From Comamonadaceae bacterium (lineage in GTDB: Bacteria; Pseudomonadota; Gammaproteobacteria; Burkholderiales; Burkholderiaceae_C), in contig CANGME010000008.1 in NCBI GenBank assembly GCA_947455145.1, forward strand, positions 62,001 to 126,000: a stretch of DNA of 64,000 nt. Reading direction: 5' to 3'. The notes under the pieces are model-generated. The model did no database searches and was not told the origin of the DNA. It saw only the letters and a list, made by a program, of their open reading frames with translations. Position numbers and translations under genes: made by a program. Positions 1 to 64,000 of this stretch are shown piece after piece. The first letter of the stretch is position 1. Every line of letters begins with the position of its first letter.

Positions 1-681
1 CACCAGCTCGGCCATGGCCGGGGCGAGCAAGTGGATGGGGTTTTTGGCCATGTGCGGGTAGGCAATGTGGCCTTGCACACCTTTGACGGTGAGCTTGCCG
101 CTCATGCTGCCCCGTCTTCCGTTTTTGATCATGTCACCGGTGCGCTTGACGGCAGTCGGTTCGCCCACGATGCAGTAGTCCATGCGCTCGCCGCGTTGCT
201 TGAGTGCCTCAAGCACAACCACCGTGCCGTCAGTGGCGGGGCCTTCTTCGTCACTGGTCAAGAGGAAGCCGATGTCCAAATTCGCATCAGGCTGCGCAGC
301 CACAAACTCTTCCGCTGCCACCACAAAAGCAGCGAGTGATGCCTTCATGTCGCTGGCCCCACGGCCATAGAGCTTGCCGTCGCGATGCGTGGGTTGGAAA
401 GGGTCGCTGCCCCATTGCGTCAGCGGGCCGGTGGGGACGACATCGGTGTGACCTGCAAACACTATCAATTTAGGAGCTGCTTGCGCAGCTGATTTTTTGG
501 CTGCAGGCCGTTTTGCCCATAAATTAGTGACGCGAAAGTCGTCTGGGCCGCTGGCAATGGTCTCGCAGACAAAGCCCAGCGGAGCTAAGCGTGCAGAAAT
601 CAATGCTTGGCAACCAGCGTCCAGCGGGGTGACGGAGGCTTGGGCGATCAGTTGCTCGGTGAGTTCAAGGGTGCGGGTCAT
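1..681 (-). CDS. dapE: Succinyl-diaminopimelate desuccinylase, 3' end outside window
   Basis: Zinc-dependent M20 peptidase-family enzyme that hydrolyses N-succinyl-LL-2,6-diaminopimelate to LL-diaminopimelate and succinate in the cytoplasm, for lysine and peptidoglycan synthesis. The first 227 residues are visible and read without interruption. Metal-binding and catalytic landmarks are present: HTDVVP (His78, Asp80), GRGASDMK (Asp111), the acidic pair in SDEEG (145-146) and GEPT (about residue 174). The ATG shares four bases (ATGA) with the stop of the upstream pilU-like gene, so translation is probably coupled. The C-terminal third lies beyond the left edge. Assignment is firm from motifs and from dapC and dapD upstream. 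Confidence 0.95.
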
Positions 682-1826
682 TCGTGGTGCACGTCCATGG
701 TGATTTCGGTAAATGACGGTGTGTCATCAGGGTCTTCAATCGGTTCTATTTTTTGGGATGGCCTGTCAAAAGTGTTTTGCAAACGCCATATCAGGTTGGT
801 GGTGGAGTCGGCATGGGCCAGGCCCTCTTTGCGGTCCACCAAGCCTTGGGTGATGAGGCGGGCGATGTCTTCTTCGAAATTCTGTGACCCTTCGCTTATA
901 GCGTTCGCTTGGACGTCTTTGATGCCCGAGAAGTCGCCCTTCTCAATCATCTCGGCGACGAGCTTGGTGTTCATCATCACCTCCACCGCCGGTGTGCGAC
1001 CACCCGAAGTCGTGCGCAGCAAGCGTTGCGAGATGATGGCTTTTAGGGCAACGGCCAAGTCACCCAGCATGGTGGGGCGCACCTCCACTGGGTAAAAGCT
1101 CAAAATTCGGTTGAGCGCCTGGTAGCTGTTGTTGGCGTGCAAGGTGGCCAGGCACAAGTGACCGGTTTGTGCGTAGGCTAAGGCGGCGGACATGGTTTCG
1201 CGGTCGCGGATCTCGCCAATCATGATGACGTCTGGCGCTTGGCGCAGCGCGTTTTTCAGGGCTATTTCTTGAGACTCGGTGTCAAAGCCGACCTCGCGTT
1301 GATTGACCACCGATCGCTTGTTTTTAAACAGGTACTCAATAGGGTCTTCAATCGTCAAGATGTGGCCGGGCGTGTTCTCGTTGCGGTGGTCTAGCATCGA
1401 GGCCAGGGTGGTGCTTTTGCCCATGCCGGTGGCCCCGACCATCAAAATCAAGCCACGCTTTTCCATGATCAGATCGGTCAGGATAGCAGGCAATGACAAG
1501 GCCGAAAGGGGGGGGATTTCGTTGGTGATGTAGCGAATGACTGCGGCGATGGAGCCGCGTTGGCGCATGGCACTCAAACGAAAACGCCCGACGCCTTCCA
1601 GTGGGAAACCCAAGTTCAATTCCCCTTTTTCCTCCAGCTCGGCCATACGCTCGGGAGAGATAACTTCGGCCAGCAAATTGCGCGGCGCATCAGCAGGCAG
1701 TGACTGGCTGTTAATGGGCACGCATTGCCCGTTGATGCGAATGAGTGCTGGGGAGTGGGCCGACAGATAAACGTCCGAGGCTTTCTTCTCGCTCATCAAG
1801 CGCAGGATGCGCTCCATATTGCCCAT
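678..1826 (-). CDS. pilU: PilT/PilU-family type IV pilus ATPase (PilU-like)
   Basis: Predicted hexameric cytoplasmic ATPase of the pilus retraction group, 382 residues. The N-terminal PAS-like domain (about 5-100) is followed by a RecA-like core with Walker [10 protein letters not shown] (131-139), an Asp-box IEDPIEYL, a Walker B in DVIMIGE and the His-box [10 protein letters not shown]. Sequence and length fit PilU better than PilT (extra C-terminal extension of about 30 residues). It lies between dapD (25-base gap) and dapE (4-base overlap) on the same strand, so it is probably transcribed with lysine-pathway genes. An alternative start is Met4. No other pilus motor gene is nearby, though pilF is 40 kb away. 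PilU versus a second PilT cannot be settled without a tree. Confidence 0.85.
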
Positions 1827-1851
1827 TCAGTACCCTCCCTGTTTGTCTAGA

Positions 1852-2676
1852 TCAGTCGCGCAGCAGGTCGTTCAGGCTGGTCTTGGCGCGGGTTTGCGCA
1901 TCGACCCGCTTGACGATGATGGCGGCGTACAGGCTGTAGCGGCCATTGTCCTTAGGCAGCGTGCCGCTGATGACCACCGAGCCGGATGGCACGCGGCCAT
2001 AGGTGATCTCACCCGTGGCGCGGTCATAAATCGGGGTGCTTTGGCCGATGTACACGCCCATGGAGAGCACCGAGTTTTCTTCGATCACAACGCCTTCAAC
2101 TACCTCAGAGCGCGCGCCGATGAAGCAGTTGTCTTCAATGATGGTGGGGCCCGCCTGCACGGGCTCCAGCACGCCACCAATGCCCACGCCGCCGGAGAGG
2201 TGCACGTTTTTGCCGATTTGGGCGCAACTGCCCACCGTGGCCCAGGTGTCCACCATCGTGCCTTCATCGACGTACGCGCCGATGTTGACATAGGAGGGCA
2301 TCAAAATCGCGCCCTTGGCGATAAAGCTGCCACGGCGCGCCACGGCTGGGGGCACCACGCGCACGCCGGTGGCTTTCATTTCATCAGCGCTCAGGTGGGA
2401 GAATTTGGTTTGCACTTTGTCGTAAAAGCCCAGGTCGCCGGCTTTCATAATTTCGTTGTCTTTCAGGCGGAAGGACAGCAGCACGGCTTTTTTGATCCAC
2501 TGGTGCACCGTCCACTGGCCCACGCTCTCGCGGGTGGCCACGCGCAGGCGGCCTTTGTTGAGTTCGGTGATAACGTGCTCAACCGCTTCAGACACCTCTT
2601 TGGAGGCGGACTGGACAGAGATGTTGGCGCGGTTGTCCCACGCGGCGTCGATGATGGCTTGGAGTTGTTGGGTCAT
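1852..2676 (-). CDS. dapD: 2,3,4,5-tetrahydropyridine-2,6-dicarboxylate N-succinyltransferase
   Basis: Transfers a succinyl group from succinyl-CoA to tetrahydrodipicolinate in the succinylase branch of diaminopimelate synthesis. At 274 residues it has the usual family length. It shows an N-terminal helical domain, then a left-handed beta-helix of hexapeptide repeats (about 105-235; e.g. [16 protein letters not shown] and [11 protein letters not shown]), and a C-terminal segment with the characteristic [14 protein letters not shown]. It sits 31 bases after dapC and directly before the pilU-like gene in the dap operon. Confidence 0.97.
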
Positions 2677-2707
2677 GAAAATGCTCGGCTTTTAAGTTGA
2701 GATGGTT

Positions 2708-3898
2708 TTAGGTTCTGGTTTTGACAAACTGGGCTATGCGCTGGGCGGCTTCCACGCACTCGGCGGTCTCAGCCACCAAGGCCATGCGAATGCGCCCGGC
2801 CCCTGGGTTGAAGCCCTGGGCTTCGCGTGCCAGGTAGCTGCCCGGTAAAACAGTGACATTGTAATTTGCGTAGAGGTCTCGGGCGAAATCCACGTCGCTG
2901 CCCTTGACCCCGGCCCACAGGTAAAAGGCCGCATCGGGCAGGGCCACGTCCAGCACCTCGGCCAAGATCGGGGTGACCTGGGCGAATTTGGAGCGGTACA
3001 GGTTGCGGTTGTCAATGACGTGTTGCTCGTCGCCCCAGGCGGCAATGCTGGCGGCCTGCACCACCGTGCTCATGGCGCTGCCGTGGTAGGTGCGGTAGAG
3101 TAAAAACTGCTTGATGAGGGCTGCGTCCCCCGCCACAAAGCCGCTGCGCATGCCGGGCACGTTGCTGCGCTTGGACAAGCTGGTGAGTGAGATGAGGTTT
3201 TTAAAGTCGGTTCGGCCCAGCTTGACGGCGGCCTCCATGCCGCCCAGCGGGGGCTCTTCTCGGAAATAAATCTCGCTGTAGCACTCGTCCGAGGCGATGA
3301 CGAAGCCGTAGCGGTCGCTCAAGTCGAAGAGCTTTTTCCACTCGTCCAGCGGCATCACAGCCCCGGTGGGGTTGCCGGGGGAGCAGACGAACATCATCTG
3401 CGTGCTGGCCCACACGTCAGCAGGCACGCTGTCCCAGTCCACCGCAAAATTTTTCGCCGGATCGCTGGGCACAAAGTAGGGCTGGGCTCCGGCCAATAGG
3501 ACTGCACCTTCGTAGATTTGGTAGAACGGGTTGGGGCACAGCACTGTCGCGCCCGGCTGGGACGGGTCAACCAGGGTTTGTGTCAGGGCAAACAAGGCCT
3601 CGCGCGTGCCGTTGACGGGCAGCACCTGGGTGGCGGGGTTGACGTCAATGCCGTACCTTCTTTGCAGCCAGCCCGCAGCCGCAGCGCGAAAGGCGGGCTC
3701 ACCCGCAGTGGCGGGGTAGCTGGACAGGCCGCTCTGGTTGGCGGTCAGCGCGTCGGTGATGAGTTGGGGTGTGGCATGGCGGGGCTCGCCAATGCCCAAA
3801 CTGATGGGGCGCAGGGCCGGGTTGGGCGTGATGGGCGCAAAAAGCTGCTTCAGGCGCTCAAAAGGGTAGGGCTGGAGCCGGGTGAGGAGGGGGTTCAT
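2708..3898 (-). CDS. dapC: Succinyldiaminopimelate transaminase
   Basis: Class I/II PLP-dependent aminotransferase of 396 residues that aminates N-succinyl-2-amino-6-ketopimelate using glutamate. Visible landmarks are CSPGNPTGA (about 172-180), ASDECYSEIYF and the Schiff-base lysine in SLTSLSKRSNVPGM (Lys243). As first gene of the dapC-dapD-pilU-like-dapE group, its operon context supports DapC over other class I aminotransferases such as ArgD or AlaC. It is divergent from smc across about 105 bases. Confidence 0.92.
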   Translation of the reverse strand: MNPLLTRLQPYPFERLKQLFAPITPNPALRPISLGIGEPRHATPQLITDALTANQSGLSSYPATAGEPAFRAAAAGWLQRRYGIDVNPATQVLPVNGTREALFALTQTLVDPSQPGATVLCPNPFYQIYEGAVLLAGAQPYFVPSDPAKNFAVDWDSVPADVWASTQMMFVCSPGNPTGAVMPLDEWKKLFDLSDRYGFVIASDECYSEIYFREEPPLGGMEAAVKLGRTDFKNLISLTSLSKRSNVPGMRSGFVAGDAALIKQFLLYRTYHGSAMSTVVQAASIAAWGDEQHVIDNRNLYRSKFAQVTPILAEVLDVALPDAAFYLWAGVKGSDVDFARDLYANYNVTVLPGSYLAREAQGFNPGAGRIRMALVAETAECVEAAQRIAQFVKTRT

Positions 3899-3975
3899 GG
3901 GTCTGCATTATCGGCGCTCACGGTATCATCAAGGCCCCTGCCAAGCGCAGGTGTCGAATAATTTTCAATGTAATC

Positions 3976-3990
3976 AACAGCTTGGCTGTT
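3976..3990. promoter_or_regulatory. Perfect inverted repeat between dapC and smc
   Basis: AACAGC-TTG-GCTGTT is a perfect 6-base inverted repeat with a 3-base centre, 13 bases before the smc GTG start in the only space between these divergent genes. It could be an operator or chance. It does not match the LexA box, whose arms are in the opposite orientation. No protein can be named. Confidence 0.3.
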
Positions 3991-4003
3991 TTAAAACTTA
4001 GTC

Positions 4004-7000
4004 GTGCGCCTTAATTCGATCAAACTAGCGGGCTTCAAGTCCTTTGCCGAGCCCACCAACTTCATGCTGCCAGGGCAGCTGGTGGGCGTGGTCGGGCCAA
4101 ACGGCTGCGGCAAGTCCAACATCATGGATGCCGTGCGCTGGGTGCTGGGCGAAAGCCGCGCCAGCGAGTTGCGTGGCGAGTCCATGCAGGACGTGATCTT
4201 CAACGGCACCAACATCCGCAAGCCCGCCAGCCGGGCCAGTGTGGAGTTGATTTTTGACAACTCGGATCACCGTGCCGGTGGCCAGTGGAGCCAGTTCACC
4301 GAGATCGCTGTCAAACGCGTGTTGACGCGTGACGGCACCAGTAGCTATTACCTCAACAACCAACCGGTGCGCCGCCGTGACGTGCAAGACGTGTTCCTGG
4401 GCACGGGCCTGGGGCCGCGAGCCTACGCCATCATTGGCCAAGGCACGATCAGCCGCATCATCGAGTCCAAGCCCGAAGAGCTGCGCTTGTTTTTAGAAGA
4501 GGCCGCTGGCGTCTCCAAATACAAAGAGCGCCGTCGCGAAACGGAAAATCGCCTCTCGGACACGCGTGAAAACCTGACCCGCGTGGAAGACATTCTGCGC
4601 GAACTCAACGCCAATTTAGACAAGCTGGAAAAGCAGGCCGAAGTGGCCCGCAAATTCAACACGCTGCAAGCGGACAGTACGCTCAAGCAGCAGCAGCTTT
4701 GGTTCTTGCGCCGTGCCGAGTCTGAAGCCGATCAGGCTCGCATCAAGGTAGATGCAGACAAAGCGGTGAACGAGCTGGAATCCCGTGTGGCCTCCCTGCG
4801 CCACATCGAGGCCGATTTGGAGACGATTCGCCAGGCGCACTATGCCGCTGGCGACCAGGTCAACCAGTCGCAAGGCTTGCTGTACGAGGCCAGCACCGAG
4901 GTGGGGCGGCTTGAGGCTGAAATCCGCTTTGTGGTGGAGGGCCGCCAGCGCGTTGAGCAGCGCCTCGTGACGCTGGCCGAGCAAACCGCGCAGTGGGCTA
5001 CTCGCCATGAAGATGCCAGCGCAGAGCTGGAGCGCTTGGCCGAGCTGGCCCTGGTGGGCGAAGAGCAAACCGAGCTGCTGGCCGCGCAACTGGAAGAACA
5101 GGCGCAGTTCCTGCCCGATATGGAAGACGCGCTGCGCTTGGCGCAAAACAAAGCCAACGAGCAGCGCACCAGCGTGACGCAGGTGCAGCAGCAAATTCAA
5201 GTGCTGGCAGCGGAGCAACGCGGCATTGAAGAACAATCACGCCAAGCCGAGGTGCGACGCGAGCGCCTGAGCGCCGATAAAAACGCCCTGGCCGCGCCCG
5301 ACGAAGCGCGTCTGCAAAATTTGCAAGAGCAGTTGGATGAAGCACAAGAGTCCGCCAGCGTGCTGGACGCGCGCCTGCACGAGCTGCAGGACAGCGTGCC
5401 CCAGCTTGACGAGGCGCGGCGTGCGCAGCAGCAACTGGCCAATACCGAGTCTGCCCTCAAGGCCGAGTTGTCGGCCCGGCTTGAAGCGCTTAAGGCGCTG
5501 CAAGAGAAGGTCAAAACCGACGGCAAGCTGCAACCCTGGCTGGCCAAGCACGGTCTGGCCGATTTGCAAGGCCTGTGGACCAAGGTGCACATTGAGTTAG
5601 GTTGGGAAAATGCCCTAGAGGCCGCCCTGCGTGAGCGCATGGGCGCGCTAGAGGTGAGCCGCCTGGAGATGGTGCGCGGCTTCCTGGGTGTGGGTGGGGC
5701 TGATGCACCGCCCGCCAAGCTTGCGTTTTACAGTCCGCCCGCCGCAGGCCTGCCCGAGGGCAACGCCACTTTGCCTCGGCTGTCAGACTTGCTGCGCGTG
5801 AACGACGCGGGCTTGCGGGCTGTGCTGGTGGATTGGTTGCAGGGTTGCTTTGTTGCTCAGAGCTTTGATGAAGCACTGAGCCTGCGCAGCCAGCTCCAAC
5901 CCGGTGACAACCTGTTCGTTAAAAACGGCCACACGGTGAGTGCCCATGGCGTGAACTTTTACGCGCCAGACTCAGAACAAGCCGGTCTGCTGGCCCGCGC
6001 GCAGGAAATCGAAAACCTTGAGAAGCAGTTGCGCGCGCAAACCTTCATCAGCGAAGAGTCGCGCACGGGCCTGGTGCGGGCCGAATCGGCCTATGCCGAT
6101 GCGTCGCAACGCCTGGTGCAGGCCCGCCGTGAAGCGACCGAGAGCCAGACCCGTGCCCATGCGCTGCAGGTAGAAACGCTGCGCTTGACGCAACTGGCCG
6201 AGCAAGCCCGTGCCCGCAGCGCCCAGTTGGCGGGCGACTTGGCCGAAGTGGACGCGCAGCTGGAAGACCTGCAAGAGCGCCGCGTGGCCGCTGAAGGCCG
6301 CTTTGAAGAGCTCGACATGGCCCTGGCCGACAGCCAAGAACGCCATGCGCAACTGGACGAGCGTGTGCTGGAGGCCGAGCGCAAACTGGCCGCCTCTAGA
6401 GAGCAGCAACGCAGCTTGGAGCGCCAAGCGCAAGAGGCCACCTTCTCCCTGCGCACGCTGGACGCCCGCAAGGCCGAACTCGCCCGCACCATGGACACGG
6501 CCACGCAGCAGACCGCCAGCGTGGCTGCCGAAGAGCAGCGTGCCCGCGATGAGCTCACCCGTCTGACCGATGCTGCCGCCCAGGCCGGTTTGCAAAACGC
6601 GCTGGCCCTCAAGCTGGAGCGCGAACAAAACCTCGCCGCCCGCCGCAGCGAATATGACGACCTAACCACCAAGCTGCGTGCCAGCGATGAGCGTCGCATG
6701 CAGCTAGACCGCGAGCAAGAGCCGCTGCGTCAACGCATCACCGATGTGCAGCTCAAAGCGCAGGCCGCACGCTTGGGTTTTGAGCAGTACAGCCAGTTGC
6801 TGGACGACGCCAAAGCTGATTTAGAAGCCTTGGCCCTATCCATTGAAACCGGCGCGGTGCGCTTGACCGGTTTGCAGAGCGAGATTGACCGCCTGAACCG
6901 CGAAATTGCAGCCTTGGGTGCAGTAAATCTGGCCGCGCTGGACGAGCTGACCGCAGCCCGTGAGCGCAAGCAGTTCCTGGACGCGCAGACGGCTGACTTG

Positions 7001-7531
7001 GTGGAAGCCATGACCACGCTGGAAGACGCCATTCGCAAGATTGACGGCGAAACCCGCGAGCTGCTCAGCGGCACGTTCAACTCTGTCAACGAGCACTTCG
7101 GCAAGATGTTCCCCGAGCTGTTTGGTGGCGGACAGGCCAAACTCATGATGACGGGTGACGAGATTTTGGATTCAGGCGTTCAGGTGATGGCGCAACCACC
7201 GGGCAAGAAGAATCAGACGATTCACTTGCTCTCGGGCGGTGAAAAAGCGCTAACCGCCATTGCGTTGGTGTTTGCCATTTTCCAACTCAACCCAGCTCCG
7301 TTTTGTTTGCTGGACGAGGTGGACGCGCCACTGGACGACGCCAACACCGAGCGCTACGCCAAGCTGGTCTCCAGCATGAGTCGCGGCACCCAGTTCCTGT
7401 TCATCAGCCACAACAAAATCGCCATGGAAATGGCCGAGCAGTTGATTGGCGTGACGATGCAGGAGCAAGGTGTTTCTCGCATCGTGGTGGTGGACATGGA
7501 GTCGGCTGTTTCTTTGGCCGAGGCTAGTTAG
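4004..7531 (+). CDS. smc: Chromosome segregation protein SMC
   Basis: Structural maintenance of chromosomes ATPase that, with ScpA and ScpB, forms the bacterial condensin loading on the nucleoid. 1175 residues, normal length. The N-terminal half-ATPase carries Walker A GPNGCGKS (31-38). A long coiled coil (about 170-500), a hinge (about 510-650), a second coiled coil, and a C-terminal half with the signature LSGGEKALTA and Walker B CLLDEVDAPLDD follow. The frame opens at GTG (4004) without a clear Shine-Dalgarno; no upstream ATG is available and the product begins MRLNSIKLAGFKSF, as expected of the family. zipA follows after 13 bases. scpB is encoded at 37.7 kb. Confidence 0.97.
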   Translation: MRLNSIKLAGFKSFAEPTNFMLPGQLVGVVGPNGCGKSNIMDAVRWVLGESRASELRGESMQDVIFNGTNIRKPASRASVELIFDNSDHRAGGQWSQFTEIAVKRVLTRDGTSSYYLNNQPVRRRDVQDVFLGTGLGPRAYAIIGQGTISRIIESKPEELRLFLEEAAGVSKYKERRRETENRLSDTRENLTRVEDILRELNANLDKLEKQAEVARKFNTLQADSTLKQQQLWFLRRAESEADQARIKVDADKAVNELESRVASLRHIEADLETIRQAHYAAGDQVNQSQGLLYEASTEVGRLEAEIRFVVEGRQRVEQRLVTLAEQTAQWATRHEDASAELERLAELALVGEEQTELLAAQLEEQAQFLPDMEDALRLAQNKANEQRTSVTQVQQQIQVLAAEQRGIEEQSRQAEVRRERLSADKNALAAPDEARLQNLQEQLDEAQESASVLDARLHELQDSVPQLDEARRAQQQLANTESALKAELSARLEALKALQEKVKTDGKLQPWLAKHGLADLQGLWTKVHIELGWENALEAALRERMGALEVSRLEMVRGFLGVGGADAPPAKLAFYSPPAAGLPEGNATLPRLSDLLRVNDAGLRAVLVDWLQGCFVAQSFDEALSLRSQLQPGDNLFVKNGHTVSAHGVNFYAPDSEQAGLLARAQEIENLEKQLRAQTFISEESRTGLVRAESAYADASQRLVQARREATESQTRAHALQVETLRLTQLAEQARARSAQLAGDLAEVDAQLEDLQERRVAAEGRFEELDMALADSQERHAQLDERVLEAERKLAASREQQRSLERQAQEATFSLRTLDARKAELARTMDTATQQTASVAAEEQRARDELTRLTDAAAQAGLQNALALKLEREQNLAARRSEYDDLTTKLRASDERRMQLDREQEPLRQRITDVQLKAQAARLGFEQYSQLLDDAKADLEALALSIETGAVRLTGLQSEIDRLNREIAALGAVNLAALDELTAARERKQFLDAQTADLVEAMTTLEDAIRKIDGETRELLSGTFNSVNEHFGKMFPELFGGGQAKLMMTGDEILDSGVQVMAQPPGKKNQTIHLLSGGEKALTAIALVFAIFQLNPAPFCLLDEVDAPLDDANTERYAKLVSSMSRGTQFLFISHNKIAMEMAEQLIGVTMQEQGVSRIVVVDMESAVSLAEAS

Positions 7532-7544
7532 AAGTTATGAATTT

Positions 7545-8567
7545 ATGAGCACACTCCAAATAAGTTTGGCCGTTGCAGGGGGCCTCGTGTTGGCCGCTGT
7601 CGTCGCGCATGGGGCTTGGCAATCGCGTCGCAACCAGCCGCGCCAAGCCGACCCTGAGCCTGTGCGCGTGGACCCTGAAGGTGGCAACACCATGTTTGAT
7701 CCAGCGTTTGATGCGGCCCAGTTCCCCTTGCCTACGCCTGAAAAGAAACCAGGCCTGGACGCACTGATTGACGTCATCGTGCCCTTGGCGTTTGAGCACC
7801 CGGTATCGGGTGACGCCGCTCTTGCAGCCATGCCCGTTACCAGGCGTGTGGGCAGCAAACCTTTTGCCCTTGAGGGTTTCAATGAGCAAACTCTAAGCTG
7901 GGAGTTTCCGCAGGCAGGGCAGCGTTACAAGCTTATGCAAGCAGGTGTGCAGCTGGCCAACAGAAGTGGTGCTTTGAACGACATCGAGTACTCGGAATTC
8001 GTGGTTAAAACGCAAGCCTATGCCGACGCGATGGGGGCCACGCCAGAGTTCCCCGAAATGCGCGAAGAAGTGGCGCGCGCCCGAGAGTTGGATCAATTCG
8101 CGAGCCCGCACGATGCGCAGTTGAGCGTGACCTTACGTGCCCGCCATGCGGCCTGGAGCCCTGGCTACGTGCAGCAAAACGCTGCGCGTCTGGGCTTTGT
8201 TGCCGGTGTTATTCCTGGGCGAATGGTGTTGCCGGCGAGTGTGATCGGTCAGTCCTCGGTTTTGGGTCTCACCTACGACTCTCAAGCCGCGCTGGCCGAG
8301 GATCCAACCCAGTCCGCCATTAACGAGTTGAGCTTGAGCCTAGACGTGCCCCAGGTGGGCCGCCAAGAGCAAGCCTTTGCGCGTATGCGCCTGACTGCGC
8401 AGCAACTGGCCGACACCATGGACGGCCTGGTGACGGATGACAACGGCCAGCCCTTGAGCACGCAGGCGCTGGATGCTATTGGGGCCGAGCTAGAGACGCT
8501 CTATGACGCGCTGGATGCGCACGACTTGTCGGCTGGTTCAGTACTCGCACGCCGCTTGTTTTCTTAA
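7545..8567 (+). CDS. zipA: Cell division protein ZipA homologue
   Basis: FtsZ-interacting membrane protein of the divisome, 340 residues from the ATG at 7545. An open frame extends 75 bases upstream into smc, but the chosen Met starts MSTLQISLAVAGG and gives the expected N-terminal membrane helix (about 5-22) followed by a basic stretch (QSRRNQ). A variable linker precedes a C-terminal FtsZ-binding-like domain (about 195-330, from SVTLRARHAAWSPGY). Position between smc and ligA is the conserved betaproteobacterial arrangement. Sequence similarity within this family is low, so the call leans partly on synteny. Confidence 0.85.
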   Translation: MSTLQISLAVAGGLVLAAVVAHGAWQSRRNQPRQADPEPVRVDPEGGNTMFDPAFDAAQFPLPTPEKKPGLDALIDVIVPLAFEHPVSGDAALAAMPVTRRVGSKPFALEGFNEQTLSWEFPQAGQRYKLMQAGVQLANRSGALNDIEYSEFVVKTQAYADAMGATPEFPEMREEVARARELDQFASPHDAQLSVTLRARHAAWSPGYVQQNAARLGFVAGVIPGRMVLPASVIGQSSVLGLTYDSQAALAEDPTQSAINELSLSLDVPQVGRQEQAFARMRLTAQQLADTMDGLVTDDNGQPLSTQALDAIGAELETLYDALDAHDLSAGSVLARRLFS

Positions 8568-8575
8568 AGCTTTGA

Positions 8576-11301
<2,726 letters not shown>

Positions 11302-12042
11302 GCGGCTGGGTTTGGGTCGTGGCGAGTAGAGATAAGCCGAAGGGAAGCGTCATGCGACTGAGCAAGATACCCTCAAAAGAAAACACAGAAGTTAAAAACG
11401 CATTGACCAGCCGTTGTGGAACGCGAGAGGCTGCGTTGCTTTGTTTGCCCGTCATCCGTTCGAATAAACGCGCCACCACAGCCAGTGGAAACAAGAGCGT
11501 ATTGAAGTAGCTGGCACGCTGGACCGACAAACCTGCCCGCGCACAGTCTGCTAACAGTCGCGTTTTGCTGTAGCGGCGTTTGTGATGCAGGTGAATGTCG
11601 TGCGGCCCCCACATCCACGAATAGGCAGGTACGGTCAGCATCAGCGTGCCACCGGGTTTGAGCAAGGTCTTCAAGCGGGAGAGGGATAGTTCATCATCCT
11701 CAATATGCTCCAGCACATCGAACAGACAGATCAGGTCAAACTGCTGTGTCAGACTGTCCAAATCATCGGGGCAGCGCTTCTGCTGGGTCACGATTCGGCT
11801 GGCATCAAAGTCGGAACGTACTCTGGACAACGCAATGGCATTCGCACTCATTTCAAGGGCTGTGACGTGCCCAAATTCACTGAGCAAGCCGAGATTGGCC
11901 CCCGTGCCGCTACCTACTTCCAGAATGCTGGCATCGGCAGGTAAATTTAGACGGACGAGTTCACTGTGCAAAATTTTTCGACGGGCCACAAACCACCAGT
12001 GCCGATCCTGAACTTGCGCCATCTCGCTGTAGGCGCTTGGAC

Positions 12043-12225
12043 TCATGACGCGTCCTTGACGGCATCTTCTCGGTAGTCGTTGCGGATGATGTAGATGGGG
12101 CGGTGTTTGCTCTCGATGTAAATCCGGCCAATGTATTCACCGAGTAGCCCAAGGCTGATGAGTTGCAGGCTGCCGAAGAAAAGGATGGCAATCAGCAGCG
12201 AAGCGTAGCCCGGCACGTCAATTCC
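12043..12225 (-). pseudogene. C-terminal remainder of the interrupted glycosyltransferase
   Basis: Directly after the amber codon (12228-12226) the same frame continues for 60 sense codons to a TGA at 12045-12043. The translation, beginning [18 protein letters not shown] and ending with EDAVKDAS, is the expected second membrane helix and the [17 protein letters not shown] tail of bactoprenol/dolichol-phosphate glycosyltransferases. The terminal TGA overlaps the methyltransferase ATG by four bases, the arrangement expected of an intact ancestral gene. An internal GTG at 12216 preceded by AGGGA might allow re-initiation and a separate 57-residue peptide. Confidence 0.8.
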
Positions 12226-13047
12226 CTAAATCAAGACCCGCAGAAGAATAAACAAGGCATACAGAATGGTGAAAGCTGCCCCGGTAGTGCCCACATAAGT
12301 CCATATTTTCAAGGGCGTGGTACTGAAGCTGGTAATACCTTCAATCGCAAAATTCCAGAGTTTCCAGCCAGGGAATTTGGAGGCGCCAAAGGCTCTGGGT
12401 TCCCGGTCGTACTCCACCACCACCGTTTTGAAGCCGACCCAAGAAAACAGGCCCTTCATGAAGCGCTGTTGCTCGGGCAAGCGCTTGAGTGCGTCCACCA
12501 CGCACCGATCCATCAGCCTGAAGTCGCCCACGTTTTGTGGAATTGAGATGTCCGCCAGATGGTTGTGTAGTCGATAAAACCACGCGGCGGTTTTTCGTTT
12601 CAAGTAGCTGTCTGTGTCGCGGTGTGCACGGTGTGCCAGAACCACTTCTGCACCGTTTTCCCAGGCTCGCACAAACTGGAGAATCAGGCAAGGGGGGTCT
12701 TGCAGATCAGCATCAATCGGAATTACCGCTTGCCCACTGGCCAAATCAAGTCCAGCCGTCATGGCGGCCTCTTTGCCGAAGTTGCGACTGAGTTCGATCA
12801 CATGGTATTGCGGGTTTGTTTGTGCCAGTGTCAGCAGCCGGTCTAGCGTGTCGTCTGTACTGCCGTCGTCAATGCAGATGATTTCGAATTGATAGTCAGG
12901 TAGTTCTGCCAGTACGGTTTGCAGTGCTGCATTAAAAATTTCAACCCCATCGCCCTCGTTAAAAAAAGGGACGACGATTGAAATGTGTTTTCTACGCGGT
13001 AGACGCAGCAGATGGTGGCTTAATTTTCCGGACATTTTTGAGATCAA
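12226..13047 (-). CDS. Family 2 glycosyltransferase (polyprenyl-phosphate type), truncated by an amber codon
   Basis: GT-A fold enzyme expected to move a sugar from a nucleotide to polyprenyl phosphate at the inner membrane. 273 residues before TAG. It shows ISIVVPFFNEG (22-32), CIDDGSTDDT (58-67), the DXD-like IDADLQDPP and one membrane helix near the end (about 248-272). Family members are about 310-340 residues with two C-terminal helices; here the second helix and tail lie in frame after the stop, so an intact gene would cover 12043-13047 (334 residues). It may be a pseudogene, a suppressible stop, a two-part gene or a sequencing error. An alternative start is Met5. It lies 3 bases after the 513-residue membrane protein. 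Confidence 0.85.
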   Translation of the reverse strand: MISKMSGKLSHHLLRLPRRKHISIVVPFFNEGDGVEIFNAALQTVLAELPDYQFEIICIDDGSTDDTLDRLLTLAQTNPQYHVIELSRNFGKEAAMTAGLDLASGQAVIPIDADLQDPPCLILQFVRAWENGAEVVLAHRAHRDTDSYLKRKTAAWFYRLHNHLADISIPQNVGDFRLMDRCVVDALKRLPEQQRFMKGLFSWVGFKTVVVEYDREPRAFGASKFPGWKLWNFAIEGITSFSTTPLKIWTYVGTTGAAFTILYALFILLRVLI

Positions 13048-13050
13048 CCA

Positions 13051-14592
13051 TTAGGGTTTTTGAATCTCGAAACTTGGGTGCATGCTTTTGGCATGAACCA
13101 CGGCGATTTTGTCGGCATAGAGGCGACGCCATTCGGGGAGGTGGTCCAGCAATGAGGCCGCTGGACTTCCGGTGGGCAGCAAAGTCCACTCAATTTTGTA
13201 TTGTTCTATCAGCTTCTCCAAGCCATCAGATTCTTTGAGTCCGAGTGCTTCGATATATTTTTTAAGAAAGTCATCCCCGTAGATATCGGCTCGGCCATCG
13301 ATGAAGGGCGCGATGTTGGCATAGATCAAATGGCCACCCCAGCCATAGTCATTCAAAACTGGGCCACGTAGGCCCAGTGCTTGCGCGGCTTTGATGGCTT
13401 GGGTGGGGGCGCTTGATTCGTCCACTTGAATCGGTTTTATTTTGGCAACCAGGAAGGTGAAGCCGAGTAAGAAAATCAAACTCACTACGGCGGCAGCACG
13501 ACTGGTCGGTTGAGCCAGTTTCAAGAAGAAGCGATCAACCGATTCGAGTTGTGGTTCGCTCTGACGCCGTTGCTGCCACTGGGTGGCCAGTGGGGCGGCC
13601 AAAAACACGGGTGCGAGCAAGCCGAGCAACTCCACATAGCGAACGTGCTTGAGGGCCAGATGCAGCAGCCCCAGCAACACCAGCAACCGTATGGGTGGCA
13701 GACGCAGACCTTGGTACATGAAGAGTGCCATGCCACCCAGAAGCCATATCTCCAAAACTTGGAGTCCGTGGAAGTTGGGAGATGCCCATTCGCCAATGTG
13801 AGCCAGGGCGTAGCTGGAGTTGAACAGGACGTGCCAGGTGAACAAAATACCTTGCGGGCCATGTGGCGTGACGAGCGAACTGGCAATGGCGAGAAGAAAG
13901 AAAAAAGCCCATGACTTCGCTACGGCAAGCGCCCGTTGCTCTGGACGGGCCGCAATGACCGCTTCGAGCGCGAAAGGGCCGATCAGGGCCAAACCCAGCG
14001 TGAAGCCGCCATGCATATTGGCCCACAGCGTCATTGCCGGCAGCAGCCACAGCGATGGTCTGCGCTGCTCGTCGCTGGCGCGCACCAGCTCGATGATCCA
14101 GATCAACATCAAAGGCGTGGCAAGAATGTGGGGGCGAGCCAGTAGGTGAGACGCCGTCATCAAGACGGCATAGGTGGCAAAGATCAGGGCATAGACTGGC
14201 TCAATGGATTTGAGTACAGCGCGGGTCAGCAGCGCGATGGCTGCGCTGAACATCAGGCCGGTGAGGGCCACCACACCAGTCCAGCCGCCAAGATCATGCG
14301 CGCAGGCCAGTAAGACCTCGGACAACCACTCGTGCGCGGTCCACGGGGCGCCCGGCATGGTGTGTGAGAACGGATCAACGCTGGGGACGGCGCCGTGCTG
14401 AAGAATCCATTGCCCGGTGGCGATATGCCAGAAGGTGTCGCCGTCACTGAGCAGCGCTGATCCTGCATACAACACATACAGATAAACCAACACACCGACA
14501 ATGAGCGGCCAAGAAAACAGCCAATTGATTTGGCTGATCGGGCGCGCGGGGCTGACCAGTTGGGCGGCGGCTTCGGGCTGCATACGGTTCAC
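13051..14592 (-). CDS. Polytopic membrane protein, possible GT-C type glycosyltransferase
   Basis: 513 residues with about ten or eleven predicted membrane helices from residue 26 to about 385, then a soluble C-terminal portion of about 130 residues. The first large loop (about 48-95) contains SDGDTFWHIATGQW, DPFSHT and WTAHEWLSE, with acidic and His residues where GT-C enzymes place their catalytic and lipid-binding groups. I recognise the loop pattern from uncharacterised bacterial membrane proteins, not from a named enzyme. It heads the module with the GT2 enzyme 3 bases away, fitting a pair in which GT2 makes a lipid-phosphate sugar and this protein uses it. Function is inference. Confidence 0.6.
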   Translation of the reverse strand: MNRMQPEAAAQLVSPARPISQINWLFSWPLIVGVLVYLYVLYAGSALLSDGDTFWHIATGQWILQHGAVPSVDPFSHTMPGAPWTAHEWLSEVLLACAHDLGGWTGVVALTGLMFSAAIALLTRAVLKSIEPVYALIFATYAVLMTASHLLARPHILATPLMLIWIIELVRASDEQRRPSLWLLPAMTLWANMHGGFTLGLALIGPFALEAVIAARPEQRALAVAKSWAFFFLLAIASSLVTPHGPQGILFTWHVLFNSSYALAHIGEWASPNFHGLQVLEIWLLGGMALFMYQGLRLPPIRLLVLLGLLHLALKHVRYVELLGLLAPVFLAAPLATQWQQRRQSEPQLESVDRFFLKLAQPTSRAAAVVSLIFLLGFTFLVAKIKPIQVDESSAPTQAIKAAQALGLRGPVLNDYGWGGHLIYANIAPFIDGRADIYGDDFLKKYIEALGLKESDGLEKLIEQYKIEWTLLPTGSPAASLLDHLPEWRRLYADKIAVVHAKSMHPSFEIQKP

Positions 14593-14671
14593 TCTACCGT
14601 ATTTCCCTTTGCGAGGACAGTGTTTTTAAAGGGCGTGTTGAACAGCCTAAACCGCCTTGGTTAAGCGTTTG

Positions 14672-17275
14672 TCAGGTGGACAGAGTGCTCAGCAGCTCGG
14701 TCTCAATCTCAATCTGGGTGCGGTTGTTTTGCAGTGCTGCGCCGTCAATCAAGAAGGTGTCGTCCACCCGTTCACCCAGGGTGTTGATCTTGGCGAGTTG
14801 CAAGTTAATGCCGTGGCGAGCGAGCACGCGTGCCACGTTGTAGAGCAAACCGGCCTGGTCACTGGCAGCGATGCTGAGCAGCCAGCGCTGACCTTTTTCA
14901 TCAGGCTTGAGACCCACGCGGGGCACGATGGGAAAGCTCTTGACCCGGCGTGAGACCCGGCCTCGGCTCGGGGTGGGTAGCGGGTCACCCGTAGCAATGG
15001 CCTGCGCCAACTCGGTCTCGATCATGCTGGTGAGCTCTTGGTAGTGCTCGGGCTGGATGGATGTCACCACCTGGAATGTGTCTAGCGCATAGCCATTGAG
15101 GGCGGTGTGGATGCGGGCATCCAAAATGCTGTAGCCGCCATGGTCAAAATAGCCGCAGATGCGGGCAAACAGGTCGGGCTGGTCTTGGGTATAGACCAGC
15201 ACCTGCAGGCCTTCGCCCACCAACGAGCGACGCGCCCGAACGATGACTTTGTCTGTGCCCACCTCGCGAGAGAGCTGTCGAGTGTGCCAGGCGATGTCGG
15301 CAGCGTCGTGGCGCATGAAGTAGCTCACATCCAAGGTAGCCCAGAGTTTTTTCTGCGCCTCAAAGGGTAGTGCGTGCAGTGCCAGGTTGACCAAGGCCTC
15401 GCGCTTGCGTGCTTCCACCTCGGCGTCGGGCGAGGGCGCGTGGCCACCCAGCGTGCGCAGGGTCAGGCGGTACAGGTCTTCCAGTAGCTTGCCCTTCCAG
15501 GCGTTCCACACTTTGGGCGAGGTGCCACGTATGTCGGCCACCGTCAGCAGGTACAGTGCCGTGAGGTAGCGCTCATTGCCCACACGTTGGGCAAAGGCGG
15601 CAATCACGTCGGGGTCGCTTAGGTCAGACTTTTGGGCGATGCGGCTCATGCTCAGGTGCTCTTGCACCAAAAACTCAATCAGCTTGGCATCTTGGCGATC
15701 AATACCGTGCTGTTGGCAAAAACGGCGGGCTTCGCCCACACCCAGTTCAGAGTGGTCGCCCCCGCGCCCCTTCGCGATGTCATGGTACAGCGCGGCTACG
15801 TAAAAAATCCAGGGTTTGTCCCAGCCCGCAGCGAGCTGCGAACAAAAAGGATATTCATGCGCGTGCTCGGCAATGAAAAATCGACGCACATTGCGCAGCA
15901 CCATCAGGATGTGCTGGTCCACCGTATAGACGTGAAACAGGTCGTGTTGCATCTGCCCAACGATGCGACGAAACGCCCACAGGTAGCGCCCCAGCACCGA
16001 GGTCTGGTTCATCAAACGCATAGCGTGGGTGATGCCCTGGCGCTGCATAAGGATTTTTTTGAAGGTTTCGCGGTTCACTGGGTCATGGCGAAACTTGGCG
16101 TCCATCACCGTGCGGGCGTTGTACAGGGCGCGCAGGGTGCGGGCGGACAGGCCCTTGGCCCCGCTGGTGGTCTGAAACAACAAAAAAGTTTCCAGAATGG
16201 CCTGCGGCTCGCGCTGGTACAGGTCGTCGCTGTTGACTTCAATCAGCCCGTCTTTGTCGCTGAAACGGGCGTTAATGGCTTGCGGTTGTTGGCTGGATGG
16301 GTTGATGCGCTCTTCGATGTTGAGCAGCAAAATTTGGTTGAGCTGCACGACGGCCTTCGCTGCCCAGTAGTAACGCCGCATCAGCGCTTCGCTGGCGCGG
16401 GCCATCGGTTTGCCGTCACCGGTAGAAACCGAGGTGAAGCCGAAGGATTCTGCGACTGCCGTTTGCAAGTCGAAAACAAGCCGGTCTTCACGCCGCTTGG
16501 CAATCAGGTGCAGACGCGTACGAATCAAGCGCAGCGTTGCTTCGTTGCGCTTGAGCTGGCGCACTTCAAACGCAGTGGCGATGCCGTTGCGTGCCAGCGC
16601 GTCCCAAGTGTGGCCCAGGCCTGCGGCATGGGCCACCCACAGAATGATTTGCAAGTCACGCAGGCCACCGGGGGATTCTTTGCAGTTGGGCTCTAGCGAA
16701 TAGGGCGTGTCTTCAAATTTGCTATAGCGCTGGTGCATCTCCAGCGTCTTGGCCACGAAGAATGCCTTGGGGTCGATGGCTTGTTTGAACTGTTCGCAAA
16801 GTGACTGATACAGCGCTGCGTGGCCGGTCACCAGACGCGACTCCAGCAAAGCCGTTTGCACGGTGACATCTTTGGCGGCTTCGCTCAGGCATTCACTCAA
16901 AGAGCGCACGCTGGAGCCAATCTCCAGCCCCGTATCCCAGCAACTGGTGATGAAGGTCTCGATTCGGCTTTTGAGGTCGGCGTCTTGCTCGGGGGACTGG
17001 GCATCGGGCAGGAGCAGCAGCACGTCAATGTCGGAGTAGGGGAACAACTCGCCCCGGCCATAGCCGCCGACGGCCACCAGGGCCAGACTCGAATCGAAAC
17101 CGGCCATCTGCCACAAAGACTTGAGCGTGTCGTCGCTCAGTTTGGAGAGCTGATGCAGCGCGGAACGCACCGCACGGGTGGATGCCCCCCCGCTGGCTGC
17201 CGTATCTAAGAGCGCTGATTTTTGGGCGCGGTAATGGTCGCGAATGGAAGTAAGAGTCACGGCCTGATCCGCCAT
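14672..17275 (-). CDS. glnD: Bifunctional uridylyltransferase/uridylyl-removing enzyme
   Basis: Adds UMP to PII signalling proteins under nitrogen limitation and removes it when glutamine is high. 867 residues, normal length. The nucleotidyltransferase motif [16 protein letters not shown] (70-85), an HD hydrolase domain ([19 protein letters not shown], about 490-508) and two C-terminal ACT glutamine-sensing domains (about 690-770 and 795-865, e.g. [18 protein letters not shown]) are all present. map ends 3 bases upstream, the conserved map-glnD pairing. Confidence 0.97.
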
Positions 17276-17278
17276 GCT

Positions 17279-18082
17279 TCAAGCCGTCACGAAGGCGGGC
17301 GTGGGGGGGCTACCCGCTGAGAGCGTGAGCACCTCATAGCCCGTGGGAGTGACCAAAATGGTGTGCTCCCACTGGGCGGAGAGTGAGCGGTCTTTGGTGA
17401 CGATGGTCCAGCCGTCACCGGCTTCTCGGATGTCGCGCTTGCCAGCGTTGATCATGGGCTCGATGGTAAAAGTCATGCCCTCTTTGAGCACATCCAAGGT
17501 GCCGGGTTTGCCGTAATGCAGCACTTGGGGTTCTTCATGGAAACCCAGGCCGATACCGTGGCCGCAGAATTCACGCACGATGCTAAAACCGTTGCTCTCG
17601 GCAAACTTCTGGATGGCCCAGCCGATGTCACCCAGGTGGATGCCGGGTTTGACCATGCGGATGCCGTGCCACATGGCGTCATAGGTCATGGCGCACAGGC
17701 GTTTTGCGGCAATGGAGGCGTCGCCCACCGCAAACATGCGGCTGGTGTCGCCGTGCCAGCCGTCTTTGATCACGGTGACGTCGATGTTGACGATGTCGCC
17801 TTTTTTCAACACCTTGTCGCTGGGGATGCCGTGACACACCTGGTGGTTGATAGAGGTGCAGATCGATTTTGGGTAGGGCTTGTAGCCCGAAGGGGCGTAG
17901 TTCAGCGGGGCGGGAATGCAGCCCTGCACTTGCGTGATGAAGTCATGCGCCAGTTTGTCCAACGCGTCGGTGGTGATGCCGGGTTTGACGTGAGGGGTGA
18001 GGAAATCCAGCACTTCAGAGGCCAGACGGCCCGCAACCCGCATGCCCGCAATGCCTTGTTCGTCTTTGTAGGTGATAGTCAT
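17279..18082 (-). CDS. map: Methionine aminopeptidase type I
   Basis: Removes N-terminal methionine from nascent proteins. 267 residues from the ATG at 18082 (MTITYKDEQGIAGMRVAG); an open frame continues 46 codons upstream into mnmC but has no family similarity. The five metal ligands can be seen: two Asp in VNIDVTVIKDGWHGDTSRM, His in FCGHGIG, Glu in TIEPMIN and Glu in WEHTI. The gene lies 7 bases after the mnmC stop and 3 bases before glnD, so the three are probably one transcript. Confidence 0.97.
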   Translation of the reverse strand: MTITYKDEQGIAGMRVAGRLASEVLDFLTPHVKPGITTDALDKLAHDFITQVQGCIPAPLNYAPSGYKPYPKSICTSINHQVCHGIPSDKVLKKGDIVNIDVTVIKDGWHGDTSRMFAVGDASIAAKRLCAMTYDAMWHGIRMVKPGIHLGDIGWAIQKFAESNGFSIVREFCGHGIGLGFHEEPQVLHYGKPGTLDVLKEGMTFTIEPMINAGKRDIREAGDGWTIVTKDRSLSAQWEHTILVTPTGYEVLTLSAGSPPTPAFVTA

Positions 18083-18089
18083 GGATGGA

Positions 18090-19862
18090 TTATCCCATCG
18101 CTGATTCACCCTTGCTCTCATGCGCGCGCAAGGCGCTGAGGTGGCGCGCCAAAGAGGCGGGCAGTGGCCAAGGCTCGCCCCCCATTTGGGCGGCCAGTAG
18201 CTCGGCGCACAAGACGGCATAACTTAAGCCGCGTGAACCCAGGGCGGCGCTTATCCACAAGCTGGGTGAAGCGCTGGCCTCCATGGGGCCGACCACGGGC
18301 AGCCGGTCTGGGGTGACGCAGCGTGTGCCTTGCCAGGCTTGTGCCTCGCCGGTGGCAAATGCCGGAGCTAGGACTTGCGCAGCTTCAGGGAGCAGCGTGC
18401 GTAATTTCTGGAGGTTGGTTTGGTGGTGGGCCGACAGCGGCGCGTTGATGAGTTCGCCAGTTTCATAGGTAGCACCGGCATACCAGGCCAAAAGATTTGT
18501 GGCGTTTTCAGTTGCATGACCTGTTCGATGGCCCATGGGGATGTTGCAAATCAAACTGCCCAGTCCGTTGACGGGAAACGCTGGTAAAGCGCTGGTCTGC
18601 TCCGGCCCTTGCATACCCCAGGACATGACGCCGCGAATGCCTTGCAGTGCGGGCAAGCGGGCCAAGCTGGGCGCAAGTTCCGGCGCGGTCATTCGTAAAT
18701 CATCAAGCAGGGCTTGTGCGCCCCAGGCATTGGCAAAAATGACATGCTTGGCGCGGGCCAGCACCTGTCCTGCTGCATTGTGCAAAAGCCAAACATCAGC
18801 TTCGCGCCGCAGCCTTGCCACTGGGGCATGGGGCACAAAACGAATGCCGGGTTGCGCCAGCCAAGTCTGCACGAGTTGAGCGGGTTTGATCCACCCGGCA
18901 CGGGCATGCCAGAGTGTGGAGACACCCAGCTCCCGGTGCTCCAGCACGCCGCTCAGAGCCCAGTCTTGGCCCGATGTGAGCAGGGTTTTCGCCTGTTGCA
19001 AGCTCATGCGGATGCCGCTGCGAGAGAGCTGCGAGCGCGGGTTGTCATCTGCGGAGACGTGCGGCACAACCAACCCCACCGGTAGGCTGGACGCGCCTGC
19101 TGCGGGCGTTGCTGCTGCATCCAGCACCTGCACCTGCCAGCCGCGCCGGGCCAAGGCGCTCGCCACGCTGGCCCCTGCCAGGCCTGCGCCAATCACCACG
19201 CAGTCCGAAGGCGGCGGCGCTTTCAGGGCGCGGGCCAGATCAGGGTGGCGTGTGGTTTTCAGCGCCCAAGCGGGGTTGTAAGTCCATTGGTTTGACACCC
19301 CGTTGTGGGCCGTCTCAAAGCCGGTTTGCAGCAGCCATGCGGCTTGCGTGGTGCTTGGTGCTTGAGCTGTGACGAGCTGAGTGCCACGGCGACAGCAGCG
19401 GGCCAGTGCTTTGAGAGCCCAGCGATGGGACTCGGACACGAATTCAGGTGCGTCCCACACCACGCAGTCCGCTGCAAATTGCTGCTCCCGCAACAGGGCT
19501 TGGGTCTCGCCCACGCACAGGGTGAGCAGCACTCGGCCTTCGTTCAAGCTGATGCGCTGAAAACCTGTGCCTAGACTCAGGCATTCTTGCGCCAATTCTT
19601 GCGCCAGCTCATGCAGCTCAGAGGATGCAAAGGTGATAGCAGCGGCCTGCAAAATCGCATCCCCGGACGGCGGGAGCTCGCACAGGGCGACGTAGTGCAG
19701 GAGGCGAGGGCGCTTGGCGTCAGCCAGCCAAGTCTGCCAAGCCTCTAAAAACCGCTTGCCTTGATGAAAGTTGGTGTCCAGCACGCGCCAAGCCGACTGG
19801 TCACGCCACGCCAGAGGCAGGCCACAGCCCTGCAACAGGGGCTGCGACGCTGACTCAAGCAT
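18090..19862 (-). CDS. mnmC: MnmC with intact FAD oxidoreductase half and degenerate methyltransferase half
   Basis: MnmC matures the wobble uridine of certain tRNAs: the C-terminal FAD domain turns cmnm5s2U into nm5s2U, and the N-terminal domain methylates this to mnm5s2U. 590 residues. The FAD half is complete, from VVIGAGLAGASVASALARRG (222-241) through VVPHVSADDNPRSQLSRSG to the end. The N-terminal half keeps the overall pattern (LLQGCGLPLAW, RPRLLHYVAL, ALARCCRRGT) but the family SAM motif, usually ETGFGLGLNF, is DTNFHQGKRF (29-38), and the LDGFSPxxNPxxW active site is WDAPEFVSESHRW (136-148). The usual first 15-20 residues are absent; an in-frame stop precedes the ATG. Methyltransfer is probably lost. 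Confidence 0.88.
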   Translation of the reverse strand: MLESASQPLLQGCGLPLAWRDQSAWRVLDTNFHQGKRFLEAWQTWLADAKRPRLLHYVALCELPPSGDAILQAAAITFASSELHELAQELAQECLSLGTGFQRISLNEGRVLLTLCVGETQALLREQQFAADCVVWDAPEFVSESHRWALKALARCCRRGTQLVTAQAPSTTQAAWLLQTGFETAHNGVSNQWTYNPAWALKTTRHPDLARALKAPPPSDCVVIGAGLAGASVASALARRGWQVQVLDAAATPAAGASSLPVGLVVPHVSADDNPRSQLSRSGIRMSLQQAKTLLTSGQDWALSGVLEHRELGVSTLWHARAGWIKPAQLVQTWLAQPGIRFVPHAPVARLRREADVWLLHNAAGQVLARAKHVIFANAWGAQALLDDLRMTAPELAPSLARLPALQGIRGVMSWGMQGPEQTSALPAFPVNGLGSLICNIPMGHRTGHATENATNLLAWYAGATYETGELINAPLSAHHQTNLQKLRTLLPEAAQVLAPAFATGEAQAWQGTRCVTPDRLPVVGPMEASASPSLWISAALGSRGLSYAVLCAELLAAQMGGEPWPLPASLARHLSALRAHESKGESAMG

Positions 19863-19907
19863 GCGGGAAAAATCGCTAAAGGCGCTGGCGGAGTTTTAGC
19901 CGCAAAT

Positions 19908-20180
19908 TTAAGCGGTAGGGGGCACGTAGCCCTGCGCTTGATCGGCACCGGCGCCGAAGAAGTGGTTTTCCATCTGGCGTGCCAGGTACTGGCGTGCGCG
20001 GGCGTCGGCCAGGTTCAAGCGGTTCTCATTGACCAGCATGGTCTGGTGCTTGAGCCAGGCGGCCCAGGCTTCTTTGCTGACGCTTTCCCACAGGCGTTTG
20101 CCGAGTTCACCCGGGTAGGGGGGGAAGTCGAGTCCCTCAGCTTCTTTGCCGAGTTTGATGCAGTTCACCGTGCGTGCCAT
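19908..20180 (-). CDS. yggX: Probable Fe(2+)-trafficking protein YggX
   Basis: Small cytoplasmic protein of 90 residues that protects Fe-S clusters and takes part in iron handling. The family signature is intact: [24 protein letters not shown] (conserved Cys7), then [23 protein letters not shown] and [21 protein letters not shown] lies a suitable distance before the ATG. It is 45 bases upstream of mnmC on the same strand. Confidence 0.96.
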
Positions 20181-20331
20181 GAGTTCAATTCCTTAGTGGG
20201 GTGGGGTGCGTGGAAGGCAGAGCTAGGCTAAGCTAGGGCCTGTCCCTTCACGTTTCATCAATTGTCGCTGGTTTTGGATGATCCCTTGTCCCTTGCGGGT
20301 GGGTTCAGCGAGGTTTTACTTAGGAGTCCCT

Positions 20332-20835
20332 GTGTTAAGTCGTTTACGTGTGCGTGAAATCATGATGACCATTGCTGTGGTGAGCTTGGGCTTGCTGGGT
20401 TTTGGTTTGTATTTGCAGCATGTGGTGGGGCTGGAGCCGTGCCCCATGTGCATTGTTCAGCGCTATGCTTTGAGTTTGATCGTCTTCATGGCCGCGTTGC
20501 TGGCAGTCTTGAGTCACAAGTTGATTCATTTGGTCGGCACTGGGCTGGTGATGATGATGGCAGGATTTGGCGCGTTCGTGGCCGCACGTCAGAGTTGGTT
20601 GCAGTGGTATCCGCCTGAGGTGGCATCGTGCGGGCGAGACTTCTACGGGATGATTGAAATGTTTCCCTTGCAGCGGGCCATTCCCATGATCTTTAAGGGC
20701 AGTGGCGACTGTGCCAAGGTGGACTGGACGTTCCTTGGGGGCTCTATCGCCAACTGGTCTTTTGCATGGTTTTGCGCGATTGCACTTGTGGCTTTTGCGT
20801 TGCTTTGGACGCAGCTGTCACGTCGGGCCAAATAA
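20332..20835 (+). CDS. dsbB: Disulfide bond formation protein B
   Basis: Inner-membrane quinone reductase that reoxidises periplasmic DsbA. I chose GTG at 20332 because AGGAG lies five bases upstream; the frame runs 18 codons further back but without a ribosome site. This gives 167 residues, the family norm, with four membrane helices. The redox cysteines are Cys37 and Cys40 (EPCPMC) in the first periplasmic loop and Cys100 and Cys127 in the second. The last 18 bases overlap the convergent 97-codon gene. Confidence 0.95.
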   Translation: MLSRLRVREIMMTIAVVSLGLLGFGLYLQHVVGLEPCPMCIVQRYALSLIVFMAALLAVLSHKLIHLVGTGLVMMMAGFGAFVAARQSWLQWYPPEVASCGRDFYGMIEMFPLQRAIPMIFKGSGDCAKVDWTFLGGSIANWSFAWFCAIALVAFALLWTQLSRRAK

Positions 20836-21111
20836 ACTCGGGTGGTCGTCTTCTGGGTCTGACTTGGGTTGGGTCAGTTTGTCTTTCATTTTTACCATTT
20901 GGACTTCCAGGATGCCCATTTTTTGCAACATCTGATCCTGTAACTCGATTGTGTGGTCAAGGGCTTCAGTGGGCGAGTCTTCGAATATTTTTAAGCTTCC
21001 CCCTTTAGGATTCGTTAAAGCGTCAAATGCGCGTGATGTGACCTGCAAAAGACCATCCAACTCAGCCAGGATGGGTTGCAAATCGACATCTTTTTTATGC
21101 TCATTGGTCAT
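20818..21111 (-). CDS. Hypothetical 97-residue coiled-coil protein
   Basis: I do not recognise this protein. It is soluble, charged and predicted mostly helical, with a probable coiled coil at about 53-82 (heptad-like spacing in LDHTIELQDQMLQKMGILEV) and an acidic tail ending SDPEDDHPSLFGPT. The case for a real gene is a strong GGGAGGG Shine-Dalgarno, a good upstream promoter, and amino-acid use typical of a protein. It has no signal peptide or membrane segment. It converges on dsbB with an 18-base overlap. Confidence 0.7.
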   Translation of the reverse strand: MTNEHKKDVDLQPILAELDGLLQVTSRAFDALTNPKGGSLKIFEDSPTEALDHTIELQDQMLQKMGILEVQMVKMKDKLTQPKSDPEDDHPSLFGPT

Positions 21112-21141
21112 TTCCCTACCCTCCCTTTTTATATGAGTAAC

Positions 21142-21170
21142 ATTTTGTAATAATTTGGTTTACATGTCAA
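21142..21170 (-). promoter_or_regulatory. Sigma-70-like promoter for the 97-residue gene
   Basis: Read on the minus strand: a perfect -35 TTGACA (21170-21165), a 17-base spacer, and CAAAAT as -10 (21147-21142, four of six consensus bases). Transcription would begin about 20-25 bases before the ATG at 21111. This is one of the best consensus promoters I could find by eye in the window. Confidence 0.55.
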
Positions 21171-21239
21171 GTTGGCAAGTCGCATTAGTCGCTTTAGGTT
21201 TGTGCTGACGGTTTTGCTGGACATTCAAACTGCCTATGA

Positions 21240-21255
21240 TTGAAATGAAATTCAA
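21240..21255. promoter_or_regulatory. Imperfect palindrome upstream of the Rieske oxygenase gene
   Basis: TTGAAAT-GA-AATTCAA has six of seven arm positions complementary and lies 30 bases before the oxygenase ATG. Another ATTCAAA occurs about 40 bases further upstream (21213-21219). It could be an operator for a substrate-responsive regulator; the stretch is AT-rich, so chance is possible. Confidence 0.3.
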
Positions 21256-21284
21256 ATGTTTAGATATCTTCATCAGGATAGGAC

Positions 21285-22358
21285 ATGAATACCCTTGTCG
21301 CCCCGGTTGCTATTAGTCTCGCACCTCGACCCTTCCCACTTAACCGTTGGTGGGTCGCAGGTTTTTCTTGGGAGCTCAAAGACCAACCCCTGGCCCGCAC
21401 CTTGCTGAGCCGTACGGTGGTGCTGTACCGCACGCCCGACGGTGCGGTTGCCGCGCTTGAAGACCGTTGTTGCCATAAAGAGTTGCCGCTGTCGTGCGGC
21501 GTGGTAGAGGCGCGGGGCCTGCGCTGTGGCTATCACGGGCTGCTGTTCAACACCGAGGGCAAGTGCATTGAGGTGCCGGGCCAAGAGCGCATCCCGGAGC
21601 GCGCCCGCGTGCCCTCATACCCCTTGCGTGAGCGCGATCAAATCTTGTGGATTTGGATTGGCTCGACACCCGACTCACAGCCCGATTGCGAGCCACCCGC
21701 CTACCCCGTGCATAACGATCCGCGCTACAAGTTTGGTGGCGACAGTTTTCATTACGACGCGCCGTACCAACTGATTCACGACAACCTGCTGGACTTAAGC
21801 CACCTGGGCTATGTGCACGCCAAAACCATTGGCGGTAACCCGAGCCTGCACATGAACGCAGCGGTGAAGGTGGAGGGAAGTGGCGACCATGTGCGCGTGG
21901 TGCGCCTCATGCCTAACAGCAGCCCACCGCCCACCTACAGCGCGGCTTGGCCCTTTGGCACACCGGGCATTGACCGATGGCAAGAAATTGACTTCAAAGT
22001 CTCCCATGTGGAGATTTGGACGGGTGCGATGGACGTTGGTAGCGGTGACTTGAGCGACCCCAAGCGAGAGGGCTTTCACATGCGCGGCTTTCACGGCGTC
22101 ACGCCCGAAACGGCCACCAGCGCACATTATTTCTGGACTATCGCCACCAACCCGCACCCGGACAAACAGGATGTGACGCAACTGGTGGTGGACCAGACCG
22201 CGCAGACCTTTGAAGAAGACAAGGTACTGATTGAAAACCAGTGGCAAAACCAATGTCGCTTCCCGGTACGAGCCCAAATTGACATCCATGTGGATGCCGG
22301 TCCTAACCGGGCGCGGCGGGTGATTGAGCGCTTGATCACTGGTGCAGTGCCCCAATAA
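21285..22358 (+). CDS. Rieske non-heme iron oxygenase, alpha subunit (VanA-like)
   Basis: 357 residues, the size of the VanA/dicamba-monooxygenase group that demethylates or hydroxylates aromatic acids. The Rieske [2Fe-2S] ligands are Cys62-x-His64 (RCCHKELPLS) and Cys81-x2-His84 (CGYH). The mononuclear iron site lies in HDNLLDLSHLGYVH (Asn, Asp and two His, about 166-179). AGGATAGGA precedes the ATG. A ModA-like binding protein follows after 20 bases and is probably co-transcribed. No VanB-type reductase is in the window, so electrons must come from elsewhere. The substrate cannot be told from sequence. Confidence 0.85.
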   Translation: MNTLVAPVAISLAPRPFPLNRWWVAGFSWELKDQPLARTLLSRTVVLYRTPDGAVAALEDRCCHKELPLSCGVVEARGLRCGYHGLLFNTEGKCIEVPGQERIPERARVPSYPLRERDQILWIWIGSTPDSQPDCEPPAYPVHNDPRYKFGGDSFHYDAPYQLIHDNLLDLSHLGYVHAKTIGGNPSLHMNAAVKVEGSGDHVRVVRLMPNSSPPPTYSAAWPFGTPGIDRWQEIDFKVSHVEIWTGAMDVGSGDLSDPKREGFHMRGFHGVTPETATSAHYFWTIATNPHPDKQDVTQLVVDQTAQTFEEDKVLIENQWQNQCRFPVRAQIDIHVDAGPNRARRVIERLITGAVPQ

Positions 22359-22378
22359 TTAACGACGAGAAATTTGCC

Positions 22379-23158
22379 ATGAACATGAATGCAATGAAGT
22401 CCATCGTTTTGAAAGTGGGTGTGGGTGTGGGTGCTGGAATGGTGCTAGCTGCTTTAGCCACGGCGCACGCCGCCGAGATCAAGGTCATCAGCTCCGTCGG
22501 GGTGAAGGCCGCGCTGGAGCAGCTCAAGCCTGAGTTCGAGCGCATCACCTCACACAAGCTCACGCTGATCTGGGGCAGCGCTGTGCCGCTCAAGCGCCAA
22601 ATTGACGCGGGCGCGACCTTCGACGTGGCGATTTTGACGCCCGGCATGATTGATGAGCTGGTCAAAGTGGGCAAAGTTGCGGCGGGTTCTAAAACCGATG
22701 TGGCCAAAGTCGGCATGGGTGTGACGGGACGAGTGGGTGCAGCGCAACCCGACATCAGCACTACCGAAGCGTTCAAGCGCGCACTGCTTGACGCGAGGTT
22801 GATCACCCACTCCAAAGAGGGTTTGAGTGGCACATACACGGCCAGCGTGATAGAGCGGCTCGGCATTGCCGCGCAGATGAAACCCAAGACCGTGCTGGAA
22901 ACCCGCTCGGGCCACACCCCCGTGGCTGTGGTGGAGGGCAAGGCCGATCTGGGCTTGTGCCTGATCAGTGAAATTTTGCCGGTTGCCGGTGCCACCTTCA
23001 TTGGCCCGTTCCCGCCCGAGTTGCAAACCTATGCGATGTTCACGGCGGGCATTTCTGCCACCGCCAGTGATGCGCAGGCTGCCAAAGCATTTGTGCAATT
23101 CTTCTCAGTGCCGCTGGCATTGCCCATCCTCAAGTCGACTGGTATGGAGCCGGGTTGA
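22379..23158 (+). CDS. ModA-like periplasmic substrate-binding protein
   Basis: 259 residues with a signal peptide (hydrophobic 11-27, cleavage likely after ATAHA near residue 31). The mature part has the type II periplasmic-binding fold of the molybdate-binding-like group: ISSVGVKAALEQLKPEFER, then LIWGSAVPLKRQIDAGATFDVAIL and GIAAQMKPKTVL. No permease or ATPase gene is adjacent, so it is an orphan. Twenty bases after the oxygenase suggests that it binds an aromatic or carboxylate ligand connected with that enzyme, not molybdate; that is inference. Confidence 0.75.
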   Translation: MNMNAMKSIVLKVGVGVGAGMVLAALATAHAAEIKVISSVGVKAALEQLKPEFERITSHKLTLIWGSAVPLKRQIDAGATFDVAILTPGMIDELVKVGKVAAGSKTDVAKVGMGVTGRVGAAQPDISTTEAFKRALLDARLITHSKEGLSGTYTASVIERLGIAAQMKPKTVLETRSGHTPVAVVEGKADLGLCLISEILPVAGATFIGPFPPELQTYAMFTAGISATASDAQAAKAFVQFFSVPLALPILKSTGMEPG

Positions 23159-23226
23159 GGTTGAGTACGCCCCTTGAACAGGCGTTGATGGGGCTGTGAC
23201 CGTCAGTTTCCCGCAAGTCCCCCGCT

Positions 23227-23236
23227 CATAATTATG
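23227..23236. promoter_or_regulatory. AT-rich prpE upstream region with CATAATTATG palindrome
   Basis: The ten-base palindrome CATAATTATG is followed by GAATTCAAATTTAATTATG, which repeats its right half. This AT-rich block stands out in GC-rich surroundings and lies about 45-55 bases before the prpE start, where a -10 and an operator would be expected. The AATTCAAAT within it also occurs before the oxygenase gene. No regulator can be assigned. Confidence 0.3.
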
Positions 23237-23282
23237 AATTCAAATTTAATTATGGGCAGCGCCCGTGCAGGAGATTCTCAGA

Positions 23283-25178
23283 ATGACCGCTTATGCCGAT
23301 TTTTACCGTCGATCCATTGATGAGCGTGACGCGTTCTGGGCTGAGCAAGCGGCGTTAATTGACTGGAAAACCCAGCCCACCCAGATATGCGACTACAGCA
23401 AGCCCCCGTTCGCCAACTGGTATGTGGGCGGGACGACCAACCTGTGCCACAACGCGGTGGATCGGCATCTGGCCAAGCGTGGTGACCAGAACGCGCTGAT
23501 TTTTGTCAGCACTGAGACCAACGAAGAGCGGGTCTATTCCTTTCGCGAATTGCACGCTGAAGTGCAGCGCATGGCGGCCAGTTTGCTGGCCCTGGGTGTG
23601 AAGAAGGGCGACCGCGTGTTGATCTACATGCCCATGATTGCCGAGGCGGCCTTTGCCATGCTGGCCTGCGCGCGCATTGGCGCGATTCACTCGGTGGTGT
23701 TTGGCGGTTTTGCTTCGGGCGCGCTGGCGTCTCGCATTGAAGACGCAACACCCCATGTGGTGGTAAGCGCCGATGCAGGCTCGCGTGGCGGTAAGGTCGT
23801 GCCTTACAAACCGCTGCTGGACGAGGCAATTCGCCTGTCGGCACACAAACCTGCGGCTGTTTTGTTGGTGGACCGTAAGCTGGCGACCATGGATTTAACC
23901 GCAGGGCGCGACCACGATTGGGCGACGCTGCGTGAACAACACTTGAACACCGTGGTGCCTTGTGAATGGGTTGACTCCACTCACATCAGCTACACGCTCT
24001 ACACCTCAGGCACAACAGGCAAGCCCAAAGGCGTGCAGCGCGACACCGGTGGCTATGCGGTGGCGCTGGCAGCCAGCATGCAGCACATTTTTGAAGCCCA
24101 GCCTGGTGAGACTTATTTCTCCACAAGCGATATTGGCTGGGTGGTGGGGCACAGCTACATCGTCTATGGCCCGCTGATTGCGGGTATGGCCACCATCATG
24201 TATGAAGGCCTGCCAACCCGGCCCGACGCGGGCATCTGGTGGCATCTGGTGGAGAAGTACAAAGTCACGCGCATGTTCTCAGCCCCGACAGCGGTGCGGG
24301 TGTTAAAGAAGCAAGATCCGGCGCTGCTCAAAAAATACGACATCTCCAGCCTCAAGGCCCTGTACCTGGCGGGCGAGCCGCTGGACGAGACGACTGCGCA
24401 GTGGATCAGCGATTCGCTGGGCGTGCCCATCATCGACAACTACTGGCAGACCGAAACCGGCTGGCCGATTTTGACCATCGCCAATGGCGTGCAAAAAGCG
24501 CCCAGCAAATTTGGTAGCCCCGGCGTGCCCATGTATGGCTTTGATGTGAGGTTGATTGACGAGAACACCGGCGAAGAGCTCAAAGGCGCCAACCAGAAGG
24601 GTGTGGTCACGATTGAAGGCCCGCTCCCCCCTGGCTGCCTGCAAACCGTGTGGCGTGACGATGCGCGTTTTGTCAGCACCTACTGGAAGAGCATCCCCGG
24701 TAAGCTGGTTTACAACACCTTTGACTGGGGCATTCGGGACGAGGATGGCTACTTCTTCATCCTGGGCCGCACTGATGATGTAATCAACGTGGCCGGGCAT
24801 CGCTTGGGCACGCGAGAGATTGAAGAAAGCATCTCCAGCCACCCGAACGTCGCCGAAGTGGCTGTGGTGGGCGTGGCCGATCAGCTCAAAGGGCAGGTGG
24901 CCATGGCCTTCGTGGTGGCCAAGGACGCCAGCGCCTTGAGTGAAGACGCAGCGCGCTTGAAGCTGGAAGGCGACATCATGAAAGTGGTGGACGGGCAACT
25001 GGGTGCGGTGGCCCGCCCGGCCCGGGTGTTCTTCGTCAATCTGCTGCCCAAAACGCGCAGCGGCAAGCTCTTGCGCCGTGCCATTCAGGCCGTGTGCGAG
25101 GGCCGCGACCCCGGTGATTTGACGACCATGGACGACCCAGGCGCTTTACAGCAGGTTCGTCAACTGTTTACAAAATAA
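23283..25178 (+). CDS. prpE: Propionate-CoA ligase
   Basis: AMP-forming acyl-CoA synthetase that activates propionate. 631 residues from the ATG at 23283, preceded by AGGAGA; a GTG six codons earlier is in frame but covers this ribosome site. Motifs: the phosphate loop YTSGTTGKPKGV, the adenylate-binding YWQTETGWP, and the acylatable lysine in PKTRSGKLLRR near the C-terminus. The starting MTAYADFYRRSIDERDAFWAEQ is typical of PrpE and distinguishes it from acetyl-CoA synthetase. No prpBCD genes are nearby. Confidence 0.93.
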   Translation: MTAYADFYRRSIDERDAFWAEQAALIDWKTQPTQICDYSKPPFANWYVGGTTNLCHNAVDRHLAKRGDQNALIFVSTETNEERVYSFRELHAEVQRMAASLLALGVKKGDRVLIYMPMIAEAAFAMLACARIGAIHSVVFGGFASGALASRIEDATPHVVVSADAGSRGGKVVPYKPLLDEAIRLSAHKPAAVLLVDRKLATMDLTAGRDHDWATLREQHLNTVVPCEWVDSTHISYTLYTSGTTGKPKGVQRDTGGYAVALAASMQHIFEAQPGETYFSTSDIGWVVGHSYIVYGPLIAGMATIMYEGLPTRPDAGIWWHLVEKYKVTRMFSAPTAVRVLKKQDPALLKKYDISSLKALYLAGEPLDETTAQWISDSLGVPIIDNYWQTETGWPILTIANGVQKAPSKFGSPGVPMYGFDVRLIDENTGEELKGANQKGVVTIEGPLPPGCLQTVWRDDARFVSTYWKSIPGKLVYNTFDWGIRDEDGYFFILGRTDDVINVAGHRLGTREIEESISSHPNVAEVAVVGVADQLKGQVAMAFVVAKDASALSEDAARLKLEGDIMKVVDGQLGAVARPARVFFVNLLPKTRSGKLLRRAIQAVCEGRDPGDLTTMDDPGALQQVRQLFTK

Positions 25179-25317
25179 GCATTTTTCTGCCCGTTATCTT
25201 TGGAGTTACCCTAGGTTTCGGTGGCACAATCGGACGAGTAACTAGGCCCTTCCCCCGCCACAGTCGCATCCGCCAAACGGTACAGCCGTGCAACGGAAGG
25301 TTTTTAACCAACTTAAC

Positions 25318-25334
25318 GTCTCCTGAAGGGAGAC
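25318..25334 (+). promoter_or_regulatory. Hairpin in the sucA leader
   Basis: GTCTCC and GGAGAC pair perfectly around TGAAG, ending 15 bases before the sucA ATG and next to the GAGG ribosome site. It might influence translation of the operon or mRNA stability. There is no U-run, so it is not a terminator. The remaining leader (25179-25317) shows no gene. Confidence 0.3.
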
Positions 25335-25349
25335 AGAGGTCAGCGGAAT

Positions 25350-28238
25350 ATGAGTGAATCTACCCCCAGCGGTTTGACGGCAACCGTCTATCAAACCTAC
25401 CAGGACAACACCCACCTCTTTGGTGGTAATGCCCCGTACGTCGAAGAGATGTACGAAAACTACCTTTCCAATCCTGGCAGCGTGCCCGACACTTGGCGCG
25501 ATTATTTCGACGCATTGCAGCATGTGCCTGCAGTTGATGGCTCTAACGCCAAAGACACTGCGCATCAGCCAGTGATCAACGCGTTTGCCGAGCGCGCTAA
25601 GCAGGGCGGCACCAAAGTCGTAATGGCCACAGGCGCTGACTCTGAGATGGGGCGCAAGCGTACCGCAGTGCAACAGTTGATTGCCGCCTACCGCAACGTG
25701 GGCCAGCGTTGGGCTGACCTGGACCCGCTCAAGCGCGCCGAGCGCGACCATATCCCTGAGCTGGATCCAGCGTTCTACGACTTCACCGATGCCGATCAAG
25801 AGACCGTGTTCAACACCAGCAACACCTTCTTCGGCAAAGACACCATGAGCCTGCGCGAGCTGCTCAATGCACTGCGTGAGACCTACTGCGGCACGATTGG
25901 TGCCGAGTACATGTACATCAGCGACCAGTCGCAAAAACGATGGTGGCAGCAAAAGCTGGAAAGCGTGCGCAGCAAGCCTAGTTTTAATAACGAGAAGAAA
26001 AAACAGATTCTGGATCGCTTGACCGCAGCCGAAGGCCTGGAGCGCTTCCTCCACACCAAATACGTGGGGCAAAAGCGCTTCTCGCTCGAAGGCGGGGAGA
26101 GCTTCATTGCCTCCATGGATGAGCTGATCAAGCAAGCCGGGGCCAAGGGCCTGCAAGAAGTGGTGATCGGCATGGCGCACCGGGGTCGCCTGAACGTGCT
26201 GGTCAACACCATGGGCAAGATGCCCAAGGACTTGTTTGCAGAGTTCGACCATACCGCGCCTGAAGAATTGACCAGTGGTGACGTGAAGTACCACCAAGGT
26301 TTCAGCTCTGACGTGAGCACCCCCAGCGGTCCGGTGCACCTGACCCTGGCGTTCAACCCGTCTCACCTTGAGATCGTCAACCCCGTGGTCGAAGGCTCGG
26401 TGCGCGCGCGCATGGATCGCCGTGGTGACCCGATGGGCGCACAAGTGCTGCCAGTGCTGGTGCACGGCGACGCAGCCTTTGCCGGCCAAGGCGTGATTCA
26501 AGAAACGCTGGCGCTGGCGCAAACGCGTGGTTATTTCACGGGTGGCACGGTGCACATCGTGATCAACAACCAGATCGGCTTCACCACGTCTGACCCGCGC
26601 GACAGCCGCTCTACGCTGTACTGCACCGACGTGGTCAAGATGATCGAATCCCCGGTCTTGCACGTGAATGGTGACGACCCCGAAGCCGTGGCCCTGGCCA
26701 CGCAGTGGGCGCTGGAGTACCGCATGGAGTTCCGCAAGGACGTGGTGCTGGACATCATTTGCTTCCGCAAACTCGGCCATAACGAGCAAGACACCCCCAG
26801 CCTGACCCAGCCGCTGATGTACAAAAAGATCGCGGCCCACCCCGGCACGCGCAAGCTGTACGCCGACAAGCTGGCCGCGCAGGGCCTGGGCGACACGCTG
26901 GGTGACGACATGGTCAAGGCCTACCGCGCCGCCATGGACGCGGGCAAGCACACGGTGGACCCGGTGCTGACCAACTTCAAGAGCAAGTTCTCCGTGGACT
27001 GGTCGCCTTTCCTCGGCAAGAAGTGGACTGACGCGGGTGACACTGCGCTGCCCATGGCTGAGTGGAAACGCTTGGCAGAAAAAATTACCACCATTCCACC
27101 CACCGTCACCGCGCATCAGTTGGTCAAGAAGGTCTATGACGACCGCGCGGCCATGGGTCGCGGGGACATTCCCGTGGACTGGGGCATGGGCGAGCACATG
27201 GCGTTTGCCTCGCTGGTGGCCAGCGGTTACCCCGTGCGTTTGTCGGGTGAAGATTGTGGCCGTGGCACCTTTACGCACCGCCACTCGGTCATCCATGACC
27301 AGAGCCGCGAGAAGTGGGACACGGGCACGTACGTGCCTTTGAGCAACGTGGCCGAGGGCCAAGCCCCGTTCGTGGTGATTGACTCCATCCTGTCTGAAGA
27401 AGCGGTGCTCGGTTTTGAGTACGGTTATGCCTCCAACGATCCCAACACGCTGGTGATCTGGGAAGCCCAGTTTGGCGACTTTGCCAACGGCGCGCAGGTG
27501 GTGATTGACCAGTTCATTGCCTCAGGCGAAGTGAAGTGGGGCCGCGTCAACGGCATCACCTTGATGCTGCCGCACGGCTACGAAGGCCAAGGCCCTGAGC
27601 ACAGCTCGGCCCGCCTGGAGCGCTTCATGCAACTGGCGGCGGACACCAATATGCAGATCGTGCAGCCCACCACGGCCAGCCAGATCTTCCACGTGTTGCG
27701 TCGGCAAATGGTGCGCAACCTGCGCAAGCCGCTCATCATCATGACGCCCAAGTCCTTGCTGCGTGCCAAAGACGCGGCGTCGCCTTTGTCGGAGTTTGTG
27801 AAGGGCGGTTTTCAGACCATCATCCCCGAGCAAAAAGAGATCAAGGCCGACAAGGTCAAGCGCGTGATTGCCTGCTCCGGCAAGGTCTATTACGACTTGG
27901 TGCGCAAGCGTGAAGAAAAGGGCGCTGACGACGTGGCCATTTTGCGTGTCGAGCAGTTGTATCCCTTCCCACACAAGGTGTTTGCCAACGAGTTGAAAAA
28001 GTACCCCAACGCCACTGAGTTGGTCTGGTGCCAGGACGAGCCACAAAACCAGGGCGCCTGGTTCTTTGTGCAGCACTACATCAACGAAAACATGCTGGAT
28101 GGTCAAAAGCTGGGTTACTCCGGTCGGGCTGCTTCGGCATCACCCGCCGTGGGCTATTCGCACCTGCACCAGGAGCAGCAAAAGGCGCTGGTGGACGGCG
28201 CGTTTGCCAAGCTCAAAGGTATTGTCTTTAGCAAGTAA
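25350..28238 (+). CDS. sucA: 2-oxoglutarate dehydrogenase E1 component
   Basis: Thiamine-diphosphate enzyme that decarboxylates 2-oxoglutarate and passes the succinyl group to the lipoyl domain of E2 in the TCA cycle. 962 residues, near the usual 930-960. It starts with the E2-binding N-terminal helix (YQTYQDNTHLFGGNAPYVEEMYENYL), then the TPP-binding core (VVIGMAHRGRLNVL, VHGDAAFAGQGV, IVINNQIGFTTSDP) and the pyrimidine domain (LSGEDCGRGTFTHRH). First gene of sucA-sucB-lpd. Confidence 0.98.
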   Translation: MSESTPSGLTATVYQTYQDNTHLFGGNAPYVEEMYENYLSNPGSVPDTWRDYFDALQHVPAVDGSNAKDTAHQPVINAFAERAKQGGTKVVMATGADSEMGRKRTAVQQLIAAYRNVGQRWADLDPLKRAERDHIPELDPAFYDFTDADQETVFNTSNTFFGKDTMSLRELLNALRETYCGTIGAEYMYISDQSQKRWWQQKLESVRSKPSFNNEKKKQILDRLTAAEGLERFLHTKYVGQKRFSLEGGESFIASMDELIKQAGAKGLQEVVIGMAHRGRLNVLVNTMGKMPKDLFAEFDHTAPEELTSGDVKYHQGFSSDVSTPSGPVHLTLAFNPSHLEIVNPVVEGSVRARMDRRGDPMGAQVLPVLVHGDAAFAGQGVIQETLALAQTRGYFTGGTVHIVINNQIGFTTSDPRDSRSTLYCTDVVKMIESPVLHVNGDDPEAVALATQWALEYRMEFRKDVVLDIICFRKLGHNEQDTPSLTQPLMYKKIAAHPGTRKLYADKLAAQGLGDTLGDDMVKAYRAAMDAGKHTVDPVLTNFKSKFSVDWSPFLGKKWTDAGDTALPMAEWKRLAEKITTIPPTVTAHQLVKKVYDDRAAMGRGDIPVDWGMGEHMAFASLVASGYPVRLSGEDCGRGTFTHRHSVIHDQSREKWDTGTYVPLSNVAEGQAPFVVIDSILSEEAVLGFEYGYASNDPNTLVIWEAQFGDFANGAQVVIDQFIASGEVKWGRVNGITLMLPHGYEGQGPEHSSARLERFMQLAADTNMQIVQPTTASQIFHVLRRQMVRNLRKPLIIMTPKSLLRAKDAASPLSEFVKGGFQTIIPEQKEIKADKVKRVIACSGKVYYDLVRKREEKGADDVAILRVEQLYPFPHKVFANELKKYPNATELVWCQDEPQNQGAWFFVQHYINENMLDGQKLGYSGRAASASPAVGYSHLHQEQQKALVDGAFAKLKGIVFSK

Positions 28239-28314
28239 GACGATCGCGAATTTTTTCAATCATTAAGGGCCGCGTTCAAGGCGCGTCCCGCAAAGTAGCA
28301 AAGAGAGAATAGAT

Positions 28315-29577
28315 ATGGCTATCGTAGAAGTTAAAGTGCCTCAGTTGTCAGAATCCGTGGCAGAAGCAACGATGCTGCAGTGGAAGAAAAAGGCCGGGGA
28401 TTACGTCGCCATCGACGAAATCTTGATTGAAATCGAGACCGACAAAGTGGTGCTGGAAGTACCTGCACCCTCAGCCGGCGTGTTGGCTGAAATCTTGGTG
28501 GGTGATGGCGGCACGGTCTTGACCGAGCAGCTCATTGCGCGCATTGACACTGAAGGCAAGGCTGGTGCGGCTGCACCTACAGCGGCGGCGGCCAAGCCAG
28601 CAGTTGCTGCAAGTGCAGCCGCTGCGGTGTCGTCCGGCGGCTCTATGGCTGGCGTGGCCATGCCCTCGGCGGCCAAGCTGATGGTTGACAAGCAAATGGC
28701 GGCAGGTTCGGTGGCTGGAACGGGTAAAGATGGTCGCGTGACCAAGGGTGACGTACTCGGTGCAATAGCCACCGGTGCTTCAATTGCTGCAAAACCTGTA
28801 GTTGCTAACGCCATACCTACGGGCGTTAAGGCAGCTTCTTTGCCTCAGGTTGCGGCTCCCAAGGCAGATTTGGGCGAGCGTCCTGAGCAGCGCGTTCCCA
28901 TGAGTCGCCTGCGTGCCCGCGTGGCCGAACGTCTGCTGCAATCGCAGTCCACCAACGCCATCCTGACCACCTTTAATGAAGTCAACATGGCCCCGGTGAT
29001 GGAGATGCGCAAGCGCTTCCAGGACAAGTTCGAGAAAGAGCATGGCGTGAAGATTGGCTTCATGAGCTTCTTCGTCAAAGCGGCAGTGCATGCGCTCAAA
29101 AAATATCCGGTTCTCAACGCCTCGGTCGATGGCAATGACATCGTCTACCACGGCTACTTTGACATCGGCATTGCAGTCGGCTCACCGCGTGGTTTGGTCG
29201 TGCCAATCCTGCGCAACGCCGATCAGATGAGCTTTGCCGAGATCGAGAAAAAGATCGCTGAATACGGTGCCAAGGCGCGTGACGGCAAGCTGGGCATTGA
29301 AGAGATGACCGGCGGCACTTTCTCCATCAGCAACGGCGGCGTCTTTGGCTCCATGCTGTCCACCCCCATCATCAACCCGCCGCAATCGGCCATCTTGGGC
29401 GTGCACGCCACCAAGGATCGCGCGGTGGTGGAAAACGGTCAGATCGTGATCCGCCCGATCAACTACCTCGCCATGTCCTACGACCACCGCATCATCGACG
29501 GCCGCGAAGCCGTGCTGGGCCTGGTCGCGATGAAGGAAGCGCTGGAAGATCCGGCGCGCTTATTGTTTGATATTTGA
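28315..29577 (+). CDS. sucB: Dihydrolipoyllysine succinyltransferase (E2)
   Basis: E2 core of the 2-oxoglutarate dehydrogenase complex. 420 residues: one lipoyl domain (1-77, modified lysine in [14 protein letters not shown], Lys43), an Ala-rich linker, an E3/E1-binding domain (about 110-148, [13 protein letters not shown]), a second linker and the catalytic acyltransferase domain with HxxxDG in [12 protein letters not shown]. Located 76 bases after sucA; its stop overlaps the region just before lpd. Confidence 0.98.
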
Positions 29578-29588
29578 AGGACGTTGAG

Positions 29589-31016
29589 ATGAGTAAACAA
29601 TTCGACGTCATCGTCATCGGTGCTGGACCTGGCGGCTACATTGCGGCCATTCGTGCTGCGCAACTGGGCTTTAGCGTGGCCTGCATTGATGAGTGGAAGA
29701 ACGCGGCGGGTGGCCCTGCACCGGGCGGTACCTGCACCAACGTAGGCTGCATCCCGTCTAAAGCCTTGTTGCAGTCATCTGAGCACTTTGAACACGCCAA
29801 CAAGCACTTTGCCGAACACGGCATCTCCGCCACGAACGTGAGCATGGATGTGGGCAAGATGCTGGCGCGCAAAGACACGGTCATCAAGCAGAACAACGAC
29901 GGCATCTTGTACCTGTTGAAGAAAAACAAGGTGGCGTTTTTCCACGGACGTGGCTCGTTTGTGAAGGCCGCTGATGCTGCTTATGAAATCAAGGTGACAG
30001 GTGCAGCCGAAGAGACTTTGACCGGCAAGCACATCATCGTGGCCACTGGCTCCAGCGCTCGCGCTTTGCCTGGCGTGCCGTTTGATGAAGTCAACGTGCT
30101 CTCCAACGACGGCGCACTGCGCGTGGGCGCTGTGCCCAAGAAGCTGGGCCTGATTGGCTCGGGCGTGATTGGGCTGGAGATGGGCTCGGTCTGGCGTCGC
30201 CTGGGTGCTGAAGTGACAGTGCTGGAAGCCTTGCCAACATTCCTCGGCGCAGTGGACGAGCAGATCGCCAAGGAAGCCAAAAAAGCGTTTGACAAGCAGG
30301 GTTTGAAGATTGAGCTGGGCGTGAAGGTCGGTGAAATCAAATCCAGCAAAAAAGGCGTGAGCCTGCAATATGCTGATGCCAAGGGCGAAGCCAAAGAGCT
30401 GCTGGTGGACAAGTTGATTGTCTCTATTGGTCGCGTGCCCAACACCACCGGCCTGAATGCTGAAGCGGTGGGTCTGGCGCTGGACGAGCGCGGTGCGATT
30501 GTGGTGGATGGTGAGTGCAAGACCAGCCTACCCAATGTCTGGGCTGTGGGCGACGTGGTACGTGGCCCCATGCTGGCGCATAAGGCCGAGGAAGAGGGCG
30601 TGGCCGTGGCGGAACGCATTGCCGGGCAGCACGGCCATGTCAACTTCAACACCATTCCCTGGGTGATTTACACCAGCCCCGAGATCGCTTGGGTCGGTCA
30701 GACTGAGCAGCAACTCAAGGCTACAGGCCGCGCCTACAAAGCCGGCACCTTCCCCTTCTTGGCCAATGGTCGCGCACGGGCTTTGGGCGACACTACCGGC
30801 ATGGTCAAGATGCTGGCTGATGCGGTGACGGATGAGATTTTGGGCGTGCACATCGTTGGCCCCATGGCCAGCGAGTTGATTGCCGAGTGCGTGGTGGCGA
30901 TGGAGTTCCGCGCCAGCAGCGAAGACCTGGCACGCATCTGCCATGCCCACCCGTCTTTGAGTGAAGCCACCAAAGAAGCCGCTCTGGCGGTGGACAAGCG
31001 CACGTTGAACTTCTGA
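29589..31016 (+). CDS. lpdA: Dihydrolipoyl dehydrogenase (E3)
   Basis: FAD flavoprotein that reoxidises dihydrolipoamide with NAD. 475 residues from the ATG at 29589; an in-frame ATG at 29574 would overlap sucB and lengthens the family start MSKQFDVIVIGAGPGG. Features: FAD-binding GAGPGG, redox disulfide in GGTCTNVGCIPSKALL, NAD-binding GSGVIGLEMGSVW, and the C-terminal His-Glu pair in CHAHPSLSE. Last gene of the complex operon. Confidence 0.97.
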   Translation: MSKQFDVIVIGAGPGGYIAAIRAAQLGFSVACIDEWKNAAGGPAPGGTCTNVGCIPSKALLQSSEHFEHANKHFAEHGISATNVSMDVGKMLARKDTVIKQNNDGILYLLKKNKVAFFHGRGSFVKAADAAYEIKVTGAAEETLTGKHIIVATGSSARALPGVPFDEVNVLSNDGALRVGAVPKKLGLIGSGVIGLEMGSVWRRLGAEVTVLEALPTFLGAVDEQIAKEAKKAFDKQGLKIELGVKVGEIKSSKKGVSLQYADAKGEAKELLVDKLIVSIGRVPNTTGLNAEAVGLALDERGAIVVDGECKTSLPNVWAVGDVVRGPMLAHKAEEEGVAVAERIAGQHGHVNFNTIPWVIYTSPEIAWVGQTEQQLKATGRAYKAGTFPFLANGRARALGDTTGMVKMLADAVTDEILGVHIVGPMASELIAECVVAMEFRASSEDLARICHAHPSLSEATKEAALAVDKRTLNF

Positions 31017-31024
31017 AACCTGGC

Positions 31025-31057
31025 GAGACAAGCTGCCAGCTAGCGCAGCGCTGTCTC
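31025..31057 (+). promoter_or_regulatory. Hairpin between lpdA and zapE
   Basis: GAGACA/TGTCTC (6 pairs) and, inside it, GCTGC/GCAGC (5 pairs) form a two-part stem across the lpdA-zapE gap. No U-run follows, so it is not an ordinary terminator; it may be an mRNA processing or stability element that sets lower expression of zapE. Confidence 0.4.
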
Positions 31058-31075
31058 CACATGATGAGGTGAAGC

Positions 31076-32176
31076 GTGTCAGCGGTTCTTAAAGCCTACC
31101 AAAACGAACTCAAAACGCGGGGTTACGCAAGTGACCCCGCGCAGTTACACGCGGTCGAAGTGTTAGACCGTTGTGCCACCGAGTGGTCGGCCTACAAAGA
31201 AAAGCGCTCCAACGCCTTGAAGAAGCTGGTGAACCGGCTTGACATTCCCCGGGGGGTTTACCTCTTCGGTGGAGTAGGGCGGGGAAAGAGCTTTTTGATG
31301 GATTGTTTTTACGGAGCGGTGCCACTCAAGCGTAAAACAAGGCTGCATTTTCATGAGTTCATGCGCGAGGTGCACCGCGAGCTGGCCGAGTTGAAGGGCA
31401 CGGTCAATCCGCTGGACGTGCTGGCGGCCCGCATGGCGAAGAAATACAAACTGATTTGCTTTGATGAGTTTCATGTGGCCGACATCACGGACGCGATGAT
31501 TCTTCACCGTTTGTTGGCGGCCTTGTTCAAAGAAGGCGTGGGCTTGGTGGCCACGTCCAACTTCAAGCCCGATGATTTGTACCCCGGTGGTATGCACCGT
31601 GACCGGGTGCTGCCCGCAATTGCCCTGCTCAACCAGCAGATGGACATCGTCAATGTGGACAACGGCACAGACTACCGCCGCCGCACCCTAGAGCAAGCCG
31701 AGCTCTACCACGTGCCGCCCGGCCCGCAGGCTGATGCGGCCATGACCCAAGTGTTTAACGAATTGGCAGAGTCGGCGGACGAAGAGCCGACGCTGCACAT
31801 CGAAGCGCGCGAAATCACAGCACGTCGCAAGGCCGGTGGCGTGGTCTGGTTTGATTTCAAGACGCTGTGCGGTGGGCCGCGTTCTCAAAACGATTACCTT
31901 GAAATTGCCACCCAATTTCACACCGTGTTTTTGAGCGATGTACCCTATATGCCCGTGCGTTTGGCGGCGCAGGCACGGCGCTTCACTTGGTTGGTGGATG
32001 TGCTGTACGACCGGCGAGTCAAACTCATTTTGTCTGCCGAAGTAGAGCCTGAGGCACTGTACACGGAAGGCCCTTTGGTGCATGAGTTTCCACGCACAGT
32101 GTCGCGCTTGAACGAAATGCAGTCACAAGAGTTTCTCCTCTTGGATCGTCGCACTGTGGACACCCGCCTTACATGA
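31076..32176 (+). CDS. zapE: Cell division protein ZapE (AFG1-type ATPase)
   Basis: P-loop ATPase of 366 residues that acts at the Z-ring and resembles mitochondrial AFG1/LACE1. Walker A is GGVGRGKSFLMD (about 65-76), Walker B LICFDEFHVADI, followed by the sensor stretch LVATSNFKPDDLYPGG. GTG start with GAGG eight bases upstream. It follows the 2-oxoglutarate dehydrogenase genes, a neighbourhood common in this family. The stop shares ATGA with the next gene's start. Confidence 0.93.
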   Translation: MSAVLKAYQNELKTRGYASDPAQLHAVEVLDRCATEWSAYKEKRSNALKKLVNRLDIPRGVYLFGGVGRGKSFLMDCFYGAVPLKRKTRLHFHEFMREVHRELAELKGTVNPLDVLAARMAKKYKLICFDEFHVADITDAMILHRLLAALFKEGVGLVATSNFKPDDLYPGGMHRDRVLPAIALLNQQMDIVNVDNGTDYRRRTLEQAELYHVPPGPQADAAMTQVFNELAESADEEPTLHIEAREITARRKAGGVVWFDFKTLCGGPRSQNDYLEIATQFHTVFLSDVPYMPVRLAAQARRFTWLVDVLYDRRVKLILSAEVEPEALYTEGPLVHEFPRTVSRLNEMQSQEFLLLDRRTVDTRLT

Positions 32177-32790
32177 AACCTTGGCTTCTGGCATTAATGG
32201 GTTTGTGCTTGAGCGCATGTGCACAGGCTCAACTGACAGTGCCGATTTCTGAAGTTCAAATCAAGACTGAGCAGGCAGACATCGACAAGCATCGGGTGGA
32301 GATTGAGTCGAAATATACCTTGCAGGAGGCGGCTTGCTACAAGCGTTTTGCGGTGAGTGATTGTCTGCGTGAGGTCCGAGCGGCCAAGCGCGTCAGCACA
32401 GAGGCGATACGGCGTCAAGAGATTGGTTTAAGTGATGCACAACGCAAAACCAGAGAACTCGAGCGGGCCAATCAGGCAGAAGAAAAAATCTCTCCTGCTT
32501 CGCTCAAACAGGCAGCAGAAAGAAGCGAGGCAGCCCAGATTCAACACAAGGAAAGGCTTGATCGTGCGCAGCAAAAAAAGATCAATGCTGCCCAGAAAGA
32601 GGTGCAGGAAGGCGCAGAAACAATTCAGCCCCCCCGGGTAGAGCAGTCACCCGCAAAAGCGGCAAGCGCTCAAGCGCAGCAAGCATTTGATGAAAAGCAG
32701 AGAAGGGCGAAAGAGAGAAAAATGCAAAGAGACAAGTCGCTCGCTGAGAAATCGAACAAGCCTGTCAGTCCTTTGCCTATAAACCCGTGA
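32173..32790 (+). CDS. Small exported, charged helical protein, function unknown
   Basis: 205 residues. N-terminal signal MKPWLLALMGLCLSACAQAQ can be read either as a lipoprotein signal (LSAC, Cys16) or as ordinary cleavage after AQA. The mature part is very rich in Lys, Arg, Glu, Gln and Ala, predicted as long helices, with a conserved-looking Cys pair (ACYKRFAVSDCLREVR). From about 155 it is low-complexity and basic. I recall similar uncharacterised proteins behind zapE in related genomes but no function. The ATG overlaps the zapE stop by four bases, so it is made with ZapE. Confidence 0.7.
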   Translation: MKPWLLALMGLCLSACAQAQLTVPISEVQIKTEQADIDKHRVEIESKYTLQEAACYKRFAVSDCLREVRAAKRVSTEAIRRQEIGLSDAQRKTRELERANQAEEKISPASLKQAAERSEAAQIQHKERLDRAQQKKINAAQKEVQEGAETIQPPRVEQSPAKAASAQAQQAFDEKQRRAKERKMQRDKSLAEKSNKPVSPLPINP

Positions 32791-32831
32791 GAGTGATTCA
32801 AAGTTTTTTTGGGGCGTGGTGTCCCTAAGGA

Positions 32832-33623
32832 TTAGCTGTTTAACGGCTCGAGTTTCACAATCACCAATGACAAGTTGTCTCCGCCGCCGTGAGCGCGCTC
32901 CCTTGCCTTTTCAATGATGAACTGAGAGGCTTCTCGTGCTGGAAGCGCCGAGAGGATGGAACCCAACTCGTCGTTGTCGAAATAGTGCCAAACCCCATCG
33001 CTACAGGCCATGAGTGTGTCGCCTGCAGTCAATTGATTGATGACGTGTGTGGACATAGGAGGATCAGTCTCCGTGCCCAGGCAGCCCATCAAGATATTGG
33101 ATTGAGGATGAACTTGTGCCTCTTGTTCCGTGATCATGCCGCGGTCCACCAGCGACTGAACATAGGAATGATCCATGGTTCGCTTGACCAATTGGTCACC
33201 ATGGAAGTGGAAGATGCGCGAATCACCGGCGTGAGTCCAATGGCAGTCACCTCTCGGGTTGATGAGAAATGCGGCTATTGTGCTGTGAGGTTCTTGTTCC
33301 GAGGAAATCGCCGTGAGTTTGATGACAATGTGTGATTCTTGAACCAGTTGCGTCAGTAGGTCGGTGGCGTCATCGGTGACGGGTGAGTAGCGCTCAAACA
33401 ATTGTTTGGCCGTCATCACAACTTGATCGGACGCTTTGCGTCCACCACTTCGACCGCCCATGCCGTCGGCTAGTACGGCAAGAACGCAGCCGTTGCTTCG
33501 CGGATGGCTGAGCAGTGTCAACTGATCTTGCTGGTAGTCCCGGTCACCTTTGTGAATGGCAGTAGATGCCGTGAGTTTGTAACCTTTGCTCATTGGACGT
33601 GGTCTTGAGGCTGTGACACTCAT
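32832..33623 (-). CDS. PP2C-type serine/threonine protein phosphatase
   Basis: Metal-dependent phosphatase of 263 residues, cytoplasmic. The metal-binding Asp residues are in GDRDYQQDQ (26-34), LADGMGGRSGG (51-61), HAGDSRIFHF, ACSDGVWHY and GGGDNLSLV, so all PP2C motifs are present. No partner kinase is adjacent. An alternative start is Met11. It is divergent from the helicase gene across 145 bases and convergent with the small exported protein. Confidence 0.9.
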   Translation of the reverse strand: MSVTASRPRPMSKGYKLTASTAIHKGDRDYQQDQLTLLSHPRSNGCVLAVLADGMGGRSGGRKASDQVVMTAKQLFERYSPVTDDATDLLTQLVQESHIVIKLTAISSEQEPHSTIAAFLINPRGDCHWTHAGDSRIFHFHGDQLVKRTMDHSYVQSLVDRGMITEQEAQVHPQSNILMGCLGTETDPPMSTHVINQLTAGDTLMACSDGVWHYFDNDELGSILSALPAREASQFIIEKARERAHGGGDNLSLVIVKLEPLNS

Positions 33624-33768
33624 GAAGTTTGAAGTGAAGGACGTATTATCGAACCATCGGATCGGTCAATGTGGCCGATTTCACGGATATTTTGTGACTC
33701 AATTCTTGAAACTGATTGGCGAGTGTATAAAAAATCGCGAGCTTGCTCACAATGAGTACGATTAATTT

Positions 33769-35781
33769 ATGAGCTTGCATGAAAAAGTGTTGGCAGCTTT
33801 TGCGCCTAATAGTGCACTCGCACTTTCTGTTGAGGGCTTCCGCAGTCGACTGGGTCAGACCGATATGGCCTTGGCCGTGGCCGATACCATTGCTCATGGT
33901 GGTGTCTTGGTGGTCGAAGCGGGAACTGGTGTGGGGAAAACCTTTTCTTACCTTTTACCGGCCTTGCTGAGTGGTGAGAGGGTGTTGGTGTCCACTGCAA
34001 CCAAAACGTTGCAGGATCAATTGTTCGGACGAGATTTGCCCAGATTGGTTAACGCACTGGGCTTGTCCGTGCGTACCGCCTTGTTGAAAGGGCGTGGCAG
34101 CTACCTTTGCTTGCATCGCATGGGGCGGGCACGACAAGAGGATGCGGCATTTGGCACGGCCAACACGCGGGCTTTGGCCCGCATTGAGATCTGGTCACAG
34201 GGGACTAAAACAGGCGATTTGGCTGAACTCCCTGGACTTGACGAACGCTCTCCCCTCATTCCGCTAGTGACCTCTACGCGTGAAAATTGTCTGGGCGCTC
34301 AATGTCCGCAATTTCGCGCCTGCCATGTCAATAACGCACGTCGTGAAGCCTTGGCTGCAGATGTGGTGGTGGTCAATCATCATTTGTTCTTTGCGGATTT
34401 GGCCGTTCGTGAGTCTGGCATGGCCGAGTTGTTGCCCTCGGTTCGCACCGTCATTTTTGATGAGGCTCATCAACTCAATGAAACTGGTGTCCAGTTTTTG
34501 GGGCTTTACTTGTCCACGGGACAAATCCTTGATTTCGGACGTGACATGTTGGCTTTTGGTCTGCAGCTAGCACGTGGCTTGGTGGATTGGACTCAACTGG
34601 TTTCAGATGTAGATCGCTCGGCAAGAGACTTGCGTTTGCACTTTGGCAAAGCTCATCCTGGAACCAAGCTGCGTTGGACGCAAGAGGTGCCTGAAAAAAT
34701 CATCCCTGAGGACTGGCATGACGCTTTGGATGCGGTGAGACAAGCTTGCCAGCAGGCCGTGCAGGGCCTAAGCTTGGTGAGTGAAATGGCTCCGGACTTT
34801 GTTCGGCTGTTGGAGCGGGCTGAGAACTTGTTGACACTGATTGAATTTTTCTCTCGCCCTTGTGATCCTGCGGCCGTGCGATGGGTGGAGGTCGGCACGC
34901 AACTCAAACTGGTGGAGTCTCCTCTGGATATCGCCGATGCCGTTCGAAGTAAGTTGCTCAAGCAAGATGCAGCCGATAGTTCGCAAAAATCTTGGGTGTT
35001 TACTTCGGCCACTTTGGGTGATGCATTGGGTATGCGCTGGTTCACTGAACCTTGCGGTCTTGAGCAGGCGCAAGTCTTACAAGTTAAAAGCCCGTTTAAC
35101 TATGCCCAGCAGGCCAGTTTGTACGTGCCTTCAACACTGCCCAAACCCGCTGATCCTGCCCACAGTGAGCAGGTGGCCGCTTTAGTAGCTCGTTTGTCGC
35201 CTGTTATTGGTGGTCGAACGTTGGTGCTCACCACATCCTTGCGAGCCTTGCGCACTATCAGTGAGGCTTTGCAACTTCATTTGAGCACCACCAGCGGGAT
35301 TGAAGTTTTGACGCAAGGACAAATGCCGAAATGGCAATTGATGGAGCGTTTTCGGCAGGGTCAGATAGATGGGCAAGCGGGATGTATTTTGGTGGCCTCG
35401 GCTTCCTTTTGGGAAGGCGTTGATATCCCTGGCGATGCGCTTCAAATGGTAGTTATTGACAAGCTGCCTTTTCCGCCCCCAAACGATCCGCTGGTGGAAG
35501 CCCGAGTCCGTCGCTTGGAGTTGGCGGGCCGCAGCCCTTTTAATGATTACTTTGTGCCCGAGGCTGCGGTTGCACTGAAGCAGGGAGCAGGACGCTTGAT
35601 TCGACGTGAAACCGATCAAGGCGTATTATTGATCTGTGATACCCGATTGTTGACGATGGGTTACGGGCGACGACTATTAGCCGCCTTGCCAACGATGAGA
35701 AAAGTTGAGACTGAAGCAGAGGTGGTTAAAACGCTGAAGGCTTTTACCACAGCTTCCACCATGGATTCGGTTTGGCTTTGA
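33769..35781 (+). CDS. dinG: ATP-dependent DNA helicase, DinG/YoaA family
   Basis: Superfamily 2, XPD-like 5'-3' helicase of 670 residues. Walker A AGTGVGKT (51-58), DEAH box (VIFDEAHQLNE), and four cysteines (114, 174, 179, 185) positioned to bind an Fe-S cluster as in XPD and DinG. Motif VI is GAGRLIRRETDQG. Length and lack of an exonuclease domain fit YoaA or E. coli-type DinG; I cannot separate the two. The last 38 bases overlap bamD on the other strand. Confidence 0.88.
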   Translation: MSLHEKVLAAFAPNSALALSVEGFRSRLGQTDMALAVADTIAHGGVLVVEAGTGVGKTFSYLLPALLSGERVLVSTATKTLQDQLFGRDLPRLVNALGLSVRTALLKGRGSYLCLHRMGRARQEDAAFGTANTRALARIEIWSQGTKTGDLAELPGLDERSPLIPLVTSTRENCLGAQCPQFRACHVNNARREALAADVVVVNHHLFFADLAVRESGMAELLPSVRTVIFDEAHQLNETGVQFLGLYLSTGQILDFGRDMLAFGLQLARGLVDWTQLVSDVDRSARDLRLHFGKAHPGTKLRWTQEVPEKIIPEDWHDALDAVRQACQQAVQGLSLVSEMAPDFVRLLERAENLLTLIEFFSRPCDPAAVRWVEVGTQLKLVESPLDIADAVRSKLLKQDAADSSQKSWVFTSATLGDALGMRWFTEPCGLEQAQVLQVKSPFNYAQQASLYVPSTLPKPADPAHSEQVAALVARLSPVIGGRTLVLTTSLRALRTISEALQLHLSTTSGIEVLTQGQMPKWQLMERFRQGQIDGQAGCILVASASFWEGVDIPGDALQMVVIDKLPFPPPNDPLVEARVRRLELAGRSPFNDYFVPEAAVALKQGAGRLIRRETDQGVLLICDTRLLTMGYGRRLLAALPTMRKVETEAEVVKTLKAFTTASTMDSVWL

Positions 35782-36550
35782 AGCCTTGCGTGATGTAGTC
35801 GCTGCTTGGGTAATTTTGAACCAACACTCGTTTCGCATCGTCGCGAAGCTGGGGCAAGTCTAACGCGTCATAGGATTTCACGAGAATGAACAGAGCTTCC
35901 TCAAGGGCTGGCACATCTCGGAAATCAGATAAGGCACTTTGTGCTCTATTGATGGCTGCAACATAGGCGCCACGGCTGAAATAGTATTCGGCCACATAAA
36001 TTTCATATTGAGCCAATGAATTAGTGATGTAGTTCATGCGCAGTTGTGCATCAGCCACGTATTTTGAGGCAGGGAAACGGGTCACGAGTTGTTTGAATGC
36101 CTCGAACGATTCTTTGGCTGCCTTTTGATCCCGTTCGGCCAAATCTTGCCGGGTGATGGCAGAGAACAGTCCCAAGTCTTCGTTGAAATTGATTATGCCC
36201 TTTAAGTAGTAGGCGTAGTCTAGTACTGGGCTGGCAGGGTTTAGTTTGATGAAGCGGTCAAGGGTTGCCAGGCCTTGGGCTGGCTCCTGGGCCTTGTAGT
36301 GAGCGTAAGCCTTGTCAATTTGAGCTTGTTGAGCCAGTGGAGTGCCAGCGGCACGTCCCTCTAGCTTCTCCAGCAAAAGGATGCCTTTGTCGTATGCGCC
36401 TGAACTAATTACATCTTTGGCTTCAGTGTAAATATCGTTGGGACTCATATTTGCCGTTTTGTCGATAACGGGGGGTGCTGAGCATCCGCTCAACAGCACC
36501 GTGCCTGCCAGGGTCAGGCTACAGACAAACGATAATTGGGTTCGAAACAT
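35744..36550 (-). CDS. bamD: Outer-membrane protein assembly factor BamD
   Basis: Lipoprotein of the BAM complex that inserts beta-barrel proteins into the outer membrane. 268 residues. Lipobox LLSGC (Cys23), then about five TPR-like repeats (SPNDIYTEAKDVISSGAYDKG onwards; DYAYYLKGIINF; RFPASKYVADAQLRMNYI). It is divergent from rluD with only 14 bases between starts and converges with dinG (38-base overlap). bamB is at 46.5 kb. Confidence 0.96.
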   Translation of the reverse strand: MFRTQLSFVCSLTLAGTVLLSGCSAPPVIDKTANMSPNDIYTEAKDVISSGAYDKGILLLEKLEGRAAGTPLAQQAQIDKAYAHYKAQEPAQGLATLDRFIKLNPASPVLDYAYYLKGIINFNEDLGLFSAITRQDLAERDQKAAKESFEAFKQLVTRFPASKYVADAQLRMNYITNSLAQYEIYVAEYYFSRGAYVAAINRAQSALSDFRDVPALEEALFILVKSYDALDLPQLRDDAKRVLVQNYPSSDYITQGFKAKPNPWWKLW

Positions 36551-36564
36551 GAGAGGCGGCTTTC

Positions 36565-37587
36565 TTGAAAGATTCCGGTTTAATTATATCGACCACTTCT
36601 GTGGAGGAAGAGGTCGAAGACAGCTTAGATAGCGTAGGCGAAATTGAATGGCGCAAGTGGGTTGTGAGCGAAGCGCTGCATGGCTCTCGCCTGGATCGGG
36701 CGCTGGCCGAGCTCGTTCCCGAATTTTCCCGAAGCTACCTTCAGCAGTTGATTGAAAGTGGCGCAGTGCTTCAAGGCGAACGTCCACTCACCAAGCCCGC
36801 CATGAAGGTCAGGGCCGGGGATATTGGGCTTATCGAGCTGCGTCCGACACCGCAAAGCCAGGCGTTCAAGCCTGAATCAATGGAATTGGAGTCGGTATTT
36901 GTGGATGAGCACCTGCGGGTGATCAACAAACCCGCGGGTCTGGTGGTGCATCCAGCACCTGGCAATTGGAGTGGTACTTTGCTCAATGGCCTGTTGGCCC
37001 TTGACCCCAAAGCAATCAGTCTGCCGCGTGCCGGGATTGTTCATCGGTTGGACAAGGACACCAGCGGTTTGATGGTGATCGCAAGAACCCGGCAAGTGAT
37101 GGATGCCTTGGTGCACTTGATTGCTGAACGCGAGGTGAGTCGCCAGTATGTCGCCCTGGCGCATCGACCTTGGGCGGGGCCCAAGGCGCGGGAGGTCGAA
37201 GAAGCTATAGGTCGCGATCCCAGAAATCGACTGCGAATGGCCGTTGTTAATCTCGAACATCAACACGGTAAAACCGCTAAAACTCGGTTTGAGCTGATCG
37301 AAAATGCTGACAAAGGCTGCTGGCTGCGCTGCATTTTGTTCACAGGGCGAACCCACCAAATTCGGGTTCACGCCGCGCACATAGGCCACCCCCTGGTGTC
37401 CGATGACGTTTACGGGGGAAGTGCCGCCGCTGCCATGTCGCGGCAAGCCTTGCACGCTGATAGGCTCGCATTCAAGCACCCTGTGACTGGCGAAGCGATG
37501 GCATTTAACGCTCCCTTGCCCGCTGATATGCGGCTGGCACTAGAAAACTGGGGGCTGGGCTACAATGGGAACAAATGGGATTTGTAG
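36565..37587 (+). CDS. rluD: 23S rRNA pseudouridine synthase RluD
   Basis: Makes pseudouridines at 1911, 1915 and 1917 of helix 69 in 23S rRNA. 340 residues: S4 domain (about 42-100, SRLDRALAELVPEFSRSYLQQLI) and catalytic domain with the active Asp in HRLDKDTSGLMVIART, plus FTGRTHQIRVHAAHIGHP. I take the TTG at 36565 with GAGG eight bases upstream; GTG at 36601 is an alternative that would still leave the S4 domain whole. Confidence 0.94.
   Translation: MKDSGLIISTTSVEEEVEDSLDSVGEIEWRKWVVSEALHGSRLDRALAELVPEFSRSYLQQLIESGAVLQGERPLTKPAMKVRAGDIGLIELRPTPQSQAFKPESMELESVFVDEHLRVINKPAGLVVHPAPGNWSGTLLNGLLALDPKAISLPRAGIVHRLDKDTSGLMVIARTRQVMDALVHLIAEREVSRQYVALAHRPWAGPKAREVEEAIGRDPRNRLRMAVVNLEHQHGKTAKTRFELIENADKGCWLRCILFTGRTHQIRVHAAHIGHPLVSDDVYGGSAAAAMSRQALHADRLAFKHPVTGEAMAFNAPLPADMRLALENWGLGYNGNKWDL
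36583..36588 (-). promoter_or_regulatory. Consensus -10 for bamD lying inside rluD
   Basis: On the minus strand TATAAT lies 33 bases before the bamD ATG, inside codons 7-8 of rluD. No good -35 is seen 16-18 bases upstream, so it is a candidate only. With 14 bases between the genes, a bamD promoter must lie in rluD coding sequence. Confidence 0.4.
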
Positions 37588-37642
37588 TAATCCCCTAGCG
37601 GCACCGGTTTTTCGTCGGAGCGCCCCACAGAAGTGATAACCA

Positions 37643-37656
37643 GGGTCTATAGACCC
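37643..37656. promoter_or_regulatory. Perfect 14-base palindrome upstream of scpB
   Basis: GGGTCTATAGACCC is a perfect palindrome in the rluD-scpB gap, 60 bases before the scpB ATG. It could be an operator or a site for a DNA-binding dimer. It is too short, and has too small a loop, for a normal terminator. Confidence 0.35.
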
Positions 37657-37715
37657 CCACTTCGACTTGATCCACTTTGATTTTGCATCTGCGTGATGCT
37701 CTTTCCCGGACTCGA

Positions 37716-38375
37716 ATGACAATGAATACGGCGGATGCCAAGCGCATACTAGAGACGGCCTTGATTTGTTCCCAGCAGGCGCTGCAACTACGTGACATGC
37801 GCGCGTTATTCAATGACGCATTGGGGGTGGATACGATCAAACTACTGCTGCAGGAGTTGCAGCAAGACTGGGCTCAGCGTGGTGTTGAATTAGTGGGCGT
37901 TGCAACGGGCTGGCGCTTTCAAAGCAGACCCGAGATGCGCGAGTATCTGGATCGCCTGCACCCTGAAAAGCCTCCGCGCTACACACGTGCCACGCTTGAA
38001 ACATTAGCGATCATTGCGTACCGCCAGCCAGTCACGCGGGGTGATATGGAGGACATTCGCGGGGTCACGATCAATTCACTGCTGCTTAAACAGTTGGAAG
38101 ATCGAGGCTGGGTTGAGGTGATAGGCCACCGAGAGGCCGCAGGTCGGCCCGCGTTGTACGCGACGACGAAACATTTTTTAGACGATCTGGGATTGGCGTC
38201 CCTAGATCAATTGCCTTTGATGGACGCTGCGCTGGCACGAGCAGAGCTGCAGGATGTGCTCGATGTGGAGCTTCAGCCTGATTCAAATACCGAAGCTGAG
38301 CCCCAAGCGACCCTGCTGCTGGACGAACATGTGGCCAGCGATGAACCCTTTGTCTTGAGCGGAACCGAACCATGA
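37716..38375 (+). CDS. scpB: Segregation and condensation protein ScpB
   Basis: Winged-helix partner of SMC and ScpA in condensin. 219 residues from the ATG at 37716 ([19 protein letters not shown]); the frame extends to a TTG 13 codons earlier with no family similarity. Two winged-helix domains are visible (about 1-85 and 90-165; the stretch [23 protein letters not shown] is diagnostic). An acidic tail follows. scpA is not adjacent. The stop overlaps the rluB start (ATGA). Confidence 0.95.
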
Positions 38376-39652
38376 CCGATAACAACACGATAGTCACCGA
38401 AGCCTCGGAATCCCCATTGCCCGACCGCATCGATGCGCAGCCGTCTATCGGCTTGGTTGGGCAGCGGTTTGTGGATGTGGTGTCAGGCGTATTTGATGCT
38501 GATGAAGATGCCACAGAGGATGCTTTGCCTTTCAAGCGAATTCTGACACCACAGATCGAAACCCCCAAGCTTCATAAAGTCTTGGCTCAGGCGGGCATGG
38601 GCTCCCGTCTAGAGATGGAGCAGCTGATCTTGGAGGGGCGAATTTCAGTTAACAGTGAACCTGCGCACATCGGGCAGCGCATCCAGTTCGGTGATCAAAT
38701 CAAGGTCAATGGTAAGCCGATTCGATTCCGCATTGACCCACCCCCTGCGCGCGTCATTGCGTACCACAAGCCAGCGGGCGAGGTGGTCACGCATGATGAT
38801 CCGCAAAATCGCCCGACTGTTTTTCGCAAGTTGCCAAAACTAACACAAGGCAAATGGCAATCCGTGGGGCGTCTTGACTTGAATACCGAAGGTCTGTTGC
38901 TGTTCACCAACTCAGGTGAGTTGGCCAACAAGCTGATGCACCCTCGTTTTGGCCTGGAGCGTGAGTACGCGGTGCGCGTCCTTGGTGCCCTGAATAAAGA
39001 AGAAAAGCAGCGCTTGCTCGATGGCGTCAATCTTGACGACGGTATGGCCCAATTTGGCTCCATTGAAGACGGCGGCGGAGAAGGCTCTAACTGCTGGTAC
39101 CGCGTGACCATTTCTGAGGGGCGTAACCGTGAGGTGCGCCGCATGATGGAGGCAGTGGGCCATGCCGTTAGCCGCTTGATCCGAATTCGCTACGGTGCAA
39201 TGGTTTTGCCGCGCGGTCTCAAGCGCGCTGGTTGGATGGAGCTTGATGAAGCCGACATCCGATCTTTGGTCCAAGCCGTTGCTAAACACGGTGGTGAGCA
39301 AGAGCATGGCGAAGGCATGGATCGTTCGCGCGAAGGTGGCGGACGGGGAGGTCAAGCTAAGCCAGGTGCTGGCAATCGCCCACGCAATGGTGGCCCACGA
39401 GGGGCAGGCCCGCGCCGCTCCGGTACGGGCGCGCGCTATCAGCCCCCCGGTCGCAATGACCGAGGCGTGCCAGGCGCATCGCGCAAAGAGGGTGGGAATC
39501 GACAGGCTGCCGATGCCCAGCCCGACCCAATGAAAACTTCATTTGGCTACATTGGGGCGGATAGTTTCACGCGCCAGCGCCAGGCGCAAAACCGCAGTGG
39601 CGGTGGTGGCTCGCCAACGGGTGGCTCACGACGTAACGGGCGGGGGCGGTAG
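38372..39652 (+). CDS. rluB: 23S rRNA pseudouridine synthase RluB, with long Gly/Arg tail
   Basis: RsuA-family synthase for position 2605 of 23S rRNA. 426 residues: acidic N-terminal 60 residues, S4 domain (about 67-115, [20 protein letters not shown]), catalytic domain with active Asp in [13 protein letters not shown] and the [14 protein letters not shown] motif. From about residue 305 onward some 120 residues are low complexity, rich in Gly, Arg and Pro, as in other betaproteobacterial RluB proteins. RluB is preferred over RluE/RluF from this layout and from scpB immediately upstream. Confidence 0.92.
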
Positions 39653-39730
39653 GTTAAAATAATAGGCTTTGCCCATGGCCTTGAAACCGCTTTGGGTGGA
39701 AACCGAAATTCAACAACTCAGGAAATTTAA

Positions 39731-40156
39731 ATGTCAATCGAACGCACTCTCTCCATCATCAAGCCAGACGCCGTTGCTAAAAATGTCATCGGTCAAATTT
39801 ACGCGCGCTTTGAAGCCGCTGGTCTGAAGGTGGTGGCCGCCAAGTTGGCTTATTTGTCACGCCGTGAGGCAGAGGCTTTCTACGCTGTGCACAAAGAGCG
39901 TCCTTTCTTCAAGGATCTGGTTGAGTTCATGATTTCTGGCCCGGTGATGATCCAGGCGCTCGAAGGTGAAGGCGCGATTCTGAAGAACCGTGACCTGATG
40001 GGCGCAACTGACCCCAAGAAGGCCGCTGCAGGCACTATTCGTGCTGACTTTGCAGACAGTATTGATGCAAATGCCGTGCACGGCTCTGATGCCGCTGAAA
40101 CTGCTGCTGTGGAGATTGCCTTCTTTTTCCCTGGCATGAACGTTTATTCGCGTTAA
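39731..40156 (+). CDS. ndk: Nucleoside diphosphate kinase
   Basis: Balances NTP and dNTP pools by phosphate transfer through a histidine intermediate. 141 residues, family length. [14 protein letters not shown] at the start and the active-site His117 in [13 protein letters not shown] good AGGAAATTTAA spacing precedes the ATG. It begins the long conserved cluster. Confidence 0.98.
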
Positions 40157-40190
40157 TTCATGACTTCCGCACCCCACTGCGTTACACGTT

Positions 40191-40208
40191 CACCTAGGCA
40201 TATAGGTG
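40191..40208. promoter_or_regulatory. Inverted repeat upstream of rlmN
   Basis: CACCTA and TAGGTG form a perfect 6-base inverted repeat around GGCATA, between the ndk stop and the rlmN start (38 bases before the ATG at 40246). Could be a weak hairpin or operator; no U-run. Confidence 0.25.
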
Positions 40209-40245
40209 GCGGACGTTGGGGGTGGGTGGTTGCCCTAGCGACCCC

Positions 40246-41394
40246 ATGACGGCCAATCTACTTGAGTTTGATCTTGAGGGTTTGGCCCTTTTTTGTGAAG
40301 GGCTAGGGGAAAAGCGTTTTCGAGCGACGCAGCTGTTTCGCTGGATTCATCAAAAGGGTGCCTCCAGTTTCGGTGAAATGACCGATCTGGCCAAATCCCT
40401 GCGTGAAAAACTCCTCGTCTCGGCCCATGTCAAAGGCTTGGATGTTATCTCCCAGCACGTGTCATCTGACGGCACCATCAAATGGTTGTTCGACGTGGGT
40501 GGCGGCGATGCGGTGGAGGCGGTATTTATTCCTGAAGACAACCGTGGCACCCTGTGCATTTCTTCGCAAGCAGGCTGTGCAGTAGGCTGTCGTTTTTGTT
40601 CCACCGGCCATCAAGGATTCAGTCGCAACCTGACAACTGGCGAAATTGTGGCCCAGTTGTGGTTTGCCGAGCATTTTTTGCGTCGTCATTTGGGGCGTGA
40701 AGAGCGCATCATCAGCAATGTGGTGATGATGGGCATGGGCGAGCCGCTGCAAAATTACAGTGAACTCCTTCCCGCTTTGAAGGTGATGCTGGACGACCAT
40801 GCGTACGGGTTGTCTCGCCGACGTTTAACCGTGTCCACCTCAGGGGTTGTGCCCATGATGGATCGTTTGGCGCTGGACTGCCCGGTGGCTTTGGCCGTAT
40901 CACTGCACGCACCGAACGATGAGTTGCGAAGCCATTTGGTGCCCTTGAACAAAAAGTATCCGATTGAGGAGCTTTTGGCGGCGTGCAATCGCTATCTCCA
41001 GCATGCGCCCCGCGACTTCATTACCTTTGAGTACTGCATGCTGGACAAGGTCAACGACCAGCCGGAGCATGCGCGACAACTGGTCGAGTTGGTGCGTAAG
41101 TATTCAACCGGCGGCGTGTGGTGCAAATTCAACCTGATTCCGTTCAACCCCTTCCCGGCGTCAGGTTTATTGCGTTCGGCACAAAATCAAGTCGTGGCCT
41201 TCGCCAAAATCCTCATGGATGCTGGTATCGTGACCACGATCCGTAAAACACGGGGTGACGACATCGATGCGGCGTGCGGTCAATTGGCAGGAGACGTCAA
41301 AGATCGAACCCGAGTCGGCGAGCGCATGGCTCAGCAACGCACTGTGATGCTCAAGCCTGTCAAGTCATTTGAGAAAAATCACGAGGAGATTTGA
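40246..41394 (+). CDS. rlmN: Dual-specificity rRNA/tRNA adenine C2-methyltransferase RlmN
   Basis: Radical-SAM enzyme that methylates A2503 of 23S rRNA and A37 of some tRNAs. 382 residues from the ATG at 40246; an in-frame TTG ten codons upstream is possible but gives a non-family start. The Fe-S cysteines are in [12 protein letters not shown] (CxxxCxxC), the methyl-carrying cysteine in [11 protein letters not shown] near the C-terminus, and GMGEPLQNY is present. pilF follows 3 bases later. Confidence 0.97.
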
Positions 41395-41397
41395 CGC

Positions 41398-42222
41398 ATG
41401 AGAATGATCGCTTCGCAACTTACACGGCCTTCTTTGTATGCAGCTCTATTTTTTCTGGCTTTGCTTGGGTTGACCGCTTGTGCCTCAGGCGGTGGCGGAT
41501 ATGAAGCTTCATCCAGCATTGAGCCGGTAACGGACTCTGACGAGCCCGAAGCGCGAAAACGGGCCAAAATCAGGATGCAATTGGCTGTTGGTTACTTTGA
41601 GCAAGGCCAAACAACGATTGCTCTGGATGAGATCAAACAGGCCTTGGTGACGGATCCTGGCTTTGCTGATGCCTTCAACTTGAGGGGGCTCATCTACATG
41701 CGCCTCAACGACATGCGCTTGGCAGATGATAGTTTCCGTCGTGCGATGTCGCTTAATCCTAACGATGCCAACGTGCTTCACAATTATGGTTGGATGCTGT
41801 GTCAGCAAAGTCGCTATACCGAGTCGGTTCAAGCATTTTCACGGGCTATTGCTAATCCGACCTATGGTGGACGTGCCAAGACCTGGATGACCCAGGGCTT
41901 GTGTCAGGTCAGAGCGGGGCAATCGGTAGAGGCTGAGCATAGTTTGGCCAAGTCGTATGAGCTGGATGCCGGTAATCCGATAACGGGTTACAACTTGACC
42001 CTGTTGCTCTTTCAGCGCGGTGATTTGAGTCGCGCGCAGTTTTATATTCGACGCCTCAACAATAGTGAATTGGCCAACGTTGAGTCCTTATGGCTGGGTA
42101 TCAAAGTGGAGCAACGGCTGGGCAATGCAGAGGCCGTGGAGCAACTGGCGGGGCAACTTCGCAAGCGCTATCCGAATTCGCGGGAGCTCTCGTCATTTGA
42201 GCGGAGTGCTTTTAATGAGTGA
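41398..42222 (+). CDS. pilF: Type IV pilus assembly lipoprotein PilF/PilW
   Basis: Outer-membrane pilotin that helps the PilQ secretin assemble. 274 residues, lipobox LTAC (Cys28), then about five TPR repeats (ARKRAKIRMQLAVGYFEQGQTTIALDEIKQAL; ADAFNLRGLIYMRLND; ANVLHNYGWMLCQQ). Its location between rlmN and rodZ is the conserved pilF site in gamma- and betaproteobacteria. The last eight bases overlap rodZ. Confidence 0.94.
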   Translation: MRMIASQLTRPSLYAALFFLALLGLTACASGGGGYEASSSIEPVTDSDEPEARKRAKIRMQLAVGYFEQGQTTIALDEIKQALVTDPGFADAFNLRGLIYMRLNDMRLADDSFRRAMSLNPNDANVLHNYGWMLCQQSRYTESVQAFSRAIANPTYGGRAKTWMTQGLCQVRAGQSVEAEHSLAKSYELDAGNPITGYNLTLLLFQRGDLSRAQFYIRRLNNSELANVESLWLGIKVEQRLGNAEAVEQLAGQLRKRYPNSRELSSFERSAFNE

Positions 42223-43180
42223 ACTTGACCGTAGCCATGATGATTCAAGCAAAGATAATGCGGTGGGCAACGAAACTATGGACGCAACTGCGGGTGCTTT
42301 GATCAAAGCTGCACGTGAACGTTGTGGCCTTCACATTGCCGCACTGGCAGTCTCATTAAAAGTGCCAGTCAAACGGCTTGAGGCTTTGGAGGCGGATCAA
42401 TGGGAGAGTTTTCCCGATGCTGTATTTGTCCGTGCCTTGGCTTCTAGCGTCTGCCGTAGCTTGAAAATTGACCCGACATCCGTGCTTGCGCTTCTGCCCA
42501 AAGCCGTGGCGCAAAGCCCATTGATTGGCTCAAAGGGAATCAATGCGCCCTTGGTAACACTAGGAGTGGCGTCGAGCAGTTCTGCGTTGGATCAGCTGTC
42601 AAAACCTGTCGTCCTGGCTGGATTATCCTTGCTGGTCAGTGCATTGGTCTTGATTTTTTTCCCCGATATAAGTCGAATCGAAGAGGTGGTCTCAAACTCT
42701 ACGCAGGCCGTGTTCCCGCCAGCACCCACAGCAGATTCAGTCTCCGCGCCTTCAGCAGATCCGATCGTTGAAAAAACGAGTGCTAATGAACCGGTGCTGC
42801 CTACTGCTTTGCCGACAAGCGCAGCCGCCTTGGTCGCGACCAATGTTACGGGCACGACTACTTCGAGTGCCGCGAATTCTAAGCCTGCCAGTCCCGGTGT
42901 TGAGTTGCTCAAGCCTACTCCATCACCTGTTGAGCTCGCCAATGCTGGCGTGTTGATTGTCAAATCAAGAGGCCCTTCTTGGGTCGAAGTAACTGATGCG
43001 CAAGGCGTGGTTCAACTCCGAAGAATTTTGGAGTCGGGTGAGCGTGTTGACGTGACTGGTGCTTTGCCATTTGCGGTTGTAGTGGGCCGTGCGGATGTGA
43101 TTGAAATTCAGTTGCGCGGCAAACCCTTCGATCTGCAAGCCGTCACCAAATCCAATGTAGCCCGATTTGAGGTGAAATAG
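42215..43180 (+). CDS. rodZ: RodZ-like cytoskeletal/HTH membrane protein
   Basis: Links MreB to the cell-wall elongation machinery. 321 residues from the ATG at 42215; a longer open frame into pilF is rejected. An N-terminal HTH_25 domain (about 26-90, [31 protein letters not shown]), one membrane helix (about 130-150, [18 protein letters not shown]), an Ala/Ser/Thr/Pro-rich periplasmic linker and a C-terminal DUF4115 beta domain (about 245-320, [15 protein letters not shown]). Confidence 0.92.
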
Positions 43181-44454
43181 TGAGCATGTCTTTACCGATT
43201 GATGTGGCCTATCCGAAACCGCGCTTGACCCAGCAGTCGCGCGTCAGTTGGGGGAGCAATGTGGTGACCGTCGGTGGCGACGCGCCGGTGCGTGTGCAGT
43301 CCATGACCAACACCGACACGGTGGATGTCATTGGCACGGCCATCCAGGTCAAAGAGTTGGCCTTGGCGGGCTCAGAAATGGTTCGCATCACGGTCAATAC
43401 GCCTGAAGCCGCGCAGGCCGTTCCGCACATTCGCGAGCAGCTTGACCGCATGGGCATTGATGTGCCGTTGATTGGTGACTTCCACTACAACGGTCATACC
43501 CTTTTGAGCCAATACCCCGCCTGTGCCGAAACCTTGTCCAAATACCGTATCAACCCCGGCAATGTGGGTAAGGGCGACAAGCGTGACCGCCAGTTCGGGC
43601 AAATGATTGAAGCTGCCATGCGCTGGAACAAGCCGGTTCGCATTGGCGTGAACTGGGGTAGTTTGGATCAGGACTTGTTGGCCAGCTTGATGGACGAGAA
43701 CAGTCGCCGTGCCGTGCCTTGGGATGCCAAGCCCGTGATGTACGAGGCATTGATCACGTCTGCCCTTGATTCCGCCCGACGGGCCGAAGCCATGGGCATG
43801 GCGGGCCATCAAATCATGCTGTCCTGCAAGGTCAGCGGCGTGCAAGATTTGATTTCGGTGTACCGCGAGTTGGCCAAGCGTTGCGATTACCCGCTGCACT
43901 TGGGCCTGACTGAGGCGGGCATGGGCGGCAAGGGTACAGTCACCTCCGCCGCAGCCTTGGCGATTCTCTTGCAAGAGGGTATTGGCAACACCATTCGTGT
44001 TTCGCTGACGCCCCAGCCGGGTGAATCACGCACGCAAGAAGTGGTGATTGCTTCAGAAATTTTGCAGGCCTTGGGACTGAGAACCTTTGTGCCCAGCGTG
44101 ACGGCTTGCCCGGGTTGCGGTCGCACCACCAGCACGACGTTTCAAGAGTTGACGCAACAAATTGACGACTTTCTCAGAGACAAAATGCCGGTCTGGCGCA
44201 AGCAGTACCCGGGGGTTGAAACGCTTCGGGTGGCGGTGATGGGCTGCATTGTCAACGGCCCCGGGGAGAGCAAGCATGCCGACATCGGTATCAGTTTGCC
44301 CGGAACCGGCGAAGCCCCTGCGGCCCCCGTCTTCATTGACGGTGAAAAGCGCATGACCTTGCGTGGCGAATCCATTGCACAAGACTTCCAGCAAGTGGTT
44401 GAAAACTACATTGAAAAACGTTTCGGCACCAACACGGTTTCTGAAACGGTCTAA
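43180..44454 (+). CDS. ispG: 4-hydroxy-3-methylbut-2-enyl diphosphate synthase (IspG)
   Basis: Fe-S enzyme of the methylerythritol-phosphate isoprenoid pathway. 424 residues, the long form found in betaproteobacteria. TIM-barrel part begins [13 protein letters not shown]; the [4Fe-4S] ligands are in [10 protein letters not shown] and [11 protein letters not shown]. The GTG at 43180 overlaps the rodZ stop by one base; an ATG two codons later is equally possible. Confidence 0.97.
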
Positions 44455-44462
44455 CCGTACAC

Positions 44463-45776
44463 ATGACAGAGAAAACAAGCGCCACCAGGGCGAATAAGCT
44501 GGTTGCCGTCAAAGGCATGAATGACATTTTGCCGCCCGAGTCGGCCCGCTGGGAGTGGCTGGAAGCGCAGGTGCGCACACTTATGGCGCGCTATGCCTAT
44601 GCCAATATCCGCACGCCCATTGTGGAGCCCACACCTTTGTTCGTGCGCAGTTTGGGTGAAGTGACTGATATTGTTGAGAAGGAGATGTATTCCTTTGAAG
44701 ACCGTCTGAATGGCGAGCCTTTGACGCTGCGGCCTGAAAACACGGCAGGCGTGGTGCGCGCCGTGGTGGAGCACTCCATGCTGTACGAAGGTGGCAAGCG
44801 CCTGTACTACATGGGCCCCATGTTCAGGCACGAGCGGCCACAGCGGGGGCGCTACCGGCAGTTTCACCAGATCGGTGCAGAGGCTCTGGGCTTTGCGGGT
44901 GCTGAAGTCGATGCAGAGTTGATTCTCCTGGCCGATGCCCTGTGGAAGTTGCTCGGTCTCCAGGACGTGCGTCTGGAGTTGAACAGCTTGGGTCAGCCTG
45001 ATGAGCGAAAGCTGCACCGTGCGGCCCTCATCACCTATTTTGAGCAGCACGTCGATCAGTTGGATGAAGATTCACGCCGGCGTTTGCACCTCAATCCCCT
45101 GCGCATTTTGGACACTAAAAATCCAGCGATGCAGGCCTTGGTAGAGGCTGCTCCCAAGCTCATTGAGTTTCAAGGCGAGGCCTCTTTAGGACACTTCAAC
45201 CGGGTGCGCGCCATTCTGGATGCGAATGGCGTGGCTTATAGCTTGAACCCGCGCTTGGTGCGCGGCATGGACTACTACAACCTGACGGTGTTTGAGTTCA
45301 TCACGACACGGCTCGGCTCGCAAGGCACGATTTGTGGCGGCGGTCGATTTGACTACCTTATTGAGCAAATCGGCGGCAAACCCGCACCCGCCGTGGGCTG
45401 GGCGCTGGGTGTAGAGCGGGTGCTGGAGTTGCTCAAGGAGCAAAACTCGGATGTCACGCCGCCTGCGCTGGATGCGTATGCGGTTGTGCCCGAGTTGGAC
45501 GCCTTGCCTGTGGCCATGAAGTGTTTGCAAGAACTGCGCGCCGCAGGGCTGCGTGTTCAGATGCACGCCGGCACGGGGGACGGGATGGGCAGCATGAAGT
45601 CCCAGTTCAAACGGGCAGATGCCAGCGGGGCACGGTATGCCCTGATTTTTGGTGCGGATGAGCTGAGTCAAAATTTGGTCACCATGAAATCACTTCGAGA
45701 CGGCTCAGGCAAGCAGACGACCCAGTCACTGCTCGTCGTGTCCGACTGGGCGGGCCACTTACAATCACAGGCCTGA
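44463..45776 (+). CDS. hisS: Histidine-tRNA ligase
   Basis: Class II aminoacyl-tRNA synthetase, 437 residues. Begins [16 protein letters not shown]; motif 2 [17 protein letters not shown]; histidine-binding [15 protein letters not shown] and GGGRFDYL; motif 3 [12 protein letters not shown]; a C-terminal anticodon-binding domain (about 335-430). Follows ispG after 8 bases, the common gammaproteobacterial/betaproteobacterial order. Confidence 0.98.
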
Positions 45777-45837
45777 AAGCCTGGCAGGACAAACCCTGGC
45801 GCAGTAAAGCGTCGTCCTCAATCAACTAGAAACTCTT

Positions 45838-46515
45838 ATGGCCAATCAACTCGATCTCGAAGAACAAGAACAGCTGGATCAACTCAAGCATTTTTGGGGA
45901 CAGTATGGCAACCTGATCACCTGGGTGTTGATCGCCGTGTTGTCCACTTTTGCCGCATGGAACGCTTACCAGTACTGGCAGCGTAGTCAAGCCACACAAG
46001 CCGCAGCACTTTTCGATGAGTTGGAGCGTGTGGTCAAGGGCAACGACACGGCCAAACTGGACCGTGTTTTAGGTGACATGAAGGACAAGTTCGCCTCTAC
46101 TACCTACGCGCAGCAAGCGGCATTGTTAGCCGCCAAAGTGTATTTTGAAACGGGCAAATCGGAAGAAGCGAAATCGACTTTGTTGTGGGTGGCTGACAAA
46201 TCTTCTGACACCGGCTATCAGGCGATTGCTCGTTTGCGTTTGGCGGGCATTCTGCTGGAATCCAAGGCCTATGACGAGGCACTCAAGCAGCTCTCGAACA
46301 CTTTTCCCAGTGACTTTGCTGCCTTGGTGGCAGACCGTCGCGGTGATGTTTACCTGGCTCAAGGTAAAAAAAGTGAGGCCGGTGCTGAATTTTTAAAGGC
46401 CTACCAAAGTTTGGATGAGGGTGCTGAATACCGCCGTTTGGTTGAAGTGAAGATGGCTTCCTTGGGACTCAGTGTGCCTCTGTCTAAAGCCGAGATTGTG
46501 GGAGAGAAAAAGTGA
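45838..46515 (+). CDS. yfgM: Ancillary SecYEG translocon subunit YfgM
   Basis: Single-pass inner-membrane protein that works with PpiD at the Sec translocon. 225 residues: cytoplasmic N-terminus (MANQLDLEEQEQLDQLKHFW), one membrane helix (about 25-45), then periplasmic TPR-like repeats. The stop overlaps the bamB GTG start by three bases. The order hisS-yfgM-bamB-der is the same as in E. coli. Confidence 0.95.
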   Translation: MANQLDLEEQEQLDQLKHFWGQYGNLITWVLIAVLSTFAAWNAYQYWQRSQATQAAALFDELERVVKGNDTAKLDRVLGDMKDKFASTTYAQQAALLAAKVYFETGKSEEAKSTLLWVADKSSDTGYQAIARLRLAGILLESKAYDEALKQLSNTFPSDFAALVADRRGDVYLAQGKKSEAGAEFLKAYQSLDEGAEYRRLVEVKMASLGLSVPLSKAEIVGEKK

Positions 46516-47654
46516 GCTCAGCATTTCTGGCTTGCGCCCAATACTTAAGGTGTGGACTCTCACTGTGCGTGCTAAGTGCATTAGTTGCTTGCTCCGGGAC
46601 GCCTCAAAAGCATAAGCCAATGGCGCTTTCGCCTAACGCGGGGCTCATCAATGTCAAGCAAGTTTGGGCGACCAAAGTCGGCGAGGTGACTTTTCCGCTG
46701 AATGCACAAGTTAGTGAACAGCGCATTGCCGTAGCCAATACGGCAGGTGTCGTTATGGTTCTGGATGCCGGTACAGGCTCTGAAGTTTGGCGTGCTGAGG
46801 TGGGTGCTTCTTTGGCAGCAGCCGTGGGTTACGACGGGCAAGTGGCCGCAGTTGTCACACGGAACAATGTCTTGGTCGCACTGGAGTCGGGTCGCGAATT
46901 GTGGCGTCAGCAGTTGACGGCACAAAGCTATACAGCGCCGTTGGTGGCGGGTGGGCGTGTGTTTGTGCTGGCTGCGGATCGCTCGGTCAGTGCCTATGAC
47001 GGGCAATCAGGGCGGCGTTTGTGGAGCCAGCAGCGCCCCGGCGAAGCTTTGGTGCTGCGCCAACCCGGTGTGTTGTTGGCCGTGGGGGATACCTTGGTCA
47101 CTGGATTGTCGGGCAAGCTCTTGGGGATGAATCCTCTAAATGGCAGCATTCGCTGGGAGGCACCCATTGCTTCGCCCCGGGGTACCAATGACGTGGAGCG
47201 ATTGGTCGATTTGGTGGGACCTGCCCATCGTCAAGGCAATGTCGTTTGTGCCCGGGCTTTCCAAGCCGCAGTGGGCTGCGCCGATGCCAGTCGCGGCCTT
47301 TTGCTGTGGAGCAAGCCCGGCTCGGGATCTGTGGGTCTGACGGGTGATGATCAATGGGTCTACGGTGTTGAAGCTGACAGTAGCGTGATCGCTTGGCGTC
47401 GCACCGATGGAGAGCGTGCTTGGTCTTTGGAGCAACTTCGCTACCGCGATTTGAGCGCACCTGTGGTCGTAGGTCAGTCGGTGGTGGTTGGCGATGGCGC
47501 AGGACTCCTGCACTTTTTATCTCGTGACAATGGGGCACTTCAGACACGTGTGAGCACCGATGGTTCAGCCATCGTGGCTGCACCGGTTTGGACGGGTAAC
47601 ACCGTGGTGGTGGTCACACGCAATGGCAATATCTTTGGTTTTAGGCCTGAGTAA
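46512..47654 (+). CDS. bamB: Outer-membrane protein assembly factor BamB
   Basis: Lipoprotein of the BAM complex, an eight-bladed beta-propeller of PQQ-like repeats. 380 residues; GTG start; lipobox LVAC (Cys27). Repeats are visible as recurring [42 protein letters not shown] motifs. Confidence 0.96.
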
Positions 47655-47677
47655 ATTTAGTTTTTAGGCTTAATCGA

Positions 47678-49024
47678 ATGAAACCTGTCCTGGCCTTGGT
47701 TGGTCGCCCGAATGTGGGCAAATCCACGCTGTTTAACCGACTCACCAAAACACGCGATGCCATCGTGGCGGACTTCGCAGGCCTCACACGAGACCGCCAT
47801 TACGGCAATGGCAAGCAGGGCAAGCACGAGTACATCGTGATTGACACCGGGGGCTTCGAGCCCGACGCCAGCACCGGTATTTACAAAGAAATGGCCAAGC
47901 AGACGCAGCAGGCTGTGGCCGAGGCTGACGTCGTCATTTTTGTGGTCGATGCACGCGGTGGTATTTCAAGCCAAGACCATGACATTGCCAAATACCTTCG
48001 CCGCCTGGGTAAGCCCTGCGTGCTGGCCGCCAATAAGGCCGAAGGCATGCAAGAGGGGCGCGCCCAACTGGTCGAATTTTTTGAATTGGGCTTGGGCGAG
48101 GTCTACCCCATTTCAGCATCCCACGGGCAGGGCATTCGTGACTTGGTTGATCTGGCTTTAGAGCCACTCAATTTGCCTGATCCCGAAGAAGACGATGGCA
48201 ACTTGGACGCTGGCATTATCAAGTTGGCAGTGGCGGGGCGGCCCAATGTGGGCAAGTCCACCTTGATCAACACCTGGCTAGGCGAAGAACGCTTGGTCGC
48301 CTTTGATTTGCCGGGGACTACACGGGATGCGATCTCCGTCCCCTTTGAGCGCGAGGGTCAGATGTTTGAGCTGATTGACACGGCTGGCTTGCGCCGCAAA
48401 GGCCAAGTGTTTGAGGCTATAGAGAAGTTCTCAGTCGTTAAAACCTTGCAGGCGATTGAGTCGGCCAATGTGGTGTTGCTGCTGCTGGATGCAACCCAAG
48501 GCGTCACCGATCAGGACGCGCATATTGCGGGTTACATCCTGGAGTCTGGCCGCGCCGTGGTCTTGGCGGTCAACAAATGGGACACAGTGGATGACTACCA
48601 GCGCCAACTCGTTCAACGCTCGATTGAAACGCGCCTGACTTTTTTGAAATTTGCGAGTCTGCATTTCATCTCTGCCAAAAAACGTCAAGGCTTGGGGCCG
48701 GTGTGGGCTTCCATCATCCAGGCGCACAAGGCGGCGAATTGTAAGATGTCAACGCCCATCCTCACGCGCTTGCTGTTGGAGGCGGTGCAGTTCCAGACGC
48801 CCAAACGCTCAGGTATGTTCCGCCCCAAGCTGCGCTACGCTCACCAAGGGGGCATGAATCCGCCGGTGATCGTGATTCACGGCAACTCGTTGGATCACGT
48901 GCCCGAATCGTACAAACGATTTCTGGAAGGTCGTTTCCGTAAGGAGTTCGATTTGGTGGGCACGCCTTTGCGCATCCAGATGAAGACCTCGCGCAACCCC
49001 TACGCCGACAATGACGGGGATTAA
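47678..49024 (+). CDS. der: Ribosome biogenesis GTPase Der (EngA)
   Basis: Tandem-GTPase factor for 50S subunit maturation. 448 residues with two G domains, each with GRPNVGKST (8-16 and about 187-195), their DTGG/DTAG switch motifs and NKAE/NKWD specificity motifs, and a C-terminal KH-like domain (about 360-440). Confidence 0.98.
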
Positions 49025-49083
49025 TGAAGTCGGCGCAATAAAATAATCGGAACTTTTCCTTCGGAAATTGACCCACAATCACA

Positions 49084-49112
49084 TTGACATCTGCACCCTG
49101 TGGTAAGGTCAT
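49084..49112 (+). promoter_or_regulatory. Candidate hfq promoter
   Basis: A perfect TTGACA -35 (49084-49089) is followed 17 bases later by GGTCAT (three of six -10 bases), 38 bases before the hfq GTG. The weak -10 makes this tentative. A short TTTCC-TTC-GGAAA hairpin lies just upstream (49055-49067), after the der stop. Confidence 0.35.
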
Positions 49113-49149
49113 ACATTCTTTCAACAACGCTCTAAACACGGAGAATATC

Positions 49150-49398
49150 GTGAACAACAAAGGTCAGTTACTTCAAGACCCTTTCCTCAATACCCTGCGC
49201 CGTGAACACGTGCCGGTCTCCATTTACTTGGTGAACGGCATCAAATTACAAGGCCAGATTGAGTCGTTTGATCAATACGTCGTTTTACTTCGCAATACGG
49301 TGACCCAAATGGTTTACAAACACGCCATTTCGACCATCGTGCCGGGTCGCGCCGTTAATTTCACGTCGGATGCCAATGAGTCTCCCGCTGCCACTTGA
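49150..49398 (+). CDS. hfq: RNA chaperone Hfq
   Basis: Hexameric Sm-like protein that pairs small RNAs with mRNAs. 82 residues from GTG at 49150, which has GGAG six bases upstream; the frame is open 22 codons earlier but the family starts here ([20 protein letters not shown]). Sm1 ([25 protein letters not shown]) and Sm2 ([11 protein letters not shown]) motifs are intact; the C-terminal tail is short, as in other betaproteobacteria. The stop shares one base with the hflX ATG. Confidence 0.98.
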
Positions 49399-50573
49399 TG
49401 GACAGTCGGGTGAGTCAGTCAGTTGCTGCGCCGACTATTTTGGTCGGTGTGGACTTGGGACTTCCCCATTTTGATGCTGAACTTGAGGAATTAGGCCTGC
49501 TGGCCCAAACAGCAGGCTTGAATCCCGTTGCGCGTATCACTTGCAAACGCAAAGCCCCTGATGCGGCCCTGTTTGTGGGCAGCGGCAAGGCTGATGAAAT
49601 CAAACAACTCGCGCTGCTCCATGGTGCGCAGGAAATCTTGTTTGACCAAAGCCTGAGCCCAGCCCAACAGCGCAATTTAGAGCGGCAGATGGACTTACCC
49701 GTCAATGACCGCACGCTGCTGATTCTGCAAATCTTTGCCCAGCGCGCGCGCAGCCACGAGGGCAAGCTCCAAGTCGAATTGGCACGCCTACAGTACCTCA
49801 GTACCCGCTTGGTGCGACGCTGGTCGCACCTGGAGCGGCAAACCGGTGGCGCGGGTGTGCGGGGCGGCCCTGGCGAGAAGCAAATTGAGCTGGATCGCCG
49901 CATGATTGGCGAGGCCATCAAGCGCACTAAAGAGCGTTTGACTAAAGTTAAAAAACAGCGTCAAACGCAACGCCGCCAGCGTGAACGGCGCGATGCCTTC
50001 AACATCTCGCTGGTGGGTTATACCAACGCGGGCAAGACAACGCTGTTCAATACCTTGGTCAAGGCCCGCGCCTATGCAGCTGATCAGTTGTTCGCCACGC
50101 TGGACACAACTACCCGCCAGCTCTACCTGGGCGACGCTGGGCGCTCCGTATCGCTATCCGACACAGTGGGTTTTATTCGGGATTTGCCGCACGGTTTGAT
50201 CGACGCATTTCAGGCCACGCTGCAAGAGGCGGTGGATGCCGATCTTTTGCTGCATGTCGTGGATGCATCCAACCCCAACTTTCCTGAGCAAATTGCTGAG
50301 GTGCAGCGCGTGCTGGTGGAAATCGGCGCGGCGGATATTCCACAAGTGCTGGTGTTTAACAAGCTGGACGCCATAGAGGCCGAACGCAGACCCCTGCAAG
50401 TGGAAGACAGCTACGAGGTGGATGGCGTTGCCAGTCCCCGCGTATTTGTGAGTGCACGGCAGGGCGAAGGTGTGACACAGTTGCGGCAGCGTTTGGCAAG
50501 AATCGTCAATGAGCTTCAGCAAACGGCACCCAGTGAGATAAATTTGAATGAAAATGACTTGATAGAAGACTGA
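49398..50573 (+). CDS. hflX: GTPase HflX
   Basis: Ribosome-associated GTPase that splits stalled 70S ribosomes. 391 residues from the ATG at 49398. N-terminal HflX domain (VGSGKADEIKQLA), a coiled coil (about 155-190), then the G domain with GYTNAGKTTLFN, SDTVGFIRDLP and FNKLD. Standard hfq-hflX-hflK-hflC order. Confidence 0.97.
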   Translation: MDSRVSQSVAAPTILVGVDLGLPHFDAELEELGLLAQTAGLNPVARITCKRKAPDAALFVGSGKADEIKQLALLHGAQEILFDQSLSPAQQRNLERQMDLPVNDRTLLILQIFAQRARSHEGKLQVELARLQYLSTRLVRRWSHLERQTGGAGVRGGPGEKQIELDRRMIGEAIKRTKERLTKVKKQRQTQRRQRERRDAFNISLVGYTNAGKTTLFNTLVKARAYAADQLFATLDTTTRQLYLGDAGRSVSLSDTVGFIRDLPHGLIDAFQATLQEAVDADLLLHVVDASNPNFPEQIAEVQRVLVEIGAADIPQVLVFNKLDAIEAERRPLQVEDSYEVDGVASPRVFVSARQGEGVTQLRQRLARIVNELQQTAPSEINLNENDLIED

Positions 50574-50625
50574 TTAGGCACAATCTTCAGGTTGAACACA
50601 TCAGAGACGACAACGAGACGAAACA

Positions 50626-52047
50626 ATGAAACTCAATGCAATCGCTTTACGGCTAGTAAGCTGGCCAAGCCGACTACGGGGTATGTTCAATTTGAACGAC
50701 CCGCGTTGGGGCCGATCAGACGATGCAGCCACAGGTGCCAACAAGCCTGATGCCGCCAAACCCGAAGGCGAAACACCCACGCCTCAACAAGCCCCCCCAC
50801 CACCGCCTCAGAAGGATGCGGGGCGTGGCAAAAGTCAAGGCTCCAACCAAGGGCCACCTGATCTTGATGAGCTGTGGCGTGATTTCAACCGCAAGCTCGG
50901 TGGACTTTTTGGCGGTGCCAATGGTGGATCGGGCAGCAACGGACGTGGGCGCATGTCCGGTGGCGGCGGTGGCAACGGGGGCGGCTTTCAGCCCGATATG
51001 AAGCACGCTGGCATAGGTGCCGGCTTGATTGCTGCCGTCGTGTTGCTGATTTGGCTGGGTACGGGCTTCTTCATCGTGCAAGAGGGTCAGCAAGCCGTCA
51101 TCACCCAGTTTGGTAAATACAAATCCAGCGTAGGTGCCGGTTTTAACTGGCGTCTACCTTACCCGATTCAGCGTCATGAGCTGATCTTCGTGACCCAGAT
51201 TCGCTCAGTCGACGTGGGGCGTGACAATGTCATCAAAGCTACGGGTCTGCGTGAATCTGCCATGCTGACCGAAGACGAAAACATCGTCGAGATCAAGTTC
51301 GCCGTGCAGTACCGCCTCAACGATGCGCGCGCTTTTCTGTTTGAGAGCAAGAACCCCGGTGAAGCCGTGGTGCAGGCGGCTGAAACGGCGGTGCGTGAAG
51401 TGATCGGCAAGATGCGCATGGACACTGCGTTGTCTGAGGAACGAGACCAGATCGCCCCTCGCGTGCGCACTTTGATGCAAAAAATTCTGGATCAATACAA
51501 GGTCGGTATTGAGGTCGTGGGCATCAATTTGCAACAAGGCGGTGTGCGTCCTCCTGAGCAAGTGCAAGCTGCGTTTGACGACGTTCTCAAGGCGGGTCAA
51601 GAGCGTGAGCGTGCCAAGAACGAAGCCCAGGCTTACGCTAATGACGTGATTCCGCGTGCCATTGGTTCGGCTTCTCGTTTGAACGAAGAAGCCCAAGCCT
51701 ATAAGGCTCGCATCGTGGCGCAGTCGCAGGGCGATGGGCAGCGTTTCCGATCGGTGTTGACCGAGTACCAGAAGGCACCGCAGGTCACCCGTGACCGGCT
51801 CTACCTTGAAACCATGCAGCAGATTTATGGCAACGTGACCAAGGTGTTGGTGGAGTCCAAGCAGGGCTCTAACCTGCTGTACTTGCCGCTGGACAAAATC
51901 ATGCAAATGAGCTCCGCAGGCGAGGGCGTTAGCCCACCTGCTGTTGCCATTCCGGCCGTGCCCTTTGCGCCGACGACCCCCACCACCTCTTCCAACGATC
52001 CGAGAGCCCGTGAAAACGCCCGCTCACGTGACCGCGATGTTCGCTAG
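50626..52047 (+). CDS. hflK: FtsH protease modulator HflK
   Basis: SPFH/prohibitin-family membrane protein forming a cage with HflC around FtsH. 473 residues. A Pro/Gly-rich cytoplasmic N-terminus (to about 120), one membrane helix (about 130-148), an SPFH domain (GFFIVQEGQQAVITQFGKY onward) and an Ala/Pro-rich tail. Two starts are possible: the ATG at 50626, or an ATG at 50683 that gives MFNLNDPRWGR, closer to many homologues. Confidence 0.95.
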   Translation: MKLNAIALRLVSWPSRLRGMFNLNDPRWGRSDDAATGANKPDAAKPEGETPTPQQAPPPPPQKDAGRGKSQGSNQGPPDLDELWRDFNRKLGGLFGGANGGSGSNGRGRMSGGGGGNGGGFQPDMKHAGIGAGLIAAVVLLIWLGTGFFIVQEGQQAVITQFGKYKSSVGAGFNWRLPYPIQRHELIFVTQIRSVDVGRDNVIKATGLRESAMLTEDENIVEIKFAVQYRLNDARAFLFESKNPGEAVVQAAETAVREVIGKMRMDTALSEERDQIAPRVRTLMQKILDQYKVGIEVVGINLQQGGVRPPEQVQAAFDDVLKAGQERERAKNEAQAYANDVIPRAIGSASRLNEEAQAYKARIVAQSQGDGQRFRSVLTEYQKAPQVTRDRLYLETMQQIYGNVTKVLVESKQGSNLLYLPLDKIMQMSSAGEGVSPPAVAIPAVPFAPTTPTTSSNDPRARENARSRDRDVR

Positions 52048-52056
52048 GAGCCCGAT

Positions 52057-52962
52057 ATGAACCGGCTTGGATTTGTCTTTTCTTCATTGCTGCTGTTGCT
52101 GGCCTTGGCCAGCTCCACGCTCTTCGTTGTGGATCAGCGGCAGTTTGGTGTGGTGTACGCCTTGGGTCAGATCAAGGAAGTCATCACTGAGCCGGGTCTC
52201 AACATCAAGTTGCCCCCGCCGTTTCAGAACGTCACTTACATTGACAAGCGTTTGTTGACCTTGGACAGCACCGACACCGAGCCCATGCTCACGCTGGAAA
52301 AGCAACGTGTCGTGATCGACTGGTACGTCCGCTGGCGTATCAGTGAACCCACCGAGTACATCCGCAATGTTGGCTTGAACGAAGCGGCAGGCGCGAGCCA
52401 GCTCAACCGCGTGGTGCGTAATGCTTTTCAAGAAGAAGTCAACAAACACACTGTGAAAGAGTTGTTGTCGCTCAAGCGCGAGACGCTGATGGCGGACGTC
52501 AAGAAAGAAGTCTTGGATAAAGTGCGCGGTGCCAAGCCCTGGGGCGTGGATGTGGTGGACGTGCGTATCACACGAGTCGACTATGTGGATGCCATCACCG
52601 AATCGGTCTATCGACGCATGGAAGCCGAGCGCAAGCGCGTGGCCAATGAATTGCGCTCCACCGGTGCGGCCGAGGGTGAAAAAATCCGTGCCGATGCTGA
52701 TCGCCAGCGCGAGGTGACGATTGCGAATGCCTACCGCGATGCCCAAAAGATCAAGGGTGAGGGCGATGCTGAAGCCGCGCGCATTTATGCCGAAGCCTTT
52801 GGCCGTGACCCCCAGTTTGCTCAGTTTTACCGCAGCCTGGAGGCCTACAAAGCCAGCTTCAACAAGAAGAGCGACGTGATGGTGATTGACCCCTCCAGCT
52901 CTGAGTTTTTCAAGGCGTTCCGAGGTCAGTCTGGGTCCGCAGGTGGTCCAGCGAAAAAATAA
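52057..52962 (+). CDS. hflC: FtsH protease modulator HflC
   Basis: Partner of HflK, 301 residues: N-terminal membrane anchor (5-25), SPFH domain (VVDQRQFGVVYALGQIKEV), and a helical segment (MEAERKRVANELRSTGAAEGEKIRADADRQ). The AGGAG ribosome site overlaps the hflK stop. Confidence 0.97.
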   Translation: MNRLGFVFSSLLLLLALASSTLFVVDQRQFGVVYALGQIKEVITEPGLNIKLPPPFQNVTYIDKRLLTLDSTDTEPMLTLEKQRVVIDWYVRWRISEPTEYIRNVGLNEAAGASQLNRVVRNAFQEEVNKHTVKELLSLKRETLMADVKKEVLDKVRGAKPWGVDVVDVRITRVDYVDAITESVYRRMEAERKRVANELRSTGAAEGEKIRADADRQREVTIANAYRDAQKIKGEGDAEAARIYAEAFGRDPQFAQFYRSLEAYKASFNKKSDVMVIDPSSSEFFKAFRGQSGSAGGPAKK

Positions 52963-52985
52963 TGTTTGAGTTGCAGTGATTAACC

Positions 52986-53177
52986 GTGAATAGCGACACC
53001 CTTTGGCTGGCCATGGCCCTCGTTCTGGTGTTCGAGGGGCTTTTTCCCTTTATTTCGCCCGCAGGTTGGCGTCGCATGTTCTCTCAAATTTTACAGATGA
53101 CAGACGGCCAACTGCGGTTTTTCGGCCTGTGCAGCATCCTTGGCGGTGCAGCGTGGGTGCTGTGGCTTCAGCCTTGA
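52986..53177 (+). CDS. DUF2065 small membrane protein (YjeT-like)
   Basis: 63-residue protein with two predicted membrane helices (about 5-25 and 43-61) and the family pattern ALVLVFEGLFPFISPAGWRRM. GTG start. Members of this family sit after hflC in many proteobacteria; the function is unknown. Confidence 0.9.
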   Translation: MNSDTLWLAMALVLVFEGLFPFISPAGWRRMFSQILQMTDGQLRFFGLCSILGGAAWVLWLQP

Positions 53178-53200
53178 AATTTTCCGGTCAGCAAGCCCGG

Positions 53201-53206
53201 TAAAAT
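53201..53206 (+). promoter_or_regulatory. Candidate -10 for hisZ
   Basis: TAAAAT within CCCGGTAAAATCC, 28 bases before the hisZ ATG. GGTAAAATCC is a frequent -10 context in this bacterial group (recall). No clear -35 at 16-18 bases. Confidence 0.35.
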
Positions 53207-53234
53207 CCTTGTTTTAACAGCGTCCAAAAATCAC

Positions 53235-55779
<2,545 letters not shown>

Positions 55780-55797
55780 AAAAGATAGGACCTATCC

Positions 55798-56322
55798 ATG
55801 TTGACGGAAGATGGCAAGCACTTGTATGTGAGCTACGACGAGTACCACAATCGGATCGAAAAGCTCGCCATCAAAGTTCACCAGTCCGGATGGGTGTTTG
55901 ACACCATTTTGTGTTTGGCCCGTGGTGGGTTGCGGCCTGGCGACATTCTCTCGCGGGTGTTCAAGAAGCCATTGGCCATCATCTCCACCAGCTCGTACAA
56001 GGCTGATATGGGCAGAACCCAGGGTAACTTGGACATCGCCAAATTCATCACAACACCAATGGGTGAGATTGCCGGACGTGTGCTCTTAGTGGACGATCTG
56101 GCTGATTCGGGCTACACGCTGGACTCCGTCATGGTGCTCTTGCGCACTGGCTATCCGGCCATTACCGAGCTGCGTAGTGCAGTGATCTGGACCAAGGCGA
56201 AGTCAAGCTTCGTTGCCGACTACTCAGTCGAGTCTTTGCCGACCAACCCTTGGATCCATCAGCCCTTCGAGAACTACGACCAGCTCACCCCAGAGCAATT
56301 ACTGGCGAAGTGGAAAATCTAA
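55798..56322 (+). CDS. Phosphoribosyltransferase, type I
   Basis: 174 residues with the PRPP-binding motif VLLVDDLADSGYTL (about 94-107) and an upstream LARGGLRPGDILSR. The pattern, with a C-terminal PWIHQPFENYDQL, matches xanthine/hypoxanthine-guanine type phosphoribosyltransferases. Location 18 bases after purA agrees with purine salvage. The exact base is not settled. Confidence 0.85.
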   Translation: MLTEDGKHLYVSYDEYHNRIEKLAIKVHQSGWVFDTILCLARGGLRPGDILSRVFKKPLAIISTSSYKADMGRTQGNLDIAKFITTPMGEIAGRVLLVDDLADSGYTLDSVMVLLRTGYPAITELRSAVIWTKAKSSFVADYSVESLPTNPWIHQPFENYDQLTPEQLLAKWKI

Positions 56323-56336
56323 ACGGGGAGGGCGTG

Positions 56337-57545
56337 ATGCGAGACCTCAGCACTGAACTTATCCATCACCCCTACACGCCGCCCAAGGGCTTTGCAGCCC
56401 CCCAGCCGGGCGTGTTCAAGGCATCGACCGTCATCTTCCCAAGCGTGGCCGCCATGCGCCAGCGGGAATGGAAAGACAAAACCGGTTACACATACGGTCT
56501 GCACGGTACGCCCACGACCTATGTACTGGAAGAACGCCTCTGCACGCTGGAAGGCGGTCGCCAATGTCTGCTTCTGCCTAGCGGACTTGCAGCGATTGCC
56601 AATGTCGCGCTGGCCCTGCTCAAAACCGGCGACGAGGTCCTGATCCCCGACAACGCCTACGGCCCCAGCAAGACCCTGGCAGAAGGTGAACTCAAGGCCT
56701 GGGGCATCAGCCACCAGTTCTACGACCCGATGAGTCCGCCCGACCTAGCCCGCAAGATCGGCCCCAAGACCCGACTGGTCTGGATTGAAGCCGCAGGATC
56801 GGTGACGCTGGAGTTTCCTGATGTGCCAGAGCTGGTGCGCATTTGCCGACATCATGGGGTCATCACCGCGCTGGACAACACCTGGGGCGCGGGTTTGGCT
56901 TTCAAGCCTTTTGACCTTGATACTTCGGGTGACTCAACAATCGGTGTGGACATCTCCGTGCACGCTCTCACCAAATACCCCAGCGGCGGCGGTGATGTGC
57001 TTATGGGCAGCGTCATCACACGGGACGAAGCACTTCACATTCGCCTCAAGCTGACGCATATGCGGTTGGGCTTTGGTATTGGTGCCAATGACGTGGAAAC
57101 TTTGCTGCGCGCTTTGTCCAGTATGCCCCTTCGCTATGAATCGCATGACCGGAGCGCGCGCGCGCTGGCGCTGTGGTGTCAAAACCAGGCTGGAATTGTG
57201 CAAGTGCTGCACCCTGCGCTGCCAGGATCACCCGGCCATGACCATTGGCAGTCGCTGTGCAAAAATGCAGCAGGAGGGGCAGCGGGACTGTTCAGCCTCA
57301 TCTTCGACCCGAAGTTCACGGTTGCTCAGGTTGACGCTTTTTGTGATGCTCTGCGGCTGTTCAAGCTTGGCTACAGTTGGGGTGGCCCCATGAGTTTGGT
57401 TGTGCCTTACGATTTGAGCACTATGCGAACCGTTTGGCCCACCCATTTGAAGCGCGGTCATCTCGTGCGGTTTTCGGTTGGGCTTGAGACAGTGGCCGAT
57501 TTGCAGGCCGACTTGGAGCTGGCTCTGGCAATCCTGCAACCCTAA
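56337..57545 (+). CDS. metC: Cystathionine beta-lyase-like PLP enzyme
   Basis: Cys/Met-metabolism PLP enzyme of 402 residues. GGGGAGG lies five bases before the ATG at 56337; a longer frame overlaps the previous gene. Motifs: YTYGLHGTPT (phosphate-binding Tyr), LLPSGLAAIANVAL, DNTWG and the Schiff-base lysine in HALTKYPSGGGD (Lys213). Best fit is MetC, which splits cystathionine to homocysteine; cystathionine gamma-lyase or a desulfhydrase cannot be ruled out. Confidence 0.85.
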   Translation: MRDLSTELIHHPYTPPKGFAAPQPGVFKASTVIFPSVAAMRQREWKDKTGYTYGLHGTPTTYVLEERLCTLEGGRQCLLLPSGLAAIANVALALLKTGDEVLIPDNAYGPSKTLAEGELKAWGISHQFYDPMSPPDLARKIGPKTRLVWIEAAGSVTLEFPDVPELVRICRHHGVITALDNTWGAGLAFKPFDLDTSGDSTIGVDISVHALTKYPSGGGDVLMGSVITRDEALHIRLKLTHMRLGFGIGANDVETLLRALSSMPLRYESHDRSARALALWCQNQAGIVQVLHPALPGSPGHDHWQSLCKNAAGGAAGLFSLIFDPKFTVAQVDAFCDALRLFKLGYSWGGPMSLVVPYDLSTMRTVWPTHLKRGHLVRFSVGLETVADLQADLELALAILQP

Positions 57546-57596
57546 CGGAGAATCCACAAGCGAGATCGATAACGGACCGGGATTTTAGACTTCAAG

Positions 57597-58403
57597 ATGA
57601 CTGACCCATTACCCACCCCCTATGTGCCGCCGCCAGATCAGGCCCCTAGCCTCGACATCGTGGTGCTAGGTTTTTCTGATCCTTTTCGGTGGTTGGCGCG
57701 GGGCTGGCGAGACTTGCTAGGCGCTTGGGGTATTGCGATTTTTTATGGGTTTTTCTTTTGGGCCTTGGCCATGCTCCTGGGCGCCGTATTTCGCAATGCG
57801 CCTGAGTACACCCTGTCGTTTGCGTCGGGCTGCTTGCTGATCGGCCCCTTCATGGCCATGGGCCTCTATGAGGTCAGCCGACGCCGCGAACAGGGCTTGT
57901 CACCCGACCTGGTTGCCTCGCTGACCTGCTGGGACTCGCATCTAGGCAGCATGAGCATGCTCTTTTTGGTTCTTATCGTGCTGGAGTTGCTCTGGGGCCG
58001 GGCCTCGTTGGTGGTGTTTGCGGTGTTTTTCAACACCGGTATGCCCTCCACGGCTGGTGTTTTACAGGTCATTTTCAATCCGCAGAACTGGGAGTTTGTC
58101 GCGGTCTATCTGGTGGTGGGTGGCGCCTTTGCCGCGCTGGTGTTCGCCACTTCGGTAGTGTCGATTCCCATGATTTTGGACCGTGACACTGACGCCATCA
58201 CGGCTTCCATCACCAGTATTAGGGTGTTTTTCGAGAACCTGCCCGTCATGCTGCTATGGGGTGGGCTAATTGCCGTGCTTGTGGGCGTCGCAATGCTCCC
58301 TTGGGGCTTGGGGCTCTTGCTCGTCGGACCTTGGCTTGGGCACGCCAGCTGGCATGCATACAAGGGGTCCGTGAAGTGGCCAAGTGATGAATCAAGGGAT
58401 TAA
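57597..58403 (+). CDS. DUF2189 membrane protein
   Basis: 268 residues with about six predicted membrane helices. The N-terminal stretch DPFRWLARGWRDL and the pattern GCLLIGPFMAMGLYEVSRRREQG identify the DUF2189 family, function unknown. The last 12 bases overlap mnmH on the other strand. Confidence 0.85.
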   Translation: MTDPLPTPYVPPPDQAPSLDIVVLGFSDPFRWLARGWRDLLGAWGIAIFYGFFFWALAMLLGAVFRNAPEYTLSFASGCLLIGPFMAMGLYEVSRRREQGLSPDLVASLTCWDSHLGSMSMLFLVLIVLELLWGRASLVVFAVFFNTGMPSTAGVLQVIFNPQNWEFVAVYLVVGGAFAALVFATSVVSIPMILDRDTDAITASITSIRVFFENLPVMLLWGGLIAVLVGVAMLPWGLGLLLVGPWLGHASWHAYKGSVKWPSDESRD

Positions 58404-59471
58404 AGTTGGCACGGAAGAAGATCCAACCATCTCGTCGGCCAATGTCTGCATTGCCCGGGCGGACCTGTCTTTCGGCCTAAGCTCTTTGGCCAGCGAAAAT
58501 TGGGTGAAGTTGCGTGCCATCGACGCGATATACACCGGGTCATAGTGCAGCGTCAGCAACGCCTGTACCACGGGCTCAATCCGTCCGGCCCGCACATGTG
58601 CCTGCCAATCATCAACAACGGCTTTGCCTCGCATGGGCGTGAGTGCGTCCAGCCGTTCACAAAAAGACTCTCGGTCGCGCACAAAGAACTCGTAGTCTTC
58701 CATCAGTAACGCTACTCGCTCGGCATCTGGCAGCACGAGGTTCAGGCAGGGACTGGCGCGCATGGCGTCAATCAGCGCGGTAGGCACGGCCACATTACCG
58801 ACCTTTTTGCTTTCGCTCTCCACAAACACAGGGCGAGTCGGGTCAAGCTGGCGCAGAGCGTGCCAGATGCGTGTGTCAAAGTGCTTTTGCGTGGGCTGCG
58901 CAAGGCCCGGAATGGCCCCTAGAACCGAGCTGCGGTGGTTGGCCAGGGCTTCGAGGTCAAGTACCTGTGCGCCAGCGGCGTGCAAGGCTTGCAACAGCCG
59001 GGTTTTGCCTGAGCCGGTGGTGCCGCAGATCACGCGCCAGTCAAATAGTGGGGCTAGGCGAGGAATGTCCTCAACCACCGCCGCGCGAAAGGCCTTGTAG
59101 CCGCCTTCCACCAGCGTGACGCGAAAACCGATTTGATCCAGCACCAGGGCCAACGAGCCACTGCGCTTGCCACCGCGCCAGCAGTAGAGCAGGGGCTTCC
59201 AGTCTTTGGGCTTGTCGATGACGTCACGCTCGATGTGGATCGAGATGTTGTGCGCCGCCATAGCAGCACCGCGTTTTTTGGCCTCAAAGGCGTTGATCTG
59301 CTTATAGGTCGTGCCTACGGCCTTACGCTCTTCGTCGTTGAGCGTGGGCCAGTTCACGGCCCTAGGCAGGTGGTCTTCGGCGTATTCGCCTTCGCTGCGG
59401 GCGTCAATAATGAGGTCAAAGCTGTCAAGTTGACGCAGTGCGTCGGCAGCGGGTAGCAGGGTCAGGCTCAT
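58392..59471 (-). CDS. mnmH: tRNA 2-selenouridine synthase
   Basis: Replaces sulfur by selenium at the C2 position of wobble uridine in tRNAs for Lys, Glu and Gln, via a geranylated intermediate, using selenophosphate. 359 residues: N-terminal rhodanese domain with catalytic Cys97 (YCWRGGKRS) and a C-terminal P-loop domain (CGTTGSGKTRLL). The ATG overlaps the tesA stop by four bases. Implies a selenophosphate synthetase (selD) elsewhere. mnmC, acting on the same nucleotide, is at 18-20 kb. Confidence 0.95.
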   Translation of the reverse strand: MSLTLLPAADALRQLDSFDLIIDARSEGEYAEDHLPRAVNWPTLNDEERKAVGTTYKQINAFEAKKRGAAMAAHNISIHIERDVIDKPKDWKPLLYCWRGGKRSGSLALVLDQIGFRVTLVEGGYKAFRAAVVEDIPRLAPLFDWRVICGTTGSGKTRLLQALHAAGAQVLDLEALANHRSSVLGAIPGLAQPTQKHFDTRIWHALRQLDPTRPVFVESESKKVGNVAVPTALIDAMRASPCLNLVLPDAERVALLMEDYEFFVRDRESFCERLDALTPMRGKAVVDDWQAHVRAGRIEPVVQALLTLHYDPVYIASMARNFTQFSLAKELRPKDRSARAMQTLADEMVGSSSVPTLIP

Positions 59472-60127
59472 GGCAAAAGTTTTTTAAGTTCGGGCCAGAC
59501 GTTGTCCAGCATGATGGCTTGTGCGGGCTCGGCAGGGTGAATGCGGTCAGCCTGAAACAGCGCTTGCGCATCGGGCACATCGGCCACGCCTTTGAGCAGA
59601 AAGGGTACCAGCGCCGTTTTGTGGGTTTTGGCGGTCGCGGCGTAGAGGGCCGCAAAGCGGTTGGCGTAGTCCTGACCGTAATTCGGCGGCACTTGCATGC
59701 CCACCAGCAGCACCTTGGCACCGCTTTTCTTTGCGGCCTCGGTCATCTGGCTCAAATTGCTTTTCGTGCCTTGCAGTGACATCCCCCGCAGCGCATCGTT
59801 GCCACCCAGCTCGATGATGACGTGTGTGGGGCGGTGCTTGTCCAGCAAGGCGGGCAGGCGCGAGGCCCCGCCCGAGGTGGTGTCGCCGCTGATGCTGGCG
59901 TTAATGAGCGTGACGTTTGGTTTTTGAGCTGCCAAGCGTGCTTGTAGCAGGGCCACCCAGCCCGTGCCAAGGGGTAGGCCATACTCGGCGCTAAGCGAGT
60001 CGCCCAGTACCAGCAAAGTAGGCGCGATGCGCGGCTTCAAGGGTGAAGTTGTTGCCCCGCCAACCTGTGCCAAGGGCAGCAGCAAGCCGCTCGCGATAAT
60101 GTGTCTTCGATTCAAAGAAAGTCCCAT
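59468..60127 (-). CDS. tesA: Periplasmic GDSL esterase/thioesterase (TesA-like)
   Basis: SGNH hydrolase of 219 residues, exported. Signal region has paired arginines (LNRRHIIASGLLLPLAQVGGA), which may be a Tat-type or ordinary Sec signal. Catalytic blocks: GDSLSAEYG (Ser44), ISGDTTSGG, GGNDALRG and DRIHP (Asp-His). Hydrolyses acyl-CoA, lysophospholipid and arylesters in E. coli. I chose the ATG at 60127; longer frames into ybbA are rejected. This start overlaps the divergent ybbA ATG. No clear Shine-Dalgarno precedes it. Confidence 0.9.
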   Translation of the reverse strand: MGLSLNRRHIIASGLLLPLAQVGGATTSPLKPRIAPTLLVLGDSLSAEYGLPLGTGWVALLQARLAAQKPNVTLINASISGDTTSGGASRLPALLDKHRPTHVIIELGGNDALRGMSLQGTKSNLSQMTEAAKKSGAKVLLVGMQVPPNYGQDYANRFAALYAATAKTHKTALVPFLLKGVADVPDAQALFQADRIHPAEPAQAIMLDNVWPELKKLLP

Positions 60128-60794
60128 GTCTGATTCAATGATTACTGTGGCGCATGTGTTTAAGTCGGTAACTGACTCCACCGGCACACTCGACATTTTG
60201 CGCGATATCGATTTCACCCTCAAAGTGCGGGAGACTGTGGCCATCATCGGCGCGTCGGGTTCGGGCAAAAGCACGCTTCTGTCCATCATCGCCGGGCTGG
60301 ACACGCCCACGCGCGGCACGGTAACGCTGGCGGGGCAAGACCTGTTTGCCATCGACGAAGACGCCCGTGCCGCACTGCGCGCACAAAAAGTCGGTTTTGT
60401 TTTTCAAAGTTTTCAGTTGCTGGGCAATTTGACAGCGCTTGAGAACGTCATGCTCCCGCTGGAACTGGCGGGTCGCAAAGATGCGCGGCGCACCGCCACC
60501 GAGATGCTGGCCCGCGTGGGCCTGTCTGAGCGGCTGGGACACTACCCCAAGGTGCTCAGTGGGGGGGAGCAGCAGCGTGTGGCCTTAGCGCGTGCTTTTG
60601 TGGTGCAGCCCGCCGTGTTGCTGGCCGATGAGCCCACGGGTAGCCTGGACTTTGCCACTGGTGAAAAGGTGATGGAACTCATGTTCGATCTGAACCGGGA
60701 GTGGGGCACAACGCTGGTGCTGGTCACCCATGACCCAGCCATTGCCGCCCGATGCGAGCGCCGCATCACGATTGAAGCTGGCCAAGCCCGATAA
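60126..60794 (+). CDS. ybbA: ABC transporter ATP-binding protein YbbA
   Basis: LolD/MacB-type ATPase, 222 residues: Walker A GASGSGKST (42-50), Q-loop VFQSFQLL, signature LSGGEQQRVALARA, Walker B VLLADEPTGSLD. Divergent from tesA as in E. coli, where the permease gene ybbP follows; here rlmB follows after seven bases and no permease is present in the window. An alternative start is the Met at 60138 (MITVAHVFKSV). The ribosome site is weak (AAAGAAAG). Confidence 0.9.
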   Translation: MSDSMITVAHVFKSVTDSTGTLDILRDIDFTLKVRETVAIIGASGSGKSTLLSIIAGLDTPTRGTVTLAGQDLFAIDEDARAALRAQKVGFVFQSFQLLGNLTALENVMLPLELAGRKDARRTATEMLARVGLSERLGHYPKVLSGGEQQRVALARAFVVQPAVLLADEPTGSLDFATGEKVMELMFDLNREWGTTLVLVTHDPAIAARCERRITIEAGQAR

Positions 60795-60801
60795 TCACCC
60801 C

Positions 60802-61536
60802 ATGTCATCTCCCAAAATCCTGTTCGGCTTTCACGCCGTGGGCGTGCGTATGAAAACCGCGCCCAAATCCGTCATCGAAGTTTATTTTGAACCCACTCGG
60901 CGCGACGCGCGCATGCGCCAGTTTCTGGAGCGCGCCCAAGAGGCTGGCGTGCGTCTCATTGAAGCCGATGGCCCGCGCTTGGCCAAATTGTGCGGCGGTC
61001 ATGGCCACCAGGGCGTAGCGGCGCGGGTAGAGCACATCCCCCAAGTCCATTCGCTTGATGACCTATTGGATTCGTTGAGCGAGCCGCCTTTGATCTTGGT
61101 GCTGGACGGCGTGACCGACCCGCACAACCTGGGGGCTTGCCTGCGCGTGGCCGACGGTGCGGGCGCGCACGCGGTGATTGCACCCAAAGACCATGCGGTA
61201 GGCGTCAATGCCACCGTGGCCAAGGTGGCCAGTGGCGCGGCCGAGACCGTGCCTTACTTCATGGTGACCAACTTGGCCCGCACCCTGGGTGAGCTCAAAG
61301 AGCGCAGCATCTGGTGCATTGGCACGAGTGATGACGCGCCTAAAACGATTTACCAGGTCGATCTCAAATGCCCGGTGGCTTTGGTGCTGGGGGCCGAAGG
61401 CGACGGCATGCGCCAGCTCACGCGCAAGACTTGTGATGAGTTGGTGGGTATCCCGATGAAAGGTGCGGTTGAGAGCTTGAATGTTTCGGTGGCCAGCGGC
61501 GTGTGTTTGTACGAGGCCTTGCGCCAGCGCAATTAA
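60802..61536 (+). CDS. rlmB: 23S rRNA (guanosine-2'-O-)-methyltransferase RlmB
   Basis: SPOUT/TrmH-family enzyme for Gm2251 of 23S rRNA. 244 residues from the ATG at 60802 (MSSPKILFGFHAVGV); N-terminal RNA-binding domain (1-75), then the knotted domain with motif 1 LDGVTDPHNLGACLR, motif 2 LVLGAEGDGMRQL and motif 3 IPMKGAVESLNVSVASG. A terminator follows. Confidence 0.95.
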   Translation: MSSPKILFGFHAVGVRMKTAPKSVIEVYFEPTRRDARMRQFLERAQEAGVRLIEADGPRLAKLCGGHGHQGVAARVEHIPQVHSLDDLLDSLSEPPLILVLDGVTDPHNLGACLRVADGAGAHAVIAPKDHAVGVNATVAKVASGAAETVPYFMVTNLARTLGELKERSIWCIGTSDDAPKTIYQVDLKCPVALVLGAEGDGMRQLTRKTCDELVGIPMKGAVESLNVSVASGVCLYEALRQRN

Positions 61537-61555
61537 AGTCCCCAGGGCAATTGAA

Positions 61556-61579
61556 AAAAGCGCCATATCAGGCGCTTTT
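61556..61579. terminator. Bidirectional Rho-independent terminator
   Basis: AAAGCGCC and GGCGCTTT pair perfectly around ATATCA. The plus strand has CTTTTC after the stem and the minus strand reads into AAAGCGCC-then-TTTTTTC, so it can end both rlmB and the PhnD-like gene, which converge here. It is the clearest intrinsic terminator in the window. Confidence 0.8.
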
Positions 61580-61625
61580 CATGTGTATCAGGTGATGTGA
61601 AAATCCGAGTTCAGCGACTCGCGGT

Positions 61626-62438
61626 TTACAAACCTAGCCACAAAATCAGCTTTTTCTCTTGCTCTTCAGACGTGGCGACAAAGCCTTTGTAGCCGGAAGG
61701 TGCAAGGTATTTTTTACTCACGTCATTTTGACCCATGGCCAATAGTGTTTCCCGCAGGGTGTTGACGGTTGCTGGGTCTAGCTTGGTAGAGGCAATCCAT
61801 TGTTTGATCGGCATGCCACGGGATTGAGCGCAGGTCTTGCCTCCCTTGTCTTTCCACGCTTTAATCACGGCGCCAGACGCAGTGGCACCGTAGGCTGCAA
61901 AATTGTTTTCCACATAAAAAGGCACCGCATCTTGGTAGCGTGTGGTTTGCAGCTTGATGGCGTCAAGCTTAATGCTGTTTTCTTTGAGCGTTGCGCGCGT
62001 CATGACAGCGGTGATGGAGTCCGGGTCTGGCGTCACAAAAGCTTTGCCATTGACAGTTGCCCATTCTTGAATTGGTGTGGGCTCTTTACATAAGAGCGAA
62101 ACTTTGTATTCCGTAAAGCCGCCAGTCCATGCTATGGCCTTATAGCTTCCAGTTTTGATGGCTTCGAACGCGATATGAGATGGGTGAATAAAGGCCAGAT
62201 CAATCTCATTCTTCTTTAAGGCATCGCGCAATCCGTTGTAGCTGCTGATAACTTTCATCTTGATGGGTTGCTTGCTGGCTATGCTTAGGGCTTTGGCAAT
62301 TCCTTCAAATTTGCCTTCGATTTCAGCGTCTGTAGCCTTGTAAGTCACACCCTCTGTGACTCCAAGCACCAGTGCTTGGGCTGAACCAACAGATGTGAAG
62401 ACCAAACTGGCAAGGAGAATTTTTTTCAGTGAGTTCAT
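61626..62438 (-). CDS. PhnD-like periplasmic phosphonate/phosphate-type binding protein
   Basis: 270 residues from the ATG at 62438, with a signal peptide (MNSLKKILLASLVFTSVGSAQA). The mature protein has the PhnD/SsuA-type pattern: VSSYNGLRDAL... KKNEIDLAFIHPSHIAFEA, TDPDSIT-like VTPDPDSITAVMTRATLKE, then YGATASGAVIKAWK. No permease or ATPase gene is adjacent, so an orphan. The ligand is unknown; phosphonate, phosphite or a small organic anion are possible. A longer upstream frame (to 62519) is rejected because it lacks a signal. Confidence 0.8.
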   Translation of the reverse strand: MNSLKKILLASLVFTSVGSAQALVLGVTEGVTYKATDAEIEGKFEGIAKALSIASKQPIKMKVISSYNGLRDALKKNEIDLAFIHPSHIAFEAIKTGSYKAIAWTGGFTEYKVSLLCKEPTPIQEWATVNGKAFVTPDPDSITAVMTRATLKENSIKLDAIKLQTTRYQDAVPFYVENNFAAYGATASGAVIKAWKDKGGKTCAQSRGMPIKQWIASTKLDPATVNTLRETLLAMGQNDVSKKYLAPSGYKGFVATSEEQEKKLILWLGL

Positions 62439-62533
62439 GGATAAATTCCAATGATGAGCAGATTGAATAAGGAATAGAGCCAGTCTGGCAACAAAAGTTT
62501 CTACCGACAGTGTACCCATCTATTGGATAACGT

Positions 62534-63265
62534 TTATGTTGTTAATTGCATCACAGACAGCAAACGATCTAGTCCACCTGTAGAAATAGCCACCATGGCC
62601 TGGTCGCGTACCACTGGTTTGGCGTGATATGCCACTGACAAACCACCGACTTCAGAGCAAGCCTTCATCATTGGCAAATCGTTGGCTCCATCGCCCATAG
62701 CTATGGCTTGTTTTGGGCTGATTCCCAATTGCTCACAAGTGTGCAGCAGCATGCGGCGCTTCTCGGCACCATCACAAATATCGCCCCAAGCTTGATCCAC
62801 CAGGCGTCCCGTGAGTTTGTCCTCCACCATCTCCAGCACATTGGCTCGGGTGAAGTCGATATCGAGCCTGTCGCGAACACGGTCGCTAAAAAAAGTAAAC
62901 CCGCCTGAAACCAGCAGCACTTTCAACCCCGCAGACTTGCAGGCCGCCACCAGCGCGGCTGCACCGGGATTGAGTTGCAGTCGCTCGCGGTACACCATCT
63001 CCATATCGGCTAGCGTCACACCCTTGAGCAACGCTACGCGTTGGCGAAGGCTCTCTTTGAAGTCCGTAATTTCGCCACGCATGGTGGCCTCAGTAATTGC
63101 GGCCACTTCAGGCTTGCGCCCCGCCGCGTCCGCGATCTCGTCCACACACTCGATGTTAATGAGCGTGGAATCCATGTCAAAGGCTATTAGTTTGAAATCG
63201 CTCAGTCGCATGGGAGGTGTGAAGCCCTGAATTACCAAGCCTGGGGAAATCTCGTAGGAACGCAT
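62534..63265 (-). CDS. serB: Phosphoserine phosphatase
   Basis: HAD-superfamily enzyme that makes serine from phosphoserine. 243 residues from the ATG at 63265 (MRSYEISPGLVIQGF); the frame is open to an ATG at 63301. Motif I AFDMDSTLI (catalytic Asp pair), motif II VLLVSGGFTFFSD, motif III AMGDGANDLPMM. ECVDEIADAAGRK is characteristic of SerB. No clear ribosome site at either start. Confidence 0.95.
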   Translation of the reverse strand: MRSYEISPGLVIQGFTPPMRLSDFKLIAFDMDSTLINIECVDEIADAAGRKPEVAAITEATMRGEITDFKESLRQRVALLKGVTLADMEMVYRERLQLNPGAAALVAACKSAGLKVLLVSGGFTFFSDRVRDRLDIDFTRANVLEMVEDKLTGRLVDQAWGDICDGAEKRRMLLHTCEQLGISPKQAIAMGDGANDLPMMKACSEVGGLSVAYHAKPVVRDQAMVAISTGGLDRLLSVMQLTT

Positions 63266-63597
63266 ATGGGTTTTTTCGTCGCATTCTAGGTTCAAGTGCA
63301 TTGGCTTGGCGATGAGGCCCTAGTTGGTTTACAAAAATTCATGTTGCGATTTGAATTCTTGGCATTTTCTGGGTCGGCAGATGTCGAGGGATGTGTACTG
63401 GATTGCACCTAACTGTGTGATTCCATCTTCTGTGTAGCGTTTCACTCAGCGAAATGGAAACTACAGGTATTTGACCAGAACGTCACACATCAGCAGGGCT
63501 TGTGCTGCCTCTGATAGGCCAGACGACGCTGGCACTGGGGATGCTGAATGTTGGCCGTAACAGCGTGTGATGATGGCGTTTCATTTAATGGGGCTAA
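63266..63597. other. Intergenic region without a recognisable gene
   Basis: 332 bases between serB and fabI. I see no tRNA-like or sRNA-like structure and no frame longer than about 40 codons that resembles a protein; the best, just after fabI on the minus strand, has no clear start. The only structured element is the palindrome at 63440-63454. Confidence 0.6.
63440..63454. promoter_or_regulatory. IclR-like palindrome in the serB-fabI gap
   Basis: TTTCACT-C-AGCGAAA is a 15-base palindrome with one mismatched pair in seven. TTTCGCT-N-AGTGAAA-type sites are typical of IclR-family regulators. No IclR gene or aromatic-catabolism gene is adjacent, so its role is unclear. Confidence 0.3.
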
Positions 63598-64000
63598 TCA
63601 CTCTGCAATCCCGCCCACCACTTGGCTAAACCCACCGTCCACATAGGTGATTTCAGCGCTCACACCTGCGGCCAGGTCGCTGAGCAGGAATGCGGCGACA
63701 TTGCCTACGTCTTCAATGGTGACGTTGCGGCGGATGGGCGAAGTCTCTGCCACCACGCTCAAGATCTTGCCAAAGCCCTTGATGCCGCTTGCGGCCAGGG
63801 TTTTGATGGGGCCTGCGCTGATGCCGTTCACACGCATGCCTTTGGGGCCGAGCGATTCGGCCAGGTATCGCACTGAGGCTTCCAGGCTGGCCTTGGCCAG
63901 GCCCATGGTGTTGTAGTTGGGCACGGTGCGTATGGCGCCCAGGTAGGTGAGCGTGAGCAGGGCCGACTTGGGGTTGAGGTAGGGCAGGGCGGCCTTGGCC
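63598..64000 (-). CDS. fabI: Enoyl-ACP reductase FabI, N-terminus outside window
   Basis: NADH-dependent last reduction step of fatty-acid elongation. The C-terminal 133 residues are visible, in short-chain dehydrogenase layout: [21 protein letters not shown] contains the catalytic Tyr-x6-Lys (NYNTMGLAK), then [19 protein letters not shown] and the terminal [14 protein letters not shown]. These are diagnostic for FabI. The N-terminal half and start lie beyond the right edge. Confidence 0.93.

Follow-up and report, generated by a model that had tools for sequence, protein, structure and literature searches.

What has become of a bifunctional tRNA enzyme of which one half seems to have lost its chemistry, and which modified nucleoside does its host make in consequence? 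MnmC is the bifunctional bacterial enzyme that completes a chemical mark on tRNA, and mnm5(s2)U34 tunes the decoding of NNA/NNG codons. In the window (the whole stretch of 64,000 nucleotides analysed here) mnmC lies at 18090-19862 on the minus strand, as an open reading frame of 590 aa for which the reading frame, the family profiles and the predicted fold indicate a pseudo-methyltransferase domain followed by an FAD oxidase domain. That the methyltransferase half looks dead and the oxidase half intact is, as far as sequence can tell, well supported.

The FAD-dependent oxidase domain MnmC(o), residues 219-590 (18093-19208, minus strand), scored above the cut-off of TIGR03197 (198.3 vs 174.2 bits) and keeps the FAD-site residues G271, G273, S304, G518, R567 and G619 (E. 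coli numbering), which bears out the claim of the sequence-only reading that this domain is intact. The MnmC(m)-derived N-terminal domain, residues 1 to ~205 (19248-19862, minus strand), was delimited by alignment and is predicted with high pLDDT. It fails NF033855, the equivalog-domain model of the stand-alone methyltransferase (32.4 vs 136 bits). With Pfam Methyltransf_30 (cut-off 22) the window protein scored 19.3 and, in a six-frame search of the genome, the window mnmC scored 22.8, barely above the cut-off. The full-length MnmC equivalog NF002480 was not reached by the window protein (340.4 vs 540 bits). An Rfam scan of positions 14000-23000 of the window gave nothing at gathering scores.

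We judged the SAM and catalytic residues named for E. coli in PMC3648344. Motif I, residues 29-38 (19749-19778, minus strand), is broken and reads DTNFHQGKRF, in which E. coli G68 and N72 align with His33 and Arg37. Cys61 (19680-19682, minus strand) stands at the position of Glu101, described in the same paper as the SAM ribose ligand of E. coli MnmC. The LDGFSPxxNPxxW site, residues 136-148 with Trp148 as the last (19419-19457, minus strand), is broken as well and reads WDAPEFVSESHRW. Overall, in E. coli numbering, the window carries G68H, N72R, E101C, G179A, F180P and P182F, with alignment gaps at N185 and K236, and retains Phe67, Gly70 and Asp178. The methyltransferase domain had been called dead-looking from DTNFHQGKRF and the altered second site, and both the residues and the NF033855 score agree with this.

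A domain that is still an active methyltransferase, only with a changed SAM site, would fit the three retained residues and a Rossmann fold that is predicted to be intact. Against this, among 60 rows of the clade to which the window protein belongs (see below), Glu101 occurs in 0, Gly68, Asn72, Gly179, Phe180, Pro182, Asn185 and Lys236 are mostly lost, and D178 is kept in only 38%; moreover, in some other genomes dead domains are accompanied by separate, intact methyltransferase genes. We therefore regard continued methylation by this domain as very unlikely.

The usual N-terminal segment is also absent, and the ATG is preceded, 12 codons 5′ of it, by an in-frame stop, as the sequence-only reading had stated and as inspection of the open reading frame confirmed; the alignment shows no clear counterpart in the window protein of the E. 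coli segment with Phe24/Asp26. The further claim that the SAFSDFS codons in this spacer (19863-19898, minus strand, defined by inspection of the reading frame and by comparison with congeners) still resemble the family N-terminus is unsupported, with no such match shown. The ATG aligns across three congeners (the window, L004 and L005), and the yggX-mnmC spacer of the window (19863-19907) contains ~24 bases absent from the other two. L004 lacks two bases just 5′ of the ATG, so that the region of SAFSDFS is out of frame there, and it does not have the similar AFSAFSP that L005 reads in frame; hence two of the three congeners have this piece of DNA in common. The comparison of these spacers does not support SAFSDFS as a protein remnant.

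The two congeners come from separate genomes (78% and 71% identity) and carry the same broken motifs in open frames, so the changes are not sequencing errors. An assembly or sequencing artefact is thereby refuted and its chance is negligible.

In order to see how far the dead state extends, we scored MnmC rows on eight residues. In a first set of 112 rows the score was nearly bimodal: 36 rows scored 7-8, and two rows fell at 5-6. On a FastTree tree of the oxidase domain the window protein falls in a clade of 67 rows (support 100; 61 distinct proteins, six of them present twice) that comprises Rhodoferax, Hylemonella, Curvibacter and relatives. The methyltransferase domain is present in all 67 rows and intact in none, which makes its loss of function probably ancient. 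Restoring all rows adds just L232 to the branch, a locus truncated by the end of its contig; nothing intact or intermediate joins it. A careful tree of 65 rows also unites the 33 members of the clade in one group (100/96), with one origin in 200 of 200 bootstraps. Recent or unique decay of the window gene is ruled out by this clade-wide occurrence. The window mnmC adjoins yggX, and a yggX match is likewise found at 65/67 dead-clade loci and at 21/21 intact loci of the named set; the window gene is thus the ordinary chromosomal copy.

The named set consists of the best 80 of 372 loci by similarity to dead proteins and is unusable for the frequency of dead forms. Within this similarity-chosen set, 23/23 Rhodoferax-titled, 4/4 Hylemonella and 2/2 Curvibacter loci are in the dead clade, 14/15 Polaromonas-titled loci are intact (the exception, L049 from a MAG, is in the dead clade) and the one named Variovorax locus is intact. 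The genera suggested for comparison by the sequence-only reading thus divide, Rhodoferax being dead like the window and Polaromonas largely intact. Simplicispira has two loci outside the dead clade, one dead and one intact.

For the family at large we drew 150 genomes, in 139 of which the oxidase domain was matched at E < = 1e-25; the MnmC loci that we read number 143 and come from 142 of the 150. We considered 76 loci as intact, 6 as intermediate, 47 as dead and 14 as without methyltransferase domain, by the eight residues and with added rows fitted to fixed columns, so that single rows (e.g. L202, L204) are possibly misjudged. The dead loci include L200, of which only the oxidase frame was read, and L228, cut at a contig end; the six intermediate rows were omitted from the counts of losses. 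Four of the 14 domain-less loci are at contig ends (L165, L198, L213, L232), and about ten (L030, L183, L214, L215, L219, L222, L223, L226, L227, L231) are oxidases without the domain. As single observations, L200 (genome G058) has its methyltransferase and oxidase parts in different frames and may be frameshifted; L111, a Giesbergeria MAG copy, looks intermediate, with only some methyltransferase motifs altered; and G069, with a listed contamination of 6%, carries two different fused MnmC genes (L120 and L164).

By parsimony on the FastTree tree, with its weak branches, the dead or lost states form 33 separate groups in the family sample and 35 overall. In the careful tree, 6 changes are required to explain the six dead rows that fall outside the clade, and only 2 of these changes are forced by starred branches. 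All this is most simply explained by a single old loss in the dead clade and separate further losses elsewhere in the family.

Is the dead half, then, simply decaying under relaxed selection, with no role left, as the sequence-only reading supposed? We took the medians of dN/dS from disjoint pairs, 13 of the dead clade and 10 intact (a subset of 26 and 21 pairs). For the methyltransferase domain the median was 0.281 in dead-clade pairs vs 0.119 in intact pairs, i.e. more than twice that of the intact relatives; for the oxidase domain it was 0.180 vs 0.222, and the median methyltransferase/oxidase ratio was 1.66 vs 0.51 (Mann-Whitney p 1e-4). In the genus of the window, three pairs gave dN/dS of 0.20-0.27 for the methyltransferase half and ~0.20 for the oxidase. 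The claim of relaxed selection therefore stands in its first part, as a ratio of 1.66 vs 0.51, and decay would also be in keeping with the roughly ten loci that lost the domain entirely and with the 33 separate groups given above. Mere decay is a different matter: a dN/dS of ~0.28 is well below 1 and means that constraint was weakened, not abolished. Moreover, the domain is retained by 10/10 clade members of the family draw, although most dead loci outside the clade retain it as well, and many of its columns are near-invariant (Trp at position 192 in 97% of the 60 clade rows). On balance we hold plain ongoing decay to be unlikely.

To see where the constraint lies, we considered the columns conserved at > = 90% in 35 intact rows and scored their retention in the 60 clade rows; the columns of the SAM pocket and of the domain interface were our own selection from PMC3648344. 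In the methyltransferase half, mean retention was 0.30 for the SAM pocket (17 columns), 0.77 for the interface (10) and 0.60 elsewhere (62), and columns kept at > = 80% numbered 7/10 at the interface and 29/62 elsewhere. By the same measure the oxidase domain gave 0.87 (106 columns). A conserved stretch, residues 100-118 (19509-19565, minus strand), corresponds by alignment to E. coli 137-155, most of the interface region as described in that paper, and includes Arg103, the equivalent of Arg140; the salt-bridge pair Arg140/Glu628 across the interface is kept at 98% and 97% in the clade. The partial conservation of the interface speaks for a scaffold role of the domain, with the caveat that its columns are few (10) and that their advantage over the remainder is modest.

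Some residues have become fixed in the dead clade. E. coli position 192 (Trp148 of the window) is Trp in 97% of clade rows as given above and His in 28/35 intact rows; Leu153 (E. coli 197) is the second new residue so fixed. Around Trp148, Lys151, Leu153, Arg155, Arg159 and Gly160 are conserved. A new function of the dead domain, e.g. binding of tRNA or of another ligand in place of SAM, would account for the two fixed residues and for these conserved neighbours. The region of Lys236, however, called RNA-binding in PMC3648344, is lost, no conserved new pocket was shown, and fixed hydrophobic residues are compatible with simple repacking of the core; a new function thus seems to us quite unlikely.

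In the clade, fixed changes are also seen in the oxidase domain. Arg523 (E. coli numbering) is present in 34/35 near intact rows (the other has a gap) and in 0 clade rows; changes of this kind mean that the oxidase might be altered too. As a general marker of dead enzymes the loss of Arg523 was rejected, for the Arg is missing from 39/98 intact rows and present in 24/39 dead rows that lie outside the clade.

An AlphaFold2 model of the window protein, built with a 49-sequence alignment, had a mean pLDDT of 91.9, with most of the methyltransferase half at ~90 or more; this confidence leans partly on the alignment, and high pLDDT says nothing of activity. With the whole-protein model as query, VIA-align superposed residues 4-588 on E. 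coli MnmC 3awi_A (Z 36.0, 541 aligned residues, rmsd 2.8), in rows dominated by the oxidase domain. The protein is thus predicted to have the two-domain MnmC fold, with the methyltransferase domain packed on the oxidase.

We then considered whether the host could supply the lost step from another gene. MnmG and MnmE were both found in the window genome (completeness 97.09%). The search for a stand-alone MnmD suggested by the sequence-only reading was carried out in this genome and found none: the profiles matched mnmC and, weakly, one PF05430 candidate at 10.9 bits, and a stand-alone methyltransferase query had zero matches at E < = 1e-38. Since the genome is 97% complete, a gene was possibly missed. 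MnmM (YtqB, PF06962), an unrelated enzyme that performs the same methylation in other bacteria according to PMC9976899, gave no match at E < = 10 in the window genome and, in 24 genomes of the family, none that exceeded the cut-off, and was set aside as the replacement in these genomes. An unrelated methyltransferase could still replace the lost step.

Some relatives do have a separate gene. Among the 24 genomes checked, G072 and G123 combine a dead fused domain with a strong separate PF05430 gene; the search of the 150 genomes added G146 and G064, whose fused domains are dead too (L203, L141). A separate gene thus accompanies 4/47 dead loci vs 0/76 intact ones (Fisher p 0.02, with relatedness ignored). 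Among 50 named genomes of the clade, many of them MAGs of unstated completeness, we found 6 full-length separate genes, and 42 genomes had no match at E < = 0.001; the match in G198 has the same coordinates as that in G146. The strong separate match of G152 is only a 95-residue piece, and that of G154 a fused fragment. L238, taken at first as a stand-alone candidate, turned out when read to be part of a fused mnmC lying at the end of a contig, and was left uncounted.

Across 399 family genomes, at least 10 have a separate gene among the matches listed, as judged by reading-frame length and identity, the short frames of G149 and G005 being taken, on the strength of their matches, as pieces of fused genes. 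Each of these ten listed genomes has a single match at E < = 1e-38, hence no intact fused domain alongside; the fused domain was inspected directly in 4 of them. Compared with the other 232 matching genomes, which were counted as fused, Fisher p was 1.4e-4, the ten representing five genus codes and relatedness being ignored.

The ten separate genes or pieces that we read form one group (support 97). The full-length ones retain ETGFGLG, LDGFxP and PPK, and the separate genes have a GRVxLTLAVG-like strand at the position of the interface strand, which, according to PMC3648344, is absent from the stand-alone enzyme of A. aeolicus; the kept motifs and this interface-like strand suggest that they descend from a fused MnmC. 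Some hosts of the separate gene belong to the clade (G123, G146), and others do not (G072 in the careful tree; G064, absent from the 67-row clade). The separate genes L233 and L241 are 79% identical and belong to one host outside and one inside the clade; so close a pair across the clade boundary suggests horizontal transfer.

Known systems help to place the window protein. It shares with the bifunctional MnmC of E. coli and Y. pestis (PDB 3ps9, 3awi, 3pvc, 3sgl) the order of domains, the predicted fold, the FAD-site residues and the Arg140/Glu628 pair, and differs from it in having no SAM site, no Phe24/Asp26 segment and no Lys236 region. The nearest laboratory counterpart is the E. coli mnmC(m)-G68D mutant (PMC3936742), in which the methyltransferase step is lost and the oxidase kept, as is predicted for the window protein; Gly68 is changed in both, and the natural form, unlike the mutant, has many more changes, spread through a clade. 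The stand-alone MnmC(m)/MnmD (PF05430) is homologous to the dead domain, with an intact copy in some relatives with dead domains and none found in the window genome; MnmM, absent from our matches there, is unrelated to MnmC(m). The separate copies of the relatives differ from the A. aeolicus protein in the strand described above. A search of titles and the opening lines of abstracts found no description of a naturally methyltransferase-dead MnmC, which is weak evidence of its absence from print.

We consider it probable that the window MnmC carries an old pseudo-methyltransferase that has been retained to support the oxidase structurally, nm5(s2)U34 being the expected end product. Precisely, a large clade, for the most part Comamonadaceae, would have inherited from its ancestor a methyltransferase domain already turned into a pseudo-enzyme, with SAM binding and methylation gone; the oxidase domain would still take the carboxymethyl group off cmnm5(s2)U34; and the dead domain would be kept folded against the oxidase for stability. 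The tRNA would then end as nm5(s2)U34, plus any cmnm5 on tRNAs not used by the oxidase, nm5(s2)U34 being expected because the window genome yielded neither a stand-alone MnmD nor MnmM. The basis in sequence is the loss of most SAM-site residues, the kept FAD-site residues, the sharing across the clade, the residual constraint, the partial conservation of the interface and the presence of mnmE and mnmG.

Both the end product and the stabilising role are supported by E. coli data in PMC3936742: in the G68D mutant the cmnm5s2U/nm5s2U split was ~15/85, and the separate domains were less stable in vivo and bound each other with a KD of 87 nM. According to the same paper, MnmC(o) alone can fold and work with similar kinetics; this, and the roughly ten family loci without the methyltransferase domain, means that the scaffold is not always needed.

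Extended to the whole clade, the proposal is that the domain is a structural pseudo-methyltransferase subunit, with nm5(s2)U34 terminal in most members and re-methylated in a minority through a mobile gene derived from the methyltransferase half of a fused MnmC. To this wider form we give somewhat less than even chances, and put it forward tentatively.

Similar losses of the methyltransferase are common in the family, and the window does not present the decay of one isolated gene. Annotation as bifunctional MnmC may mispredict the modification of tRNA in a sizeable part of the family. Impaired MnmC reduces the competitiveness of E. coli, as stated in PMC3936742. If the proposal is true, a clade that has long been without the methyl group, its close relatives with an intact enzyme and the lineages that possibly regained the step would together form a natural experiment on what the methyl group does.
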